From Nitrosomonadales bacterium (GTDB lineage: Bacteria; Pseudomonadota; Gammaproteobacteria; Burkholderiales; Gallionellaceae): DNA of 64,000 nucleotides. A program made the position numbers and the translations under genes. Below are positions 1 to 64,000 of this stretch, in pieces. Each line of letters starts with the position of its first letter. Within the stretch, counting starts at the first letter, position 1. The notes beneath the pieces are model-generated. The model was given only the letters and a program-made list of their open reading frames with translations. It did not search any database and was not told the DNA's origin. The DNA lies in the NCBI GenBank assembly GCA_016235045.1, contig JACRME010000001.1:62001-126000 (forward strand), given 5' to 3'.

Positions 1-462
1 CCGCGCACCAACCTGGACGACCCCGGCATCGGTCTGCGCAACAACGGCCGCCGCGTCCTGACCTACGCCGACCTGCACACCCTCGGCGGGCCGATCGATG
101 CGCGCGCCCCCCTGCGCGAGATCGAGCTGCATCTCACCGGCAACATGGAACGTTACGCCTGGTCGCTCGACGGCCTCGAGTTCGGCAAATCCACGCCCGT
201 GCATTTCCGCCAGGGCGAGCGCCTGCGCGTGATCCTGGTCAACGACACGATGATGACCCATCCCATGCACCTGCACGGCATGTGGAGCGAACTGGAAAGC
301 GCGGACGGAAACTTCCAGGTGCGCAAGCACACCGTCAACGTGCAACCGGCGCAGCGCATCGCCTTTCTCGTCACCGCCGACGCCCCGGGCCGCTGGGCTT
401 GGCACTGCCACCTGCTCTTGCACATGCATGCGGGCATGTTCCGCGAAGTGGTCGTGGCCTGA
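1..462 (+). CDS. copA: Multicopper oxidase CopA, C-terminal part (5' truncated by window)
   Basis: The reading frame is open from base 1 to the stop at 460-462, so only the last ~153 residues of a periplasmic copper-resistance multicopper oxidase are present. Two copper-binding signatures are visible: HPMHLHGMW near base 258 and the C-terminal WHCHLLLHMHAGM, which carries the type 1/type 3 His-Cys-His ligands and axial Met. CopA-type oxidases oxidise Cu(I) in the periplasm. The CopB gene follows directly, as in classical copAB operons. The N-terminal domains and Tat signal lie outside the window. Identification as CopA rather than another multicopper oxidase rests on the CopB neighbour. Confidence 0.9.
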   Translation, partial: PRTNLDDPGIGLRNNGRRVLTYADLHTLGGPIDARAPLREIELHLTGNMERYAWSLDGLEFGKSTPVHFRQGERLRVILVNDTMMTHPMHLHGMWSELESADGNFQVRKHTVNVQPAQRIAFLVTADAPGRWAWHCHLLLHMHAGMFREVVVA

Positions 463-492
463 ATGCGGTGCCATCGGACAACGGAGAACAAA

Positions 493-1452
493 ATGACGAA
501 CAACCGAACGGGCATTGCAAGTGTTCCACCCTTGATAATGAAACCCGCCATGCCCGTTTCCCTCTCCCCAACCCTCTCCCGCAAGCGGGCGAGGGGGCGA
601 ACGAATCGCTGCGCAAGTTTTACGTTAATGCTTATCACTGCCGCCGTATTGGCGCTGGGCGCAACTTCCGTCCGGGCGGAAGAGGCCATGCCGGGCATGG
701 ATCAAGGCGCGATGGATCACGGCCACATGCAGGGCGGCAGCGCCCCACCCGATGCGCGCGACCCGCATGCCTACTCGGGGGGCCAGGACTTCGGCCCGAT
801 TCCGCGACCGCGTATGGGGGACGAGGAAAATTTCGGCTCGCTGCTGATCGACCGGCTCGAACGTGTGCACGCGCGCGGCAACTCGTCCACGGCGTATGAG
901 CTGCAGGCCCGCTTCGGACGCGACTATGACCGCGCCGTGCTCAAGGCCGAGGGCGACATCGACGGCGGCAAACTGCACGATGCGCACACCGAATTGCTTT
1001 GGGGGCACGCGCTGGCCGCCTACTGGGACACGCAACTCGGCGTGCGCTACGACAGCGGCACCGCGCCGGGCCGTGGCTGGCTGTCCTTCGGCATCCAGGG
1101 CCTGGCGCCCTACTGGTTCGAAGTGGACGCCACCGCTTATGTCGGCACACAGGGACGCACGGCATTCCGGTTTGCGGCGGAATACGAGTTGCTGCTGACG
1201 CAGAAGCTGGTTTTGCAACCGCGCATGGAAGCGAATTTCTATGGCCGGGGCGACGCCGCGCGCGCACTGGGCAGCGGCTTGTCCGATCTTGCCGTTGGGG
1301 TGCGCCTGCGCTACGAGATACGGCGCGAGTTCGCCCCCTACATCGGCGTAGAACAAGCTGCCAGGTTCGGGGGAACCGCGGATTACGCGCGGGCCGCCGG
1401 TGAAGACGCCAACGTGACGCAAGTCGTCGCCGGGGTGCGATTCTGGTACTGA
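493..1452 (+). CDS. copB: Copper resistance outer-membrane protein CopB
   Basis: About 319 residues. The start at 493 was chosen because GGAG lies 6 nt upstream; an ATG at 463 abuts the copA stop but has no ribosome site. A signal peptide with hydrophobic core LMLITAAVLALGA is followed by the Met/His-rich segment MPGMDQGAMDHGHM, typical of CopB, then the conserved PRMGDEE region and an outer-membrane beta-barrel ending in FWY. It should bind or sequester copper at the outer membrane together with CopA. Oddity: bases ~559-597, within the signal-peptide n-region, are a GC-rich palindromic repeat read in frame (SLSPTLSRKRARG), making the leader unusually long and basic. Confidence 0.88.
   Translation: MTNNRTGIASVPPLIMKPAMPVSLSPTLSRKRARGRTNRCASFTLMLITAAVLALGATSVRAEEAMPGMDQGAMDHGHMQGGSAPPDARDPHAYSGGQDFGPIPRPRMGDEENFGSLLIDRLERVHARGNSSTAYELQARFGRDYDRAVLKAEGDIDGGKLHDAHTELLWGHALAAYWDTQLGVRYDSGTAPGRGWLSFGIQGLAPYWFEVDATAYVGTQGRTAFRFAAEYELLLTQKLVLQPRMEANFYGRGDAARALGSGLSDLAVGVRLRYEIRREFAPYIGVEQAARFGGTADYARAAGEDANVTQVVAGVRFWY
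559..597 (+). repeat. GC-rich palindromic repeat, family A copy 1, inside copB
   Basis: The segment has the form CCCTCTCCCCAACCCTCTCCCGC-AA-GCGGGCGAGGGG, split here at its spacer; the last CCCTCTCCCGC and GCGGGCGAGGG nearly pair. The same core recurs in dinG (31320-31466) and acnA (46100-46141). It contributes about 13 codons to the CopB leader without a stop or frameshift. Confidence 0.75.
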
Positions 1453-1485
1453 GTCCCTCATTCTCATGGGATGATGTGGGCTCGA

Positions 1486-1491
1486 TATAAT
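1486..1491 (+). promoter_or_regulatory. Candidate -10 box upstream of CDF gene
   Basis: A perfect TATAAT lies ~98 bases before the start of the cation transporter and ~35 bases after the copB stop. The best upstream -35 (TTCTCA at 1461-1466) is poor and spaced 19. It suggests the transporter has its own promoter; a 19-base spacer would fit a MerR-type activator but no clear dyad is visible. Confidence 0.35.
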
Positions 1492-1588
1492 CTCGGCGAT
1501 AGCATTCCGCTTTGAAATGATGCAGGGCGACAAAAATCAGTGGATGATTGTAAAAATCAGCCCCAAGAATTAATAACTGGAGAGGGAA

Positions 1589-2209
1589 ATGGCAAATTGC
1601 TGCAACGACAAGGCTTGCGAACTGGAAGCGTTGCGCGGACGCCAGAGCTCCACGCTCAAGATCGTGCTGGCGATCAATGCCGTCATGTTCGTGGTCGAAC
1701 TGACGGCGGGATTGATCGGGCACTCTGTTTCGCTGGTGGCGGATTCGCTGGATATGCTGGGCGATGCGCTGGTGTATGGCTTCAGCCTGTACGTGGTGGC
1801 GCGCGGCGCCAGGATGAAGGCGAAGGCGGCGCTGTTCAAGGGGCTCATCATGCTGGGCTTCGGGCTGTTCGTGCTGGGACAGGCTGTCTACCGCATCGTT
1901 GTTCCGCAACTCCCCATGTTCGAAGCGATAGGCGCGATCGGCTTGCTGGCGCTGGCCGCCAACGGCATCTGTTTCTGGCTGCTGTGGAGCCACCGCGAGG
2001 ATGACATCAACATGAGCTCGGTGTGGCTGTGCTCACGCAACGACATCATCGCAAACACTTCCGTTCTGTTCGCCGCTGCGGGCGTGTGGCTGACCCAGTC
2101 CGGCTGGCCGGACATCACAGTCGGCCTGGCGCTGGCCGCGCTGTTCCTGCGCTCGTCGCTGCACGTGTTGCGCGAGTCCATCAAGGAACTGCGCGCAGCC
2201 GGCGATTGA
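1589..2209 (+). CDS. Short cation diffusion facilitator-type transporter (206 aa)
   Basis: A membrane protein of CDF character: six hydrophobic segments, an N-terminal Cys cluster (CCNDKAC) and the TM2 motif DSLDMLGD. It ends right after the last helix, so the cytoplasmic C-terminal metal-sensing domain usual in CDF proteins is absent. The TM5 site, normally HxxxD, reads NDIIAN here (DxxxN), so metal specificity probably differs from Zn-type CzcD. Start supported by GGAGAGGG just upstream. It lies between copper resistance and sulfide-response genes, consistent with metal efflux or import; the substrate is unknown. Confidence 0.75.
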   Translation: MANCCNDKACELEALRGRQSSTLKIVLAINAVMFVVELTAGLIGHSVSLVADSLDMLGDALVYGFSLYVVARGARMKAKAALFKGLIMLGFGLFVLGQAVYRIVVPQLPMFEAIGAIGLLALAANGICFWLLWSHREDDINMSSVWLCSRNDIIANTSVLFAAAGVWLTQSGWPDITVGLALAALFLRSSLHVLRESIKELRAAGD

Positions 2210-2229
2210 TGCATCGCGGGCCGTCGCAT

Positions 2230-2260
2230 GGCCAAGGGCAGGAATGTCCCTGCCCTGGCC
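2230..2260. terminator. Stem-loop between convergent genes
   Basis: GGCCAAGGGCAGG pairs with CCTGCCCTGGCC across a short loop (one bulged A). It sits in the gap between the CDF gene and the convergent ArsR-rhodanese gene. There is no strong T-run on either side, so intrinsic termination is plausible but unproven. Confidence 0.4.
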
Positions 2261-2269
2261 GGAGTGTAT

Positions 2270-2923
2270 TCATCTCTTGTCGGTGACCGCCCATTCGGCC
2301 ACGCCTTCGCGCAGATGCACTGCTGAGTAGCCTTCCTGCTGGAGCAAGGCGACGGCATCGACTGCCAGCAGGCAATAGGGACCGCGACAGTAGGCGACGA
2401 TGGCGCGATCCTTGGGCAACTCGCCCAGGCGCTGACGCAGTTCTTCCAGCGGTATCGACCTCGCGAACGGCAGATGCGCGTTCAGGTATTCTTCCGACGG
2501 CCTGACATCGAGCACCACCACCTCGCCCTTGCGCGCGGCTTTCATCAGGCTGTCGCGGTCGCTGTGCACCAGATCGTTCGGTTGTGTCGCGATCTTCTGC
2601 AACGACATCTGCAATTCGATCAGGCGCTCTTCCGCCAGCGTGTGGATCTGCACCCACAAGTCGGCCACCGATTTGTTTACCAGACGGTAATAGATGTTCT
2701 TGCCCTGCCGCTCCGTCTCCACCAACTGCGCCATGCGCAATTCGCGCAAATGCGCGCTGGTCAGCTTCACACTGATGGAAGCTTCTTTTGCCAGCGTCTC
2801 CACCGTTTTCTCGCCCTGACAGAGCAATTCGATCAGTTCCAGACGTTTGGGGCTGGAAAAAACCTTGCCTATCCGGGCCACTTGTTCGTACAGCAGGTCT
2901 TTGATCTTGCGCGCGCTTTTCAT
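2270..2923 (-). CDS. ArsR-family HTH regulator fused to a rhodanese domain
   Basis: About 217 residues from the preferred start at 2923 (MKSARKIKD); an ATG at 2959 would add 12 residues but has no ribosome site. Residues ~1-95 form an ArsR winged helix (SSPKRLELIELL, VKLTSAHLRELRMAQLV). Residues ~125-215 form a rhodanese domain with the active-site loop YCRGPYCLLA, whose first Cys can carry a persulfide. It is divergent from a DsrE-like gene and a persulfide dioxygenase gene, an arrangement recalling the BigR/SqrR sulfide sensors, which are ArsR proteins. Inference: a persulfide-responsive repressor in which the rhodanese domain may be sensor or enzyme. Confidence 0.85.
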   Translation of the reverse strand: MKSARKIKDLLYEQVARIGKVFSSPKRLELIELLCQGEKTVETLAKEASISVKLTSAHLRELRMAQLVETERQGKNIYYRLVNKSVADLWVQIHTLAEERLIELQMSLQKIATQPNDLVHSDRDSLMKAARKGEVVVLDVRPSEEYLNAHLPFARSIPLEELRQRLGELPKDRAIVAYCRGPYCLLAVDAVALLQQEGYSAVHLREGVAEWAVTDKR

Positions 2924-2973
2924 CGGATCAATCCATTGAATGGTGGAATGTATGAACATAACTGTAATTCATC

Positions 2974-3003
2974 TTGACAGTATTTAACAGCCAATGCTTT
3001 AAT
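2974..3003 (+). promoter_or_regulatory. Promoter of the DsrE/persulfide dioxygenase operon
   Basis: TTGACA at 2974-2979 and TTTAAT at 2998-3003 are separated by 18 bases, close to sigma-70 consensus. The start of the first gene is 45 bases downstream of the -10. The divergent regulator gene begins just upstream, so the region probably serves both directions. Confidence 0.6.
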
Positions 3004-3016
3004 CATTCCAATGATT
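3001..3016. promoter_or_regulatory. Palindromic operator candidate AATCATT-CC-AATGATT
   Basis: Perfect 7-base arms with a 2-base centre overlap the -10 box of the promoter at 2974-3003. Position and AT-richness fit an ArsR-type operator for the divergent ArsR-rhodanese regulator. A shorter dyad, CCATT-G-AATGG, lies at 2933-2943 near that gene's own start. Assignment to this regulator is inferred from proximity. Confidence 0.5.
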
Positions 3017-3047
3017 GTTGGATTGTTAATCGCCAAGGAGGTTTGTC

Positions 3048-3398
3048 ATGAAGACTTTATTCATCCTCAACGATGCCCCGTACGGCAGCGAACGCACTTA
3101 CAACGGCCTACGTCTGGCGGGTGCGGTGACCAAGCAGCCGGACAGTGCAGTACGCGTCTTTCTGATCGGCGACGGCGCATCTTCCGCGCACCGCAATCAG
3201 AAGGTACCCCAGGGTTTCTACAACGTCGAGGTGATGATCGGCAATGTGGTCCGCAACGGCGGCGAGGTCGGCATCTGCGGCACCTGCATGGATGCGCGCG
3301 GCATGGGCGATGGCGATATCGCCGACGGGACGCATCGCGGCACGCTGTCGGAACTGGCCGAGTGGACGATGTGGGCGGACAAGGTTCTGGTGTTCTAA
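3048..3398 (+). CDS. DsrE/F-like sulfur-carrier family protein
   Basis: A 116-residue soluble protein with the DsrE-like fold signature: N-terminal beta strand TLFILNDAPYGSERTYNGLRLAGA, split here by description only as the nucleotide/sulfur-binding loop region, and a C-terminal conserved block with two Cys in GICGTCMDARGM. These Cys are candidates for persulfide transfer, as in DsrE/TusD relatives. A strong AAGGAGGT ribosome site precedes the ATG. It is first in an operon with a persulfide dioxygenase and an MFS transporter, opposite an ArsR-rhodanese regulator, so a role as sulfane-sulfur carrier is likely. Confidence 0.82.
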   Translation: MKTLFILNDAPYGSERTYNGLRLAGAVTKQPDSAVRVFLIGDGASSAHRNQKVPQGFYNVEVMIGNVVRNGGEVGICGTCMDARGMGDGDIADGTHRGTLSELAEWTMWADKVLVF

Positions 3399-3403
3399 AA
3401 GAC

Positions 3404-3515
3404 TATTTGCCACAGAGAACACAGAGTACACAGAGAGGGCGGGCAGTTATTTCAACACTGCGCCCTGATTGTGGAAGCTGTCTTCTCTGTGGTCTCTGTG
3501 TCCTCTGTGGCAAAT
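3404..3515. repeat. Inverted repeat, family B copy 1 (CCACAGAG type)
   Basis: Left arm 3404-3434 and right arm 3484-3515 are near-complementary and are built from repeated CACAGAG/CTCTGTG units; the ends TTTGCCACAGAG and CTCTGTGGCAAA pair exactly. About 50 unrelated bases separate the arms. A second copy lies at 37204-37311. This copy is in the gap between the DsrE-like and persulfide dioxygenase genes and could fold into a long hairpin in the operon mRNA. Confidence 0.8.
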
Positions 3516-3561
3516 GGGTTGTGATTATTCAATTCGAAAGTCTGAAATTAGGGAGAGCGCG

Positions 3562-4293
3562 ATGTTTTTCAAACAACTGGCAACAAAAGAGTCTTCACTG
3601 TCGTATTTCTTCGGCTGCGGCACCAAGGGCAAATCCATGGCGGTGGACGTGGTCGCGGGCGACGAGGAGTGGTACATCGAGGAAGCGAAAAAGGCCAATG
3701 TCACCATCAACTACGTCATCGACACCCATGTCCACGCCGATCACTATTCCGGCGGCAGGAAACTCGCACAGATGGTCGGCGCGCCCTATTGCCTGCACGA
3801 GTCCGACAAAGGCCGCGTCAAATTCGATTTCGAACCGTTGAGCGACGGCCAGTCGCTCAACCTCGGCAACGTCAATGTCGAAGTGCTGCACACGCCCGGC
3901 CATACACCCGACAGCCTGTGCCTGCTGGTGACCGACATGCGCCGCGGCGAGTTGCCCTGGTTCGTCATCACCGGCGACACTCTGTTCGTTGGTTCCATCG
4001 GTCGTCCCGACCTGCTGGGTCGCGAGCAGGAGATGGCGGCGCAACTCTACGACAGCATCCACGCCAAGTTGCTGCACTTGTCCGGCGAAGTCGAGATATT
4101 CCCCGGCCATCAGGCGGGCAGCGTGTGCGGTGCAGGCATTTCCGGCAAACCCAGTTCTACCATCGGTTTCGAGAAACGCTGGAATCCGGGATTGTCGATG
4201 GACAAGAATGCCTTCGTCGAGTACCTGCTCAAGGATATCCCGCCGCGCCCGGCCGAGATGGACAGGATGGTTGCAGCCAATCTCGCGGGCTGA
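3562..4293 (+). CDS. ETHE1-like persulfide dioxygenase (MBL fold)
   Basis: 243 residues from ATG 3562, chosen for GGGAGAG 5-11 bases upstream. Metallo-beta-lactamase signature THVHADH at residues ~55-61, then HTPGHTPDS, a TGDTLF strand with the bridging Asp, and the terminal FPGHQ His. The motif order and length fit ETHE1/Blh-type glutathione-persulfide dioxygenases, which oxidise persulfide to sulfite using mononuclear iron. No C-terminal rhodanese domain is fused; a rhodanese is present instead on the divergent regulator. It probably acts in the cytoplasm to clear sulfane sulfur. Confidence 0.88.
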   Translation: MFFKQLATKESSLSYFFGCGTKGKSMAVDVVAGDEEWYIEEAKKANVTINYVIDTHVHADHYSGGRKLAQMVGAPYCLHESDKGRVKFDFEPLSDGQSLNLGNVNVEVLHTPGHTPDSLCLLVTDMRRGELPWFVITGDTLFVGSIGRPDLLGREQEMAAQLYDSIHAKLLHLSGEVEIFPGHQAGSVCGAGISGKPSSTIGFEKRWNPGLSMDKNAFVEYLLKDIPPRPAEMDRMVAANLAG

Positions 4294-4296
4294 ACC

Positions 4297-4376
4297 GTAG
4301 GGTGGGCACGCCTTTGGTGCCCACGCGGTATGTGCGACGTGAACCCGCGTGGGCACACAAACCGTGCCCACCCTAC
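4297..4376. repeat. Inverted repeat, family D (GTAGGGTGGGCACG)
   Basis: Perfect 14-base arms at 4297-4310 and 4363-4376. The 52 bases between them contain a second imperfect pairing (GTGCCCACGCG with CGCGTGGGCAC). It lies in the gap before the MFS gene and starts 3 bases after the dioxygenase stop, so it may act as a partial terminator or mRNA processing element. Confidence 0.75.
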
Positions 4377-4398
4377 AGCCAAATGTTTTTGAAAGTTG

Positions 4399-5712
4399 AT
4401 GACGATGCAACACGCAAACCTGACCCACGGCATCCGCGCCAACCTCGACCAGTTCCTGCATCAACTATTGCAGGTCATGCTGGTGGGCTTCACCATCGGC
4501 ATGATGCGCACGGTGGTGCCCGCATTGTCCGAATCCGAATTCGGCGTGCCGAAAAACTCGTTCATGCTGCTCACCGCCTTTGTGGTGGCCTTCGGTCTGG
4601 TCAAGGGCACGCTTAATTTCGTCGCAGGACGTTTGTCCGAACGCATCGGGCGCAAGCAGGTGTTGTTGCTGGGCTGGGCGGCGGCGCTGCCCATTCCCCT
4701 GCTGGTTTATTTCGCGCCGTCGTGGAGCTGGATCGTCGCCGCCACGGTGCTGCTCGGCATCAATCAGGGATTAACCTGGTCGATGACGCAGACCTCCAAG
4801 CTGGACATCACCCGCGCCGACCAGCGCGGCCTGACCATCGGCCTCAACGAATTCTCCGGCTATGTCGGTTTGGCGCTGGCGGGGATCATCACCGCCTATC
4901 TGGCGACCATGCTGGGGCCGCGCTCTGGGCTGCTGCTGTTCGGCATGACCACCATCCTGCTGGCCATGCTGCTCACGCTGCTGTGGGTCAAGGACACGCT
5001 GCCCTGGGCGAAGAGCGAGGCGGCAAAACACAAGGCGGGCATTGGCACGGGGCCGCTGGCGCGCTTCCCGACCAACATCGCCGCGCAGCCGACAACGTGG
5101 GAGGTGTTCACGCTGGTGTCCTGGCGCGACAAACGCCTCGCCGCCATCAGCCAGGCCGGACTGGTGGAGAAGTTCGTCGATGCGCTGGTGTGGGTGTTCT
5201 ATCCGGTGTTCCTCTACCAGCGCGGCGTGAGCCTGCCCGACATCGGCTGGATCGTCGGCGTGTACGGTTTCGTCTGGGGCGGCTCGCAATTCTTCACCGG
5301 CAAATTGTCTGATCACATCGGTCGCCACATTCCAAATGTACTTGGTATGTGGATCTGCGGCGCGGGCGTGGCGCTGATGCTGCTCGACGAGGGCATGGCG
5401 TGGTGGTCGCTGTCCGCCGCCGTCTCCGGCTTCGGCATGGCATTGCTGTATCCGAATCTTTCGGCCGCGGTGGCCGACATTTCGCACCCCAACTGGCGCG
5501 GCTCGGCCATCGGCATCTACCGCTTCTGGCGCGACCTGGGCTACGGCATCGGCGCGCTGGGACTGGGCATCGCCGCGCATTTCAGCGGCTCGGTGGAAGC
5601 GGCGTTCTGGTTCGTGGCGGTGTCGATGTTCCTGTCGGGCGGGATACTCTGGCTGTTCGGCGAAGAGACACACCCGCGCCTCAATCCGGCGGCATCGGGG
5701 AAGCCGGCATAA
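4399..5712 (+). CDS. MFS transporter linked to sulfide detoxification genes
   Basis: About 437 residues with roughly 12 hydrophobic segments. The MFS loop 2-3 signature appears as GRLSERIGRKQ and a second copy as GKLSDHIGRH after the central loop. ATG 4399 or 4405 could start it; GAAAG precedes both. Third gene after the DsrE-like and persulfide dioxygenase genes, so it may export a sulfur compound such as sulfite, or a related metabolite. The substrate cannot be read from the sequence. The central cytoplasmic loop (residues ~195-235) is long and Lys/Ala-rich. Confidence 0.78.
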   Translation: MTMQHANLTHGIRANLDQFLHQLLQVMLVGFTIGMMRTVVPALSESEFGVPKNSFMLLTAFVVAFGLVKGTLNFVAGRLSERIGRKQVLLLGWAAALPIPLLVYFAPSWSWIVAATVLLGINQGLTWSMTQTSKLDITRADQRGLTIGLNEFSGYVGLALAGIITAYLATMLGPRSGLLLFGMTTILLAMLLTLLWVKDTLPWAKSEAAKHKAGIGTGPLARFPTNIAAQPTTWEVFTLVSWRDKRLAAISQAGLVEKFVDALVWVFYPVFLYQRGVSLPDIGWIVGVYGFVWGGSQFFTGKLSDHIGRHIPNVLGMWICGAGVALMLLDEGMAWWSLSAAVSGFGMALLYPNLSAAVADISHPNWRGSAIGIYRFWRDLGYGIGALGLGIAAHFSGSVEAAFWFVAVSMFLSGGILWLFGEETHPRLNPAASGKPA

Positions 5713-5991
5713 CAGTCCCCTATGGATCGGTACTCGGGAAATCATCTTCCATCGGACAAACACCGACGGCAAATTTCCATTCTTCTTGCGCCAGAATCAG
5801 GCAAACGCCGATGGCAGTCTGCGCCTGCTCGGCACATGATCGTCGTTGCTGAATCTACCAACTCAAGACTGGCGTGCGAACGACAGTACGTGCGGGTGGA
5901 TGCGGCATTCCGCCAATTTCCTGTCTTTGTTACGAAGTGTTCCGCCAGTCCGTTCCGGCGGCCCGTTCCATCATTGAAAAGGAGCCCAACC
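5713..5991. other. Intergenic region without a recognised gene
   Basis: 279 bases between the MFS gene and the DUF1540-type gene. A frame is open from 5722 into the downstream gene, but its codon use and composition (His/Arg/Ser-rich, no ribosome site) look non-coding. No repeat or strong promoter was found. Confidence 0.4.
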
Positions 5992-6291
5992 ATGAAAAAA
6001 GTCACGCTTGAAATGCCGATGGTCGCCAAGTGCGCCGTCAACGAGTGCGCCTATAACGTGAACAGCAACTGCCATGCACGCGCCATCACCATCGGGGATG
6101 CCACCCACCCGGGATGCGACACCTTTATGGGGGCATCGCAGCATGCCAAGTCGGTTAACCGGATTGCCGGTATCGGCGCCTGCAAGACCGGCACCTGCAA
6201 GCATAACGAGGACTTCGAATGCATGGCCGACAGCGTGCAGGTGGGGATGGTTCACAACGAAGCGAATTGCCTGACGTTCGCCATGCGCTGA
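5992..6291 (+). CDS. Small Cys-rich DUF1540-type protein
   Basis: 99 residues from ATG 5992, with AAAAGGAG 7-14 bases upstream. Two similar Cys-containing halves are visible: CAVNECAYNVNSNCHARAI and CKTGTCKHNEDFECMADSV, each with the C-x4-C-x7-C spacing of DUF1540 domains, plus one Cys between them and one near the end. The pattern suggests a structural metal site (zinc or iron), but the function is unknown. Monocistronic between an MFS gene and the convergent DmeF-like gene. Confidence 0.7.
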   Translation: MKKVTLEMPMVAKCAVNECAYNVNSNCHARAITIGDATHPGCDTFMGASQHAKSVNRIAGIGACKTGTCKHNEDFECMADSVQVGMVHNEANCLTFAMR

Positions 6292-6332
6292 GGAATCGGG
6301 CGGGCGTGCCTGCGCACGCTTGCCGCACTGCT

Positions 6333-7283
6333 TCAGCCGTAACGGTGTATCTCGATGGTCGTATGCACGATCTCTTCGTGCTGGCCTAGCAGCGTGCGCA
6401 CTTGATCCGGCGTCAAGGTATCGCTGCGCGTCGCGATGGTCACGGCGCAACTATAGGCTTCCGTGCCGACGCGCCAGACGTGCAGGTCGACGATCCTGGT
6501 GCCGTCGGCATGTTCCAGCTGTTCCACGACTTCGCGTATCTCGTCGACGATGGGGTGATCCATTTCCCGGTCGAGCAACACCTTGCCGGTATCCAGCAAC
6601 AACCCTTTCGCCCAGATCGCCACCAGTGTCGCCCCGACAATGCCCATCGCCGGGTCCAGCCACGACCAGCCGTAAATCAACCCGCCCGCCAGCGCAACGA
6701 TGGCCAGCACAGAAGTGGCCGCGTCGGCGATGACGTGCAAATAGGCCGATTTCAGGTTCAGGTCGTGATGATGGTGATGATCGTGATGGTGATCATGCCC
6801 GCCGTGCTCGTGGTGGTGATGCCCGCCCTGCGACCTGCCCAGTATCACCGCACACGCGATATTGACCAGCAGGCCGATCACGGCCACAAAGATCGCTTCG
6901 CGATAGTGGATGGGCTGCGGCGAGAACAGCCGCTCGACCGAACTGAAGACCATCATGGCGGCAACGCCGAGCAGGAAGATGGCGCTGGCAAAGCCGCCCA
7001 GGATTTCGATTTTCCAGGTGCCGAAAGCAAACCGCGGATCATCGGAATAACGCCGCGCCGCGCCATAGGCAAAGGCGCTCAGCCCGATGGCGAACGCATG
7101 CGAACTCATGTGCCAGCCGTCCGCCAGCAATGCCATCGAGTTGAACCACCACCCGGCCACGATCTCCACCACCATCATGGTGGCGGTGATCCACATCACG
7201 GCGCGGGTGCCGCGCTCGGCAGCCGGGTTGCCGGTGTTGAATGCGTGATGGTGGGTGAGGCGCGATGTGTCGGTGGTTGGCAT
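6333..7283 (-). CDS. dmeF: CDF-family Co/Ni efflux transporter, DmeF-like
   Basis: 316 residues from ATG 7283; a longer frame runs back to 7397 but would overlap the upstream gene. Starts with a His-rich leader (LTHHHAFN), then CDF helices with the TM2 motif LADGWHMSSHA and the TM5 motif HVIADAATSVLA. Between TM4 and TM5 is a large His cluster (positions ~6762-6830, over 15 His), the metal-loading loop typical of DmeF. The C-terminal cytoplasmic domain is present. Likely exports Co(II)/Ni(II) from the cytoplasm. It follows a TMEM175-like channel gene by 26 bases, probably co-transcribed. Confidence 0.85.
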   Translation of the reverse strand: MPTTDTSRLTHHHAFNTGNPAAERGTRAVMWITATMMVVEIVAGWWFNSMALLADGWHMSSHAFAIGLSAFAYGAARRYSDDPRFAFGTWKIEILGGFASAIFLLGVAAMMVFSSVERLFSPQPIHYREAIFVAVIGLLVNIACAVILGRSQGGHHHHEHGGHDHHHDHHHHHDLNLKSAYLHVIADAATSVLAIVALAGGLIYGWSWLDPAMGIVGATLVAIWAKGLLLDTGKVLLDREMDHPIVDEIREVVEQLEHADGTRIVDLHVWRVGTEAYSCAVTIATRSDTLTPDQVRTLLGQHEEIVHTTIEIHRYG

Positions 7284-7309
7284 GGGTATACAGACAGTTA
7301 AATGATCGG

Positions 7310-7891
7310 TTATTTTTCTTCCAGTATCCGCTCGATACGCCTGTCGGGTATCAACCAGATGATCGCAACCAGCACATACAGGGCGTCGGATATCCACTGG
7401 TTCCAGAAGGCGACCGGAACGGCGACGGCATACAGCAATTGCGAGACCTTGCCCTTGCGGTCATTTTTGACCGCCTTGGCCAGCAACGATTCATTGCCGC
7501 CGTGCGCCGCGATGATGCAATGCTGCAGTATAAGGTAAGCCACCGCCGCCATGAACAGCACTACTCCGTACAAGGCTGTCGGTAAGGCGGCAAAATGGTT
7601 CTCGCCCATCCACCCGGTCACAAACGGTATCAGCGACAACCAGAACAGCAAATGCAGATTGGCCCACAGGATGCTGCCATTTACCCGCTGCACCGTGTGC
7701 AGCATGTGGTGGTGGTTGTTCCAGTAGATCCCGATGTAAACGAAGCTGAGCACATAGCTCAGGAAGACCGGCAGCAAGGGCTGCAAAGACAGCCAATCCG
7801 TACCGTGCGGCACCCTCAGCTCCAGCACCATGATGGTGATGATGATGGCGAGCACACCGTCGCTGAACGCCTCTAACCGGGTCTTTCCCAT
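7310..7891 (-). CDS. TMEM175/DUF1211-family membrane channel
   Basis: 193 residues with six predicted helices. The N-terminus carries the family signature RLEAFSDGVLAIIITI (the FSDGV filter motif of TMEM175 potassium channels), followed by WNNHHHM in the loop after TM3. Bacterial members are tetrameric cation channels with weak K+ selectivity. Located immediately upstream of the DmeF-like gene, so it may help balance charge or share metal-stress regulation; this link is inferred from adjacency only. Confidence 0.8.
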   Translation of the reverse strand: MGKTRLEAFSDGVLAIIITIMVLELRVPHGTDWLSLQPLLPVFLSYVLSFVYIGIYWNNHHHMLHTVQRVNGSILWANLHLLFWLSLIPFVTGWMGENHFAALPTALYGVVLFMAAVAYLILQHCIIAAHGGNESLLAKAVKNDRKGKVSQLLYAVAVPVAFWNQWISDALYVLVAIIWLIPDRRIERILEEK

Positions 7892-8023
7892 GGCCTGCCT
7901 TTACACTGTAGGTATCGCGGTCGACTTGTATTCGCCGGGAACGCTCATGCAAGGATTTTAATGGGAAACGATTGAAATGCACGCACTTCTCGTGCCTCCA
8001 AGACCAAATTGAAATCCTTTGCG

Positions 8024-10717
8024 CTACCAGGGTATTTGGCGGACAGGCAGCCAGACGCGGAATGCAGTTCCGGCTCCCGCAGTGCTGGCGACCGTGATCT
8101 CGCCGTGGTGTTTTTTCACGATGCTGTAGGAAACGGAAAGCCCCAGACCCGTGCCCTGCCCCACGGGTTTGGTGGTAAAAAAAGGATCGAAGAGCCGCGG
8201 AATGTTTTCCGGCGGAATGCCTTTGCCCGTATCGGCCACTTCCACCCACACGCGCTCGCCTTGCGTTCCGGTGCGCAGGGTGATGGTTCCTTTCTCGTCG
8301 ATGCTCTGCGCGGCATTCACCAGCAGATTCATGAACACCTGGTTGAGCTGGGGGAGCAGGCATTCCACGAGCGGCAGCTCGCCGTATTCCTTTACCACCG
8401 TGCACTTGTATTTGAGTTCGTTCCATACGACATTGAGGGTGCTTTCCAGCCCTTTGTGGATGTCTTCCAGCGCCCAGTGTTCGTCCTTGTCCACATGGGA
8501 AAAATCCTTGAGGTCCTGCACGATCTTCTTCACCCGGTTGATGCCCTCGTGCGACTCGGTGAGCAGGGCTTTTACGTCCTGCTTGAGGTAGGCGATGTCT
8601 ATGCGCCGTTTGAGGTTGCCGATCTCCTTGCTGGATGCCTCGTCGAGCGAAGGCTCGGCTTTTTCGTAGGCATCGAGAACGCTCAATAGTTCGTTCAGGT
8701 ATTTCTCCAGCGTGCCGATGTTGGAAGAGACGTAGCCGATGGGGTTGTTGATCTCGTGCGCCACGCCGGCGGCCAGTTGGCCGATGGAGGCCATTTTCTC
8801 CGACTGCACCAACTGGCTTTGCGCCTGTCCCAGTTTGCCGTTGAGCTCCTTCAACTCCCGATTGAACCGGTTGAGCTCCTCAACGTGTTCCTGCAACTCG
8901 ATTTCCGAACGCCTGCGTTCGGTGATATCGCGGACAATGGTCAATGCATAGGGCCTGTCGAGTTCGACTGCCCTCAGGCTGATTTCAACCGGGAAAGTCG
9001 ATCCGTCCTTGCGCCGGTGAATACTTTGAAAGAGCGCAGTTCCCGTCTTCTTGATCTGCTCGTCAATTTCCGTTCGCACACTTTCGTTTAAATCGGGCGC
9101 AATGTCGTAAACGCTCATGGACAGGAGTTCATCCCGGGTGTAGCCCAGGTTCCGGCACGATGCCTCATTCACGTCGAGAAAGCGCAGCGTCGCGGGGTCG
9201 AGCATTTCAATGGCGTCGTTGGAATGATCCAGCAATGTGCGAAACAGGCTCAGTTCCGCCTCCACCCGCTTGCGCTCGGTGATGTCGCGAACGATGCCGA
9301 TGCCCAGCCAATGGTCGCCGTGCTTGACCGAAGAGAGCGATATCTCGATGGGGAATACTTCGCCGCCTTTCCTGATCGCTTCCAGCTCCAGCGTTTTGCC
9401 GACGGCGTTGCCCTGCCCGGTCGACAGAAAATTGGAGAACCCCGCCATATAGGCTTCACGGTACTTATCGGGAGCCAGCATACTATGCAGACTCTTGCCG
9501 AGAATTTCCTCCTCGCGATAGCCGAATATCTTTTCCGCCGCCGCATTCCAGAACGAGACCAGCCCTTCTGCGTCGACCATGATCAGGGCATCCTGGGCGG
9601 CTGCGCTGGCGGAGCGGAATTTCTCCTCGCTTTCGCGCAGGGCGTTTTCGGCGCGCTTGACCTCCGAAAGATCGGTCATGGTGCCGACGAAACCCGTAAT
9701 CCGGTCCGGCTCTGCCCGCATGGGCGTGACGGTGAGCAGCACGGGGATGAGCCGCCCATCCTTGGCGCAACGCAGGGTTTCCCCATGGAACTCGCCCTCG
9801 GCAATTGCGATCTGCCGTGTCTCAGCCGGCGTGATTGCGCGGCTGGTTTGCGGCGGCAACATGATCTCGATGGTCTTTTCTGCGACTTCCTCGGGGGTAT
9901 ACCCGAATAGCTGGGTGAAGGCAGGATTGATGTAGGTAAAACGCAAGTCCGTGTCGATCACCACGATCGCTTCGCTGGTGTGCCGCAGGGCTTCTTCGAA
10001 CAGTTGGCTCCTGAAATAGCCTGAGTGCTCGTTCCGCATACTGGCCGTGCTCAAATCCGGCCGCTGCTGCCGATAGGTGTCTACATGGTTTTCCATCCTG
10101 GGGGGCGGCGCCATGATGAAGCGGCAAGTTTCATCGCCGCGCGCCCGGCACAATATTTCCGTCGACTCCAGCAGAAGCCCGGCACTCTCTTCGCACCAGC
10201 CGGAGAAATATCCGGCGCTCATGATGCAGGCAGGGGCGTCGCTGTGCCCCCCTGCTTTGATCCAGGCATCCGCCTCGGAGGAATGAGGGAGATCGTAAAT
10301 CAGGCAGAAGTCGTTGTCCGGACTGGGGTGCGATTCGGGAAGAATATCCACGGACGCCCATCCGGTATGGGCGAAATGAGCGGAAAGGACGGAGAGTTTA
10401 TCCAGCAGATCGCCCTCCGGCATGTTGGCCTGAAAGGCTTTCGCATCCTGCCTGCCGGTCGCATGAGCCATGTCAAACAATATGCGTTTGGCAATCGCTT
10501 GTGCATCGGCCATCCCCAGTTCAAAAAAGAGCGCGGAAATCGTCTGGAACAAGTTGACCGAGAACGAGGCTGTGCGCAGCAGGAAATAATGTTCGCCGGA
10601 AATTTCAATCTCGCCGCGGGACGGATCCTCGTTCCGCTTGGAAAAATATTCGCGGACGATCCTCTCGGCCTGCCGAAAACGGGACTCAAGTTGCCTGGAA
10701 AGCTTCACTGTTTTCAT
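8024..10717 (-). CDS. V4R-PAS-PAS-PAS sensor histidine kinase
   Basis: 897 residues, no clear membrane helix. Residues ~30-205 are a V4R/XylR_N-type ligand domain ending in the conserved CRARGDETCRF. Three PAS domains follow (~240-355, 362-480, 488-605) with PAC tails such as GFVGTMTDLSE and ALTIVRDITER. A coiled coil (~605-650) leads to an atypical HisKA (GVAHEINNPIGYV) and an HATPase with DTGKGI and GTGLGLSVS boxes. There is no receiver domain and no adjacent response regulator, so it is an orphan kinase. The V4R domain suggests sensing of an aromatic or other small cytoplasmic ligand. GGAGG precedes the ATG. Confidence 0.85.
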   Translation of the reverse strand: MKTVKLSRQLESRFRQAERIVREYFSKRNEDPSRGEIEISGEHYFLLRTASFSVNLFQTISALFFELGMADAQAIAKRILFDMAHATGRQDAKAFQANMPEGDLLDKLSVLSAHFAHTGWASVDILPESHPSPDNDFCLIYDLPHSSEADAWIKAGGHSDAPACIMSAGYFSGWCEESAGLLLESTEILCRARGDETCRFIMAPPPRMENHVDTYRQQRPDLSTASMRNEHSGYFRSQLFEEALRHTSEAIVVIDTDLRFTYINPAFTQLFGYTPEEVAEKTIEIMLPPQTSRAITPAETRQIAIAEGEFHGETLRCAKDGRLIPVLLTVTPMRAEPDRITGFVGTMTDLSEVKRAENALRESEEKFRSASAAAQDALIMVDAEGLVSFWNAAAEKIFGYREEEILGKSLHSMLAPDKYREAYMAGFSNFLSTGQGNAVGKTLELEAIRKGGEVFPIEISLSSVKHGDHWLGIGIVRDITERKRVEAELSLFRTLLDHSNDAIEMLDPATLRFLDVNEASCRNLGYTRDELLSMSVYDIAPDLNESVRTEIDEQIKKTGTALFQSIHRRKDGSTFPVEISLRAVELDRPYALTIVRDITERRRSEIELQEHVEELNRFNRELKELNGKLGQAQSQLVQSEKMASIGQLAAGVAHEINNPIGYVSSNIGTLEKYLNELLSVLDAYEKAEPSLDEASSKEIGNLKRRIDIAYLKQDVKALLTESHEGINRVKKIVQDLKDFSHVDKDEHWALEDIHKGLESTLNVVWNELKYKCTVVKEYGELPLVECLLPQLNQVFMNLLVNAAQSIDEKGTITLRTGTQGERVWVEVADTGKGIPPENIPRLFDPFFTTKPVGQGTGLGLSVSYSIVKKHHGEITVASTAGAGTAFRVWLPVRQIPW

Positions 10718-10786
10718 TTCCGGCCTCCAATCCGTGTTAATGAGTCAGTTTCGCCCTGAACGACAGGACAACACATTCATTGCAAT

Positions 10787-12148
10787 TTAGCGCATTTTCT
10801 CCACCGCCTCGTCCACCCGTTCCACCGCGATGATCTCCATGCCGTCGATCTTGTGCCTGGGCGCGTTGGCCTTGGGAATGATGGCGTGGGTGAAACCCAG
10901 TTTTGCGGCTTCCTTCAGGCGTTCCTGCCCGCGTTGCACCGGCCGCACCTCGCCGGCCAGACCGACCTCGCCGAATACCACCATTTTTTCCGGCAGCGGC
11001 TTGTTGCGCAGCGAGGAAACAATCGCCAGCAGCACGGCCAGATCGGCGCCCGGCTCGGTGATCTTGACGCCGCCCACGGCGTTGATGAACACGTCCTGAT
11101 CGAAGCAGGCGATGCCCGCGTGGCGGTGCAGCACGGCGAGCAGCATGGCCAGCCGGTTCTGTTCCAGCCCCAGCGACAGGCGGCGCGGCACGGGCGAATG
11201 CGCTTCGTCGAGCAGCGCCTGAATCTCCACCAATAATGGACGAGTGCCTTCCTGCGTGACCATCACGCAGGATCCCGGCACTTGCGCGCCGTGCTGCGAC
11301 AGGAACAGCGCGGAGGGGTTGCTCACTTCGCGCAGCCCTTTCTCGGTCATGGCGAACACGCCCAGTTCGTTCACCGCGCCGAAGCGGTTCTTGAACGCGC
11401 GGATCAGGCGGAAGCTGGAATGGGTGTCGCCCTCGAAATACAGCACCGTATCGACGATGTGTTCCAGCACGCGCGGCCCGGCCAGCGCGCCTTCCTTGGT
11501 GACATGGCCGACCAGGATGATGGTCACGCCGCTGCTCTTCGCCAGCCGCGTGAGTTGTGCCGCGCATTCGCGCACCTGCGCCACCGAGCCGGGCGCGGAA
11601 GTGAGCTGTTCGGAATACACGGTCTGGATGGAATCGATCACCACCACGTCCGGCTTTTCGTGGGCGACGGTGGCTTGAATCTTTTCCAGTTGAATTTCCG
11701 GCAGCAGATGCACTTCGCGCGCATCCAGCGCGAGACGCTTGGCGCGCAGCGCGATCTGCTGCGCCGACTCTTCGCCGCTGACGTAAAGAACTTTTTTTGA
11801 AGTGGAAAGGTGTGCCAACGCCTGCAACAACAGGGTGGATTTGCCGATGCCGGGATCGCCGCCGATCAGCACCACGCCCCCTTCCACCAGCCCGCCGCCG
11901 AGCACGCGGTCGAACTCGGCGATGCCGGTGGGGGTACGCGACACTTCGCTCGCTTCCACCTCGGCCAGTTGCTGCAGCTTGCCCGAGGCCGCCAGGGCGC
12001 TGTAGCGGTTCTTGCCCGCCGCGGGCATGGCTTCCGCCACCGCCTCCACCAGCGTGTTCCATTCGCCGCAGTTCGGGCACTGGCCCTGCCATTTGGGGGA
12101 TTGTCCGCCGCATTCGGTGCAGCTATAGATGGTTTTTGCTTTTGCCAT
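10787..12148 (-). CDS. radA: DNA repair protein RadA (Sms)
   Basis: 453 residues, standard length. N-terminal C4 zinc finger (CTECGG and CPNCGEW), RecA-like ATPase with Walker A GGDPGIGKST and the RadA-specific KNRFG motif (AFKNRFGAVNE), and a C-terminal Lon-like domain from ~residue 285 (GGVKITEPGADLAV). RadA is a branch-migration helicase that processes recombination intermediates. It appears to be transcribed alone. Confidence 0.96.
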   Translation of the reverse strand: MAKAKTIYSCTECGGQSPKWQGQCPNCGEWNTLVEAVAEAMPAAGKNRYSALAASGKLQQLAEVEASEVSRTPTGIAEFDRVLGGGLVEGGVVLIGGDPGIGKSTLLLQALAHLSTSKKVLYVSGEESAQQIALRAKRLALDAREVHLLPEIQLEKIQATVAHEKPDVVVIDSIQTVYSEQLTSAPGSVAQVRECAAQLTRLAKSSGVTIILVGHVTKEGALAGPRVLEHIVDTVLYFEGDTHSSFRLIRAFKNRFGAVNELGVFAMTEKGLREVSNPSALFLSQHGAQVPGSCVMVTQEGTRPLLVEIQALLDEAHSPVPRRLSLGLEQNRLAMLLAVLHRHAGIACFDQDVFINAVGGVKITEPGADLAVLLAIVSSLRNKPLPEKMVVFGEVGLAGEVRPVQRGQERLKEAAKLGFTHAIIPKANAPRHKIDGMEIIAVERVDEAVEKMR

Positions 12149-12322
12149 TTGAATCGATTTCGGTCATCGCGATGAGGCTAGGCAATCTACCAGCAATGCC
12201 CGCAACGCACCACAAGCAAGATCAATTGCATACCTGCGGGATGGTTTCTGCAGGCAGGTGAATGGTTTCGGGCCTGAAAATTCAGGTTCGCCGGACGGCG
12301 CCGCGGAGTCCGCGCGCCGGCA

Positions 12323-14374
12323 TCAAAGATACAAGATCGCCTGAATATGGAACGATCGCCGCGCCATCGGCAAGTCGTCGGGCAAGGCCGTTCCCGGAGC
12401 CAGGGTAGGCTCCAGCACGCGGGCATTGAACAGGTTGCGGATCGACACGGCGAAATCCCATGGAATGTCGGTCTGCCCGGTACGCAGGCATAGATCCACC
12501 GTTTTGAAGTCGGCGACCTCCGGGCGCGCATCGCCCACGGCGCGCTTGCGATCCGCAATCCAGTTGATTTTCATGCTTGCCATCAAGCTTAAGGAAAGAC
12601 GCGCATCCCCGCGCAGGAATAAATGGTGGTGCGGTGCATAACCTGCATCGGCCTGGGTTTCCTCGTCGACGGACTCCTGAAACGAATAGTTGCCCGTCAG
12701 GCGGACGCCGCGATCGATATCCCATACCGATTCCAGCTCCGCTCCGCTGCCATGTACGCCGCCGATGTTGGTGAAATAGCCGCCAACGAGCCGGATAATG
12801 TCCTTGGCGTCATAGCGAAACACCCCCAGGTTCATCTGGAGGTCTTGATTCACCTGCCAGGAAACGGCCGCCTCGGAAGTACCGATGGTTTCCGGGCCCA
12901 GGTTCGGGTTGCCGTTCGCCACCGGGTTGATGCCGTACAGTTCGTTAAAGGAAGGGGCACGGAAAGCGCGGCCGTAGAGTAGTTTGGCACTCAGGTTGTA
13001 TGCCGCTTCCCACACCAGGGCCGCGCGCGGATTGGTGGTGCCGCCGAAATCGGAATACTGGTCGTGCCGCACCCCGGCAGTGAACGTCCAGTCGGGGGAA
13101 AACCGCCACTCATCCTGCACATAGGCGTAACTCACCTGACGTTGTTGCGGGCGGATGTGGGGTTGAATGTCCGAATAGTCCGTTGGCGGGCCGGTGACGA
13201 CCGGGACTCCCGACGCATCGAACAGGTAATTTTTGATGGTTTTGGTTCTGTATAGATCGAGATCGTCGTGCCCCAGCCCGAGGCGCATGCTGTGGTCGGC
13301 CAAGCCGGAATAGGCGGCAAAAGCGGAAAGCCGCTGTTGCCGCTCCCACTGGTTGGGCCCGCCGATCAATCCGTCCGGCGGCCTTGCCGACGGGGGCAGC
13401 AACATCACGTTGTCCCGATACTCCATCGAGTAATAGAGATAACCGGCCGTCACGCCCACGCTCCAATCTTGCGCGAACTGGGGATCGGTCCAGGAAATGT
13501 CGGAAGTAAGGTGTTCGGCGCGGCTCTTGCTCGCGGGATCGAGGGCGGACGACACACCTGCACCCGTGCCCACGTTATCCCGCAATTTATAACCGGCACG
13601 GAAACGCCATTTGTCGTAGGCGAGATTCAGGCCGCCGTCCACCGCATCGTAGTCGGTGCTGACCGATCCCGGTGCCGGACTGGACTTGGCACGGGTTACC
13701 TCCTTGATCCCGTCGCTGCTGCCGACACGCAGGTATGCGGCCACCTCCGCCTCCCCCGCGTTACCGCCATGTTGGGTCCAGACACCCCTGGTGTTGAAAG
13801 AGCCGACCCGCATGCCGAACTCGGTGCCGGGCGTATCCTCCGCAGTCTTGGTGATGATATTGATCACCCCGGCGAAAGCGTCGGCGCCGTAAAGTGCCGA
13901 ACCGGGACCGCGGATGATCTCGATGCGCGCCACATTCTCCAGCGGCACGACGTTCCAGGCCGAGCCCCGGTCGCCGTTATACATGGTGGTCATCGGAATG
14001 CCGTTTTGCAGCAGCAGAATCTGCGGATTGGCCTGGTTGCCGACGCCCAGCCCGCGGATCATGTAAGTTGAAGCGTAACGGATCGACGAGTGCGAAACAT
14101 GCAGCCCGGGCACGGTTTCCAGCACCTCGTCCAGATCCGCGGCGCCCATGGCGGCAATGTCCTCCGCGGTGACCACCGATGCCACCGAAGGGGCGCGGCG
14201 CAAATCCTGGCGACTTCCGGTAGCGATGCTGACGGTCGCCTTGTCGCCGTAAACCAGCGCCAACTCTTCTTCCTCGGATAGCGTTTCGGCAAAAACGCCG
14301 ACAGTCCAAACTGCTGCCAACATCGCGCAAACGCTGCGTAGAATCGCCATGCTCATCACGTCACTGGGTGCCAT
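12323..14374 (-). CDS. TonB-dependent outer-membrane receptor (CirA/FepA-like)
   Basis: 683 residues. ATGs at 14374, 14356 and 14350 are all possible; the signal peptide (ILRSVCAMLAAVWTVGVFA) starts nearest the last. A plug domain follows with VASVVTAEDIAAMG, MIRGLG and the hallmark IEIIRGPGSALYGADAFAGVINI. The rest is a beta-barrel ending in an aromatic-terminal strand (FHIQAILYL). It imports a siderophore, cobalamin, or other large ligand using TonB energy. No adjacent TonB, ABC transporter or riboswitch identifies the substrate. Confidence 0.88.
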   Translation of the reverse strand: MAPSDVMSMAILRSVCAMLAAVWTVGVFAETLSEEEELALVYGDKATVSIATGSRQDLRRAPSVASVVTAEDIAAMGAADLDEVLETVPGLHVSHSSIRYASTYMIRGLGVGNQANPQILLLQNGIPMTTMYNGDRGSAWNVVPLENVARIEIIRGPGSALYGADAFAGVINIITKTAEDTPGTEFGMRVGSFNTRGVWTQHGGNAGEAEVAAYLRVGSSDGIKEVTRAKSSPAPGSVSTDYDAVDGGLNLAYDKWRFRAGYKLRDNVGTGAGVSSALDPASKSRAEHLTSDISWTDPQFAQDWSVGVTAGYLYYSMEYRDNVMLLPPSARPPDGLIGGPNQWERQQRLSAFAAYSGLADHSMRLGLGHDDLDLYRTKTIKNYLFDASGVPVVTGPPTDYSDIQPHIRPQQRQVSYAYVQDEWRFSPDWTFTAGVRHDQYSDFGGTTNPRAALVWEAAYNLSAKLLYGRAFRAPSFNELYGINPVANGNPNLGPETIGTSEAAVSWQVNQDLQMNLGVFRYDAKDIIRLVGGYFTNIGGVHGSGAELESVWDIDRGVRLTGNYSFQESVDEETQADAGYAPHHHLFLRGDARLSLSLMASMKINWIADRKRAVGDARPEVADFKTVDLCLRTGQTDIPWDFAVSIRNLFNARVLEPTLAPGTALPDDLPMARRSFHIQAILYL

Positions 14375-14506
14375 TCCTGAAGTTCGTTATTCCATGCGAG
14401 AAAATCAACTCATACTATAATAACCTTAACACCAAAATATATTTGCCACTATAGCCATAGTTAGCAACCCCTGAAAACGACAAGCGCTAGTGTTCATAGC
14501 GGTAGA
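14375..14506. other. AT-rich intergenic region between divergent genes
   Basis: 132 bases separate the TonB receptor and the COG2509 flavoprotein. The segment around 14410-14460 is much richer in A/T than its surroundings and contains a TATAGT on the minus strand near 14413-14418. No -35 at normal spacing was found, and I see no Fur-box match I would defend. Confidence 0.35.
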
Positions 14507-16111
14507 ATGCAAAAAATGTTACGTCTCACCGAAATCAGACTTCCGCTCGGCCACCCAGAAGACGACCTGTTAACCGCGATACTCGAGCGCTTGGGCATCG
14601 CCAATTCCGATTTGCTTTCGTTCAGCATGTTCCGTCGCGGCTATGACGCCCGCAAACGGAACGCCGTTGTCCTGGTTTACACCGTGGACGTGGAGGTGAA
14701 AAACGAAGCGGCGCTGCTGGGAAAAAACATCCCGCATGTCGCGGTCGCGCCGGACATGAGCTACCGGGTGGTGGCGCAGGCGCCGCAAGGCCTGACTGAG
14801 CGCCCCGTGGTCATCGGCACCGGCCCCTGCGGCCTCTTCGCCGGACTGCTGCTGGCGCAGATGGGTTTCAAACCCGTCATCCTCGAACGCGGCAAGGAAG
14901 TGCGCGAAAGGACGAAAGACACCTGGGGACTGTGGCGCAAGGGCAAGCTCGATCCCGAATCCAACGTGCAGTTCGGCGAGGGCGGCGCGGGTACCTTCTC
15001 CGACGGCAAGCTGCACAGCCAGATCAAGGACCCCAAGTTCTACGGGCGCAAAGTGCTCACCGAGTTCGTCAAGGCGGGCGCACCGGAAGAGATCATGTAC
15101 GTGAGCAAACCGCACATCGGCACCTTCCGCCTGGTCAGCATGGTGGAACAGATGCGGCACGAAATGGAAAGACTGGGCACGGAGATACGCTTCCAGAGCC
15201 GCGTAACGGACATCGAGATCGAGAACGGACAGGTATGCGGCGTGGCGCTGGCGGATGGCGTGCGCATTGTAACCAGGCATGTGGTGCTGGCCGTCGGCCA
15301 CAGTGCACGCGACACCTTCGAAATGCTGCACCGGCGCGGCGTGTACATGGAAGCCAAACCATTCTCCATCGGCTTCCGCATCGAGCATCCGCAGGCAGTC
15401 ATCGACCGCGCGCGCCTCGGCGCGAATGCGGGCAATCCGCTGCTGGGCGCGGCGGATTACAAGCTGGTGCACCACGCCAGCAACGGCCGCTCGGTCTACA
15501 GCTTCTGCATGTGCCCCGGCGGCACGGTGGTGGCGGCGACTTCCGAGGAAGGCCGCGTAGTGACCAACGGCATGAGCCAGTATTCGCGCAACGAGCGCAA
15601 CGCCAACAGCGGGATAGTGGTGGGCATCACGCCGGACGATTACCCGGGCGGCGTATTGGCGGGCATGGAGTTTCAGCGCAAATGGGAAGCGCGCGCGTTC
15701 GAACTGGGCGGCAAGAGTTATGCAGCGCCGGCACAGCGCGTCGGCGACTTCCTGGCCGGACGCCCATCGACGCATCTGGGCGAAGTCGTCCCCACCTACA
15801 CGCCGGGGGTGACCCCCACCGACCTTTCCACCGCCCTGCCCGACTACGCCATCGCCGCCATCCGCGAGGCTTTGCCTGCATTCGAGAAACAGATCAAGGG
15901 CTTTGCCATGGAGGACGCCGTGCTGACCGGCGTGGAAACGCGCACCTCGTCGCCAGTGCGCATCAAGCGCGGCGACGACTTCCAGAGCATCAACGTCATG
16001 GGGTTGTATCCGGCAGGAGAAGGCGCGGGGTATGCGGGCGGGATATTATCGGCGGCAGTGGACGGCATCGAAGTGGCCGAGGCGGTGGCGCTGGATATGG
16101 CGGGAAAGTAG
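14507..16111 (+). CDS. FAD-dependent dehydrogenase, COG2509 family
   Basis: 534 residues; an alternative ATG at 14516 gives the usual family start MLRLTEI. Residues 1-85 form an N-terminal ferredoxin-like domain; an FAD-binding Rossmann motif follows (VVIGTGPCGLFAGLLLA, GxGxxG type). The conserved FGEGGAGTFSDGKL block and FSIGFRIEHPQ are characteristic of this family. The C-terminal GEGAGYAGGILSAAVDG closes the FAD site. The substrate of this widespread flavoprotein family is not established. Monocistronic, divergent from the TonB receptor. Confidence 0.82.
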   Translation: MQKMLRLTEIRLPLGHPEDDLLTAILERLGIANSDLLSFSMFRRGYDARKRNAVVLVYTVDVEVKNEAALLGKNIPHVAVAPDMSYRVVAQAPQGLTERPVVIGTGPCGLFAGLLLAQMGFKPVILERGKEVRERTKDTWGLWRKGKLDPESNVQFGEGGAGTFSDGKLHSQIKDPKFYGRKVLTEFVKAGAPEEIMYVSKPHIGTFRLVSMVEQMRHEMERLGTEIRFQSRVTDIEIENGQVCGVALADGVRIVTRHVVLAVGHSARDTFEMLHRRGVYMEAKPFSIGFRIEHPQAVIDRARLGANAGNPLLGAADYKLVHHASNGRSVYSFCMCPGGTVVAATSEEGRVVTNGMSQYSRNERNANSGIVVGITPDDYPGGVLAGMEFQRKWEARAFELGGKSYAAPAQRVGDFLAGRPSTHLGEVVPTYTPGVTPTDLSTALPDYAIAAIREALPAFEKQIKGFAMEDAVLTGVETRTSSPVRIKRGDDFQSINVMGLYPAGEGAGYAGGILSAAVDGIEVAEAVALDMAGK

Positions 16112-16187
16112 CCTTGCCCATGGCAGGTAATGAAAACGCCGCACCTCCCGACCCCTGCAATGTCTGCCCTCCCCTGACACGTTCCGC

Positions 16188-16216
16188 TTGCCTCCTGTAT
16201 CTACAGGAGATACACT
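16188..16216 (+). promoter_or_regulatory. higBA promoter with operator palindrome
   Basis: TTGCCT (16188-16193) and TACACT (16211-16216) are 17 bases apart. The spacer is almost filled by a perfect 8-base dyad, CTCCTGTA-TC-TACAGGAG (16192-16209), a classic position for autorepression by the antitoxin. The toxin ATG at 16223 is ~7 bases after the -10, so the transcript might be leaderless. Confidence 0.5.
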
Positions 16217-16222
16217 GCAAGC

Positions 16223-16501
16223 ATGATAAAAACTTTCCGCCATAAAGGTCTGGAGTTGTTTTTCAACACTGGCAGCAAGGCGGGAATCCAACCCGCCCAT
16301 GCCGCAAGGCTAAAACGCCAATTATTCATGCTGGACGCAGCATCAACGCCGGACGACATGGACAAACCGGGCTGGAGGCTCCACCCGTTAAGCGGAAAGT
16401 TCGCCGATCACTGGTCGGTATGGGTCAATGGCAATTGGCGTCTGACCTTCATGTTTGAAGGCGAGGATGCGGTGCTGGTGGATTATCAGGACTACCACTG
16501 A
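16223..16501 (+). CDS. higB: HigB-family toxin (RelE superfamily)
   Basis: 92 residues; matches the HigB branch of RelE toxins: FRHKGLELFF start, an Arg-rich middle with RLKRQL, the KPGWRLHPLSG block, and the WSVWVNGNWRLTF/VLVDYQDYH ending. These are ribosome-dependent mRNA endonucleases. The antitoxin follows 12 bases downstream, and toxin-first order is typical of higBA. No good ribosome site at the usual spacing is seen. Confidence 0.9.
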   Translation: MIKTFRHKGLELFFNTGSKAGIQPAHAARLKRQLFMLDAASTPDDMDKPGWRLHPLSGKFADHWSVWVNGNWRLTFMFEGEDAVLVDYQDYH

Positions 16502-16513
16502 CAGGAGAACAAA

Positions 16514-16804
16514 ATGGGACGCATGCACAACCCGCCGCACCCCGGCGAAATCATCAAGGAAGACATCCTGCCGGAACTCGGCATTACCGTCACCGAGGCA
16601 GCAGTACGACTCGGCGTATCGCGCGTGCAGCTTTCCCGTTTCATCAACGGTCGCGCCGGTGTCTCCGCCGATCTCGCCATCCGCCTGGCAATGTGGCTTG
16701 GCGGAAATGCGCAAACCTGGCTGCACATGCAGGCCGATTACGACCTCTGGCAGGCGGAACACTCGGGCCGCAAGCTGCCCAAAATCGAAAGAATTGCGGC
16801 ATAA
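16514..16804 (+). CDS. higA: HigA-family antitoxin
   Basis: 96 residues, XRE-type HTH. The N-terminal [15 protein letters not shown] is the HigA family signature, with the helix-turn-helix [21 protein letters not shown] at residues ~28-48 (written here in parts: VTEAAVRLG and [11 protein letters not shown]). AGGAGAAC precedes the ATG. It should neutralise HigB and repress the operon through the dyad at 16192-16209. Confidence 0.92.
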
Positions 16805-16849
16805 GACGGATTGCATCAAAGCAGCTACAGCCAGTCCTAAACCAACCAC

Positions 16850-17875
16850 ATGATTCCGCTCGCCCTGCTCCTGATCGGCTTTTCCCTGTTCAGCGCGCTC
16901 ACTCTCGCACTGATCCACTTCCGCCGCGAAAACTATCAAGATCAAACGATCGCAAAGATCATGGGGCTGATTCTGATGCTGGCCTTGTGCGGCTTGCAAC
17001 TCGCCCACTTCGCCTGGCTTTACCTCGATCAGGCATGGGTTGAGACGACGCTTTACCGCATGACGCTCTTTGCGGTCGCTCCGACTTTTTACCTGTTCAG
17101 CCAGCCCTTGCTGCGCCCGCAGAACGAATCACGAATTCGATGGATGCAGCTATGGCATATGTTGCCGGTGGTGGCTGCGCCCTGGCTCCCAGGTGCAGCA
17201 GCCTTGCCTGCGGCCTTCATCGTCGGTGCAGGCTATCTGCTATGGCTTGCCCGCAGCCTGTTTGCGCTGCGGCACGAACGGTCCAATTTCCACCTGGAAC
17301 TCATGCTGCTGGGCGGCGTGTTCGCCATCGCCATCGGGGTTTCTGTGCTCGGTCTGATCCAGACGGCATTGCCGGAGAAACTGTTCTTCAGCCTCTATGC
17401 CGTTTCGATAGGTTTGGCCTTCCTGCTGGTGCAACTCACGCTCGGTCTGCGTCCGCAACTCTCCACAGAGGTCAGCGAGGCGGCTCAGGAGTCCTACGCC
17501 AGTTCCACACTCACCAATGTGGATTGCGATGCGGCGCTGTCCGGCTTGAACTCCCTGATGCAGTCAGAACATATCTATGAGGATGCGGAACTGAGCCTGC
17601 CCGGTCTGGCTGCCAAATTGGGGATCAGCCCCCACCAGTTGTCGGAATTGATGAACACCCGCTTGGGCAAAGGATTTTCCCGCTACCTGCGCGAGCAACG
17701 TATCGATGCCGCCAAGGCCATGTTGCGGGACGAGCCTTCCGCCTCGGTCTTGTCCGTCGGGCTCAGTGTGGGATTTTCCGCACAGTCTAATTTCTACGAG
17801 GCATTTCGCGAGATCGAAGGCATGACTCCCGGCCAGTACCGCAAGCTCCATCCCCGCAATAAGACACCCAGATAG
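16850..17875 (+). CDS. Membrane-anchored AraC-family regulator
   Basis: 341 residues. The first ~205 residues contain about seven hydrophobic helices (for example LALLLIGFSLFSALTLALI and GLILMLALCGLQLAHFAWL), and the last ~100 form an AraC HTH domain with LAAKLGISPHQLSELMN and the second helix-turn-helix VGLSVGFSAQSNFYEAFRE. The C-terminal consensus GMTPGQYRK is intact. Such fusions sense a membrane or envelope signal and regulate neighbours. It lies just upstream of a four-gene operon and an array of CCGGAA boxes at 17897-17948, the likely target. Confidence 0.85.
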   Translation: MIPLALLLIGFSLFSALTLALIHFRRENYQDQTIAKIMGLILMLALCGLQLAHFAWLYLDQAWVETTLYRMTLFAVAPTFYLFSQPLLRPQNESRIRWMQLWHMLPVVAAPWLPGAAALPAAFIVGAGYLLWLARSLFALRHERSNFHLELMLLGGVFAIAIGVSVLGLIQTALPEKLFFSLYAVSIGLAFLLVQLTLGLRPQLSTEVSEAAQESYASSTLTNVDCDAALSGLNSLMQSEHIYEDAELSLPGLAAKLGISPHQLSELMNTRLGKGFSRYLREQRIDAAKAMLRDEPSASVLSVGLSVGFSAQSNFYEAFREIEGMTPGQYRKLHPRNKTPR

Positions 17876-17896
17876 CTCACCACACAGATTTCTTGC

Positions 17897-17948
17897 TCCG
17901 GAACTATCTTTCCGGAACAGAAAACTGTTCCGGAAAGATGAAACCGGA
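17897..17948. promoter_or_regulatory. CCGGAA box array with a perfect 15-base stem-loop
   Basis: Four CCGGAA boxes fall at about 17898, 17912, 17930 and 17943. The middle two lie in a perfect inverted repeat: 15-base arms at 17906-17920 and 17925-17939 around AAAA. It sits between the AraC-type gene and the next operon. It could be a multi-site operator for that regulator, a terminator of its mRNA (no T-run follows), or both. Confidence 0.55.
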
Positions 17949-18008
17949 AGAATAACAAGCGTGCAATCCCCAGACTGTGGACTCCATCAACCCGAACGGA
18001 GTCTCAAC

Positions 18009-18353
18009 ATGGAAAACTATCTTCTGCTGTTGCTTGAATCACTTACCAGCATCGCCGTCAGCCTCACGGTGCTCTACGTGCTGTCCCGCCCGCTGATGGA
18101 TGTCCTGAGCCGGATCTGTCCCGACGAGTTGGCGGCTGCCTTCTGGCTGAGCTACACCAAGGTCATGCTGCTGATCGCCCCGCTGTTACTCGTGCTGACC
18201 GTGGACATGTTCGCGCATTTCAGCGCCCCCCTGGATGCCTTGCGCTTCTCGCTGATCATGGCTTTGGGCGGGGTATTGATCGGTCTGTACATGGTCGGAG
18301 AACGCCTTGGCCGATTCGTGACGACTCCGCAAAAGTCACGAGGCGCATCATGA
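18009..18353 (+). CDS. Small membrane protein, unknown function
   Basis: 114 residues from ATG 18009 (MENYLLLLL). Three hydrophobic helices: ~4-30, ~52-72 and ~84-104. No recognised motif. Its stop overlaps the next start by 4 bases (ATGA), showing translational coupling to the SDR gene. First gene of the operon behind the membrane-bound AraC regulator. Confidence 0.7.
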   Translation: MENYLLLLLESLTSIAVSLTVLYVLSRPLMDVLSRICPDELAAAFWLSYTKVMLLIAPLLLVLTVDMFAHFSAPLDALRFSLIMALGGVLIGLYMVGERLGRFVTTPQKSRGAS

Positions 18354-19216
18354 ACGTCCTGCTAACCGGAGCCAACGGCTTCATAGGCCGCAATATCGCA
18401 GCCGCGCTGGCCGTCGCCGGGCATCAAGTCACGCCGGTGTCGCGCCACCACGGCATCGATTTTTCCGGCATGACCACCCCGGCACACTGGTTGCCGCAAC
18501 TGAAGCATATCGATGCGGTCATCAATTGCGTGGGCATCATCGGCGAGCAAGGCACACAGCGTTTTGAGCCTTTGCATACCCTTGCACCGTCCGCCTTGTT
18601 CCGCGCGTGCAGCGAGGCAGGCGTTCGTCGTGTTGTGCAAATCTCCGCGCTGGGCGCAGACGACACGGCGTTCTCGGCCTACCACCTGAGCAAGCGTGCT
18701 GCCGATGATGTGCTGCGCAGCCTCGATCTCGACTGGTTCGTGCTGCGGCCGTCGCTGATCTATGGCAAAGGCGGCAAGAGTGCCAAGCTGTTCATGCGTC
18801 TGGCGAGATTGCCCCTGATCCCGGTCATCGGCGACGGGCTGCAGAATTTGCAGCCAGTGCACATCGGCGATGTGGCGGATACCGTCATGCATTGCCTCAC
18901 TTCGCGGGACACAAGAAAGACGCTGGATATCCTCGGCACGGAAACCGTCACGTTCATCGAGTGGTTGCAATGGATGCGCCGGGCACAAGGACTTCTACCG
19001 GCACCGGTATTCCACATACCGTTCCGGTTGGCGATGGCCATTTCGCGGGTGGCGGGACATTTCAGCCCGATGCTGCAACCGGTGAATCTGCGCATGCTGC
19101 AGGCCGGTTATCGGGCGGACGTTCAACCGCTGGTTCAATTCCTCGGCCGCGAACCGCTTGCCGTTCAGCCCCGCCTTTTCTTTTCCGATGCCGTGCACTC
19201 AGGGAGCGCATCATGA
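18350..19216 (+). CDS. NAD(P)-binding SDR/epimerase-like protein (NDUFA9-like)
   Basis: 288 residues of atypical extended SDR type. N-terminal Rossmann motif LLTGANGFIGRNIAAAL (GxxGxxG) and the strand INCVGIIGEQGTQRF, close to the complex-I-assembly/NmrA-like group; a YHLSK sequence near residue 122 gives a Tyr-x3-Lys pair. C-terminal part QPVHIGDVADTVM is also typical. The ligand is unknown. The next gene overlaps by 4 bases. The grouping of SDR, DUF2269 and DUF4166 genes recurs in other proteobacteria, to my knowledge. Confidence 0.8.
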   Translation: MNVLLTGANGFIGRNIAAALAVAGHQVTPVSRHHGIDFSGMTTPAHWLPQLKHIDAVINCVGIIGEQGTQRFEPLHTLAPSALFRACSEAGVRRVVQISALGADDTAFSAYHLSKRAADDVLRSLDLDWFVLRPSLIYGKGGKSAKLFMRLARLPLIPVIGDGLQNLQPVHIGDVADTVMHCLTSRDTRKTLDILGTETVTFIEWLQWMRRAQGLLPAPVFHIPFRLAMAISRVAGHFSPMLQPVNLRMLQAGYRADVQPLVQFLGREPLAVQPRLFFSDAVHSGSAS

Positions 19217-19692
19217 GCTATACCGCGATCAAGACTCTGCATATCCTCAGCATGGTGCTTTTGTTCGGTACTGGGCTGGGCAGTGCGTTCTACAAATGGA
19301 TGGCCGACCGCAGCGGCAACGTTGCACACATAGCCATCACCAACCGGCATGTCGTGCTGGCGGACTGGATATTCACCACGCCGACGGTGATCTTCCAGCC
19401 TGTCAGCGGCCTGTGGATGGTATATCTGCTCGGTCTGCCGCTGACGACGCCCTGGATAGCCGCAAGTCTGTCCCTGTTCTTTTTGGCCGGAGCTTGCTGG
19501 CTGCCGGTGGTGTGGTTGCAGATGCGCATGCACAAGATAGCTGCCGTTGCCGTCGCAGAAGCCACCCCGTTGCCCGACATCTATTGGAGAATGGCACGCT
19601 GGTGGTTCTGGCTGGGCGTGCCTGCTTTCACCGCGATGGTGCTGGTGGTGACGATGATGGTTTTCAAAAACATTCCGGGAGTCGAATCATGA
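19213..19692 (+). CDS. DUF2269-type integral membrane protein
   Basis: 159 residues from ATG 19213, overlapping the SDR stop. Four hydrophobic segments; the first helix contains KTLHILSMVLLFGTGLGSAFYKW, given here as KTLHILSMVLLFG then a Gly/Ala stretch, and the family pattern HIAITNRHVVLADWIFTTP follows. Its last codons overlap the DUF4166 gene by 4 bases. Function unknown; membrane partner of the operon. Confidence 0.75.
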   Translation: MSYTAIKTLHILSMVLLFGTGLGSAFYKWMADRSGNVAHIAITNRHVVLADWIFTTPTVIFQPVSGLWMVYLLGLPLTTPWIAASLSLFFLAGACWLPVVWLQMRMHKIAAVAVAEATPLPDIYWRMARWWFWLGVPAFTAMVLVVTMMVFKNIPGVES

Positions 19693-20264
19693 ATAGCTTG
19701 ATGCAAAACGCCTTGGGCGCAGATTGGGACAAATTGCCCCCCGCCTTGCAAGCGCATTACCGCTTAGGCAAGACGATAGACAACGGCCACATGGATATCG
19801 AGTATCCCCGCTTCATGCAGCCTTACCTCAGTGTTCTCCATCTCATGGGGGCATTGATTGATCGTGGCGGACAACAAGTGCCTACCGTTGTTGAAAAGAC
19901 CGTGGTGGGAGAACGCCAGCACTGGCGCAGGACCATCACCTATCCCGATGGGAACGCGGTGTTCTTCAACAGTTTCTGGGTCTCGGCGGACGGCAACCAG
20001 ATGATCGAATACGTCAATCCTGTGCTGGGATTACAGATGGCTGTGCATGTCGAAGACGGCAAGCTCCATTACCAGGGCGTGCGCTTTGTGGTGAAGCTGG
20101 GAAGGCTACTGTTGCCGATCCCTGAATGGATGGTGCTCGGGCACACCACCATCGTTGAAGAAGCGGTGGATGAGACGCATTTCGCCATGGATTTCCGGCT
20201 CACACATCCGTTGTTCGGCCAGTTGTTCCGCTACGCGGGCAGATTTGAAGCCACCACAACCTGA
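19689..20264 (+). CDS. DUF4166-domain protein
   Basis: 191 residues, soluble or peripheral. The conserved features are the leader LPPALQAHYRLG, the central VVGERQHWRRTITYPDG and the C-terminal GRLLLPIPEWMVLGHTTIVEE. DUF4166 proteins often accompany or are fused to SDR proteins, which fits its place as last gene of the SDR operon. Function unknown. No intrinsic terminator is evident in the 61 bases before the convergent hslO. Confidence 0.75.
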   Translation: MNSLMQNALGADWDKLPPALQAHYRLGKTIDNGHMDIEYPRFMQPYLSVLHLMGALIDRGGQQVPTVVEKTVVGERQHWRRTITYPDGNAVFFNSFWVSADGNQMIEYVNPVLGLQMAVHVEDGKLHYQGVRFVVKLGRLLLPIPEWMVLGHTTIVEEAVDETHFAMDFRLTHPLFGQLFRYAGRFEATTT

Positions 20265-20325
20265 CCCGGCCTGTGTCGCAACGGAAGGGAGGGAAGAAGT
20301 CTGCAAGAGCAAATAACGACTTGTA

Positions 20326-21207
20326 TCAATGCAGCGTCTTGTTCGCCGCCATCGCCATGATATCGGCGAACACTGCATTGACATCCACGCGGTCGAACAC
20401 ATAGCGCTGGTTGCAGAATTCGCAGTGCACTTCGACATCGCCGCGCTCGGCGATGATGGCATCCACCTCATCCCTGCCCAGCATGCGCAACATGCGCGCC
20501 ACGTTTTCGCGCGAACAGGTGCAGCGGAACACCACAGGCTGCGATTCGAACAGGCGTATATCCTCTTCGTGGTACAGCAGATGCACCAGTTCGGCAGCAG
20601 GCACATTCAACAACTCTTCCGGTTTGAGCGTGTCGGCAATCTGCGTTGCGCGTTCCCATGCATCGGCATCTTCCCCGGCGCTTTGACCGGGAAGTTTTTG
20701 CAGCAGCATTCCCGCGGCATGCCGGCCGTCCGCCGCCAGCCACAGGCGCGTTTCCAGTTGTTCCGAACGCGTCATGTAATTCTGCAGCATCTCGGCGATG
20801 CTCTCGCCTTCCAGCGCGACGATGCCCTGGTATGCCTGGTTGCCGTCCTTGGGATCGAGCGTGATGACAAAGCGTCCGTCTCCGACCAGATCCTGCAGCG
20901 TGCCTTGCGGCAGATCGCCTTCCCACTTCGCCGTGGCGCGCAGTTCCAGATCGCCGGAACACTCCACCACCAGCAGTTTAACCGCCCCCTTGCCGTGGAT
21001 CTGCAGCACCATCGCGCCCTTGAGCTTGAGCGTGGCGGCCAGCAGCACGGCGGCGGCGCACAGCTCTCCCATCAGGTCGCGCAGGATGGCGGGATAGTCA
21101 TGCCGTTCGATCACGGACTGCCAGGTCGCTTCGAGATGCACGATCTCGCCGCGCAGCGGGGCATGTTCAAACAGGAAACGGCGCAGGGAATCGGAAAAGG
21201 TTTTCAT
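20326..21207 (-). CDS. hslO: Redox-regulated chaperone Hsp33
   Basis: 293 residues from ATG 21207 (MKTFSDSLRRFLFE), the usual family start; the frame is open further upstream but not conserved. Holdase domain first, then the C-terminal redox switch with Zn-binding Cys in RCTCSREN and CEFCNQRY. Oxidative stress releases zinc and activates the chaperone. Encoded just downstream of an M48 peptidase gene on the same strand. Confidence 0.95.
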   Translation of the reverse strand: MKTFSDSLRRFLFEHAPLRGEIVHLEATWQSVIERHDYPAILRDLMGELCAAAVLLAATLKLKGAMVLQIHGKGAVKLLVVECSGDLELRATAKWEGDLPQGTLQDLVGDGRFVITLDPKDGNQAYQGIVALEGESIAEMLQNYMTRSEQLETRLWLAADGRHAAGMLLQKLPGQSAGEDADAWERATQIADTLKPEELLNVPAAELVHLLYHEEDIRLFESQPVVFRCTCSRENVARMLRMLGRDEVDAIIAERGDVEVHCEFCNQRYVFDRVDVNAVFADIMAMAANKTLH

Positions 21208-21239
21208 GGCGCGCGATGATAGCACGCGGATTCGCTGCT

Positions 21240-22310
21240 TTATCTGGCAGGGCACAGCAAGCCGATGCGTTCCTGCGTGGCGGGATGGCTGGACAGGTAA
21301 TCCATGGTCGCAGTGTGTTTTTCCGGTCCGGCAACCGGGGGCTGGTTTTCCGTTTTCATGGCCGCAAGGTGGGCAGCTTCCAGCTTGTCGAGGATGGTGG
21401 CCAGCAGGCAAGGCGATAACGCGTTGAGTTGCAATGCCCGTTCGGCGTATTCATCGGCCTCGCGCTCCATGTCGCGCGAATATTTTGCCTGCGCGATGAT
21501 CGCGGGCGCTGCCGCCAGCAGCGAACTGACATCGCCCAGGTACCAGGTCATCACCAGGCCGACCGCCGAGCTTTGCAGCACCATGCGCATGGCATGCCGC
21601 CGTTCGACGTGGCCGCGCTCGTGCTCCAGCACGGCAATGATCTCGTTATCGTCCGGGGTCAGCGCCACCAATTCGTCCAGCATCACGATGGTGCCGTCGG
21701 GCAGCGCAAAGGCATTCGCGCCCATTTCCGGCGCGCTGCGAAAGATGATGCGATACTTGAACCGGGTATCGGGCAGCGCTTGCAACCGTTCAAACTCATC
21801 CGCCAGTTCCTGCTGGCGCGCGGCATCGAGTTTGCTCGGCTTCAATGCGAATTTATCCAGCGCTTCCAGCGTGGAACTTCCCATTTTTTGCAGCACCGCA
21901 TCCGGCATGCGCAAGGCCAGCACCTCCGCCCCCCACGGCAGCAGGTAGCGATAGGCGGCGGCGAAGGAAACCACCAGCAACACCACCGCGGCGAGCGCCC
22001 AGGGCAGGCTGTGCTGCATGCGCTCCAGCCAGTCCAGGCTCTTTCCCGTTTGTGCCAGCAACTTTTCCAGGCCAGCCTGATCGCTCACCTCGCAATGCCC
22101 GTCTACCGCATGGGCAAGCAGGCGCGGCGTGCTGCCCAGACGCTCGGAAACCTGCACTTCGTGCAACGGCCAGCGTAACTCAAACGAAGCACCGCGCAAC
22201 ACCAGATCGCTGCCGTCGACGGACAGCACCACCGCCCGGCTGGCGGCGGTCTGCCCGTCGTAATAGGCGGCGTTGACTTGCGGGGATGCGCTAGAAGGAG
22301 ATGTCGACAT
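21240..22310 (-). CDS. M48-family membrane metallopeptidase
   Basis: 356 residues. One membrane helix at ~97-118 (LPWALAAVVLLVVSFAA). The zinc protease motif HERGH appears in VLEHERGHVERRH, with the third ligand Glu in EREADEYAE. The N-terminal ~90 residues form a cytoplasmic or periplasmic accessory domain common in M48 proteins paired with DUF898 genes. It overlaps the upstream DUF898 gene by 20 bases, so the two are translated together. Possibly envelope protein quality control. Confidence 0.87.
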   Translation of the reverse strand: MSTSPSSASPQVNAAYYDGQTAASRAVVLSVDGSDLVLRGASFELRWPLHEVQVSERLGSTPRLLAHAVDGHCEVSDQAGLEKLLAQTGKSLDWLERMQHSLPWALAAVVLLVVSFAAAYRYLLPWGAEVLALRMPDAVLQKMGSSTLEALDKFALKPSKLDAARQQELADEFERLQALPDTRFKYRIIFRSAPEMGANAFALPDGTIVMLDELVALTPDDNEIIAVLEHERGHVERRHAMRMVLQSSAVGLVMTWYLGDVSSLLAAAPAIIAQAKYSRDMEREADEYAERALQLNALSPCLLATILDKLEAAHLAAMKTENQPPVAGPEKHTATMDYLSSHPATQERIGLLCPAR

Positions 22311-23331
22311 CGAACATCTCGGCGGTTTCTTCGCCGGTGGCGCTTGCCTGTTGCTGCTGCCCGGCGACGAAATCGGACAAGTCGCCGCTCACCGCAACGC
22401 CCATCGACTCAAGCTGGAGGCGCAGCATGCGTATGGTCGCAAAGGGCGTGAACAAGCCCAGCGTCAGCACGATGCCGATAAAATTGCTCACGCGTATCCA
22501 CAGCAAACGCCGCGCGGATACGTGGCTGAAAATGCGATGCGCCCCCACCTCGGTGTTTCCCCACACCAGGTTTTGCATATAGGCGATGAACAGGCTGCTG
22601 ATGACCAGGATGGCCGCCACCATGATGAGCAGGACGACCGGCCCGACAGCCGCAAACGCGGCAGCCATCGCTTCCTTCCCGGCGCCGGTCGCGGACATCA
22701 TCGCCAGCGTGACAACCAGCAGCACCGTACCGATCATCGCTACCAAGGCGGACAGATAAATGAGGTAAAACCCCTTCACCGAGCCGTTGAACTTGAACGC
22801 GGTGTTACCGAAGCGGCTGTTGTCCAGTTGATAGCGCTTGATGCGCTGGTGCGCCAGCGGCGCCAGCAGGTAAAAAGTCAGTACTGCCAAAACGGGATAA
22901 CCCAGGAATGCGCCGTAGGCGCCCCCGGCCTTGCCGACGAAGCCGAAGCGCAAACCGCGGTAACTGCTGTTATAGAGTTTGAACCGCAACGAGCGCATCA
23001 ACAGCCAGGGCATCACCACCACGAGCACGAGGCCGACCGCCAACCCCAGAATGGGATTCAGCTTGAGCGTCACGTTATACAAAAGGAACAAGCCGAAGGC
23101 GATGACGCGCCCCTTCAGGATCGCCTTGGGCTGGCCGTGATAATCGAAACTCGCTCCCGCCAGGCGGGTGTTGCGGTAGAAATACTGCAGGCGGCGGACT
23201 TTGGCCCATGCGCTGTAGATGCCCAGCGTCAGTATCGTCAAAACCAGATTGACGATCCATATCTTGAAATACTCCCACCCCTTGCCGCTGAATTCGAAAC
23301 TGTGTTCCTGCTGCCCGTGTAGCTCTTGCAT
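22291..23331 (-). CDS. YjgN/DUF898-family membrane protein
   Basis: 346 residues, about six to eight helices. Family motifs FSGKGWEYFKIWIVN near the start, the YSAWAKVRRLQYFYRNT block after the first helix, and a second related block SFKLYNSSYRGLRFG (seen as RSLRFKLYNSSYRGLRF). Function unknown. The stop lies within the M48 peptidase gene, and this two-gene arrangement suggests the protein is a partner or substrate of the peptidase. Confidence 0.85.
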   Translation of the reverse strand: MQELHGQQEHSFEFSGKGWEYFKIWIVNLVLTILTLGIYSAWAKVRRLQYFYRNTRLAGASFDYHGQPKAILKGRVIAFGLFLLYNVTLKLNPILGLAVGLVLVVVMPWLLMRSLRFKLYNSSYRGLRFGFVGKAGGAYGAFLGYPVLAVLTFYLLAPLAHQRIKRYQLDNSRFGNTAFKFNGSVKGFYLIYLSALVAMIGTVLLVVTLAMMSATGAGKEAMAAAFAAVGPVVLLIMVAAILVISSLFIAYMQNLVWGNTEVGAHRIFSHVSARRLLWIRVSNFIGIVLTLGLFTPFATIRMLRLQLESMGVAVSGDLSDFVAGQQQQASATGEETAEMFDVDISF

Positions 23332-23419
23332 GGTGACCCCTTTGGCGAATTGACATCATACCGGCACCCCATACCACTCCTCCCAGAGTGGTCGAACTGT
23401 AACAGCCGAAGCAAGCAGG

Positions 23420-23450
23420 GGCAATAAAAAGGGCAGCGCTGGCTGCCCTT
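23420..23450 (-). terminator. Rho-independent terminator of the SHP/DHC operon
   Basis: Perfect 9-base stem AAGGGCAGC-GCTG-GCTGCCCTT at 23429-23450. Read on the minus strand it is followed by TTTTTATTGCC, a T-run in the proper place. It lies 27 bases past the DHC stop. Confidence 0.85.
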
Positions 23451-23476
23451 CCGGATGCCTTCACCGGATCACGACT

Positions 23477-24043
23477 TCAATCGTGGCCGCGGTTCGGGAA
23501 GTTGGGGATGTCCACGGTGTCCTCGTCGAAGATGCCCTCCTCCGCCTTGGTGTGGCAGGCATTGCAGTAGGCCTGCGATTTCACGTCCTTGTTGCCCTTG
23601 ACCATCTTCTCGGGGATGTCGTGATGCTTGCGCTTGATGTAACGCACCTCGGTGATGCGCAGCGGGGCATCGTCTTCCGTCGCCAGCGCAATCTTGCGCG
23701 AGCGTTTGTACCAGGACTTCTCGGCCGCATTTTCCATCGCATAATCGTGGATGGACTTCAGCACATCCTTGTCCAGCGTCGCATCCTCACCGAAGTGGTC
23801 GGCCAGCGCCTTTTCGTCCAGCAGCTTCGCCCAGGACTTGCCCGGCAGCAGGCCCGGCTGATAGGCGAAATGGCACGAACCGCACTCTTCCAGATACGCC
23901 TTGTTGTCGACCGGCTTCACTTCCTTCTGCCGCGAAAAATTGACCAGCCACTGCCAGAAATTGGTTTCCGCCAACGCGGAACCGCTCGCCATCAGCAATG
24001 CCGCTGCCAGCAGGGCTGCCTTGAAATTCGTTCGCATCTTCAT
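23477..24043 (-). CDS. Diheme cytochrome c DHC
   Basis: About 188 residues; ATG 24043 or 24037 both follow GGGAGAT. A signal peptide (FKAALLAAALLMASGSALA) precedes two c-type heme motifs, CGSCH near residue 53 and CNACH near residue 164. The spacing and the HFAYQPGLLPGKSW segment after the first heme fit the DHC family, which donates electrons to SHP. Last gene of the operon, 11 bases after the SHP stop and followed by a terminator. Confidence 0.85.
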   Translation of the reverse strand: MKMRTNFKAALLAAALLMASGSALAETNFWQWLVNFSRQKEVKPVDNKAYLEECGSCHFAYQPGLLPGKSWAKLLDEKALADHFGEDATLDKDVLKSIHDYAMENAAEKSWYKRSRKIALATEDDAPLRITEVRYIKRKHHDIPEKMVKGNKDVKSQAYCNACHTKAEEGIFDEDTVDIPNFPNRGHD

Positions 24044-24054
24044 ATCTCCCATCA

Positions 24055-24456
24055 TTATTGGCCGAGCAGGAACTTCAGCAAATCGCCTTTTTCCTGCGCC
24101 GTGCATTCGCGACTCCAAACGTCATTGCAATTGCGCTTGAACCATTTCTCGATTTTCTTCGCATCGGTGTAGCGCTCCTTGTTGACACTGGGCGCCATCG
24201 GCTTGATGACCTTGTCGGTCTTGCGATGACGACCTTCCTTGCCCAGGTCTTTGCCGTGGCAAGCGGTGCACGACACCATTTCTCCAGCTTCGCCTTGGAC
24301 TTCCCTGTTCCAGTTCTTGCTGCCACGTTCGGCATCGAAGCCGGCCGCGCCCGCGGACTTGTAACGCGCGAACAACTCATCGGTCGCCGGCGTCGCCAGT
24401 GCCGCGGACGCCGCCGCCAACATGCCCAGCGCCAGCAGTAATTTGTGCCATTTCAT
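24055..24456 (-). CDS. SHP-type monoheme cytochrome c (DUF1924)
   Basis: 133 residues with a signal peptide (LLLALGMLAAASAALA) and one heme motif CTACH at ~63-67. An Asn residue in the WFKRNCNDVW segment and two further Cys (NCNDVWSRECT) match the sphaeroides heme protein family, in which an Asn ligand is displaced by O2 and a disulfide is nearby. SHP is a periplasmic cytochrome that binds oxygen and nitric oxide and is reduced by DHC. Its operon partners DHC and cytochrome b561 are both present here. Confidence 0.88.
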   Translation of the reverse strand: MKWHKLLLALGMLAAASAALATPATDELFARYKSAGAAGFDAERGSKNWNREVQGEAGEMVSCTACHGKDLGKEGRHRKTDKVIKPMAPSVNKERYTDAKKIEKWFKRNCNDVWSRECTAQEKGDLLKFLLGQ

Positions 24457-24468
24457 CCCGTCCCCTCC

Positions 24469-25092
24469 TTACCAGGTGATCTTGACCGCCACCGCCATCA
24501 TCGCCGCCCCGGCGATGGCCTTGCCCGCGTGTCCGTTGCTGTTGTAGGGATCGGCTGCCTTCGACACCGCGTACGCCATGGTCAACATGCCCGCCGTGCC
24601 CAGCAACGCATGCAGATTGTCCGGATCGGTGATGCCGTCTTCGAAATGGAAGTCGTCCCAGTGCGCGACCAGTCCGGTCGCCACCGTGGCGGCCGCCAGC
24701 GCCACCGTGGCCCGCGCCAGCTTGGCATGCGTGCCGTTGGTATCGCGCGGTTGCGGCGGCGGGCAGGGGGCGGTCTCGCACTCGTTGTCGTCGGGAGCGG
24801 CCATGCCCGTCAGCACCACACCCGCAAGGGTCGCCAATCCCAGGTACTTGTGCGCATTGCTGCCGGAAAATGTGGCCGGCTCGAATTGCGATTTCTTGAC
24901 CTCGGGTGCAGCGCTGCCCGGTTTGCCGGCCGGCGCTTCCATATCGTTCGCCGCCAGCTTGAACGCCGCGTAATCCTTGATATAGGCACTGGATGCCGAC
25001 GGCAATTCGAATGCCGCATCCTGCGCGTATGCAATTCCCGCCAGCGCCGCCATGCAACACGCAACGACACTCTTGAAAACGATACCCTTCAT
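24469..25092 (-). CDS. Four-helix membrane protein with His-capped helices, unknown
   Basis: 207 residues. Signal peptide or first helix (VVACCMAALAGIAYA), a ~60-residue hydrophilic stretch, then four helices each headed or flanked by His: AHKYLGLATLAGVVL, HAKLARATVALAAAT...AHW, LHALLGTAGMLTMA and GHAGKAIAGAAMM. A Cys-rich loop CETAPCPPP lies between helix 1 and 2. The His/Gly helix pattern resembles b-type membrane cytochromes of the b561 superfamily. It sits between cytochrome b561 and SHP with gaps of 10 and 12 bases, so it is likely a new membrane component of this electron chain. Heme binding is inferred only. Confidence 0.65.
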   Translation of the reverse strand: MKGIVFKSVVACCMAALAGIAYAQDAAFELPSASSAYIKDYAAFKLAANDMEAPAGKPGSAAPEVKKSQFEPATFSGSNAHKYLGLATLAGVVLTGMAAPDDNECETAPCPPPQPRDTNGTHAKLARATVALAAATVATGLVAHWDDFHFEDGITDPDNLHALLGTAGMLTMAYAVSKAADPYNSNGHAGKAIAGAAMMAVAVKITW

Positions 25093-25102
25093 TTAACGCT
25101 CC

Positions 25103-25735
25103 TCACTTGTTTTTATGGTTTGAGTCGAACTGCGATGGAATCTTCTTCTTTCCGGTGAGCATCGCCCTCACCAGGTTTTCCCTGTGCTGGAGACTCCCCA
25201 CCAGCACGCCCACCAGGTGCAGCAACACCAGCACGAGGGCGGCATGCGTCAGGAATTCGTGCAGATCGCCGAACAGATAGCTGGCCTCGTCGCTCACGCG
25301 GTTTGCCAGGAACACCAGCGGCCCCTCGAAATCGATCGTCCCCAGCGTCAACAGCCCGGACGCAAAGATGGCGGCCAGCAACCCGAACATGGCGAACACC
25401 ATCAGCGCCCCCGCCGGGTTATGTCCGAAGTAATGTTTGGGATTGCCCTTCAACATCGCGCGTCCGTAGGCGAGCGTCTCGCCGGGAGGAAAAAGGAAGG
25501 AGCGAAAGCGCGCAAATTCGCCGCCCCTGAATCCCCAGTACACGCGCGCTGCCAGCAAGATGCACAACAGGTATCCCACCCACTCGTGCAGCGTGGACGC
25601 ATGCACTTCGCCGGAAATGTAAGCCGTGGCAAAGCACAGCGCCAGCGTCCAATGGAAAAACCGGAGGAAGCGATCCCAAACCTGCACGGTTGCGGTTTCA
25701 TGCGGCTCGACACGGCTTGATTTTGTTTGATTCAT
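25103..25735 (-). CDS. Cytochrome b561-family membrane protein
   Basis: About 210 residues from ATG 25735; the frame is open to 25792 but only with a TTG. Four helices with b-heme His in FLRFFHWTLALCFAT, SGEVHASTLHEWVGY, and the last helix HEFLTHAALVLVLLHLVG. The KGNPKHYFGHNPAGA block between helices is typical of the cytochrome b type that accompanies SHP/DHC. It should pass electrons from the quinone pool to DHC. First gene of the four-gene operon. Confidence 0.87.
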   Translation of the reverse strand: MNQTKSSRVEPHETATVQVWDRFLRFFHWTLALCFATAYISGEVHASTLHEWVGYLLCILLAARVYWGFRGGEFARFRSFLFPPGETLAYGRAMLKGNPKHYFGHNPAGALMVFAMFGLLAAIFASGLLTLGTIDFEGPLVFLANRVSDEASYLFGDLHEFLTHAALVLVLLHLVGVLVGSLQHRENLVRAMLTGKKKIPSQFDSNHKNK

Positions 25736-26059
25736 ACGCGACCGGAATTTGTAAACAAGCGCTCCCCGTGACGGTTGCGCTGGAACAGACAATACAGCGC
25801 ACTCCGACTACGGCAAAACGACCCAGTTCGATTGGCCAAGCAGATTTTTCGAAAGGCTTGCGCAAAACAGGGGCAAATTCTACCCGAGTATTCCCGGAGC
25901 ATTGCAAAAAATCGGCACTATTTTCAGTATGGTAATTGGCGGCAAAGGCTTGCGGGAAACCATTTGCCAGCCCGTATTGCCCGGATTGAAATCGCTTGCT
26001 GCCCGCTGCAAACAGCGCTAGTCTGGCCCTACGTCAACACCATAAGAAGGAGGTGTGCC
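25736..26059. other. 324-base divergent intergenic region
   Basis: Lies between the cytochrome b561 gene (minus) and the DUF3330-type gene (plus). On the minus strand TAGAAT at 25877-25882 with TTGCAA 19 bases upstream is a weak promoter candidate, giving a leader of ~135 bases. No repeat, RNA gene or convincing ORF was seen. Confidence 0.35.
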
Positions 26060-26257
26060 ATGACTACCCGTCCCCGCCCGGCAAACGTTGCCGAGCAAAT
26101 CCCCTGCGAAGTTTGCCACAAGGAAATCCCGCTCTCCGAAGCCAGGCGTTTTGAAGCGCAGGACTATGTGGTGCATTTCTGCGGACTGGAATGCTACTCG
26201 ACATGGGAAAATCGCAGCGATGCGCTTGAGCGACAGCGCAAAGAAAATCTGCGCTGA
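26060..26257 (+). CDS. Small DUF3330-type Cys-rich protein
   Basis: 65 residues; the strong AAGGAGG seven bases before ATG 26060 fixes the start. Pattern IPCEVCHKEIPLSEA followed by a VVHFCGLECYSTW motif gives four Cys in two CxxC-type pairs, a likely zinc ribbon. Related proteins occur near mercury resistance and metal genes, but the role is unknown. It ends 5 bases from the convergent MFS gene. Confidence 0.75.
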   Translation: MTTRPRPANVAEQIPCEVCHKEIPLSEARRFEAQDYVVHFCGLECYSTWENRSDALERQRKENLR

Positions 26258-26262
26258 ACCGG

Positions 26263-27462
26263 TCAGGCTGACCGCCCCGGTGGGGCAGGCTGCCAAACCA
26301 GGCCAAGCGCCGCGATTACGCAGAAAACAGCACCCGCATAGAAGGTGAAAGATGCGCCCAGGCTGTCCCACAGCAATCCGGCCAACACACTGGCGACCAG
26401 CATCGCCAGCCCGCTCAGCAGATTGAAGAACCCGTAAGCCGTGCCGCGCAGGTCGGCGGGCGTCGCGTCGGCCACCATGCGCGCCAGCAAACCCTGCGTG
26501 ATGCCCATGTGCACCCCCCACAGACCGACGCCGAGCAATACTGTCGTCCAGTGGTCGTCGGTCGCCAGCACCAGATCGGCCGCGACCAGCACCGCCAGCC
26601 CCAGCGCCAGCAACTTGGTGTGGCTCATGCCGTCGGACAGTTTGCCGAACGGGTACGCCGATGCTGCGTAGATGACGTTCATCGCCACCATCACCAGCGG
26701 CACCAGCGCGATGGCAATGCCGCCCTGCGCGGCGCGCAGCACGAGGAAGGCTTCGCTGAAACGCGCCAGCGTGAACACCGCGCCGATGCCGACCACCCAC
26801 CAATATGCCGGGCCGAGACGGGCCAGATTCGCGCGGCTGATCGGGTTGAGCGGTTTATGCGCTTCCGCTTTTTCCGGTTCATGCACGCCGAACGCCAGCA
26901 ACGCCACCGCCAGCAATCCCGGTATCACCGCCACCCAGAACACCGCGCGGAAATCGTTGGCCCACAGCAGCATCAGCCCCACGCCCAGGAGCGGCCCGAC
27001 GAACGCGCCCACCGTATCCAGCGACTGGCGCAGGCCGAACGCGGCACCGCGTATCTCCGCCGGCGCGATGTCGGCGATCAGGGCATCGCGCGGTGCACCG
27101 CGCACCCCCTTGCCGATGCGGTCGAGAAAGCGCGCCGCCAGCACCATGCCCACGCCGGTAGCCAGCGCAAACATCGGCTTGGTCAGCGCGCCCAGCGCAT
27201 AGCCGAACACCGCCAGCCCTTTGCGCTTGCCGAGATAATCGCTGAGCACGCCGGAGAACACCTTCACCAGCAGGGCCGTGGATTCGGCGATGCCTTCGAT
27301 GATGCCCACCGTCAGCGCACTCGCCCCCAGCACCGTGACCATGAACAGCGGCAGCAGACTGTGGATCATCTCGGACGAGACATCCATCAGCAGGCTGACG
27401 AAGCCCAGCACCCAGACGCCGTTGGGTATCTTGGTCAATGCGTCTTTTGCGATCTTTGGCAT
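26263..27462 (-). CDS. MFS transporter
   Basis: 399 residues, about 12 helices. MFS signature as GVLSDYLGKRKGLAVFG after helix 2 and a helix-6/8 half repeat FGKLSDGMSH. The motif GKGVRGAPRDALIADIAP between helices 4 and 5 is typical of a subfamily of uncharacterised MFS permeases. Substrate not known. It starts 118 bases downstream of the DUF188 gene with an inverted repeat in between. Confidence 0.82.
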   Translation of the reverse strand: MPKIAKDALTKIPNGVWVLGFVSLLMDVSSEMIHSLLPLFMVTVLGASALTVGIIEGIAESTALLVKVFSGVLSDYLGKRKGLAVFGYALGALTKPMFALATGVGMVLAARFLDRIGKGVRGAPRDALIADIAPAEIRGAAFGLRQSLDTVGAFVGPLLGVGLMLLWANDFRAVFWVAVIPGLLAVALLAFGVHEPEKAEAHKPLNPISRANLARLGPAYWWVVGIGAVFTLARFSEAFLVLRAAQGGIAIALVPLVMVAMNVIYAASAYPFGKLSDGMSHTKLLALGLAVLVAADLVLATDDHWTTVLLGVGLWGVHMGITQGLLARMVADATPADLRGTAYGFFNLLSGLAMLVASVLAGLLWDSLGASFTFYAGAVFCVIAALGLVWQPAPPGRSA

Positions 27463-27494
27463 GGTCAGTCTGTACCCGATGAATGACTTGAATC

Positions 27495-27573
27495 TAGGTT
27501 GGGTGGAGCGCAGCGATACCCAACAAATTGCGTAAGTTTCAATGATGGGTATCGCTGCGCTCCACCCATCCTA
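27495..27573. repeat. Inverted repeat, family E
   Basis: Arms 27495-27522 and 27546-27573 are complementary over ~28 bases with one mismatch; the shared core is GGGTGGAGCGCAGCGATACC. The loop is ~23 bases. It lies between the DUF188 gene and the MFS gene, downstream of the former. Confidence 0.8.
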
Positions 27574-27579
27574 CGTGCA

Positions 27580-28029
27580 CTAGCCACCGCACTTCGCCAA
27601 AAACCTGTCCAACTGGTTCGCGAACGCCTGCCGGTCGCTCTGGCTCAAGGTCGGCGGCCCGCCCGTCTCCACCCCGCTGCTGCGCAGGGTGTCCATGAAA
27701 TTGCGCATGCTCAGCCGTTCCTGGATCGTGTCCTTGGTATAGAACTCGCCGCGCGGATTCAGCACATGGCCGCCTTTCGCGATCACCTCGGCGGCCAGCG
27801 GAATATCCGCCGTGATGACCAGATCGCCCGCCTCGCACATCTGCACGATCTTGTTGTCAGCCACATCAAAACCGGCGGGCACCTGCATGGCGCGGATGAA
27901 CTTCGACGGCGGGCAATACAGCAGCTTGTTCGCCACCAGCGTCGTCTGTAACTGCAAACGGTCGGCAACGCGGAACAGGATATCCTTGATCACCTTGGGA
28001 CAGGCATCGGCATCCACCCATATCTGCAT
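27580..28029 (-). CDS. YaiI/YqxD (DUF188) family protein
   Basis: 149 residues, family length. Starts with the diagnostic [16 protein letters not shown], then [12 protein letters not shown] and [16 protein letters not shown]. The fold resembles PIN/NYN-type nucleases with an Asp cluster, but no activity is established. Last gene of a minus-strand group of four; 3 bases separate it from the upstream gene. Confidence 0.9.
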
Positions 28030-28032
28030 CGC

Positions 28033-28428
28033 CTAGCTCCTGCCGCGCAAAGAATTGCGATAGAACAGATACGGCGCGACCGCCACCCACAACAGGATCA
28101 GCGGCCACAAGCGCCCCTCGGACATATCGTAGTTCGCCAGCAGCGACTCCCACGAATGCCCGGCGATGTAATGAAAGAACAGGAACTCGAACGCCACCGT
28201 CAGCGCCATCCAGAACAAGCCGATCTGCCAAGCCTCGCGCGCCGAGATCGGCGGCCATAGACGCACATACTGACGGATCACCACGGCGAACAGCAGGATG
28301 CCGCTCACACAAGAGAGTTGATTCGCCGACAACTCGGAAACGAATTTGCCGTAAGTGAGTTCGCGCAGTGCGCCGTTGAGCATGGCGACCAGCAGCAAGA
28401 CAAACCAGCCGATCAGGTAACGCGTCAT
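28033..28428 (-). CDS. Hypothetical membrane protein, four helices
   Basis: 131 residues from ATG 28428, with AGAGGAGCAGGG just upstream. Hydrophobic helices at ~2-20, ~37-55, ~68-88 and ~106-123. Charged loop motifs LRELTYGKFVSELSANQL and RLWPPISAREAW resemble other small four-helix proteins of unknown role. Neighbours on both sides are 3 and ~20 bases away, so it is part of an operon. Confidence 0.65.
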   Translation of the reverse strand: MTRYLIGWFVLLLVAMLNGALRELTYGKFVSELSANQLSCVSGILLFAVVIRQYVRLWPPISAREAWQIGLFWMALTVAFEFLFFHYIAGHSWESLLANYDMSEGRLWPLILLWVAVAPYLFYRNSLRGRS

Positions 28429-28448
28429 CCCTGCTCCTCTAACATCCA

Positions 28449-29561
28449 TCAATTGAATTCATATGCTTCGATCCAGCGATAACCCAAAGCGCCATCGCGT
28501 ACCACCAGTGTAATTGGCCAAGTCGGCTTTGCCTTGCAGTAGACATCCGAAGATACCTCGATCTTCTCGGGTAGCTGCCGGGTGCCATCAAATCCGCTCA
28601 AATACAGATTGTAATGAGTGCGGGATTTTCTTCCGCTCCATGTACGCTTGTAGATAACGTCAGCTTCCACCATGCGTTGCGCTGACTGATCGAACGAGAT
28701 ATTGATGTCGCGCAACATGACATAGCTGCTCATCGCCAAACCTGCCCCGCCCGAAATGATCATCTCGGCCAGAATCACATGCGCATACGAACTGCCGCGC
28801 AACAGGGCGACTGTCGCCGTCATCAACACGAACAACACGCCCCCGGTGCAAAGGGCGGAGAAGGCCAGCAAACCTCCCACATCGAGCATGATCTGCGCCC
28901 GTTCAAACCCGAAGACACGGAAGAATCCCAGCGCGCCCAGCATCAGAAAGGCCGTCGCCAGCGCAGCCAGCAAAGTTGCGCGAAGCTGGTAAACATCCCA
29001 ACTCGACTTGGTTTTTGACTTTGCTATCGCAAGCGATTCAGCCAGCCCGTTCAAGGCAGCAACGACTTGATTCACCTCGGTCGCATTGGGTACGGCGCCA
29101 GTAGCGCTCCCAACCTTTTCCCGATAACGCGCCACCACATGCTGCCCGTGACACTCGATATACTTCAGGCGCTCGTCGCGAAACAACAAACGCAGCACAT
29201 AGCGCAACGCCTTGGTCTCGGCCAGCTCGACCCGGAATGCAGGCGCATTCGAAACCACATACAACTCATCGTCGAATTCTGGATCATTGAATTGGTGCTC
29301 GTACGAAAGGCCGATCTTCTTGGCAAACCGATCCCACCAAGTCTCGCGGTGTATGCGCAAGGACACACCGGATGCGCAAGGCACGGCAAAGAAGAAATTT
29401 CGTACGTTCTTGTAAGTCGTGTCTTTGAACTTGTATAGCTGATTGCCCGTCGTCTTCAGATACCCCTTCTCACCCTGCCAACTCATAGCCCAACTCAGCT
29501 TGCGCCAAATGCCATAGCCGAAAAACATGATGAATGAAACGATGCCAATAAAGATCCACAT
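28449..29561 (-). CDS. Hypothetical membrane protein, 370 aa
   Basis: Not recognised. One helix at the N-terminus (IFIGIVSFIMFFGYGIW), a soluble stretch of ~170 residues with aromatic and Cys content, four helices at ~195-285 (LLAALATAFLMLGALGFF and others), and a C-terminal soluble domain of ~75 residues (SGFDGTRQLPEKIEVSS, WPITLVVRDG). Codon use is slightly less GC-biased than the neighbours. In the same direction as the genes on either side. Confidence 0.6.
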   Translation of the reverse strand: MWIFIGIVSFIMFFGYGIWRKLSWAMSWQGEKGYLKTTGNQLYKFKDTTYKNVRNFFFAVPCASGVSLRIHRETWWDRFAKKIGLSYEHQFNDPEFDDELYVVSNAPAFRVELAETKALRYVLRLLFRDERLKYIECHGQHVVARYREKVGSATGAVPNATEVNQVVAALNGLAESLAIAKSKTKSSWDVYQLRATLLAALATAFLMLGALGFFRVFGFERAQIMLDVGGLLAFSALCTGGVLFVLMTATVALLRGSSYAHVILAEMIISGGAGLAMSSYVMLRDINISFDQSAQRMVEADVIYKRTWSGRKSRTHYNLYLSGFDGTRQLPEKIEVSSDVYCKAKPTWPITLVVRDGALGYRWIEAYEFN

Positions 29562-29614
29562 ATGATTACCTTGCTAAAGCGCCTGGACACAAAACACGGA
29601 CTTCACATCCAAAC

Positions 29615-30154
29615 TCACGCCACTTTGGAAGGCAGCTTGATCCTGTCCCCATCCACCGCAAAAACACCCTTGCCTTGATGATGCAGCGTGCGCGGATTCT
29701 TCTGCGCCGGATCGGTCCACGCCTGCACCACCTCCAGCACGAATAAGCCGTATCTGTTCACCATGCGCGTGTCCACTACCTTGCACTCCAGATTGGCAAA
29801 ACACTCGGCAATGAGTGGCGCAGACACCTGCGAAGCTGGCAATGGCGTCAGCTTGAACTTTTTGAACTTGTCCACCTTCCTGCCCGAGCAGTTGCCTATG
29901 CCCACCACCTGCTTCGCCAACTCCACCGACGGGATGGCAATCACGCATTCCTTCGTCTTCAGCAGCGCCTCGTAACTGAGGCTACGCCCACCAATCACAC
30001 AACCCACCAGCGGCGGCTCGAACTCCATCATGGTGTGCCAGGACTGGGTCATGATGTCGGCCTTGCCCTTGTGCGCGGTCGTCACCAGCACGACCGGGCC
30101 GGGTTCGAGCAAGCGGTAAACCTTTGGCAAAGGATAAGATTTGATTGTCATCAC
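29615..30154 (-). CDS. Flavin reductase/flavoredoxin family protein
   Basis: 179 residues; GGGAGGG precedes tandem ATGs at 30154 and 30151. The split-barrel FMN-binding fold is suggested by PGPVVLVTTAHKGKADIMTQSW and by CVIGGRSLSYEALLKTKECVIAIP, two stretches conserved in this family. Such proteins reduce free flavin or act as flavoredoxins. First gene of the minus-strand group. Confidence 0.82.
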   Translation of the reverse strand: MMTIKSYPLPKVYRLLEPGPVVLVTTAHKGKADIMTQSWHTMMEFEPPLVGCVIGGRSLSYEALLKTKECVIAIPSVELAKQVVGIGNCSGRKVDKFKKFKLTPLPASQVSAPLIAECFANLECKVVDTRMVNRYGLFVLEVVQAWTDPAQKNPRTLHHQGKGVFAVDGDRIKLPSKVA

Positions 30155-30252
30155 AAGCCCTCCCTAACAAAACGTCCGGAATTTGCTCTCACCTCGCGTA
30201 AAATCGCATCTGCACTATAGCTCTGTCTCCACCTATTCACCATATCCTTGCC

Positions 30253-32322
30253 GTGACCGCCGAAGTCGAACGTTTCTTTTCCGAACAAAGCCCGCTTGCC
30301 ACTGAAGTCGCGTCGTTCCGTCCGCGCGCACAGCAGCGCGACATGGCGCTGGCCGTGGCGGAGGCGATACGCGACAACGCCATTCTGGTGGCCGAGGCGG
30401 GTACGGGCACGGGCAAGACCTTTGCCTATCTGGTGCCTGCGCTGCTGGCGGGCGGCAAGGTGGTGATCTCCACCGGCACCAAGAATTTGCAGGATCAGCT
30501 ATTCCAGAAAGACCTGCCGATGGTGCGCGATGCGTTGAAGGCGCCGGTATCGGTGGCACTGCTCAAGGGGCGCTCGAACTATGTGTGTCACTACCACCTG
30601 TCGCTGGCGCAATCGAACGGCTTGTTCAAGACGCGCGAGGATGTGAAGCATCTGGCGAAGATCGTGACCTATGCCAAGGTGACGCAGAGCGGCGACAAGA
30701 GCGGGTTGGCGGATGTGCCGGAGAACGCGCCGATCTGGATGCACGTGACTTCCACGCGCGACAATTGCCTTGGTCAGGAATGCCCGCAGCACAACGAGTG
30801 TTTCGTACTCAAGGCGCGCAAAGAGGCAATGGAGGCGGATGTGGTGGTGGTGAACCATCACCTGTTCTTCGCCGACGTGATGCTGCGCGACGAGGGCGTG
30901 GCCGAGTTGCTGCCCGCCTGCAACACCGTGATCTTCGACGAGGCGCACCAGTTGCCGGAGACGGCCAGCCTGTTCTTCGGCGAGAGCCTGTCCACTTCGC
31001 AGTTGTTCGACCTGTCGCAGGATGCGCGCATCGAGGCGCTGACTTCGGCCAAGGATTTTGCGGCATTGCCGGTGGCATGCGACGAACTGGAGAAGGCAGC
31101 GCGCGATTTGCGGCTGGCGTTCAAGAAGGAAGGCCGCATGGCGGCGGAGGCGACGGCGGGCATCAAGGAATTTGCGCCTGCGTTGAAGACGCTGGGGGAG
31201 AAATTGAAGAACCTGACAGGGTTGCTGGAGAAGCAGGCGGAGCGGAGCGAGGGGTTGGAGAATTGCTGGCAGCGGGCGCGGGGGTTGGTGGAGCAACTTA
31301 AGTTGTGGATGTGCGAACAACCCTCTCCCCAACCCTCTGATGGAACTACTAGCCATTCGACTAAGCTGCCAAAAGACGGCAGCCAAGTCGCTGGTTATCC
31401 CACGAGTGGGAGAGGGAGCAACACCTCCCCTCTCCCGCCTGCGGGAGAGGGGTCAGGGGAGAGGGTAAGCGGTATGGTTCGCTGGCTCGAAGTCTTCCAC
31501 CATTCGCTGCAACTCAACACCACCCCACTCTCCATCGCCGACATCTTCAAGAAGCAGATCAGCGGCCATCCGCGCGCCTGGATATTCACTTCCGCGACAC
31601 TGGCAGTGAAGCAGAACTTCTCGCATTACCAGCACGAGATGGGCCTGACCGAAGCGCGCACCGCGTGCTGGGACAGCCCCTTCAACTACCCGGAACAGGC
31701 ATTGCTGTATGTGCCGAACAATCTGCCGGAACCGAACACCGAGGGCTACACCGATGCGGTGGTGCAAGCCGCTTTGCCGCTGATCGAGGCGAGCAAGGGC
31801 CGCGCCTTCCTGCTGTTCACCAGCTTGCGCGCCATGCAGCGCGCCTACGAAATCCTGCAGGCCGAGTTCGACCGCAAAGGCTTTAAATATCCGCTGATGA
31901 TCCAGGGTGAAGGTTCGCGCAACGAGCTACTCACGCGTTTCCGCGACCACGGCAACGCGGTGCTGCTGGGCAGCCAGTCGTTCTGGGAAGGGGTGGATGT
32001 GCGCGGCGAGGCGCTGTCGCTGGTGATCATCGACAAGCTGCCGTTCGCGCCGCCGGACGATCCGGTGCTGGCGGCGCGCATCGCCGAACTGAACAAGCAG
32101 GGGCGCAACGCGTTCATGGAATTCCAGTTGCCGCGCGCCATCATCAATCTCAAGCAAGGTGCGGGACGGCTGATACGCGATGAAAAGGACAGAGGCGTGC
32201 TGATGATCTGCGACCCTCGTCTGATCTCGAAACACTATGGCAAGCGCATTTGGCAGAGCCTGCCGCCGTTCAGGCGCACGCGCGACGAAAACGAAGCCGT
32301 CGCCTTCTTCAATCAGGCTTAA
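30253..32322 (+). CDS. dinG: DinG/YoaA-family ATP-dependent helicase with in-frame repeat insert
   Basis: 689 residues from GTG 30253. XPD-like superfamily 2 helicase: Walker A AEAGTGTGKT, four Cys of the Fe-S cluster (YVCHYH, NCLGQEC, ECFVL), DEAH box IFDEAHQLPE, and C-terminal motifs LLGSQSFWEGVDV and QGAGRLIRDEKD. It unwinds 5' to 3' and resolves R-loops or fork structures. Residues ~355-405 (31318-31468) are a palindromic repeat, not helicase sequence; the frame stays open and the flanks WMCEQ and MVRWLEVF match the family on either side. The insertion falls in the region between the two helicase domains. Confidence 0.92.
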   Translation: MTAEVERFFSEQSPLATEVASFRPRAQQRDMALAVAEAIRDNAILVAEAGTGTGKTFAYLVPALLAGGKVVISTGTKNLQDQLFQKDLPMVRDALKAPVSVALLKGRSNYVCHYHLSLAQSNGLFKTREDVKHLAKIVTYAKVTQSGDKSGLADVPENAPIWMHVTSTRDNCLGQECPQHNECFVLKARKEAMEADVVVVNHHLFFADVMLRDEGVAELLPACNTVIFDEAHQLPETASLFFGESLSTSQLFDLSQDARIEALTSAKDFAALPVACDELEKAARDLRLAFKKEGRMAAEATAGIKEFAPALKTLGEKLKNLTGLLEKQAERSEGLENCWQRARGLVEQLKLWMCEQPSPQPSDGTTSHSTKLPKDGSQVAGYPTSGRGSNTSPLPPAGEGSGERVSGMVRWLEVFHHSLQLNTTPLSIADIFKKQISGHPRAWIFTSATLAVKQNFSHYQHEMGLTEARTACWDSPFNYPEQALLYVPNNLPEPNTEGYTDAVVQAALPLIEASKGRAFLLFTSLRAMQRAYEILQAEFDRKGFKYPLMIQGEGSRNELLTRFRDHGNAVLLGSQSFWEGVDVRGEALSLVIIDKLPFAPPDDPVLAARIAELNKQGRNAFMEFQLPRAIINLKQGAGRLIRDEKDRGVLMICDPRLISKHYGKRIWQSLPPFRRTRDENEAVAFFNQA
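31320..31466 (+). repeat. Compound palindromic repeat, family A copy 2, inside dinG
   Basis: Two units. 31320-31418 opens with CCCTCTCCCCAACCCTC and closes with GTGGGAGAGGGA, and encloses an imperfect stem (TAGCCATTCGACT..GCTGCC with GGCAGCCAAGTCGCTGGTTA, split for length). 31427-31452 is a perfect 12-base palindrome CCCCTCTCCCGC-CT-GCGGGAGAGGGG, continuing to AGGGGAGAGGG. Total ~147 bases with no stop in the gene's frame. Confidence 0.8.
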
Positions 32323-33686
32323 GCCGCCTCGCAGCGGTTGCGCCCGGCCTTCTTGGCCCGATACAGCGCATCGTCGGCTTCCTTGACGATCTTTTCGTAA
32401 TCGGGATGCCCGTTGTAGGCGGCCACGCCGATGCTCACGGTGACTTCCATGGTCTTGCCGTCGCCCACGCGCAACGGTTCGGAGGCAAAGCGCGCGCGGA
32501 TGTTCTCCGCCACAAGCATTGCCTGTTCCTTGTCGATCTCGACCAGCACCACGAGCAACTCTTCGCCGCCGTAGCGGAAAATGAAATCTCCCACGCGCAC
32601 GCTGGTCGTGACGATGTCCGCCGCCTGTTGCAACACCATGTCGCCGCTATCGTGCCCGTGCGTGTCGTTGATGTTCTTGAAGTGATCGATATCGAGCAGC
32701 AGCAACGCAAACGGAACGCTGCTGCGCCTGGCCAGCGCCACTTCGCGCATCAATATGGTCGGGAGGTAGCGGCGATTCAGTAACCGCGTCAGCGCGTCGC
32801 GCCCGCTTTCGACTTCGATGAAACGGTCGAACAGGCCGGTCAGCAGGAATTTCACCTCGCCGATGTCGGCCTCGATCTGCTTCATCGCCTCCCGCGCATC
32901 GCCACCCTTGCGGCGCTTTTCGATCAGGCTCGGCAAAAGCGTGTGTTCCAGTTTTTCGACGCAAATGCGTATGCGTTCCAGCTCCGGCGCATCGTGGAAA
33001 ATGATGCTGGCTTTGTGCTGCAGCCACATGCCGAACTCGGAATACCGCATCTCCGGAATCCCCGAGTCCGCATCGCCGAGCAAATGCAGCAGGATGTGCT
33101 GCGCCCACTCCGACAGGGCGGCGCGCTGGCGTTCGCGTTCGGCGAGCATGTTCTGCCCCAGCGCGAACATGCGGTAGGACTCGTCGGTGCGCACGTTCTT
33201 GCCCAGGTTGACGATGTAGGAATCAGTCATCGCCGACATGCTCAGCTCCATCACCTCGGAAACAAAGCGTGTCGCCTGCACCAGCCCGGCACGGTCCAGC
33301 TCGGTTTCCACCAGCAACTCGGTGATCGCCTGTTTCAACAAGCGCGTGCCGCGCATGACCAGCCCGATGGGAATCTGGATGCGCGCATGCACCACGCCGA
33401 CATGGCATTGGTATTGATAAATTTCCTTAGGGTCTTTTTGCTTCATGGAGAACAGCTCGCGCAGCCAGCCCTGCATCGAGGCGTGCAGCCGCTGGGTGAC
33501 CAGCTCGTGCGTCAGGAAAGGCGCCGCTTCCTTGTCCGCTTCCATGTAGTTATAAAACAGGGTGGCCAGATCGGCAGCGTGTTGACCCACGGTATCGCTG
33601 ATCAACTGCCGCATTGCGCTGGTCATCTGCTGGTGAAGACTCTGCCAATCGGCGGCGAAATCGTCGCCTTTGCTCTGCTTGAACAT
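32319..33686 (-). CDS. Globin-coupled diguanylate cyclase, DosC/YddV-like
   Basis: 455 residues. Residues ~10-170 match a sensor globin: the proximal heme His is probably in CHVGVVHARIQIPIG, as in DosC. A linker (~180-290) leads to GGDEF: LTRLLNRRYLPTIL, DIDHFKNINDTHGHDSGD and the active site RYGGEELLV, with the inhibitory I-site RVGD five residues upstream. It should make c-di-GMP in response to O2 (or NO/CO). GGAGGAG precedes ATG 33686. It is convergent with dinG by 4 overlapping bases and divergent from an HD-GYP phosphodiesterase gene. Confidence 0.9.
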   Translation of the reverse strand: MFKQSKGDDFAADWQSLHQQMTSAMRQLISDTVGQHAADLATLFYNYMEADKEAAPFLTHELVTQRLHASMQGWLRELFSMKQKDPKEIYQYQCHVGVVHARIQIPIGLVMRGTRLLKQAITELLVETELDRAGLVQATRFVSEVMELSMSAMTDSYIVNLGKNVRTDESYRMFALGQNMLAERERQRAALSEWAQHILLHLLGDADSGIPEMRYSEFGMWLQHKASIIFHDAPELERIRICVEKLEHTLLPSLIEKRRKGGDAREAMKQIEADIGEVKFLLTGLFDRFIEVESGRDALTRLLNRRYLPTILMREVALARRSSVPFALLLLDIDHFKNINDTHGHDSGDMVLQQAADIVTTSVRVGDFIFRYGGEELLVVLVEIDKEQAMLVAENIRARFASEPLRVGDGKTMEVTVSIGVAAYNGHPDYEKIVKEADDALYRAKKAGRNRCEAA

Positions 33687-33707
33687 CGCTCCTCCTTCCC
33701 ACCTGCA

Positions 33708-33722
33708 GTAAGTATTACTTAC
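33708..33722. promoter_or_regulatory. Palindrome GTAAGTA-T-TACTTAC in DGC leader
   Basis: Perfect 7-base arms. It lies 22 bases upstream of the cyclase start and ~20 bases downstream of a perfect minus-strand TATAAT (33740-33745). This is where a repressor roadblock or a leader hairpin over the ribosome site would be. The binding protein is unknown. Confidence 0.45.
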
Positions 33723-33739
33723 CTTGATTTGTTTGAGGC

Positions 33740-33745
33740 ATTATA
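33740..33745 (-). promoter_or_regulatory. -10 box of the cyclase gene
   Basis: TATAAT on the minus strand, 54 bases before the cyclase ATG. No good -35 is found at 16-18 bases. Confidence 0.45.
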
Positions 33746-33857
33746 CCCGCGCGCTTTGGCGCCATTCCCCGACAATGGTTTTTAGTCCGTAATAGTTGAC
33801 TGTTAGTCCGGGTTTGATGTCCACTGTAGCCGGACTGATCCCGATTAACCGATAACG

Positions 33858-35213
33858 ATGGCTTTCCCCGGCGACTTCTTCGACAACCTGAGTTTCCGCA
33901 TCGACGAGAATAACCTCGCCGTGCGTGCGGAACAGTTGCGCGCGCGCCTCCGGTTGTACCCCGCCATGCTGGCCGGACAGGCGGTAATCGAGCCGTTTTT
34001 CGTTTGGCTGATGTGGGAAATTTCTCCGCACCGGTATTTGTTGCTGTGGCTGACAGTGATGCTTCTGCTGCATGCAGCCGAGCTGGTGACCTGGCTCAAC
34101 GACCGGGAGGAGACGCGCACGGTCGAGGAGTGCGAAAGCTGGAGCCGCCACTTCTTTTCCTTCGCGCTGGTCATCGGCATGATGTGGGGATTCGGCACGC
34201 TGTTTTTCTTCCCGACCGAACTGCTGATGCAGGTGTTGCTGGTGTGCGTGATGCTCGGCATTGCCGCCGCCGCCACCACCATGAACTCGTTGCACCCGCC
34301 CTCCTTTTACGCTTACTTGCTCGGCCTGATGCTGCCGCTCACCTTCCGCGTGATGGTGGAGCAGGATGAGACGCATACCGCGCTGGGCAGCATGCTGCTG
34401 CTGTTCATGGTGGTAATGCTGAGTTCGGGACATTTTCTGAGCAAGTTCATCCTGCTTTCGCTCAGGCAACGCTTCGAGAACGAGTCGCTTGCTCAACAGC
34501 TCGCCTCGATGAACGATGTTCTCGAGCAGAAAGTAATAGACCGCACCGCCCAACTGCAGCGCAAGACCGATGAAGTCTCGCAGATCCGCGACGTAACCAT
34601 CATGGCGATGGCGTCACTGGCCGAAACGCGCGACAACGAAACCGGCAACCATCTGAAACGCACGCAAAAATATATCCGCGCACTCGCCCTGAAATTGCGC
34701 GATCACCCGCGCTTCAGCGATTTCCTCAACGACGACAATATCGAGTCGCTGTACAAACTCGCTCCGCTGCATGACATCGGCAAGGTGGGCATCCCCGATT
34801 CCATCCTGCTCAAAGAGGGCAAGCTCACGCCGCAGGAATTCGAAATCATGAAGTCGCATCCGCTGCTGGGCGGCAACGCCATTGCCGCTGCCGAAAGCGG
34901 ATTGCCGACGCCAAACCGCTTCCTGCATATAGCCCGCGAAATCGCCAACGGCCATCACGAAAAATGGGACGGCAGCGGATATCCGCTGGGGCTCAAAGGC
35001 AATGCAATCCCGATCTCGGCCAGGCTCATGGCGTTGGCCGATGTATTCGATGCGCTCATCAGCCGCCGCATCTACAAGATGCCGTTTACGCATGAAGAAG
35101 CAGTGGCACATATATTGCAAGAACGTGGTACGCATTTTGACCCTGATGTCACCGATGCCTTTATTTCCATACAAAACGAGTTTCGGCAGATAGCCGAACA
35201 GTATCAAGACTGA
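33858..35213 (+). CDS. Membrane HD-GYP c-di-GMP phosphodiesterase
   Basis: 451 residues. Residues ~35-205 hold about six helices in a membrane sensor domain without a recognised name. A coiled coil follows (LASMNDVLEQKVIDRTAQL, seen at ~218-240). The C-terminal HD-GYP domain shows the full signature: ETRDNETGNHLKRTQ, APLHDIGKVGIPD, HHEKWDGSGYP and ADVFDALISRR. It hydrolyses c-di-GMP. The ankyrin gene starts at the base after its stop, and a DGC gene diverges upstream, so this is a paired synthesis/degradation locus. Confidence 0.9.
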   Translation: MAFPGDFFDNLSFRIDENNLAVRAEQLRARLRLYPAMLAGQAVIEPFFVWLMWEISPHRYLLLWLTVMLLLHAAELVTWLNDREETRTVEECESWSRHFFSFALVIGMMWGFGTLFFFPTELLMQVLLVCVMLGIAAAATTMNSLHPPSFYAYLLGLMLPLTFRVMVEQDETHTALGSMLLLFMVVMLSSGHFLSKFILLSLRQRFENESLAQQLASMNDVLEQKVIDRTAQLQRKTDEVSQIRDVTIMAMASLAETRDNETGNHLKRTQKYIRALALKLRDHPRFSDFLNDDNIESLYKLAPLHDIGKVGIPDSILLKEGKLTPQEFEIMKSHPLLGGNAIAAAESGLPTPNRFLHIAREIANGHHEKWDGSGYPLGLKGNAIPISARLMALADVFDALISRRIYKMPFTHEEAVAHILQERGTHFDPDVTDAFISIQNEFRQIAEQYQD

Positions 35214-36140
35214 ATGAATCCCCGACTACACAAATTACTCAGCGGCAACCTCGAAATCTATCCGCATTTGCTGGAAGAAAAATTTCCGCGCGTGTTCAAC
35301 AAGCTGCTCGAACTGTGGCAGACGCCGCATATCGATGCCTATCTGCAAGACCTGATGGTGGATAAACGCGGCGGCGGGCGCGAAGGCTTCCCGCCCGAGG
35401 CGGCCATGGAGATCATCCGTCTCAGCAATTACCTGCACGAGATGCACAGTGCGGGCAAGGAAGTACAGGCATGGGAGGACATTCCCGAATACAAGCGCCA
35501 CGAGCTGGAGCGCTATGGTTATGACTTCAATGCCAAGGGTTTGCTGAAGTCGGTCGAGGACAACAACCAGAATGCGGTGCAAGTATTCCTGTCCTGCGGC
35601 GTCGACCTGGAAGTGCGCGACGACCGCAACTGGACGCCGCTGATGGTCGCCGCATTCAACGGCAACCTGGAATTCACGCAGTTGCTGCTCAAGTGCGGCG
35701 CGCGACTTTCCACGCGCGACAAGAACGGTTACACGCCGCTGCACTGGGCCGCCTACAACGGCCACGTGGACGTGCTGAAGTTCCTGATCGAAAAAGGCGC
35801 CGAACCGGACATCCCCAGCCAGTACGGCTGGACAGCCTTGATGCAGGCCGCAACGCGCGGACACCTGCTTGCCTGCGCGTATCTGATCTTCAGGGGAGCC
35901 GACGTAAATCAGGCAACCTCTGACGGCTGGACGTCATTGCACAAGGCGGCCAACAACGGCCATATCGAGGTGGTCAAGCTGCTGCTTGAAAAGGGCGCCA
36001 ACAAGTTTGCCAAATATCAGGAAGGCAGCACGCCCATCGATCTCGCCATCAAGGCCGGACATCTGGATATCGTCGACATGCTGAACAAGCATGTCGACAC
36101 CAAGAAGCCGGACGGTTCGGAACCGCTCTCGCTGGTCTGA
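35214..36140 (+). CDS. Ankyrin-repeat protein
   Basis: 308 residues. The N-terminal ~100 residues are not recognised (HKLLSGNLEIYPHLLEEKF at the start). Residues ~105-295 contain six ankyrin repeats with TPLMVAAFNGNLE, TPLHWAAYNGHVD, TALMQAATRGHLL, TSLHKAANNGHIE and TPIDLAIKAGHLD. No signal peptide. The start is the base after the HD-GYP stop, so the two are translated together and may interact. Confidence 0.88.
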   Translation: MNPRLHKLLSGNLEIYPHLLEEKFPRVFNKLLELWQTPHIDAYLQDLMVDKRGGGREGFPPEAAMEIIRLSNYLHEMHSAGKEVQAWEDIPEYKRHELERYGYDFNAKGLLKSVEDNNQNAVQVFLSCGVDLEVRDDRNWTPLMVAAFNGNLEFTQLLLKCGARLSTRDKNGYTPLHWAAYNGHVDVLKFLIEKGAEPDIPSQYGWTALMQAATRGHLLACAYLIFRGADVNQATSDGWTSLHKAANNGHIEVVKLLLEKGANKFAKYQEGSTPIDLAIKAGHLDIVDMLNKHVDTKKPDGSEPLSLV

Positions 36141-36141
36141 C

Positions 36142-37185
36142 TCAGGACACCTTCACGCGCACCGCGCCCGCTGTCGCGCGTCCGATCACGCCGGCCGCGG
36201 CGAACCCCTGCGCGCGGAACGTCGCCAGCACCTTGTCCGCTTCGTTCGCCGCACACGCCACCAGCAAACCGCCGCTGGTCTGCGGATCGCACAACAGCTT
36301 GCGCTGCCATTCCGGGAAGCCCTGCGGCAATTCAACCTCCGCGCCATAGCTGCTCCAGTTGCGATCCGCCGCGCCCGTGCTGTAGCCCTGCTCCGCCAAC
36401 TGCAACGCCACCGACAGTACCGGCAATGATTTGAAGTCGACCTCCGCGCCCAGCTTCGAACCGCGGCATATTTCCAGCAGATGCCCGAGCAGCGCGAAGC
36501 CGGTCACGTCGGTCATCGCATGCACGGCTGGCATGGCGCCCAAGGCCGTACCGACGCGGTTGAGTTGCGTGGTGGTGTCCACCATCTGGCGATAGCCTTC
36601 CGCGCTCAGTTCGCCCTTCTTCAAAGCCGCACTCAGAATGCCCACCCCCAGCGGCTTGCCGAGGATGAGCACATCGCCCGCCTGCGCGCGATCATTGCGC
36701 TTGAGATGGTCGGGATGCACCACGCCGACGCCGACCAGGCCGTAGATCGGTTCCGGCGCATCGATGGAATGACCACCCGCCACCGGGATGCCCGCTGCCA
36801 GACACACCGATTCGCCGCCCGCGAGGATGTCGCGGATGGTGTCCAGCGGCAGCTTGTTGATGGGCATGCCCACCACCGCCAGCGCCAGGATGGGCGTACC
36901 GCCCATGGCATAAACGTCAGAGAGCGCATTGGTGGCGGCGATGCGGCCGAAGTCGCGCGCGTCGTCCACGATGGGCATGAAGAAATCGGTTGTGACGACG
37001 ATGGCCTGCGAATCGTTGAGTTTATAGACCGCCGCATCGTCGCTGCTTTCGGTGCCGACCAGCAGGTTCGGGTAAGATGGCGGGCGTGGCAGTGCAGCGA
37101 GCATTTCGTGCAGCACGGCAGGCGCGATCTTGCAGCCGCAGCCGCCGCCGTGTGAGTATTGAGTCAGTTTTATTGCTTCATTCAT
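36142..37185 (-). CDS. selD: Selenide, water dikinase SelD
   Basis: 347 residues, full length. The catalytic Cys is in GGGCGCK (Cys16, Lys19); it is Cys and not selenocysteine. The nucleotide and metal region shows GTESSDDAAVYKL, DFFMPIVDDARDFG and AGGHSIDAPEP. It makes selenophosphate from selenide and ATP. Divergent from mnmH, its likely consumer; no selA/selB seen in the window. Confidence 0.95.
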   Translation of the reverse strand: MNEAIKLTQYSHGGGCGCKIAPAVLHEMLAALPRPPSYPNLLVGTESSDDAAVYKLNDSQAIVVTTDFFMPIVDDARDFGRIAATNALSDVYAMGGTPILALAVVGMPINKLPLDTIRDILAGGESVCLAAGIPVAGGHSIDAPEPIYGLVGVGVVHPDHLKRNDRAQAGDVLILGKPLGVGILSAALKKGELSAEGYRQMVDTTTQLNRVGTALGAMPAVHAMTDVTGFALLGHLLEICRGSKLGAEVDFKSLPVLSVALQLAEQGYSTGAADRNWSSYGAEVELPQGFPEWQRKLLCDPQTSGGLLVACAANEADKVLATFRAQGFAAAGVIGRATAGAVRVKVS

Positions 37186-37203
37186 TTTTCACAAACCTTA
37201 ATT

Positions 37204-37311
37204 TAGCCACAGAGGACACAGAGTACACAGAGAAGACCAACCCCGGATAAGCGAAACGACCTGCTCCATTTCGCATTCCCTCTCTGTGTACTCTGTGTTC
37301 TCTGGGGCAAA
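37204..37311. repeat. Inverted repeat, family B copy 2 (CCACAGAG type)
   Basis: Left arm 37204-37233 and right arm 37281-37311, built from the same CACAGAG/CTCTGTG units as the copy at 3404-3515. It fills nearly all of the selD-mnmH divergent gap, so the promoters of both genes must lie in or beside it. Confidence 0.8.
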
Positions 37312-37320
37312 ATACAAAAC

Positions 37321-38370
37321 ATGCAAAATCCAAGGGTCGCCACCGTATCACAACTGTCCGATTTCGACGAAATCATCGACGTGCGTTCGCCTGCGGAATA
37401 CGCGGATGACCATATCCCCGGCGCAATCAGCGCGCCCGTGCTGGACGACGAGCAGCGCGCCGAGGTCGGCACGCTCTATGTGCAAATCTCGCCGTTCTTG
37501 GCCAAGAAGCGCGGCGCGGCGCTCATCGCGCGCAACATCGCCGACCATCTGGAAAACATATTCAAGGACAAGCCCAAGCAATGGAAGCCGCTGGTGTATT
37601 GCTGGCGCGGCGGCCAGCGCAGTGGCGCGATGGCGCACATCCTGGCCCAGGTCGGCTGGTCGACCGGCCGGCTGCAGGGCGGCTACAAGAACTACCGCCG
37701 CCAAGTGCTGGCCGACCTGGACACCCTGCCGGAGACCCTGCAGTTCCGTGTGGTATGCGGCCCGACCGGTTCCGGCAAAAGCCGGTTGCTGCGCGTGCTG
37801 CACGAACAAGGGGCGCAGGTGCTCGACCTGGAAGCGCTGGCGCAGCATCGCGGTTCGCTGCTCGGCAACCTGCCGGACGAACCGCAACCGTCGCAGAAGA
37901 TGTTCGAGAGCCGGTTGTGGGATGCGCTGCGCAATTTCGATGCGCAACGCCCGGTGTTCGTGGAAGCCGAGAGCAAGAAGATCGGCCTCATCAACACGCC
38001 GGAAGCGCTGCTGAAAAAAATGCGCGCCTCGGATTGCCTGCTGATCGAAGCGCCGGTCGCCGCCCGCGTGCAACTGCTGATGGAAGACTATGCGCATTTC
38101 CTCGCCGACCCCGCCCTGCTCGTCCAGCGCCTCACCCCGCTGCTGCCGCTGCACGGCCGCCAGGTGCTGGATCATTGGCAGCAACTGGCCGAACAGGGTA
38201 ACTGGACAGAACTGGTGGAGAAACTGCTGATCCAGCATTACGACCCGGCCTACCTGCGCTCCACCGGCCACAACTTCACCCGCCTGGCGGAAGCACAGCC
38301 GCTCCATCTCGCAAGCCTGGACAACGATGCGCTGACCGCAGCCGTATCCACCCTCCTGCACCCCGCCTGA
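37321..38370 (+). CDS. mnmH: tRNA 2-selenouridine synthase MnmH (SelU/YbbB)
   Basis: 349 residues. The N-terminal rhodanese domain (~residues 20-130) has the catalytic Cys in VYCWRGGQRSGAM. The C-terminal P-loop domain carries GPTGSGKSRLLRVL. It replaces sulfur with selenium in the wobble nucleoside of tRNAs for Lys, Glu and Gln, using selenophosphate from the divergent SelD. No ribosome site is obvious; the start follows the repeat by 9 bases. Confidence 0.95.
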   Translation: MQNPRVATVSQLSDFDEIIDVRSPAEYADDHIPGAISAPVLDDEQRAEVGTLYVQISPFLAKKRGAALIARNIADHLENIFKDKPKQWKPLVYCWRGGQRSGAMAHILAQVGWSTGRLQGGYKNYRRQVLADLDTLPETLQFRVVCGPTGSGKSRLLRVLHEQGAQVLDLEALAQHRGSLLGNLPDEPQPSQKMFESRLWDALRNFDAQRPVFVEAESKKIGLINTPEALLKKMRASDCLLIEAPVAARVQLLMEDYAHFLADPALLVQRLTPLLPLHGRQVLDHWQQLAEQGNWTELVEKLLIQHYDPAYLRSTGHNFTRLAEAQPLHLASLDNDALTAAVSTLLHPA

Positions 38371-38379
38371 AACGTCCGC

Positions 38380-38408
38380 TCGACAATCCCGCCCGTTTCC
38401 GGGAAAAT
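38380..38408 (+). promoter_or_regulatory. Candidate promoter of marR-emrAB
   Basis: TCGACA (38380-38385) and GAAAAT (38403-38408) are 17 bases apart. Transcription would begin around 38415, inside the MarR box. The boxes are weak individually, but position relative to the operator is convincing. Confidence 0.4.
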
Positions 38409-38410
38409 AC

Positions 38411-38422
38411 TTAGCAAGCTAA
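38411..38422. promoter_or_regulatory. MarR/SlyA operator TTAGCAAGCTAA
   Basis: A 12-base dyad (TTAGC-AA-GCTAA), identical to the described SlyA binding consensus, 16 bases before the start of a MarR-family gene. This is strong support for autorepression by that regulator. Confidence 0.8.
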
Positions 38423-38438
38423 CCATTGCCGGTATACG

Positions 38439-38870
38439 ATGAAATCATTGAACGAGCAATTCACGGAGTCGATGTATCTGGTCACCCATGCCTGGCGCAA
38501 CGAACTGGATCGGCGCTTGCGCCCGCTGGGTTTCTCGCATTCGCGCTGGCTGCTGTTGTTGCACCTGTCGCGCCAGGATGGCTGCACGCACAGCGAACTG
38601 GCACAAAGCATGGGCATTGAAGCCGCCACCCTGGTCAGGGCGGTAGATCATATGGAACGCATAGGCCTGCTCGAACGCTGCGGCAGCGAGACCGACCGCC
38701 GCGTAAAACACCTGCACCTGACAGAAGACGGCAAAACAATGGTGAAAAAAATCCGCACCTACACCGACAGCCTGCGCAAGGAACTGCTGGACGGGCTGGA
38801 CCAGGACAAGGTCGGCACCGCCGTCGAAGTGCTGAACACGATCCGCAACAAGTTGGGAATACCTGCATGA
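38439..38870 (+). CDS. MarR-family regulator (SlyA/EmrR type)
   Basis: 143 residues. Winged-helix core: SRWLLLLHLSRQDGCTHSEL and the recognition helix region EAATLVRAVDHMERIGLLE, with the wing ETDRRVKHLHLTEDGK. It overlaps emrA by 4 bases and is preceded by a SlyA box, so it should repress its own efflux operon and be released by a drug or phenolic ligand. Confidence 0.9.
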   Translation: MKSLNEQFTESMYLVTHAWRNELDRRLRPLGFSHSRWLLLLHLSRQDGCTHSELAQSMGIEAATLVRAVDHMERIGLLERCGSETDRRVKHLHLTEDGKTMVKKIRTYTDSLRKELLDGLDQDKVGTAVEVLNTIRNKLGIPA

Positions 38871-39853
38871 GACGAATAGCCGAAAACAAGAAAAGGATTG
38901 CAGCCGCATTGGTGCTGACCATACTGCTGGGCGGTCTTGCCTACGCGTACCTGGCCTCCGGGTCGCGCAGCACCGAGAACGCCTATCTCAGCGCGGATGT
39001 GGTGAACGTGGCCGCGCAGGTCGGCGGTCGCGTCGTCGCAGTGCATATCCAGGACAACCAGCATGTGAAAAAGGGCGATGCACTGTTCGACATCGACCCG
39101 GCCCCGTTCGCGATCGCGCTGGAACGCGCGCAGGCCGACCTGGCGCAGGCGCGGCAGAACGCACGCCAGGACAACGCCGAGGTCGCCGCCGCGCGCGCGC
39201 AGGTCAGCCAGGCCGAGAGCGACCATGCCAACGCCCGCAACACCTACAACCGCGACAAGGAACTGGTGGAACAGCATTTCCTGTCGCAACAGGCGCTGGA
39301 CGATGCCCAGACACGCATGCAGGCACTGCAGGCCTCACTGGAACAAGCCCGCGCCAAACTCGCCAAGGCGCTTTCCGCTCCGCTGAATAGCGGCGAGCGT
39401 GGCGACGTATTGAAAGCGCAGGCGGCCATCGACCAGGCCAGACTCGACCTGGAACACACGCATGTCACCGCAGCGCAGGACGGCCAGATCAGCAACCTTT
39501 CGCTCACGGCCGGTTCGCTGGTCAACGCCGGCGCACCGCTGTTCGCGCTCATCGCCGACAACAGCTTCCACATCGAAGCCAACTTCAAGGAGACCGAACT
39601 GCCCGGCATCCATCCCGGCCAGAACGTGGACATCCGGATCGACATGTATCCCGACCGGCACTTCAAAGGCACCGTGGCAAGCATCAGCGGCGGCACCGGC
39701 ACCGCCTTCTCGCTGCTGCCGCCGCAGAACGCCACCGGCAACTGGGTGAAGATCGCCCAGCGCGTGCCGGTGCGCATCAAGCTCGCGCCGACCGACGCCG
39801 AACACCCGCTGCGCATCGGCGCGACGGCAACGGTGAGCGTGCAACTGAAGTAA
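38867..39853 (+). CDS. emrA: EmrA-type membrane fusion protein
   Basis: 328 residues. One N-terminal helix (AAALVLTILLGGLAYAYLA), a biotinyl-lipoyl domain (VVNVAAQVGGRVVAVHI), a long coiled coil (~100-160, rich in Ala/Gln/Arg), and HlyD-type C-terminal barrel (VTAAQDGQISNLSLTAGSL). It links EmrB to an outer-membrane channel; no TolC-like gene is in the window. Confidence 0.9.
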   Translation: MRRIAENKKRIAAALVLTILLGGLAYAYLASGSRSTENAYLSADVVNVAAQVGGRVVAVHIQDNQHVKKGDALFDIDPAPFAIALERAQADLAQARQNARQDNAEVAAARAQVSQAESDHANARNTYNRDKELVEQHFLSQQALDDAQTRMQALQASLEQARAKLAKALSAPLNSGERGDVLKAQAAIDQARLDLEHTHVTAAQDGQISNLSLTAGSLVNAGAPLFALIADNSFHIEANFKETELPGIHPGQNVDIRIDMYPDRHFKGTVASISGGTGTAFSLLPPQNATGNWVKIAQRVPVRIKLAPTDAEHPLRIGATATVSVQLK

Positions 39854-39870
39854 ACAACAACTGCGTTCAG

Positions 39871-39962
39871 TCCGCGAAAATCACGAAAGACACGAAGCAA
39901 ACCAACATGCGTAAGCAATCCGGCCTGCCACCCAATTTCGTGCTTTTCGTGTATTTCGCGGA
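39871..39962. repeat. Inverted repeat, family C (CGCGAAA type)
   Basis: Left arm 39871-39897 (TCCGCGAAAATCACGAAAG at its start) and right arm 39937-39962 are near-complementary, separated by ~39 bases. It occupies the emrA-emrB gap and ends 14 bases before the emrB start. Confidence 0.75.
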
Positions 39963-39976
39963 TAAATTCAGCACAG

Positions 39977-41494
39977 ATGAACACTAACCGCGTATTGACC
40001 GCAGTCGCCGTGATGGCCGCCACCATCATGCAGGTGCTGGACACGACCATCATCAACGTTGCCCTGCCCAACATGGCCGGCCAGCTCGACGCCACGCCGG
40101 ACAATATCAGTTGGGTGCTCACCTCCTACCTGATCGCCTCGGCCATCATCATGCCGCTCACCGGGTTCATCACCGACCGCATCGGACAAAAACGTTTCCT
40201 GCTCATCAGCGTCGCCGGATTCGTCGCCACCTCGATGCTGTGCGGCATGGCGGCTTCGCTGTTCCAGATGGTGCTGTTCCGTTTCCTGCAGGGCGTGTTC
40301 GGCGCGGCACTGGTGCCGCTGTCGCAATCCATCATGCTGCAGATATTCCCCGGCGAACAGCGCGGCAAGGCCATGGCGATCTGGGCCATGGGGGTAATGG
40401 TCGCACCCATCATGGGACCGACGCTGGGCGGCTGGCTGACGGAAGTCATCAGTTGGCGCTGGACGTTCTATATCAACCTGCCGGTCGGCATCGCCTCCTT
40501 CATCCTCGCCCTGCGCCACGTGCATGACACGCCCACCCGGGAACGGCGCATGGACTGGGTGGGCTTTGCCGCGCTCGCGACCGGTTTCGGGATGCTGCAA
40601 CTGGTGCTGGATCGCGGCAACGAAGACGACTGGTTCAGTTCGAGCACCATCGTCATGGCGTCCATCGTTGCGGCGGCTTCACTGCTGTTCTTCGTGATCT
40701 ACACGCTCACCGGCAAGCACCACCCGCTGTTCGACCTGCGCATCTTCAAGGATCGAAACTACCTGGTCGCCAGCATGATCATGACCACGATCGGCATCGG
40801 CTTCTTCGGCGGCATGGTGCTGCAATCGCTGTATCTGCAGAACTATCTCGGCTATCCCACGTTCGAGGCCGGTCTGTACATGGCGCCGCGCGGGCTGGCC
40901 TCGTTCCTGGTGATGGTGGTGGTGGGCAAATTCAGCAACCGGGTCGCGCCGCGCAACTTCATCTTCGTCGGTATCTGCGCCAGCATTCTCGGCAACTACC
41001 TGATGACGAACTTCAGCGGCGACATTTCCGCGCACGAGCTCATCCTGCCGATGATGCTGCAGGGCATGGGCATGGGACTCATCTTCGTCCCCGTTTCCAC
41101 CATCGCCTTCACCACCCTGCCCAAGGAGATCGCGGCCGAGGCGGCGGGCATCTACAGCCTGATTCGCGCCGTGGGCTCCTCGTTCGGCATCGCCATCCTC
41201 GCCACTTATTTTTCGCGCAGCGCACAACAGACCTGGAGCCTGCTGCGCGGCGAGATATCGCCCTTCAATGAGGCCCTGCGCGGCTACCTTGCGCCGCTGC
41301 ACCTCGGCCCCCAGGACCCGCAAGGCATCGCCCTCGCCGCCAAGGCTGTCATGCACGAGGCGCAGGGACTGGCCTATATGGATGCCTTCTGGTTCGCCAC
41401 CGCCAACTTCGTGCTGATGCTGCCTTTGCTGCTGCTGATACGCGCCCCGAAGAAGCAGGGAGGCGCTGCCCCTGTGCGGGTCGGCGCAGAGTAA
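39977..41494 (+). CDS. emrB: EmrB-type DHA2 drug efflux transporter
   Basis: 505 residues with 14 hydrophobic segments. Signature stretches TIMQVLDTTIINVALPNMAG, LTGFITDRIGQKRF and the antiporter motif GVMVAPIMGPTLGGWL. It exports hydrophobic drugs by proton exchange together with EmrA. Separated from emrA by the family C repeat but presumably in the same transcript. Confidence 0.92.
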   Translation: MNTNRVLTAVAVMAATIMQVLDTTIINVALPNMAGQLDATPDNISWVLTSYLIASAIIMPLTGFITDRIGQKRFLLISVAGFVATSMLCGMAASLFQMVLFRFLQGVFGAALVPLSQSIMLQIFPGEQRGKAMAIWAMGVMVAPIMGPTLGGWLTEVISWRWTFYINLPVGIASFILALRHVHDTPTRERRMDWVGFAALATGFGMLQLVLDRGNEDDWFSSSTIVMASIVAAASLLFFVIYTLTGKHHPLFDLRIFKDRNYLVASMIMTTIGIGFFGGMVLQSLYLQNYLGYPTFEAGLYMAPRGLASFLVMVVVGKFSNRVAPRNFIFVGICASILGNYLMTNFSGDISAHELILPMMLQGMGMGLIFVPVSTIAFTTLPKEIAAEAAGIYSLIRAVGSSFGIAILATYFSRSAQQTWSLLRGEISPFNEALRGYLAPLHLGPQDPQGIALAAKAVMHEAQGLAYMDAFWFATANFVLMLPLLLLIRAPKKQGGAAPVRVGAE

Positions 41495-41551
41495 ATAGAA
41501 CTGCTGCGGAAACCGGGGAGAACCGGATAAACGCCGGGAAGCGGACGCCCG

Positions 41552-43825
41552 TCAGGCCTGATGCATCAGCGCCTCGAACTCCTTGAGCGGAATCGGTTTG
41601 CCGAACAGATATCCTTGGAAGACGTGGCAACCGTGCCGGTCGAGGAACGCGCGCTGCGCTTCCGTCTCGACGCCTTCGGCGATGACGTTCAGGCCGAGCG
41701 CGTCGGTCATGGCGATGATGGTCTGCACGATGGCGGCATCGTTGGGATCGCTGGTGATGTCGCGCACGAACGAGCGGTCTATCTTGATCTGGTCCAGCGG
41801 CAAACGCTTGAGGTATTGCAGCGAGGAATAGCCGGTGCCGAAGTCGTCCATCGAGAAGCTTGCGCCGAGCAGCTTCAATTCGCGCATCTTGGCGATGGTG
41901 TCTTCGACGTTTTCCAGCACGGTGCTTTCGGTCAGTTCGAGTTTCAGGTGCGACGGTTTGGCACCGCTTTCCACCAGGATGCGCTGCACCTGGGAAACGA
42001 AATCGGGCTGGCGGAACTGCTTGGCGCTGACGTTGACTGCCAACGTCAGGTCGCGCGTCAGCGCGTCATGCTGCCACGCTGCCAACTGGGCGCAAGCGGT
42101 CTGCAGCACCCACAGTCCGATCGGCAGGATCAGGCCGGTATCTTCGGCGGGCGGAATGAATTGCATGGGGGACACCAGGCCGCGTTCCGGATGCTCCCAG
42201 CGCAACAGAACTTCCGCGCCCAACGGGCGGCCCAGACTGTCCACCTGTACCTGATAATGCAGGCAGAATTGTTGTTGCACGATTGCCTTGCGCAACTCGT
42301 CTTCGAGATCGGCACGCGCTTCGATGGCAGCCTGCATCGCGGGATCGTAAAAACGGATGGTGTTGCGGCCCGCCGTCTTGGCCTGGTACATCGCGGTGTC
42401 GGCATACTTGAGCATGTTGTCCAGCGTATCTTCATGCCCGCGGAACAGCGCGATGCCGATGCTGGGAGTGGTATGGTATTGGCGTTGATTGAGCACGCAG
42501 GATTCGCTCAGGGCATCGCGAATCTTCTCCGCCACGTGCTCGGCCTGTGCCGCCGCCTCCGCCGCCACGGGATCGAGCGACTCCAGTATCACCACGAATT
42601 CGTCCCCGCCCAGACGCGCGACGGTGTCGCCGTCGCGCACGTTGGCAACCAGGCGCTTCGCCACCTCGACCAGCAGCATGTCGCCGATGTCGTGGCCCTT
42701 GGTATCGTTGAGCGTCTTGAAATTGTCCAGGTCGAGGAACAGCAAGGCGCCGTACAGACCGGTGCGCGCACCGATGGCGAATTCCTGGTGCAGCCTGTCC
42801 AGCAACAGGCGCCGGTTCGGCAATTCGGTCAGCGGATCGTAAAAAGCCAACTGGTGGATCCGCTGTTCGGCCAGCTTGCGATCGGTGATATCGAGTATCA
42901 CCCCGATGATGCCCGTCGGTCGGCCTTTATCGTCAAGCATGCGCGCCTTGTGGAACACCACATCGCGCACCGTGCCGTCGCTGTGCTTGACCTGGCTCTC
43001 GTAAACCTGAACCCCGGCCGGATCGTCGAGCAATTCGAGGTCCTTGTCGCGGTAAGTCTGGGAGAAGCTCTGCGGCGACACCTCGAACACCGTTTTGCCG
43101 ACGATCTCGTCGCAGGACTTGCCGATGAATCCGGTGAACGCGGCATTGCATCCGGTGTAACGCCCTTGCGCATCCTTGTGAAACACCGGCACCGGCATGG
43201 CCTGTATCAGCGACTCGCTGAGCGCGACGCTTTGCCGCAACGCCGCCTCGGCATGCTGGCGCTCGGTGATGTCGTGGATGATCGAAAACAGCAACGACTG
43301 CCCGTCCACCTCCATCGGCGAGGAATGGACCTCGACGTTGCGTATTTCGCCATTGCCGAGGCGGTGCGGAAAAATAAAATAGTTGCGTTCTTCGCGGCTG
43401 GCGCGGACCAGTTCGGCCTCAACCTGCTCCTGCGGCAGGGTATTGATGTCACCGATGTTCATCGACTTCATTTGTTCGGCAGGGTAGCCGTAGAAACGGC
43501 CGGCCGCATTGTTGGCGTCCACGATCCTGCCGGAGGCCGGCTCAATCAGCAGCATGGGCGCATTGTGCCGCTCGAACATCTGGCGGAAGCGCACTTCCCT
43601 GCCGCGCACGAGCGCCAGCGCGCGGCGGTTTGTCTGGGCCTGCAGTCCGACCGCAACCGAGGCCACGATCAGGGAAGCGATCAGGCCGGTGATCAGGTAA
43701 TCTGCAGTGACCGTCCCGTGAAAATACAGGCTGCAAACGGAAACGATCAGCAGCGTTCCGAGCACGCTGCCCACCACAAGCCACAGGGGGCGCGGCTTTG
43801 GCAATATTTCGGGGGAAGTATTCAA
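41552..43825 (-). CDS. PAS-PAS-GGDEF-EAL protein (start uncertain)
   Basis: About 757 residues with two helices near the N-terminus (PLWLVVGSVLGTLLIVSV and YLITGLIASLIVASVAVGL), two PAS/PAC units, a GGDEF domain (ARLGGDEFVVI) and an EAL domain. The EAL site reads EVLLRW, with LAVNVSAKQF, LELTESTV, DDFGTGYSSLQYL and EGVET all kept, so phosphodiesterase activity is likely. The start is unclear: in-frame ATGs (44011, 44047) lie over the acnA start, the sequence between 43826 and 44009 does not look coding in this frame, and TTG 43825 has no ribosome site. An ATG at 43859 is in another frame, so a frameshift near 43800-43850 is possible. Confidence 0.82.
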   Translation of the reverse strand: MNTSPEILPKPRPLWLVVGSVLGTLLIVSVCSLYFHGTVTADYLITGLIASLIVASVAVGLQAQTNRRALALVRGREVRFRQMFERHNAPMLLIEPASGRIVDANNAAGRFYGYPAEQMKSMNIGDINTLPQEQVEAELVRASREERNYFIFPHRLGNGEIRNVEVHSSPMEVDGQSLLFSIIHDITERQHAEAALRQSVALSESLIQAMPVPVFHKDAQGRYTGCNAAFTGFIGKSCDEIVGKTVFEVSPQSFSQTYRDKDLELLDDPAGVQVYESQVKHSDGTVRDVVFHKARMLDDKGRPTGIIGVILDITDRKLAEQRIHQLAFYDPLTELPNRRLLLDRLHQEFAIGARTGLYGALLFLDLDNFKTLNDTKGHDIGDMLLVEVAKRLVANVRDGDTVARLGGDEFVVILESLDPVAAEAAAQAEHVAEKIRDALSESCVLNQRQYHTTPSIGIALFRGHEDTLDNMLKYADTAMYQAKTAGRNTIRFYDPAMQAAIEARADLEDELRKAIVQQQFCLHYQVQVDSLGRPLGAEVLLRWEHPERGLVSPMQFIPPAEDTGLILPIGLWVLQTACAQLAAWQHDALTRDLTLAVNVSAKQFRQPDFVSQVQRILVESGAKPSHLKLELTESTVLENVEDTIAKMRELKLLGASFSMDDFGTGYSSLQYLKRLPLDQIKIDRSFVRDITSDPNDAAIVQTIIAMTDALGLNVIAEGVETEAQRAFLDRHGCHVFQGYLFGKPIPLKEFEALMHQA

Positions 43826-44009
43826 GAATAGCTTTTTTATCGTCAGGGATATTCGCCATGCTAACCCAAAACTTTCATCGGTGCCGCCCTTGGAAACGTC
43901 ATGGGGAAAACGCGCCGAGATGCTCCGGATATCTGCAAATCGTACTGCCAGTCTGCGGCACAAGCTCCTATAATTGCATCGACACTTCGTCCGCCATCCG
44001 GAGGCCGCC

Positions 44010-46877
<2,868 letters not shown>

Positions 46878-46904
46878 GCGCTCAATTCACGAGGTTGGGA
46901 AAGA

Positions 46905-46929
46905 AGAAGCCCACGAAAGCGTGGCTTCT
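46905..46929. terminator. Hairpin after acnA
   Basis: AGAAGCCCACG-AAAG-CGTGGCTTCT: near-perfect stem with one bulged base. No T-run follows on the plus strand, and a T-rich stretch follows on the minus strand. It may terminate or protect the acnA mRNA. Confidence 0.4.
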
Positions 46930-47059
46930 AATCAACGCACTTCTAACCAGCTTCAGCAACTTGATTGACTGGCTAATAAGCTCTCCCTGGCGGCCCAGAT
47001 TCAATTCCCGCTGCAATGCGCTACACTTACCTTACCCTGAACGAGCCGGGAACGACCCT

Positions 47060-47755
47060 ATGCCACAGTCCATGCATATCGAGCGGCACTTCCGCGCATC
47101 GCAGACGATACGCGACATCGTCATCGGCATGGCGGACGGGCTCACCGTACCCTTCGCGCTGGCGGCGGGTCTTTCCGGCGCGGTCGCCTCCAACCATCTC
47201 ATCACCACCGCTGGCATTGCCGAGATCGCCGCCGGTTCGGTGGCGATGGGGCTGGGCGGCTACCTTGCCGCGCGCGGCGATGCCGAGCATTACGCCAGCG
47301 AGATGCGCCGCGAGTGGCAGGAAGTGCAAACCATCCCGGAGCAGGAAGCGGACGAGATAGTCGAAGTATTCAGGGCCTATGGCGTATCGCCGGAGCAGTG
47401 TGCGCCCGTGGTGGAGGCCCTGCGCGCCGACCGGGGCGCCTGGGTGCGCTTCATGATGCGTTTCGAACTCGGGCTGGAACGGCCCGAACCCGGCCGCGCC
47501 AAACGCAGCGCCGCAACCATCGGCGGCGCCTATGTGGTGGGCGGCCTGATCCCCATCTCCCCGTACTTCATGACCTCCAACATGGATGCTGCGCTGCTCG
47601 CCTCGACCGTTGTCACGCTCTTCGCGCTGGGGTCGTTCGGTTTCATCAAGGGCGGCTACACCGGCATCCCGCGCATGCGCAGCGCGCTGCAAACCTTGCT
47701 GATCGGCGGCGCTGCCGCCGCAGCGGCGTTTGCTCTGGCCAAGGCCATTGCATAG
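47060..47755 (+). CDS. VIT1/CCC1-family Fe/Mn transporter
   Basis: 231 residues from ATG 47060; an in-frame extension from 46895 looks non-coding. Five helices with the family motifs [21 protein letters not shown] and [20 protein letters not shown], then a hydrophilic metal-binding loop rich in Glu ([17 protein letters not shown]) and [18 protein letters not shown]. It moves Fe(II)/Mn(II), typically out of the cytoplasm. It lies between acnA and fumC, 11 bases from fumC. Confidence 0.87.
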
Positions 47756-47766
47756 GAGCAACCATC

Positions 47767-49161
47767 ATGACTACCAGACAAGAGCTCGATTCCTTCGGCC
47801 CCATCGATGTTCCCGCCGAGCGTTTGTGGGGAGCGCAGACGCAGCGCTCGCTGGAACATTTCCACATTTCTTCCGAGCGCATGCCTGAGGAAATCGTGCT
47901 GGCGCTGGCCGAAATCAAGCGCGCTGCCGCCCTGGCCAATCTCGGCCTGGGATTGCTGAAGAAGGAAAAGGCGGTCGCCATCGTCCAGGCTGCGGATGAA
48001 GTTCTCGCCGGCCAGCATGCGCAGGAATTCCCCCTGTCGGTTTGGCAGACCGGCTCGGGCACGCAGAGCAACATGAACATGAATGAAGTGCTGGCCAATC
48101 GCGCGTCCGAACTGCTTGGCGGTGAACGCGGCCAGAAGCGCCGCATCCATGCCAACGATGAAGTGAACCTGGGCCAGTCGTCGAACGACGTATTCCCCAC
48201 GGCCATGCATGTCGCTTCCGTCCACGCAATCGTCCGGCGCCTGCTGCCTTCGCTGAACACCCTGCGCGAAACGCTGCAGCAGAAATCCGAGAAGTTTGCC
48301 GGTATCGTGAAAATCGGCCGCACGCATTTGCAGGACGCCACCCCGCTGACGCTGGGGCAGGAATTCTCTGGTTACGCGGCGCAACTGCGGCATGCGGAAG
48401 CTGCGATCAATGCCGCGCTCTCCCCGCTGCATCAGTTGGCCATCGGCGGTACTGCCGTCGGCACCGGGCTGAATACCCACGTGCTGTTCGGCGAGCGTGT
48501 TGCCAGCGAACTGGCCCGCAGCAGCGGTCAACCGTTCAAGAGTGCGGACAACAAGTTCGCCGCGCTGGCCGCAAACGACGAACTGGTCGCGGCACACGGC
48601 GCGCTCAAGACGCTGGCTGCCGCGTTGATGAAGATCGCCAACGACGTGCGCTGGCTGGCGTCCGGCCCGCGTTCCGGGTTTGGGGAGATCCGCATTCCGG
48701 AAAACGAGCCGGGCAGCTCGATCATGCCGGGCAAGGTCAACCCGACTCAATGCGAAGCGCTGACCATGTTGTGCTGCCAGGTGTTCGGCAACGATGTCGC
48801 CATCAACATCGGCGGCGCTTCCGGCAACTTCGAGCTGAACGTGTACCGCCCGCTGATCGCGCACAACTTCCTGCAGAGCGTGCGGCTGCTGGCCGACGGC
48901 ATGGCGAGCTTCGAGGAGTATTGCGCGCGCGGCATCGAGGCCAACACGGAGCGCATCGCAGAATTACTGGAGCGTTCGCTGATGCTGGTCACCGCGCTGA
49001 CGCCGCACATCGGCTACGACCGCGCGGCCGAGATCGCCAAGCGCGCGCACCGCGACGGCAGCACGCTGAGAGAGGCGGCGCTGGCGCTGGGCCACGTCAC
49101 GGCGGAGGATTTCGACCGCTGGGTAATACCTGCCGAGATGATCCACCCGAGCGGAAAATAA
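47767..49161 (+). CDS. fumC: Fumarate hydratase class II
   Basis: 464 residues from ATG 47767 with AGGAGC upstream. Class II (iron-free) fumarase: [42 protein letters not shown] and the signature [11 protein letters not shown]. It adds water to fumarate in the TCA cycle and is insensitive to superoxide. It is preceded by an iron transporter gene and acnA, suggesting an iron- or redox-responsive group. Confidence 0.96.
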
Positions 49162-49170
49162 GGGGGTTAC

Positions 49171-49234
49171 GGGAGCGCCGACGTCCTCGTCGGCTTGGTC
49201 CAAAACATTTGCCGACGAGGACGTCGGCGCTCCC
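49171..49234. repeat. Perfect 24-base inverted repeat, family F
   Basis: Arms 49171-49194 and 49211-49234 are exact complements with a 16-base loop, and each arm contains its own 7-base stem (GCCGACG-TCCT-CGTCGGC). It lies between convergent fumC and the OmdA-like gene, so it can act as a bidirectional terminator although it lacks T-runs. Confidence 0.85.
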
Positions 49235-49237
49235 ATA

Positions 49238-49474
49238 TCAGTTATTCTGATCCTTCGCGCGGTATGCCATCTTCATGTACGCGTCTCCGTTTGCGAGTTC
49301 ATCCAGCATCTGGTCGAGTCGCTTCTGTTGCGTTTCCGGAAGTTTGGCGCGCGTGATCCAGCCGATGTAGTCATTGCGCTGATACGGCGGCCTGGCATCG
49401 TAGGCGGCGGTGAGTTTCTTCGCCGCCAGTGCCTCGCGGATGAAGTCCGGCATGGGGTGGCGCTCGCGTTTCAT
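49238..49474 (-). CDS. OmdA/YdeI-like small protein
   Basis: 78 residues from ATG 49474, with AAAGGA nine bases before. The sequence (PDFIREALAAKKLTAAYDARPPYQRNDYI, quoted here as PDFIREALAAKKL and RPPYQRNDYIGWI) and KRLDQMLDELANGDAYMKM match the bacteriocin-protection OmdA family C-terminal domain. The longer frame upstream overlaps the WYL gene and looks non-coding. Function here unknown. Confidence 0.75.
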   Translation of the reverse strand: MKRERHPMPDFIREALAAKKLTAAYDARPPYQRNDYIGWITRAKLPETQQKRLDQMLDELANGDAYMKMAYRAKDQNN

Positions 49475-49502
49475 GCGGGATGTCCTTTCATCCTGATCTC
49501 CT

Positions 49503-50201
49503 TCAAGCAGGTTTTTGCTCGTCCTCCACCCCGACGACCTGGGTGAGGTAATGCTCCAGATTGCGCTGCGGATGCTGCGGGTATTGTTCAGGGAGGCAGA
49601 CGATGCGCAGGATGCGCTCGAAGCGGAAGTTGCGGTAGGCATCGCGCTTTTCGCACCAGGCCAGCAGCGTCCAGTGGTTGCCCCAGCCGACCATGCCCAG
49701 CGGCCAGAGGGTGCGTTCGGTCTCCTCGCCGTTCATGTCGCGATAGCCGATGGCGACCTTGAGCCTGAGTTCGCAGGCCTTGCGCAGCGTGCCGTGCGTC
49801 TCGCGCTCGCCGTTGTCGTACACCGGGATGCGATATGGCAGGCGCGAGATTTCGTTAAGCATCGCTGGCGTGAGCACGGCGAGGATTTTGGTTTCCGCGC
49901 GCCTGGCTGCTTCGGCCAGCGCCGGATCGGTCCAGGCCTGCACCATGCGGTTGCCTGCCAGCAAGGCGGTGACCTCGTCCATCTCGAACATCAGCGGCGG
50001 CAGGTCGAAACCCTTGCGCAGGCGGTAGCCCACGCCCGCCGCGCCGTCGATAGGCACGCCGGAAAGGATGAGCGCCTGGATGTCGCGGTACACCGTGCGC
50101 ACCGCCACGCCCAATTCATCCGCGAGCGCCTGCCCGGTCATCGCCATGCGCCGGCCTTGCAGCAGTGTGACAAGCTGGAAAAGGCGTTCGGATTTGCGCA
50201 T
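49503..50201 (-). CDS. WYL-domain HTH regulator (YafY-type)
   Basis: 232 residues. N-terminal HTH (SERLFQLVTLLQGRRMAMTGQALADELGVAVRTVYRDIQAL, represented by GQALADELGVAVRTVYRD) and a WYL domain (WTLLAWCEKRDAYRNFRFERI). WYL regulators respond to small ligands or nucleic acid signals and often activate. Paired dyads upstream of two neighbouring genes (51011-51028, 51768-51785) are candidate binding sites. Confidence 0.88.
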   Translation of the reverse strand: MRKSERLFQLVTLLQGRRMAMTGQALADELGVAVRTVYRDIQALILSGVPIDGAAGVGYRLRKGFDLPPLMFEMDEVTALLAGNRMVQAWTDPALAEAARRAETKILAVLTPAMLNEISRLPYRIPVYDNGERETHGTLRKACELRLKVAIGYRDMNGEETERTLWPLGMVGWGNHWTLLAWCEKRDAYRNFRFERILRIVCLPEQYPQHPQRNLEHYLTQVVGVEDEQKPA

Positions 50202-50204
50202 GGA

Positions 50205-50540
50205 TTACGGCTTGCGCTTTTTGGCCTTGGGCTTTGGCAGCGGCAACTCTTTTGCAGTCACCCGTACCAGGTCGCACAGCCACTCGCCGTCTTCCCATTG
50301 ATCCGGCGTGATCAGCAGGTGGGGCCTGGCACCGGGATAAGGCGTCCCCTCGACCACCGTTGCGATCCTGCTTTTGCCAGCGTTCGTCGGTTTGAGATAG
50401 AACTGGTCGTCGCAGACCAGGCCAACTGGCTTACCCGCCAGGTAAATGCAGTATTCGCCGAACATCTTCCTTGCCGATACCTCTCCTGCCCCGGAAAGCT
50501 GGTCGAGGAGGAAATCGATGGTGTTCTGTGTGGTTGCCAT
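50205..50540 (-). CDS. TfoX N-terminal domain protein
   Basis: 111 residues, only the N-terminal domain of TfoX/Sxy (VSARKMFGEYCIYLAGKPVGLVCDDQFYLKPT, here in part: SARKMFGEYCIYL). Ends with a Lys-rich tail. The full TfoX regulates competence, but single-domain proteins such as this one are common and uncharacterised. 3 bases upstream of the WYL gene. Confidence 0.85.
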   Translation of the reverse strand: MATTQNTIDFLLDQLSGAGEVSARKMFGEYCIYLAGKPVGLVCDDQFYLKPTNAGKSRIATVVEGTPYPGARPHLLITPDQWEDGEWLCDLVRVTAKELPLPKPKAKKRKP

Positions 50541-50649
50541 TCATCTACCCTTTCACTCATGCGACATTGGCTACCGCGTACCGGCTTTGCACCAACCCGC
50601 TCCCATGCAGCAGCTTGATGTCCTGGGCCAGGGCCAATTCGCCTGCCCC

Positions 50650-50952
50650 TCAGCCGCGCTGCATCACGTGCGCCTTGCTGTGGCTCACCACCAGGCTGCC
50701 GATCTCGATCAGCGGCTCACAGGTCGGTGCCACTTCGTCGCCGAATTTCGCCCCGGCCGTTCGCGCGGCGTCCAGGCTCTCCCAATACACCATGTCTATC
50801 CATTCGCCGTCGTCGGTTTCGGACAGGCTGCGGAAGCGGAAACCGGGTTGCAGCTTGATCCAGTCGTTGATTTTCTCGTTGGCCTTGAGCCAGTCGGCAG
50901 CAGTCTTGTCTTGTTTCAGGCGGAAGCGCACCAGTTCTATCGTGTCGGACAT
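50650..50952 (-). CDS. Small ABM-like (antibiotic biosynthesis monooxygenase fold) protein
   Basis: 100 residues from ATG 50952; AAGGAG is 6 bases upstream. Ferredoxin-like layout with IELVRFRLKQDKTAADWLK, LQPGFRFRSLSETDDGEW and MVYWESLDAARTAGAKF, typical of ABM/dimeric alpha-beta barrel proteins. A CTGACA-N6-TGTCAG dyad lies 58 bases upstream. Function unknown. Confidence 0.65.
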   Translation of the reverse strand: MSDTIELVRFRLKQDKTAADWLKANEKINDWIKLQPGFRFRSLSETDDGEWIDMVYWESLDAARTAGAKFGDEVAPTCEPLIEIGSLVVSHSKAHVMQRG

Positions 50953-51010
50953 GTTTTTCTCCTTGTTGTGGTGCCGGAACACCCGGCAGGAGAAATCTAC
51001 GCGACCGCTG

Positions 51011-51028
51011 CTGACAACGTGATGTCAG
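51011..51028 (-). promoter_or_regulatory. Dyad CTGACA-N6-TGTCAG upstream of ABM-like gene
   Basis: Perfect 6-base arms around a 6-base spacer. On the minus strand it continues as TGTCAGCAGC, identical to the copy at 51768-51785, and a -10-like TAGATT begins 14 bases after the same CAGCAGC point as the other copy's CATACT. This fits activator control by the nearby WYL regulator. Confidence 0.55.
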
Positions 51029-51034
51029 GAATGA

Positions 51035-51301
51035 TCACCCGCTGTGTTCATTCCCTGCATCTTCCAGTTCAAGCAGCAGGCGCAGACGGTCATGCTTCGC
51101 CACCTCCTGCCAATGCCGACCCGACAACGCGCCTTCCATCGCCCACAACAGGTTGAGGCTGGCATTGGTTCCCGCGCGTTTGACCTGGACATAGGCGCGC
51201 ACCGCCCCCAGTTCGCGCAATTGTTCGATGGTGCGGATGCCCGCCTGCGCCAGCATCTGCTGCGACTTGGGGCCGAAGTTGGGCAGGTCGGAAATGTTCA
51301 C
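51035..51301 (-). CDS. TfoX C-terminal domain protein
   Basis: About 88 residues from GTG 51301, which follows the upstream stop by 4 bases (TGACAGCGTGAAC); no ATG is available. Matches the TfoX C-terminal domain: ISDLPNFGPKSQQMLAQAGI and LGAVRAYVQVKRAG, with NLLWAMEGALSGRHWQEV. The separate N-terminal-domain gene lies at 50205-50540; it may be a split or unrelated pair. Confidence 0.75.
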   Translation of the reverse strand: MNISDLPNFGPKSQQMLAQAGIRTIEQLRELGAVRAYVQVKRAGTNASLNLLWAMEGALSGRHWQEVAKHDRLRLLLELEDAGNEHSG

Positions 51302-51305
51302 GCTG

Positions 51306-51719
51306 TCAGGCGCGCTTGCTGCGCATGGCGGGGAACTTCCTGATGTTCTTGTCGCTAACGAAGCGGCCATATTCCTTGCTCTCGACAGCGTAGATCGCGA
51401 TCTTGCCATCCTTGTCGTAATGCGCGCCCCAGCCGTATTTCTTGGTCAGGGGTGAAGCGCGCATGCAGGCATACGGCTTGGCGAAGTATTCGTCCCAGAT
51501 TTGTTTGCGATGCGCCTTCAGTTCGGCCGGCGGTATCTGTTTGTGGAGCACGTGAGTGGCGAACTTCAGTTCTTCCAGCGTGTAGGCGTAGGGCTTGGCG
51601 TTAAGCAGTTCGTATTCGATGGTGGCGACGGATCGTTTGCCGCCTTTGTCTTGCGGGACGATGGATTTATCGGTAGGGCTGTCCGGCGCGATTTCGATGA
51701 ATTGGTCGACAGGGTTCAT
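51306..51719 (-). CDS. DUF6157-family protein
   Basis: 137 residues from ATG 51719. NPVDQFIEIAPDSP at the start, IEYELLNAKPYAYTLEELKFATHVL and CMRASPLTKKYGWGAHYDKDGKIAI (cited in part) match DUF6157. Function unknown. A CTGACA-N6-TGTCAG dyad lies 48 bases upstream. Confidence 0.75.
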   Translation of the reverse strand: MNPVDQFIEIAPDSPTDKSIVPQDKGGKRSVATIEYELLNAKPYAYTLEELKFATHVLHKQIPPAELKAHRKQIWDEYFAKPYACMRASPLTKKYGWGAHYDKDGKIAIYAVESKEYGRFVSDKNIRKFPAMRSKRA

Positions 51720-51767
51720 GAATAAGCACTCCACGGACAGTGACGGTTGCAGTATGCCTGCCGGCTG

Positions 51768-51785
51768 CTGACAGCGTCGTGTCAG
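51768..51785 (-). promoter_or_regulatory. Dyad CTGACA-N6-TGTCAG upstream of DUF6157 gene
   Basis: Same architecture and the same TGTCAGCAGC extension as 51011-51028, with CATACT as a -10 candidate in the same relative place. Confidence 0.55.
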
Positions 51786-51802
51786 CAATGGTTGCCTGGG
51801 TT

Positions 51803-52321
51803 CTATTCGCCTTCCCAGTGATCGGCATCGCCGCCTTCGCCGCCGACGACGCGAAAGATGCCAGGTTGGCCCTCGGCCCCGGTAGGCGCCTCGGAGAAAA
51901 TGGTGTATTTCCCGGTTCCGGGATATTCGCAGACCTCGGGCGAGATTCTCGTGCTGATCGCGAGGTATTTCAGCTCGACGCCGCCCGTGTTGGTCACGAC
52001 ATGCGCCATCTCTTTTCCTCCCGCGAGACAGGCGACGATGTCACCCGGACGGATCGGATAGACGATCTCGCCGATACGCACTTCGCCGGTTCCTTCCAGC
52101 ACGAAGAACATTTCTTCGTTGATCTGATGATTGTGCGGCGGGAAAGCTCTTTTGCCGGGCGGAACGACCGTGACGTTGTAACCCAGTTTGCGCGACCCGA
52201 GCAAATTGCCGACCATGCCCATGCGCGCTTCGTAGCGTTCGGCTGCTCCGCCTGTCGGTGCGAAACCGGGGGGACGCCGCTTCAATTCGACATCAGCGAT
52301 ATTGATGACGGGTTTGCTCAT
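51803..52321 (-). CDS. Cupin-domain protein
   Basis: 172 residues from ATG 52321, with AAGGTG upstream. Cupin motif 1 PPHNHQINEEMFFVLEG (metal ligands His, His, Glu) and motif 2 around DIVACLAGGKEMAHVV. The gene lies between DUF6157 and AlkZ-like genes. Substrate not known; isomerase or dioxygenase-type chemistry is common in the family. Confidence 0.82.
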   Translation of the reverse strand: MSKPVINIADVELKRRPPGFAPTGGAAERYEARMGMVGNLLGSRKLGYNVTVVPPGKRAFPPHNHQINEEMFFVLEGTGEVRIGEIVYPIRPGDIVACLAGGKEMAHVVTNTGGVELKYLAISTRISPEVCEYPGTGKYTIFSEAPTGAEGQPGIFRVVGGEGGDADHWEGE

Positions 52322-52395
52322 GTACACACCTTCCAGTATCAGGGTTGACAAACTTTACACTAACACCGCTCGCATCGTCTCGCGGTGATTGCCGC

Positions 52396-53460
52396 TCAAG
52401 ACAATACTGCGGGCAGGGATATAAATGATGCGTAGCGCTCTGCTGCCTCGCTAAATGCCCGCCTTTCGGTTTTGCTTATCGGGTCAAAAGGAGAGGCGAT
52501 TATCTCGACGGACGACTTCTTGACGGCGCGTTTCCATGTCCCGGCCACGCGACCGTCGATGACGATGGTGGAAGCGAACATGCCGTTGCCACCGGGGCAG
52601 ACTTTTTCCGCGTGCGCACTGTCCAGCACCGCGCTGCGATCCTTGTAACCGAGCAGGTATTCATCAAAACCGGGCAGCAAAATAATGCTTGCCCGTTCTC
52701 CGGGAACGGCGGTATCCGGCGGCATCCAGTACGTCAGCTTGTCCACTTTTTCCTGCAGCAGGTTCGATTTGATTGCCTCGAACCCGGCACGAGCCTCGGC
52801 CGCGCCCAAACCGGACCACCAGATGAAATCCTGCAAGGTGGCCGGACCGCGGCTGGTGAAATAGCGCAACGCCAGTTCTGCCAGCGCCTCGTCGCGTGTT
52901 TTCCCTTTCGCGGGGGCAACCCATTCGTCGAGCAGCGCGAAGGTTTGTTCCTTGTCGGTCGTGGCAGCGAAGCAGATCAGGCCGCGCAACGCGGAGTTCC
53001 ACAGGATGTGGTAGCCGCGTTGGCCGTCGGTCGATATGCCTGCGTCTTCCAGGGCGGCGTACAATTCCACCCGGCTTTTTTGCTTCCCACCGCCCAAGGC
53101 CTTGGCAAAAATTTCGCGGCAGCGGGCAAGGGTCTTGTCGTCCAGCTCAAGCGCGTCGCGCCGGCGCTGACTGCCCGCGAGATTTTTGGGGGATGTCAGC
53201 GCGAGTATCCAGCGCACATCCTGCGCCGCCACAATGTGCAGGGTGCCGCGCATCGGCCAGGTCCTGACGATCCGGCGCTCGTCCAGCGCGCGATTGATGT
53301 CGGCATCCACGGCTTGCGGCAGGCGCAGCCCGATAGACCATTTCGCGCCGGGAAAATCCTGGCCCTGTATTCCGCCCAGCCATGCCACAGCCTGTTCCGC
53401 CGTCTTGCACCGCGTATGCGCTATTTGCTGGTTATGCAGCCTGAGAACGCCGATATTCAA
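52396..53460 (-). CDS. AlkZ-like winged-helix DNA glycosylase-type protein
   Basis: 354 residues from TTG 53460; the next in-frame ATG is ~70 codons later. HTH_42/AlkZ family: GIQGQDFPGAKWSI has the Q-x-Q catalytic-type motif, and RIVRTWPMRGTLHIVAAQDVRWIL follows (given as RTWPMRGTLHIVAA). Members unhook DNA crosslinks or excise alkylated bases. The start is 3 bases after the stop of a small ORF in the def operon. Confidence 0.78.
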   Translation of the reverse strand: MNIGVLRLHNQQIAHTRCKTAEQAVAWLGGIQGQDFPGAKWSIGLRLPQAVDADINRALDERRIVRTWPMRGTLHIVAAQDVRWILALTSPKNLAGSQRRRDALELDDKTLARCREIFAKALGGGKQKSRVELYAALEDAGISTDGQRGYHILWNSALRGLICFAATTDKEQTFALLDEWVAPAKGKTRDEALAELALRYFTSRGPATLQDFIWWSGLGAAEARAGFEAIKSNLLQEKVDKLTYWMPPDTAVPGERASIILLPGFDEYLLGYKDRSAVLDSAHAEKVCPGGNGMFASTIVIDGRVAGTWKRAVKKSSVEIIASPFDPISKTERRAFSEAAERYASFISLPAVLS

Positions 53461-53463
53461 GTT

Positions 53464-53595
53464 TCACCCGGCGCTTGGCACGTCCGAACCCCAAATCCGC
53501 TCAAGGCGGAAGCGGCCTTCCGGCGTGGTCATGACCATCAGCGCCGTCTCAAGGAAAACATCAGCGCCGACCTGCCCCATGCCGGCCGCGCTCAT
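53464..53595 (-). CDS. Small 43-residue ORF coupled to def
   Basis: Starts at ATG 53595, which overlaps the def stop as TAATG, and stops 3 bases before the AlkZ-like TTG. Protein starts [14 protein letters not shown] and contains LALMVMTTPEGRFRLER-like sequence (exactly ALMVMTTPEGRFRLER). No family recognised. The coupling to both neighbours argues for translation, but it may be only a spacer that passes ribosomes on to the TTG. Confidence 0.4.
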   Translation of the reverse strand: MSAAGMGQVGADVFLETALMVMTTPEGRFRLERIWGSDVPSAG

Positions 53596-54104
53596 TATTC
53601 GTCCTGCACTTCTTCGCCGGGGGACATCGCTTCGTTGAAGCCGAAGTTTCTCAAGTCGCGGATGCGCATGGGGTAGAGGATGCCGTCGAGATGGTCGCAT
53701 TCGTGCTGCACCACGCGCGCGTGAAAACCGCTCACCGTACGGTCGATGATCGCGCCGTATTGGTCGTGTCCCTGGTAGCGCAACTGCGTATAACGCGGCA
53801 CCAGGCCGCGCATGCCGGGCACGCTGAGGCAGCCCTCCCAGCCATCTTCCATCGCGTCCGAAAGCGGGGTGAGGACTGGATTGATGAGGACGGTCTGCGG
53901 TACGGACTCCGCTTCCGGATAGCGCGGATTCCTGCTTACTTCGAAGATGATCACGCGCAGGCTCACGCCGATTTGCGGTGCGGCCAGGCCAACGCCGTTC
54001 AGGGCATGCATGGTGTCGCGCATGTCGGCCAGCAAGGCGTGCAATTCCGCCGTGTCGAACGCGCGCAACTCGTCTGCCCGTTGCAGCAGGCGCGCATCGC
54101 CCAT
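53595..54104 (-). CDS. def: Peptide deformylase
   Basis: 169 residues from ATG 54104, chosen because GGGAGG is 8 bases upstream; longer in-frame starts overlap the upstream gene. Catalytic motifs [18 protein letters not shown] and QHECDHLDG (metal Cys and two His plus Glu) are all present. It removes the N-formyl group from nascent proteins. Part of the zipA-ligA-galU-hpt-mtnP operon. Confidence 0.95.
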
Positions 54105-54117
54105 GCGCAAAACCTCC

Positions 54118-54864
54118 CTAATCGCCATCGCCAGAAACCGCAAATTCAAGGACGGACTTGACCCGCTCCATCGCGGGGCTGATCACGGCGCCTATCGTTT
54201 CCAGCGGAACGCCGTCGCGGCTGTTACCGCGCCCGGCGGCGTAGTTCACCACCACGGCGATAGTGGCATAGGCCAGGCCCAGTTCTTTGGCCAGCGCCGC
54301 TTCCGGCATGCCCGTCATGCCGACCATGTCGACACCGTCCCGCTCCAGGCGGTTGACCTCTGCCGCCGTTTCCAGCCTGGGACCCTGGGTGACGGCATGC
54401 ACGCCGCCGTCCACGCATTTCTCGCCCGCCCGCTTGGCTGCCGCCAATATCTGCTGGCGTATTTTCTCGCTATAGGGCTTGGTGAAGTCGATATGCGTGA
54501 CCGTCTTGTCCTTGCCGTCGAAATAGGTGAACGAGCGTCCAAACGTGTAGTCGATGATCTGGTCCGGCACGGCCAGCATGCCGGGCGCCAGATCGGGGCG
54601 TATGCAGCCTACCGAGGTGACTGCAATGACGCGCTTTGCCCCCTGGTCGCGCAACGCCCACAAATTGGCACGATAGTTCACCTCGTGCGGCGGAATGGTG
54701 TGCCCGTAGCCGTGGCGCGCGAGGAACATGAGTTCGTGCTCGTTGATGGTGCCGAAAGTCATCGGCCCGGAAGGTTCGCCGTAGGGCGTGCGCATCACCT
54801 GCCTATGGCTGATTTTCAGGTTGGTCAGTTGGGTGAGGCCGGTTCCACCGATGATTGCCAGCAT
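54118..54864 (-). CDS. mtnP: S-methyl-5'-thioinosine/adenosine phosphorylase
   Basis: 248 residues. Phosphate loop IIGGTGL at the N-terminus, [18 protein letters not shown], and the late block [19 protein letters not shown] of the MTAP/MTIP family. It cleaves methylthio-nucleosides for methionine and purine salvage. The methylthioinosine type is common in proteobacteria lacking MTA phosphorylase, but the base preference cannot be proven here. It is one base from hpt upstream. Confidence 0.88.
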
Positions 54865-54865
54865 A

Positions 54866-55413
54866 TTAGCTTCCCTTTAATGCGTAGATCGCGGGCAGGT
54901 TGCGCCACGCACCATGTACATCCATCCCGTAACCGAATACAAACCGGTTCGGCAATTCCATCCCGACAAAATCGGCGCGGATGGGCTTGTCGCAGCCTTT
55001 TACCTTGTCCGCAAACACGGCGCTGTAAAACTTCGCCGCCCCCAATTCCATCACGCGTTGCCTGATCGCATGCAGAGTCTGCCCTTCGTCCAGGATATCG
55101 TCCACCACCAGCACGACTTTGCCGCGCACATTTTCGCGCGGCGCAACCTTCCAGTGCAATTCTCCGCCCTGCTTTTCATTACCATAGCGCGAAACATGCA
55201 GGTAGTCGAAGTCCAGCGGAAAATCGAGCAGCGGCAGCAACTGCCCGGTGAAAACGACTGCGCCCCCCATTACCGACAATACCAGGGGGTGCTGGTCGGC
55301 CAGCGCCGCGTTGATTGCCTGCGCAACGCCATGCACCGCGGCACGCACTTCTTCCGCCGAGCGTATCAGCTCGGCTTCTTCCAGAATGGTGCGGGCTTGC
55401 CGGTTGTTGAGCA

Positions 55414-55414
<1 letters not shown>
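54866..55414 (-). CDS. hpt: Hypoxanthine-guanine phosphoribosyltransferase
   Basis: 182 residues. PRPP-binding motif VVLVVDDILDEGQTL (Asp-Asp-Ile-Leu) and the upstream DYLHVSRYGNEKQGGEL; C-terminal region ADFVGMELPNRFVFGYGMD. It converts hypoxanthine or guanine to nucleotides, following the phosphorylase in purine salvage. Start overlaps the galU stop (TGATG). Confidence 0.9.
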
Positions 55415-59380
<3,966 letters not shown>

Positions 59381-59656
59381 GTTTGAATACCAAGGCACGC
59401 GCCGCGTAGGAAATACGCGTGAATTATCTCAAATCCTTGCTTAGAATGGCAGACTTCGGGGCCGGGCGGCCGGAAACGTCCGCCAGAAAATGACTTTTTA
59501 ACCCTACTTTAGTAGTTGACGAAGCGGGCTGGTAGGGCTCTACTTACGCTGTTAACACCCTGTCAGCCAACACCTGGACTAGCCACGCCGCATCGCCACC
59601 CCGCATTTTGGATGGGGCGAAGTATCTCACGATCCGTTTATAGAGGAATGACCATC
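59381..59656. other. Intergenic region between zipA and rpfG
   Basis: 276 bases. It contains CTAC-TTTA-GTAG and CCCTAC...GTAGGG pairings at 59502-59537 and CCCCG..GGGGC at about 59603-59622, which could give a structured leader for rpfG. I compared it with c-di-GMP riboswitch (GEMM) patterns and saw no match. Confidence 0.35.
59516..59544 (+). promoter_or_regulatory. Candidate rpfGC promoter
   Basis: TTGACG (59516-59521) and TCTACT (59539-59544) with 17-base spacing. The leader before the rpfG start would be ~105 bases. Confidence 0.4.
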
Positions 59657-60769
59657 ATGCCATTTGAGATCATCGGACAAAACAGCAGCACCTTGCCGCA
59701 TCCGACCGTCGTGATCATAGACGATGAATTCACCAGCCGGATCATCCTCGACAAGATCGTGCGCAGCTTGCAAAAGGAGGTTTCGGTCGAGTCCTTCCCG
59801 TCCCCGTTAGGGGCGCTGGATTGGTTGCATCTCAACCATCCGGACCTGATCCTGGTCGATCATCTGATGGACGATATGTCCGGTCTGGAGACCGTCAAAA
59901 GGATACGCCGCATCCCCCATCTGGAACATGTCCCCATCATCATGATCACCGTGTCGGGCGAGAACGAGGTACGCAACAAGGCGCTGGAGGTCGGGGTCAC
60001 CGAGTTCCTGGCGAAACCCTTCAACCACTATGAGTGCCAGATCCGCTGCCGTAACCTCCTTTCCTTGCACATGCACCACCGGGACGTAATGCGCCGCTCG
60101 GAGGAGTTGGAAAAAGCCGTTACCGAAGCGACCAAACGGATACTTGAACGCGAACAGGAGACGCTATTCCGGCTGGCGAAAGCGGGGGAATACCGGGATT
60201 CCGATACCGGCAACCATGTGTTGCGCATGTCCCGTTTTTCGCGACTGATCGCCGAAGGGATGGGGCTGGACGAGAACCGCTGCAGCCTGATCGAAATGGC
60301 CGCCCCCATGCACGACATCGGCAAGATCGGCATACCGGACAATATCCTGCTCAAGCCGGGCAAGCTGAATCACGAGGAATTTTCGATCATGAAGACGCAC
60401 ACTTCGATCGGCTACCATATCCTTAAAAGCAGCCACTCCAAATACATCAGCCTCGGCGCCGAGATTGCACTCTCGCACCACGAACGCTTCGACGGCAGCG
60501 GCTACCCGAACGGCCTGGAGGGCAAGGCCATCCCGCTGGACGCGCGCATCGTTGCCTTAGCCGATGTCTACGATGCCCTCACCTCGGAGCGCCCGTACAA
60601 AAAGGCCTGGTCCAACCAGGAAGCCCTGGAATATATCCATTCCAACAAAGGCACTCACTTCGACCCGAGTTGCGTGGAGGCATTCCTGCTGCAATTCGGC
60701 AAGATCAGCCTGATCCAGCAACAACTGCAGGATGCCTCGCCATCCCAGAAAGGACAGGTGTGGCAATGA
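59657..60769 (+). CDS. rpfG: RpfG-like response regulator with HD-GYP
   Basis: 370 residues from ATG 59657, with GAGGA nine bases upstream. Receiver domain (~16-135) with acceptor Asp in LILVDHLMDDM and a Lys at FLAKPF; HD-GYP domain (~180-355) with RDSDTGNHVLRMSR, APMHDIGKIGIPD, HHERFDGSGYP and ADVYDALTSERPY. It degrades c-di-GMP when phosphorylated by the partner kinase. Overlaps rpfC by 4 bases. The gene order with rpfC and rpfF nearby marks the DSF signalling system. Confidence 0.9.
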   Translation: MPFEIIGQNSSTLPHPTVVIIDDEFTSRIILDKIVRSLQKEVSVESFPSPLGALDWLHLNHPDLILVDHLMDDMSGLETVKRIRRIPHLEHVPIIMITVSGENEVRNKALEVGVTEFLAKPFNHYECQIRCRNLLSLHMHHRDVMRRSEELEKAVTEATKRILEREQETLFRLAKAGEYRDSDTGNHVLRMSRFSRLIAEGMGLDENRCSLIEMAAPMHDIGKIGIPDNILLKPGKLNHEEFSIMKTHTSIGYHILKSSHSKYISLGAEIALSHHERFDGSGYPNGLEGKAIPLDARIVALADVYDALTSERPYKKAWSNQEALEYIHSNKGTHFDPSCVEAFLLQFGKISLIQQQLQDASPSQKGQVWQ

Positions 60770-63291
60770 ACGGCAGGCTCGAGTACTTCATCCAGCAGGT
60801 GCGCCAGCGCGAAGGCGAGCATGAGCAGTCGTTGTTGCGGGTATTCTTTACCTTCCCGATTTTTATTTATCTGTTCGTCGAATTTTATTTCGTCACTCCC
60901 ACCTCCATTGGGGTGCCAATATTCGTTTTCTCAGTCATTTGCTTCGCCAGTGCCATCTTGCTGGTGTTGTATGTCTTCTACAAAGGCAACACCTCCAGGA
61001 AACGCCAATGCATGGCAATGTATGCCGACATCACTGCCATCAGTCTTGGCATGATGCTGACCGATGAGGCCGGTGTTTTATTCTATGGCATCTACCTCTG
61101 GGTCATCACCGGCAACGGTATTCGATACGGCAAAGAGTCGCTGATCAACGCTTATGTTGCCAGCATGATTGGCTTCACGACCGTCGTCCTCTTTAACGGC
61201 TACTGGCATGACCACTTGCGCATTGCCGTGGGTCTTTGGCTCACCCTGCTGTGTATACCGCTTTATATCCTCAAGTTACGCGGCCAACTGAACGACGCTC
61301 TGGAAAACGCCCAGGCTGCCAGCAAAGCCAAAAGCGACTTCCTGTCCAACATGAGCCATGAAATGCGCACGCCGCTCAATGGCGTAATCGGCGCCAGCGA
61401 CCTGTTGATAAGCACGCGCCTGAACGACGAACAGAAGGATCTTGTGGCCACGCTGAAAAAATCGGGGCATCTGCTGCTCAAACTGATCGACAACATCCTC
61501 GACCTCTCCAAGATCGAGAGCGGAAAACTGGTCTCGGAGAAAGTCGATTTCGATCTGCACAAACTGGTCAACAGCACACTGGAAATGTTCCAGCCCCAGG
61601 TCGAGAAGAAGGGAATAAGCATGTCGGTCCGCTTCACGCCGGAGACATGCTTCATGCTGCAGGGCGATCCGTTGCACCTGCAGCAGGTCATCATCAATCT
61701 GATCGGCAATGCAATCAAATTCACCAGCAAGGGCAGCGTCGAACTCAGGATCGGCACCATGCACCAGGATGCCCTCCATATCCGCCTCCGCTTCGAGGTG
61801 ATCGATACGGGTATCGGTATTTCGCCACAAGCCCAGGCAAAAATATTCGAAAGCTTTACCCAGGCCGACCATAACATCACCCGAACCTATGGCGGCACCG
61901 GACTGGGCACGACAATTTCCAAGCAGTTGGTTGAACTCATGGGCGGCAAGATGGGCCTGCAGAGCGAGCCGGGGATAGGCAGCATCTTCTGGTTCGAGGC
62001 TCCTTTCGACAAACAGCCAGCCACCGTTCTCAGCGAAACCAAGCCGACGCTGGAGCAACTGTACCTGCTGACCATAGGCCTGCCGCTGAACGAACAACTC
62101 TCCGTCACCAGTTATGCGAACACGTGGGGAATTCGTTGCGAACATGCCGCTTCGCTGACGCATTTCTTCACCCATTTGATCAACAGGGATGTCGCCCGGC
62201 CAAACCACCTGGCTATCCTGTGCTTGCCCCAGAACATCGGGATGACTGCAACAGACTTCGCTGCGAACATACAGGAACTGCAGGGTAAGCAGAAATTGTC
62301 AACCATACTGATCAACCCGGACCTGCACAACCACAGCGAAAAAGACTACCTCGATGCCGGGTATGCCTGTTTGCTGCGCACTCCGCTCGACAAGACCTTG
62401 CTGTTCAATGCCCTGCACGGAATCATGTCGCCGCGCCCCTCCGAGGGCGTAATTTCGTTCAAGGATCATTACGAACGCAGCACGGCCAGCAAACGCGGTG
62501 TCAGGATACTTGTTGCCGAGGATAACGGCACCAACCGGCAGATCATCGAAAAAATACTGAAGCATGGCCATCACAAAGTAGATCTGGTGGAAAACGGCGA
62601 ACAGGCGCTGGACAAACTCGAGGAGAATACCTACGACCTGTTGATACTGGACATGAACATGCCGCAGATAGGCGGACTGGAAGTCGTCAACATGCATCGC
62701 GCACTGTCAAGGCAACCGCTGGATACGCCGGTTATCATCCTGACTGCCAATGCCACGCTGGAAGCCAAGAGGGAATGCGAACGCGCCCGCATTGATGCCT
62801 ATCTGACCAAGCCTGTCGATGCCCTGACCTTGCTGGATACCGTAGCCCGCCTGACGCTGACCCCTGCCAAGACAGATGCACCTCAACTGGCCCTCTCCGC
62901 CCATCAAAATGAAGAACAATACCAGTCCGGGTTGATCAATGAAAACACCTTGCACCATCTGGCCTTGCTGGGCGGCCACCAGGAAGACTTCCTGCGTACG
63001 GTGATCTACGGATTCCTGTCCGAAACGGACAAGCTGCTTGAAGCCATGCGTATTGCGCTATCCAGACAGGAGTACGCCACGTTCAAGGAGTTGGCACACA
63101 TTCTGAAAGGTAGCTCGGGAAACGTCGGCGCCGAGGCGTTGTTCGACGTGTGCAGGCAGATACTGGAACTCGGCGATCCCGAACTGCAGATTTCCGCTGC
63201 CGGGTTGCTTAACGAGGCGTTGGACAGTTACCCCGCCACCCGGGCCTCGCTTCTGCGTTATTTGAACGGCGCCAACCAGGCCACCTTGTAA
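60766..63291 (+). CDS. rpfC: RpfC-like hybrid sensor kinase
   Basis: 841 residues. About five N-terminal helices (~25-180), HisKA with phospho-His in FLSNMSHEMRTPLNGVIG, HATPase with DTGIGISPQAQAK and GGTGLGT, then a receiver (~575-695, ILVAEDNGTNRQI, LILDMNMPQIGG, LTKPVDAL) and an Hpt domain (~735-835, HILKGSSGNVG). This order matches RpfC, the DSF sensor that also restrains the RpfF synthase through its receiver. It is translationally coupled to rpfG and ends 4 bases from the convergent rpfF. Confidence 0.9.
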   Translation: MNGRLEYFIQQVRQREGEHEQSLLRVFFTFPIFIYLFVEFYFVTPTSIGVPIFVFSVICFASAILLVLYVFYKGNTSRKRQCMAMYADITAISLGMMLTDEAGVLFYGIYLWVITGNGIRYGKESLINAYVASMIGFTTVVLFNGYWHDHLRIAVGLWLTLLCIPLYILKLRGQLNDALENAQAASKAKSDFLSNMSHEMRTPLNGVIGASDLLISTRLNDEQKDLVATLKKSGHLLLKLIDNILDLSKIESGKLVSEKVDFDLHKLVNSTLEMFQPQVEKKGISMSVRFTPETCFMLQGDPLHLQQVIINLIGNAIKFTSKGSVELRIGTMHQDALHIRLRFEVIDTGIGISPQAQAKIFESFTQADHNITRTYGGTGLGTTISKQLVELMGGKMGLQSEPGIGSIFWFEAPFDKQPATVLSETKPTLEQLYLLTIGLPLNEQLSVTSYANTWGIRCEHAASLTHFFTHLINRDVARPNHLAILCLPQNIGMTATDFAANIQELQGKQKLSTILINPDLHNHSEKDYLDAGYACLLRTPLDKTLLFNALHGIMSPRPSEGVISFKDHYERSTASKRGVRILVAEDNGTNRQIIEKILKHGHHKVDLVENGEQALDKLEENTYDLLILDMNMPQIGGLEVVNMHRALSRQPLDTPVIILTANATLEAKRECERARIDAYLTKPVDALTLLDTVARLTLTPAKTDAPQLALSAHQNEEQYQSGLINENTLHHLALLGGHQEDFLRTVIYGFLSETDKLLEAMRIALSRQEYATFKELAHILKGSSGNVGAEALFDVCRQILELGDPELQISAAGLLNEALDSYPATRASLLRYLNGANQATL

Positions 63292-63295
63292 TGGA

Positions 63296-64000
63296 TCAGG
63301 CAGTTTTGGCGGTGTGCGTCTGGGTTTGCGGTTGCAGGAACAGTTTTTCCTGGGAACGCACAAACCGGTCCATTACCTTCAAATCCTTTTCATTCAGCTT
63401 GAGCGCCGCATCGACCCAGACGGTCGTAATGTCGATCAACTCCTGATAGTTCAGCGGGTTGAATCTGTGACGCGCTTTCTGAACGGCCAAATAGCCGTTG
63501 GAACGCCGTTCCTGTTTCTTGATGTATTCGTTAACTGCTTCAACCCCCTTGCCGTCTTCGGCAAGTACGTCAACCAGCCCCGCCTCATGCAACTCTTCGG
63601 CGGTGTACATTTTGCCCCCCAAAATCATCTTTTCCGCAAATTTCGGGCTCACCTTTCTGGCAACCAGGCTGTACGCTCCCATACCGGGGAACAGGTTGAA
63701 CAATATTTCCGGGAAGCCTAGCTGACAATTGCGTTCAGCGATAATGATATCGCTGGCCAGTGCCCCCTCCAGGCCACCACCCAGCGCATCCCCCTGAAGC
63801 AGGGAGATTGTCACCAACGGCAAATCATAATGGCGCGTTCTGGGATAGATGACATCGATGCAGGCAACTGCATATTTCAGCAGTGCTTCGCGATCCTGGC
63901 TTCGAATCAGCTCCCTGAAAAGCGAGAGTTGCCCGCCAAGGCTGAATACACCCGGGGTGATGGAGGTGAGCACGGAAAAGCGGATGTCGTGGTATTCCTC
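63296..64000 (-). CDS. rpfF: RpfF-type DSF synthase (N-terminus beyond window)
   Basis: The minus-strand frame is open through base 64000, so the N-terminal part is missing; ~234 residues remain. A crotonase fold with the RpfF residues: GDALGGGLEGALASDIIIAER (quoted as GDALGGGLE and ALASDIIIAER) and GFPEILFNLFPGMGAYS, giving the two catalytic Glu used to make cis-2-unsaturated fatty-acid DSF signals from acyl-ACP. Convergent with rpfC. Confidence 0.88.
   Translation of the reverse strand, partial: EEYHDIRFSVLTSITPGVFSLGGQLSLFRELIRSQDREALLKYAVACIDVIYPRTRHYDLPLVTISLLQGDALGGGLEGALASDIIIAERNCQLGFPEILFNLFPGMGAYSLVARKVSPKFAEKMILGGKMYTAEELHEAGLVDVLAEDGKGVEAVNEYIKKQERRSNGYLAVQKARHRFNPLNYQELIDITTVWVDAALKLNEKDLKVMDRFVRSQEKLFLQPQTQTHTAKTA

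What the first reader, a model, noticed from the sequence alone, without database searches (positions are those of the whole stretch)
31318..31468. In-frame compound palindromic repeat inside a DinG-family helicase
About 50 codons of this gene are a dispersed GC-rich repeat element, with a perfect 12-base palindrome and a second nested stem. The frame stays open and family sequence resumes on both sides. The pattern recalls the in-frame Rickettsia palindromic elements; if the family is general here, it is a mechanism that adds new peptide segments to essential proteins.
Basis: partly seen in the sequence, partly recalled or inferred. Interest (0 to 1): 0.8.

Follow-up and report, generated by a model that had tools for sequence, protein, structure and literature searches.

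The report
Nested mobile hairpins inside working genes
In a group of environmental bacteria, short hairpin-shaped DNA repeats have settled inside other repeats and, without breaking the reading frame, inside ordinary housekeeping and DNA-repair genes, so these proteins probably carry extra stretches made from mobile DNA.

Summary
The gene is yoaA (DinG-type repair helicase); about 48 residues near 353-406 are missing from 19 of 29 same-genus orthologues. The insert is one repeat inside another. A GC-rich hairpin repeat (48 and 39 exact pattern matches for two variants) is interrupted by a 60-bp element, "A" (38 matches in this genome, 32 with E below 1e-7). A has conserved ends, a covarying stem of variable sequence, and length 60 or 54 bp in 142 of 167 copies. 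Joined flanks show A sits before a T (145 of 155 sites; CT 120, TT 25), mostly inside other dispersed repeats. Of 165 copies, 12 lie in-frame in conserved genes (PurL, YoaA, Mfd, IleS, NifN, HrpA and others); of 61 further copies tested for disruption, one weak copy is a candidate. The hairpin repeat without A is in-frame in CysS, CoaBC and AddA/AddB-like genes. In-frame palindromes are a known kind (Rickettsia RPEs, intragenic REPs); new here are element A, its nesting, and its frame-neutral length. A lacks both REP tags and flanked none of 20 Y1-transposase loci, so its mover is unknown.

The parts
30253..32322 (+). yoaA, DinG-type DNA repair helicase gene (689 aa from GTG), uninterrupted frame
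31320..31337 (+). left part of the host repeat; 31320-31330 pairs with 31456-31466
31338..31397 (+). element A, 60 bp: 5' tail, bulged stem, variable apical stem CTGCC/GGCAG, 3' end GGTTA; inserted at C^T of the host
   Evidence: (G000:C29:93338-93397)
31398..31416 (+). rest of host hairpin 1 (TCCCACGAGTGGGAGAGGG); joined to the left flank it matches 50 uninterrupted stretches in the DNA held
31427..31452 (+). second hairpin of the host type, perfect 12-bp arms with 2-nt loop; 48 places in the genome match the pattern
31453..31466 (+). right outer stem of the compound insert
572..595 (+). the only other match to the hairpin pattern in the window; near the start of a 329-aa stop-to-stop frame

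Best explanation
The insert is the remains of at least two successive insertions of small, non-autonomous, REP-like mobile hairpins. A GC-rich palindrome entered the linker of yoaA in the reading frame; a different 60-bp hairpin (element A) then inserted at a C^T inside that palindrome. Because A is mostly 60 or 54 bp long and usually has three of six frames open, it can enter an already decorated gene without breaking it. Selection removes frame-breaking copies, and what remains are tolerated peptide segments in loops or linkers. Shown: repeat identity, nesting, structure, absence from relatives, in-frame recurrence. Inferred: the order of the two insertions, movement on single-stranded DNA by a HUH/Y1-type nuclease acting in trans, translation of the insert, and a near-neutral effect on the protein.
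For: 38 matches of A in the own genome and matches in 24 of 24 other same-genus genomes searched. Covariation on 91 distinct copies: 153 double-change cells against 43.6 in shuffles and 11-22 when slid (the alignment was fitted to the model, which leans towards its structure). Lengths 60 (96) and 54 (46) of 167. Joined flanks: 70% of 155 match at least 3 uninterrupted stretches, against 12% of 598 control stretches. Site CT 120 and TT 25 of 155. In-frame inside conserved genes: 11 of 165 by the classifier plus a P-type ATPase. Linker of 24 aa in 19 of 29 YoaA orthologues. The PurL insert is 50 extra residues at residue 361 of 6lyk. TnpA_REP nucleases cleave at CT (PMC8266576, passages).
Against: None of 20 Y1 loci examined (of 70 hits in 34 genomes) has A beside it. 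The nine RAYT loci whose flanks I printed carry other repeats, not A. Two genomes with 12 and 10 A matches have no Y1 hit (G004, G014). No obvious orientation bias along one complete chromosome (origin not located). A lacks the GTAG or CGTC tag. Host sites are not always palindromic: joined flanks fold only modestly better than controls (66% against 51% at or below -6 kcal/mol), and CTCTGTG-type hosts do not fold. In G163, four copies share about 45 bp of similar flank, so A can also spread within a larger repeat. No protein or RNA evidence exists.
Confidence: 0.75

Rival explanations
1. A is not independently mobile: host hairpin plus A form one composite that spreads as a unit, or copies arise by recombination between repeats.
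For: In G163 four copies share about 45 bp of similar flank around A; many host repeats exist, so conversion between them is possible.
Against: A sits in at least five unrelated repeat families and at differing positions, before T in 145 of 155 cases, and host repeats occur without A.
Confidence: 0.15
2. The insert is removed from the message or skipped by the ribosome (intron-like or bypass-like), so the protein is unchanged.
For: A folds as a hairpin (three copies folded; pairing kept in 95% of cells).
Against: Skipping would not need an open frame, yet the in-gene copies are stop-free in the frame read while only 44% of the six frames of 148 other copies are open. The in-frame class is defined by openness, so the weight rests on the near-absence of out-of-frame copies in genes among 61 tested.
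Confidence: 0.06
3. The insert has been taken into use, for example as a regulatory or binding loop of YoaA.
For: 10 of 29 genus orthologues have an enlarged linker at the same place.
Against: Inserts differ in sequence, length and even orientation of A between species; genes of unrelated function are hit.
Confidence: 0.08
4. Assembly error or pseudogene.
For: The genome is a draft of 33 contigs.
Against: Frame intact over 689 aa. Two other species have A in the same linker: G007 with a different apical stem and length, G019 in the opposite orientation. Twelve in-gene copies in ten kinds of gene show the same.
Confidence: 0.02

Closest known systems
Rickettsia palindromic elements (RPE; Ogata et al. 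2000 and 2002 not seen, known here through passages of PMC10969869 and PMC3733652)
   Same: Dispersed palindromes in-frame within unrelated conserved genes, adding peptide segments.
   Different: Not Rickettsia; A is 54/60 bp, shorter than the ~150 bp quoted in PMC10969869, has a freely varying apical stem, and mostly sits inside other repeats. Sequence descent not tested.
Intragenic GTAG- and CGTC-tagged REPs (PMC3733652, passages and section 15 read)
   Same: REPs within ORFs of free-living bacteria, many in DNA repair genes and some in tRNA synthetases; recB of two Xanthomonas species hit at about the same site.
   Different: A has no GTAG or CGTC at the 5' foot and no flanking RAYT was found in 20 loci. 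Section 15 describes dimers and clusters; the word 'nested' does not occur in the paper.
REP/TnpA_REP (RAYT) system and IS200/IS605 (PMC8266576, passages read)
   Same: Bulged hairpin; cleavage at CT resembles the C^T site of A; no target duplication beyond an ambiguous T.
   Different: No partner transposase identified.
Insertion sequences that target REPs (PMC1525189, PMC11208160; only listing and start of abstract seen)
   Same: A mobile unit inserting into repeated palindromic DNA.
   Different: A is 54-60 bp and can encode no transposase.

Membership tests
Rickettsia palindromic elements | dispersed palindromic repeat | tested here: met
Rickettsia palindromic elements | in-frame within protein genes | tested here: met
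Rickettsia palindromic elements | sequence relation to an RPE family | not tested
   no RPE sequence was fetched
GTAG/CGTC REP (element A) | GTAG or CGTC tag at the 5' foot of the stem | tested here: not met
   by eye on the alignments: the 5' foot is AACTACTA; GTAG occurs only on the other strand, at the 3' side
GTAG/CGTC REP (element A) | flanks a RAYT gene | tested here: not met
   20 Y1 loci searched with the A model, three matches with E above 1 only; about 50 other Y1 hits were not examined
IS200/IS605-type or REP single-strand element | short fixed sequence at the insertion point, no duplication | tested here: met
   CT 120, TT 25 of 155; at most one T ambiguous
IS200/IS605-type or REP single-strand element | orientation follows the lagging strand | tested here: inconclusive
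   37 matches on G023 mixed in orientation; origin not located
MITE | terminal inverted repeats with target duplication | tested here: not met
   by eye: ends TGATGGAAC / GTCGCTGGTTA are not inverted repeats; no duplication beyond one T

The most novel reading that the evidence does not exclude
Element A is a previously undescribed class of tiny, frame-neutral mobile hairpin that homes to C^T sites inside other dispersed repeats, so that genes once decorated become landing pads and essential proteins grow by layered insertions; it is moved in trans by a nuclease not yet identified.
Probability: 0.4. Interest if true: 0.75.

Novelty: new variant of a known kind. Interest (0 to 1): 0.55.

Why it matters
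It gives a traceable two-layer example with empty, host-only and host-plus-A sites in related species. It also turns an open question, whether mobile repeats feed new segments into essential proteins and what moves them, into something testable with PurL, IleS, CysS and YoaA.

Tried and rejected
Rfam gave one chance hit (E 0.67). RAYT as partner: seven Y1 hits in the own genome. RAYTs similar to the one at G000:C29:40727 turned up in the five genomes with most A matches of the 25 counted (G000, G003, G012, G013, G023) and in G016, but they are flanked by GTAG repeats, not A, and only 20 of the 70 Y1 hits were read, so I did not adopt them. Genus-only origin rejected: A is patchy in 22 of 300 genomes of the order, 12 of 134 genera, own genus included and strict filters. 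The idea that 3-fold lengths are selected in genes: 131 of 147 copies outside the in-gene set are also multiples of three, so no enrichment is shown. Sequence motifs of A in papers: four papers matched one term, unrelated mouse or human work by their listings. 'Gallionella' with 'repetitive' and 'palindrom' gave 0 papers; a search with 'nested' and five other terms returned two papers, seen as a listing only apart from PMC3733652; subscription journals are mostly absent. Pfam scans of 20 stop-to-stop frames spanning A gave a family in 9; 11 had none and are probably spurious, and one of the 9 (L072, glyoxalase) has A upstream of the domain and was not counted. No structure prediction was run, because loci from the genome search are not on that tool's list of permitted inputs.

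Rows dropped: copy L027 missed by a pattern and added by hand; 2 of 167 as duplicates and 16 of 165 as too short for the context test, L113 among them although in-frame; 10 of 165 not used for joins (length outside 53-62 or short flank). The coding classifier uses thresholds of my own. Only the 61 copies with coding signal on the same strand on both sides were tested for disruption, from where the upstream gene stops and by eye (the output was cut), not by homology; the 7 opposite-strand, 49 one-sided and 21 no-signal copies were not. The DNA held for one search contains some regions twice and is rich in repeat neighbourhoods, which can raise both counts. For the host repeat only 15 of 48 and 30 of 39 places were examined; of 43 classified, 8 are in-frame, 15 same-strand and not continuous (not tested for disruption), 15 one-sided, 5 without signal.

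Full report
WHAT IS THERE. The reported stretch lies in an open 689-aa gene, 30253-32322 (+), which NCBIfam assigns to the DNA repair helicase YoaA (902 bits against a cut-off of 680). Inverted repeats are as described: perfect 12-bp arms at 31427-31438/31441-31452, an 11-bp outer stem at 31320-31330/31456-31466, and another stem at 31358-31370/31378-31390. The hairpin pattern is not expected by chance in the window (2 matches, 0.00 in shuffles). The whole stretch has 61 matches at E<=10 in the genome the window comes from, several of them both strands of one palindrome.

TWO REPEATS, ONE INSIDE THE OTHER. Aligning the copies splits the stretch into two families. The inner one, here called element A (31338-31397), reads TGATGGAACTACTAGCCATTCGACTA - variable hairpin - AAGTCGCTGGTTA. 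The host is a GC-rich hairpin repeat with 48 places matching one pattern and 39 matching another in this genome, and none for the reversed control pattern. Taking A out of its flanks gives uninterrupted repeats: of 155 joined sites, 70% match at least three uninterrupted stretches in the DNA held (85% at least one, 24 none), against 12% of 598 control stretches nearby with at least three besides themselves. Hosts include CCCTCTCCC...GGGAGAGGG, CCCTCCCCCTGCAAGGGGGAGGG, a TTCCGGC...GCCGGAA palindrome, CTCTGTG repeats and a CCCTTCGACAAGCTCAGGG repeat. Not all hosts are palindromes: joined flanks fold at or below -6 kcal/mol in 66% against 51% of controls. The insertion point is CT in 120 and TT in 25 of 155 cases. 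In two copies (L115, L312) the loop of A holds a further inverted repeat.

ELEMENT A IS A REAL STRUCTURED FAMILY. As single-stranded DNA three copies fold better than shuffles (z -3.2 to -4.0). On 98 aligned copies (91 distinct) 95.3% of cells pair, with 153 cells changed on both sides against 43.6 in shuffles and 11-22 when the pairing is slid (the alignment was fitted to the model). The apical stem changes freely while mostly staying paired (88% of cells). Lengths among 167 copies are 60 (96), 54 (46) and 25 others. Outside the in-gene set, 131 of 147 copies are multiples of three and 44% of the six frames of 148 copies are open, two forward and one reverse in 78-89%. So A is mostly neutral to a reading frame by construction; selection in genes for this length is not shown.

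DISTRIBUTION. The own genome has 38 matches, 32 of them with E below 1e-7; the 24 other same-genus genomes searched have 1 to 50 each. In 300 genomes of the order, own genus included, 22 have matches, in 12 of 134 genera, so the family is patchy, as expected of something mobile.

IN GENES. I classified 165 distinct copies by coding signal and frame. Eleven are inside conserved genes with a continuous frame: PurL, YoaA, Mfd and a U32 peptidase in the own genome; a symporter-type MFS protein, an RbbA-like ABC protein, NifN, HrpA and two further YoaA copies in relatives; IleS in a named contig. A twelfth, a P-type cation ATPase of the own genome, was too near a contig end for the classifier. Names come; RbbA, HrpA, the symporter and the U32 subfamily are below NCBIfam's cut-offs. 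Of 61 copies with coding signal on both sides on the same strand but no continuous frame, one (L240, a weak copy) has the upstream gene ending inside the element; the other flanking products look like different genes (by eye). The remaining 93 (49 one-sided, 21 without signal, 7 opposite-strand, 16 too short, the ATPase among the last) were not tested for disruption. So in-frame against disruptive is 12 to 1 candidate among those tested. By eye, eleven of the twelve sit in GC-rich hairpin hosts and one (IleS) in a CTGTCCT tandem repeat. Host repeats without A are in-frame in CoaBC, an AddA-like gene (two sites), CysS (two hairpins), an AddB-like gene and a tandem-95 protein, and one accompanies A in Mfd: 8 of 43 classified loci (AddA and AddB are below cut-off).

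THE RESIDUES ARE EXTRA. Of 34 same-genus genomes, 29 gave a YoaA; 19 have a 24-aa linker, mostly LKHWQDGDVPET-like, and 10 have longer ones, 72 aa here. Seven of the ten look repeat-derived, one of them (G031) judged from its peptide alone; three (G014, G024, G025) have 29-33 aa without an obvious repeat. G007 carries A with another apical stem and length at the same distance from the left end of the insert, and G019 carries A in the opposite orientation, so at least two entries of A are likely. On the YoaA tree the long linkers are scattered, although they share flanking residues (LKVW..EQ...GV), so one old insertion exchanged between species plus later turnover is as likely as many independent events. 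In PurL the segment 494-543 has no counterpart in the solved enzyme (6lyk), and in 24 of 31 genus genomes the second part of the match starts only at residues 544-546; of the other six relatives, G023 and G018 have a different repeat-like insert at the same place and four were not read. In Mfd, 61 residues (336-396) stand where the solved Mfd chain 9n07_A has 17.

HOW IT PROBABLY WORKS. Best explanation: layered insertion of REP-like mobile hairpins, with purifying selection leaving frame-preserving copies in tolerant loops. Movement on single-stranded DNA by a Y1/HUH nuclease in trans is inferred. TnpA_REP enzymes cut at CT (PMC8266576, passages), matching the C^T site of A. Against it, none of 20 Y1 loci examined carries A, the RAYT loci whose flanks I printed have their own repeats, two genomes with 12 and 10 matches have no Y1 hit, and a complete chromosome shows no clear orientation pattern. 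Translation of the insert is inferred from the open frames only.

WHAT IS KNOWN. In-frame palindromes are established for Rickettsia (described in PMC10969869, passages). REPs inside ORFs of free-living bacteria, notably repair genes and tRNA synthetases, are described in PMC3733652 (passages and section 15). The YoaA, Mfd, AddA-like, AddB-like, IleS and CysS cases fit that picture well. What I did not find in the searches made is element A, or one palindrome family nested in another inside coding sequence. A fails two features of the tagged REPs (tag, RAYT neighbour among 20 loci), so I file it as a new variant, working like RPEs and intragenic REPs.

Noticed in passing
L246 (G000:C28:60000-68000), PurL gene: PurL of this genome has a second in-frame repeat-derived segment, and a third GC-rich half-palindrome after which the amidotransferase part continues in another frame with an ATG just behind a GGGGGAGGG stretch; this could be gene splitting by a repeat that supplies a ribosome binding site, or a frame error.
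   Followed up: partly
L115 (1501-1611) and L312 (G254:C1:778857-778967): 111-bp versions of element A whose apical loop holds a further inverted repeat (GTGGTTGT...ACAACCAC), a third level of nesting, in two different genera.
   Followed up: partly
window 572-595: A second copy of the hairpin lies near the N-terminus of a 329-aa stop-to-stop frame; it may be upstream of the true start.
   Followed up: partly
L250-L254, L257 (RAYT loci): Closely similar RAYT genes flanked by GTAGGTCGGGTTAGCGCAGCGTAACCCGAC-type repeats occur in the five genus genomes with the most A matches of those counted, and in G016; may be shared ancestry.
   Followed up: partly
L300-L304 (G163), L305-L308 (G122): In another family several A copies are identical and groups of them share about 45 bp of similar flank, suggesting recent spread as part of a larger repeat.
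   Followed up: no
L237 (1564-1663): Two A elements directly abutting, one partial, next to a TCCGGCGCAGGCCGGAATCC palindrome.
   Followed up: no
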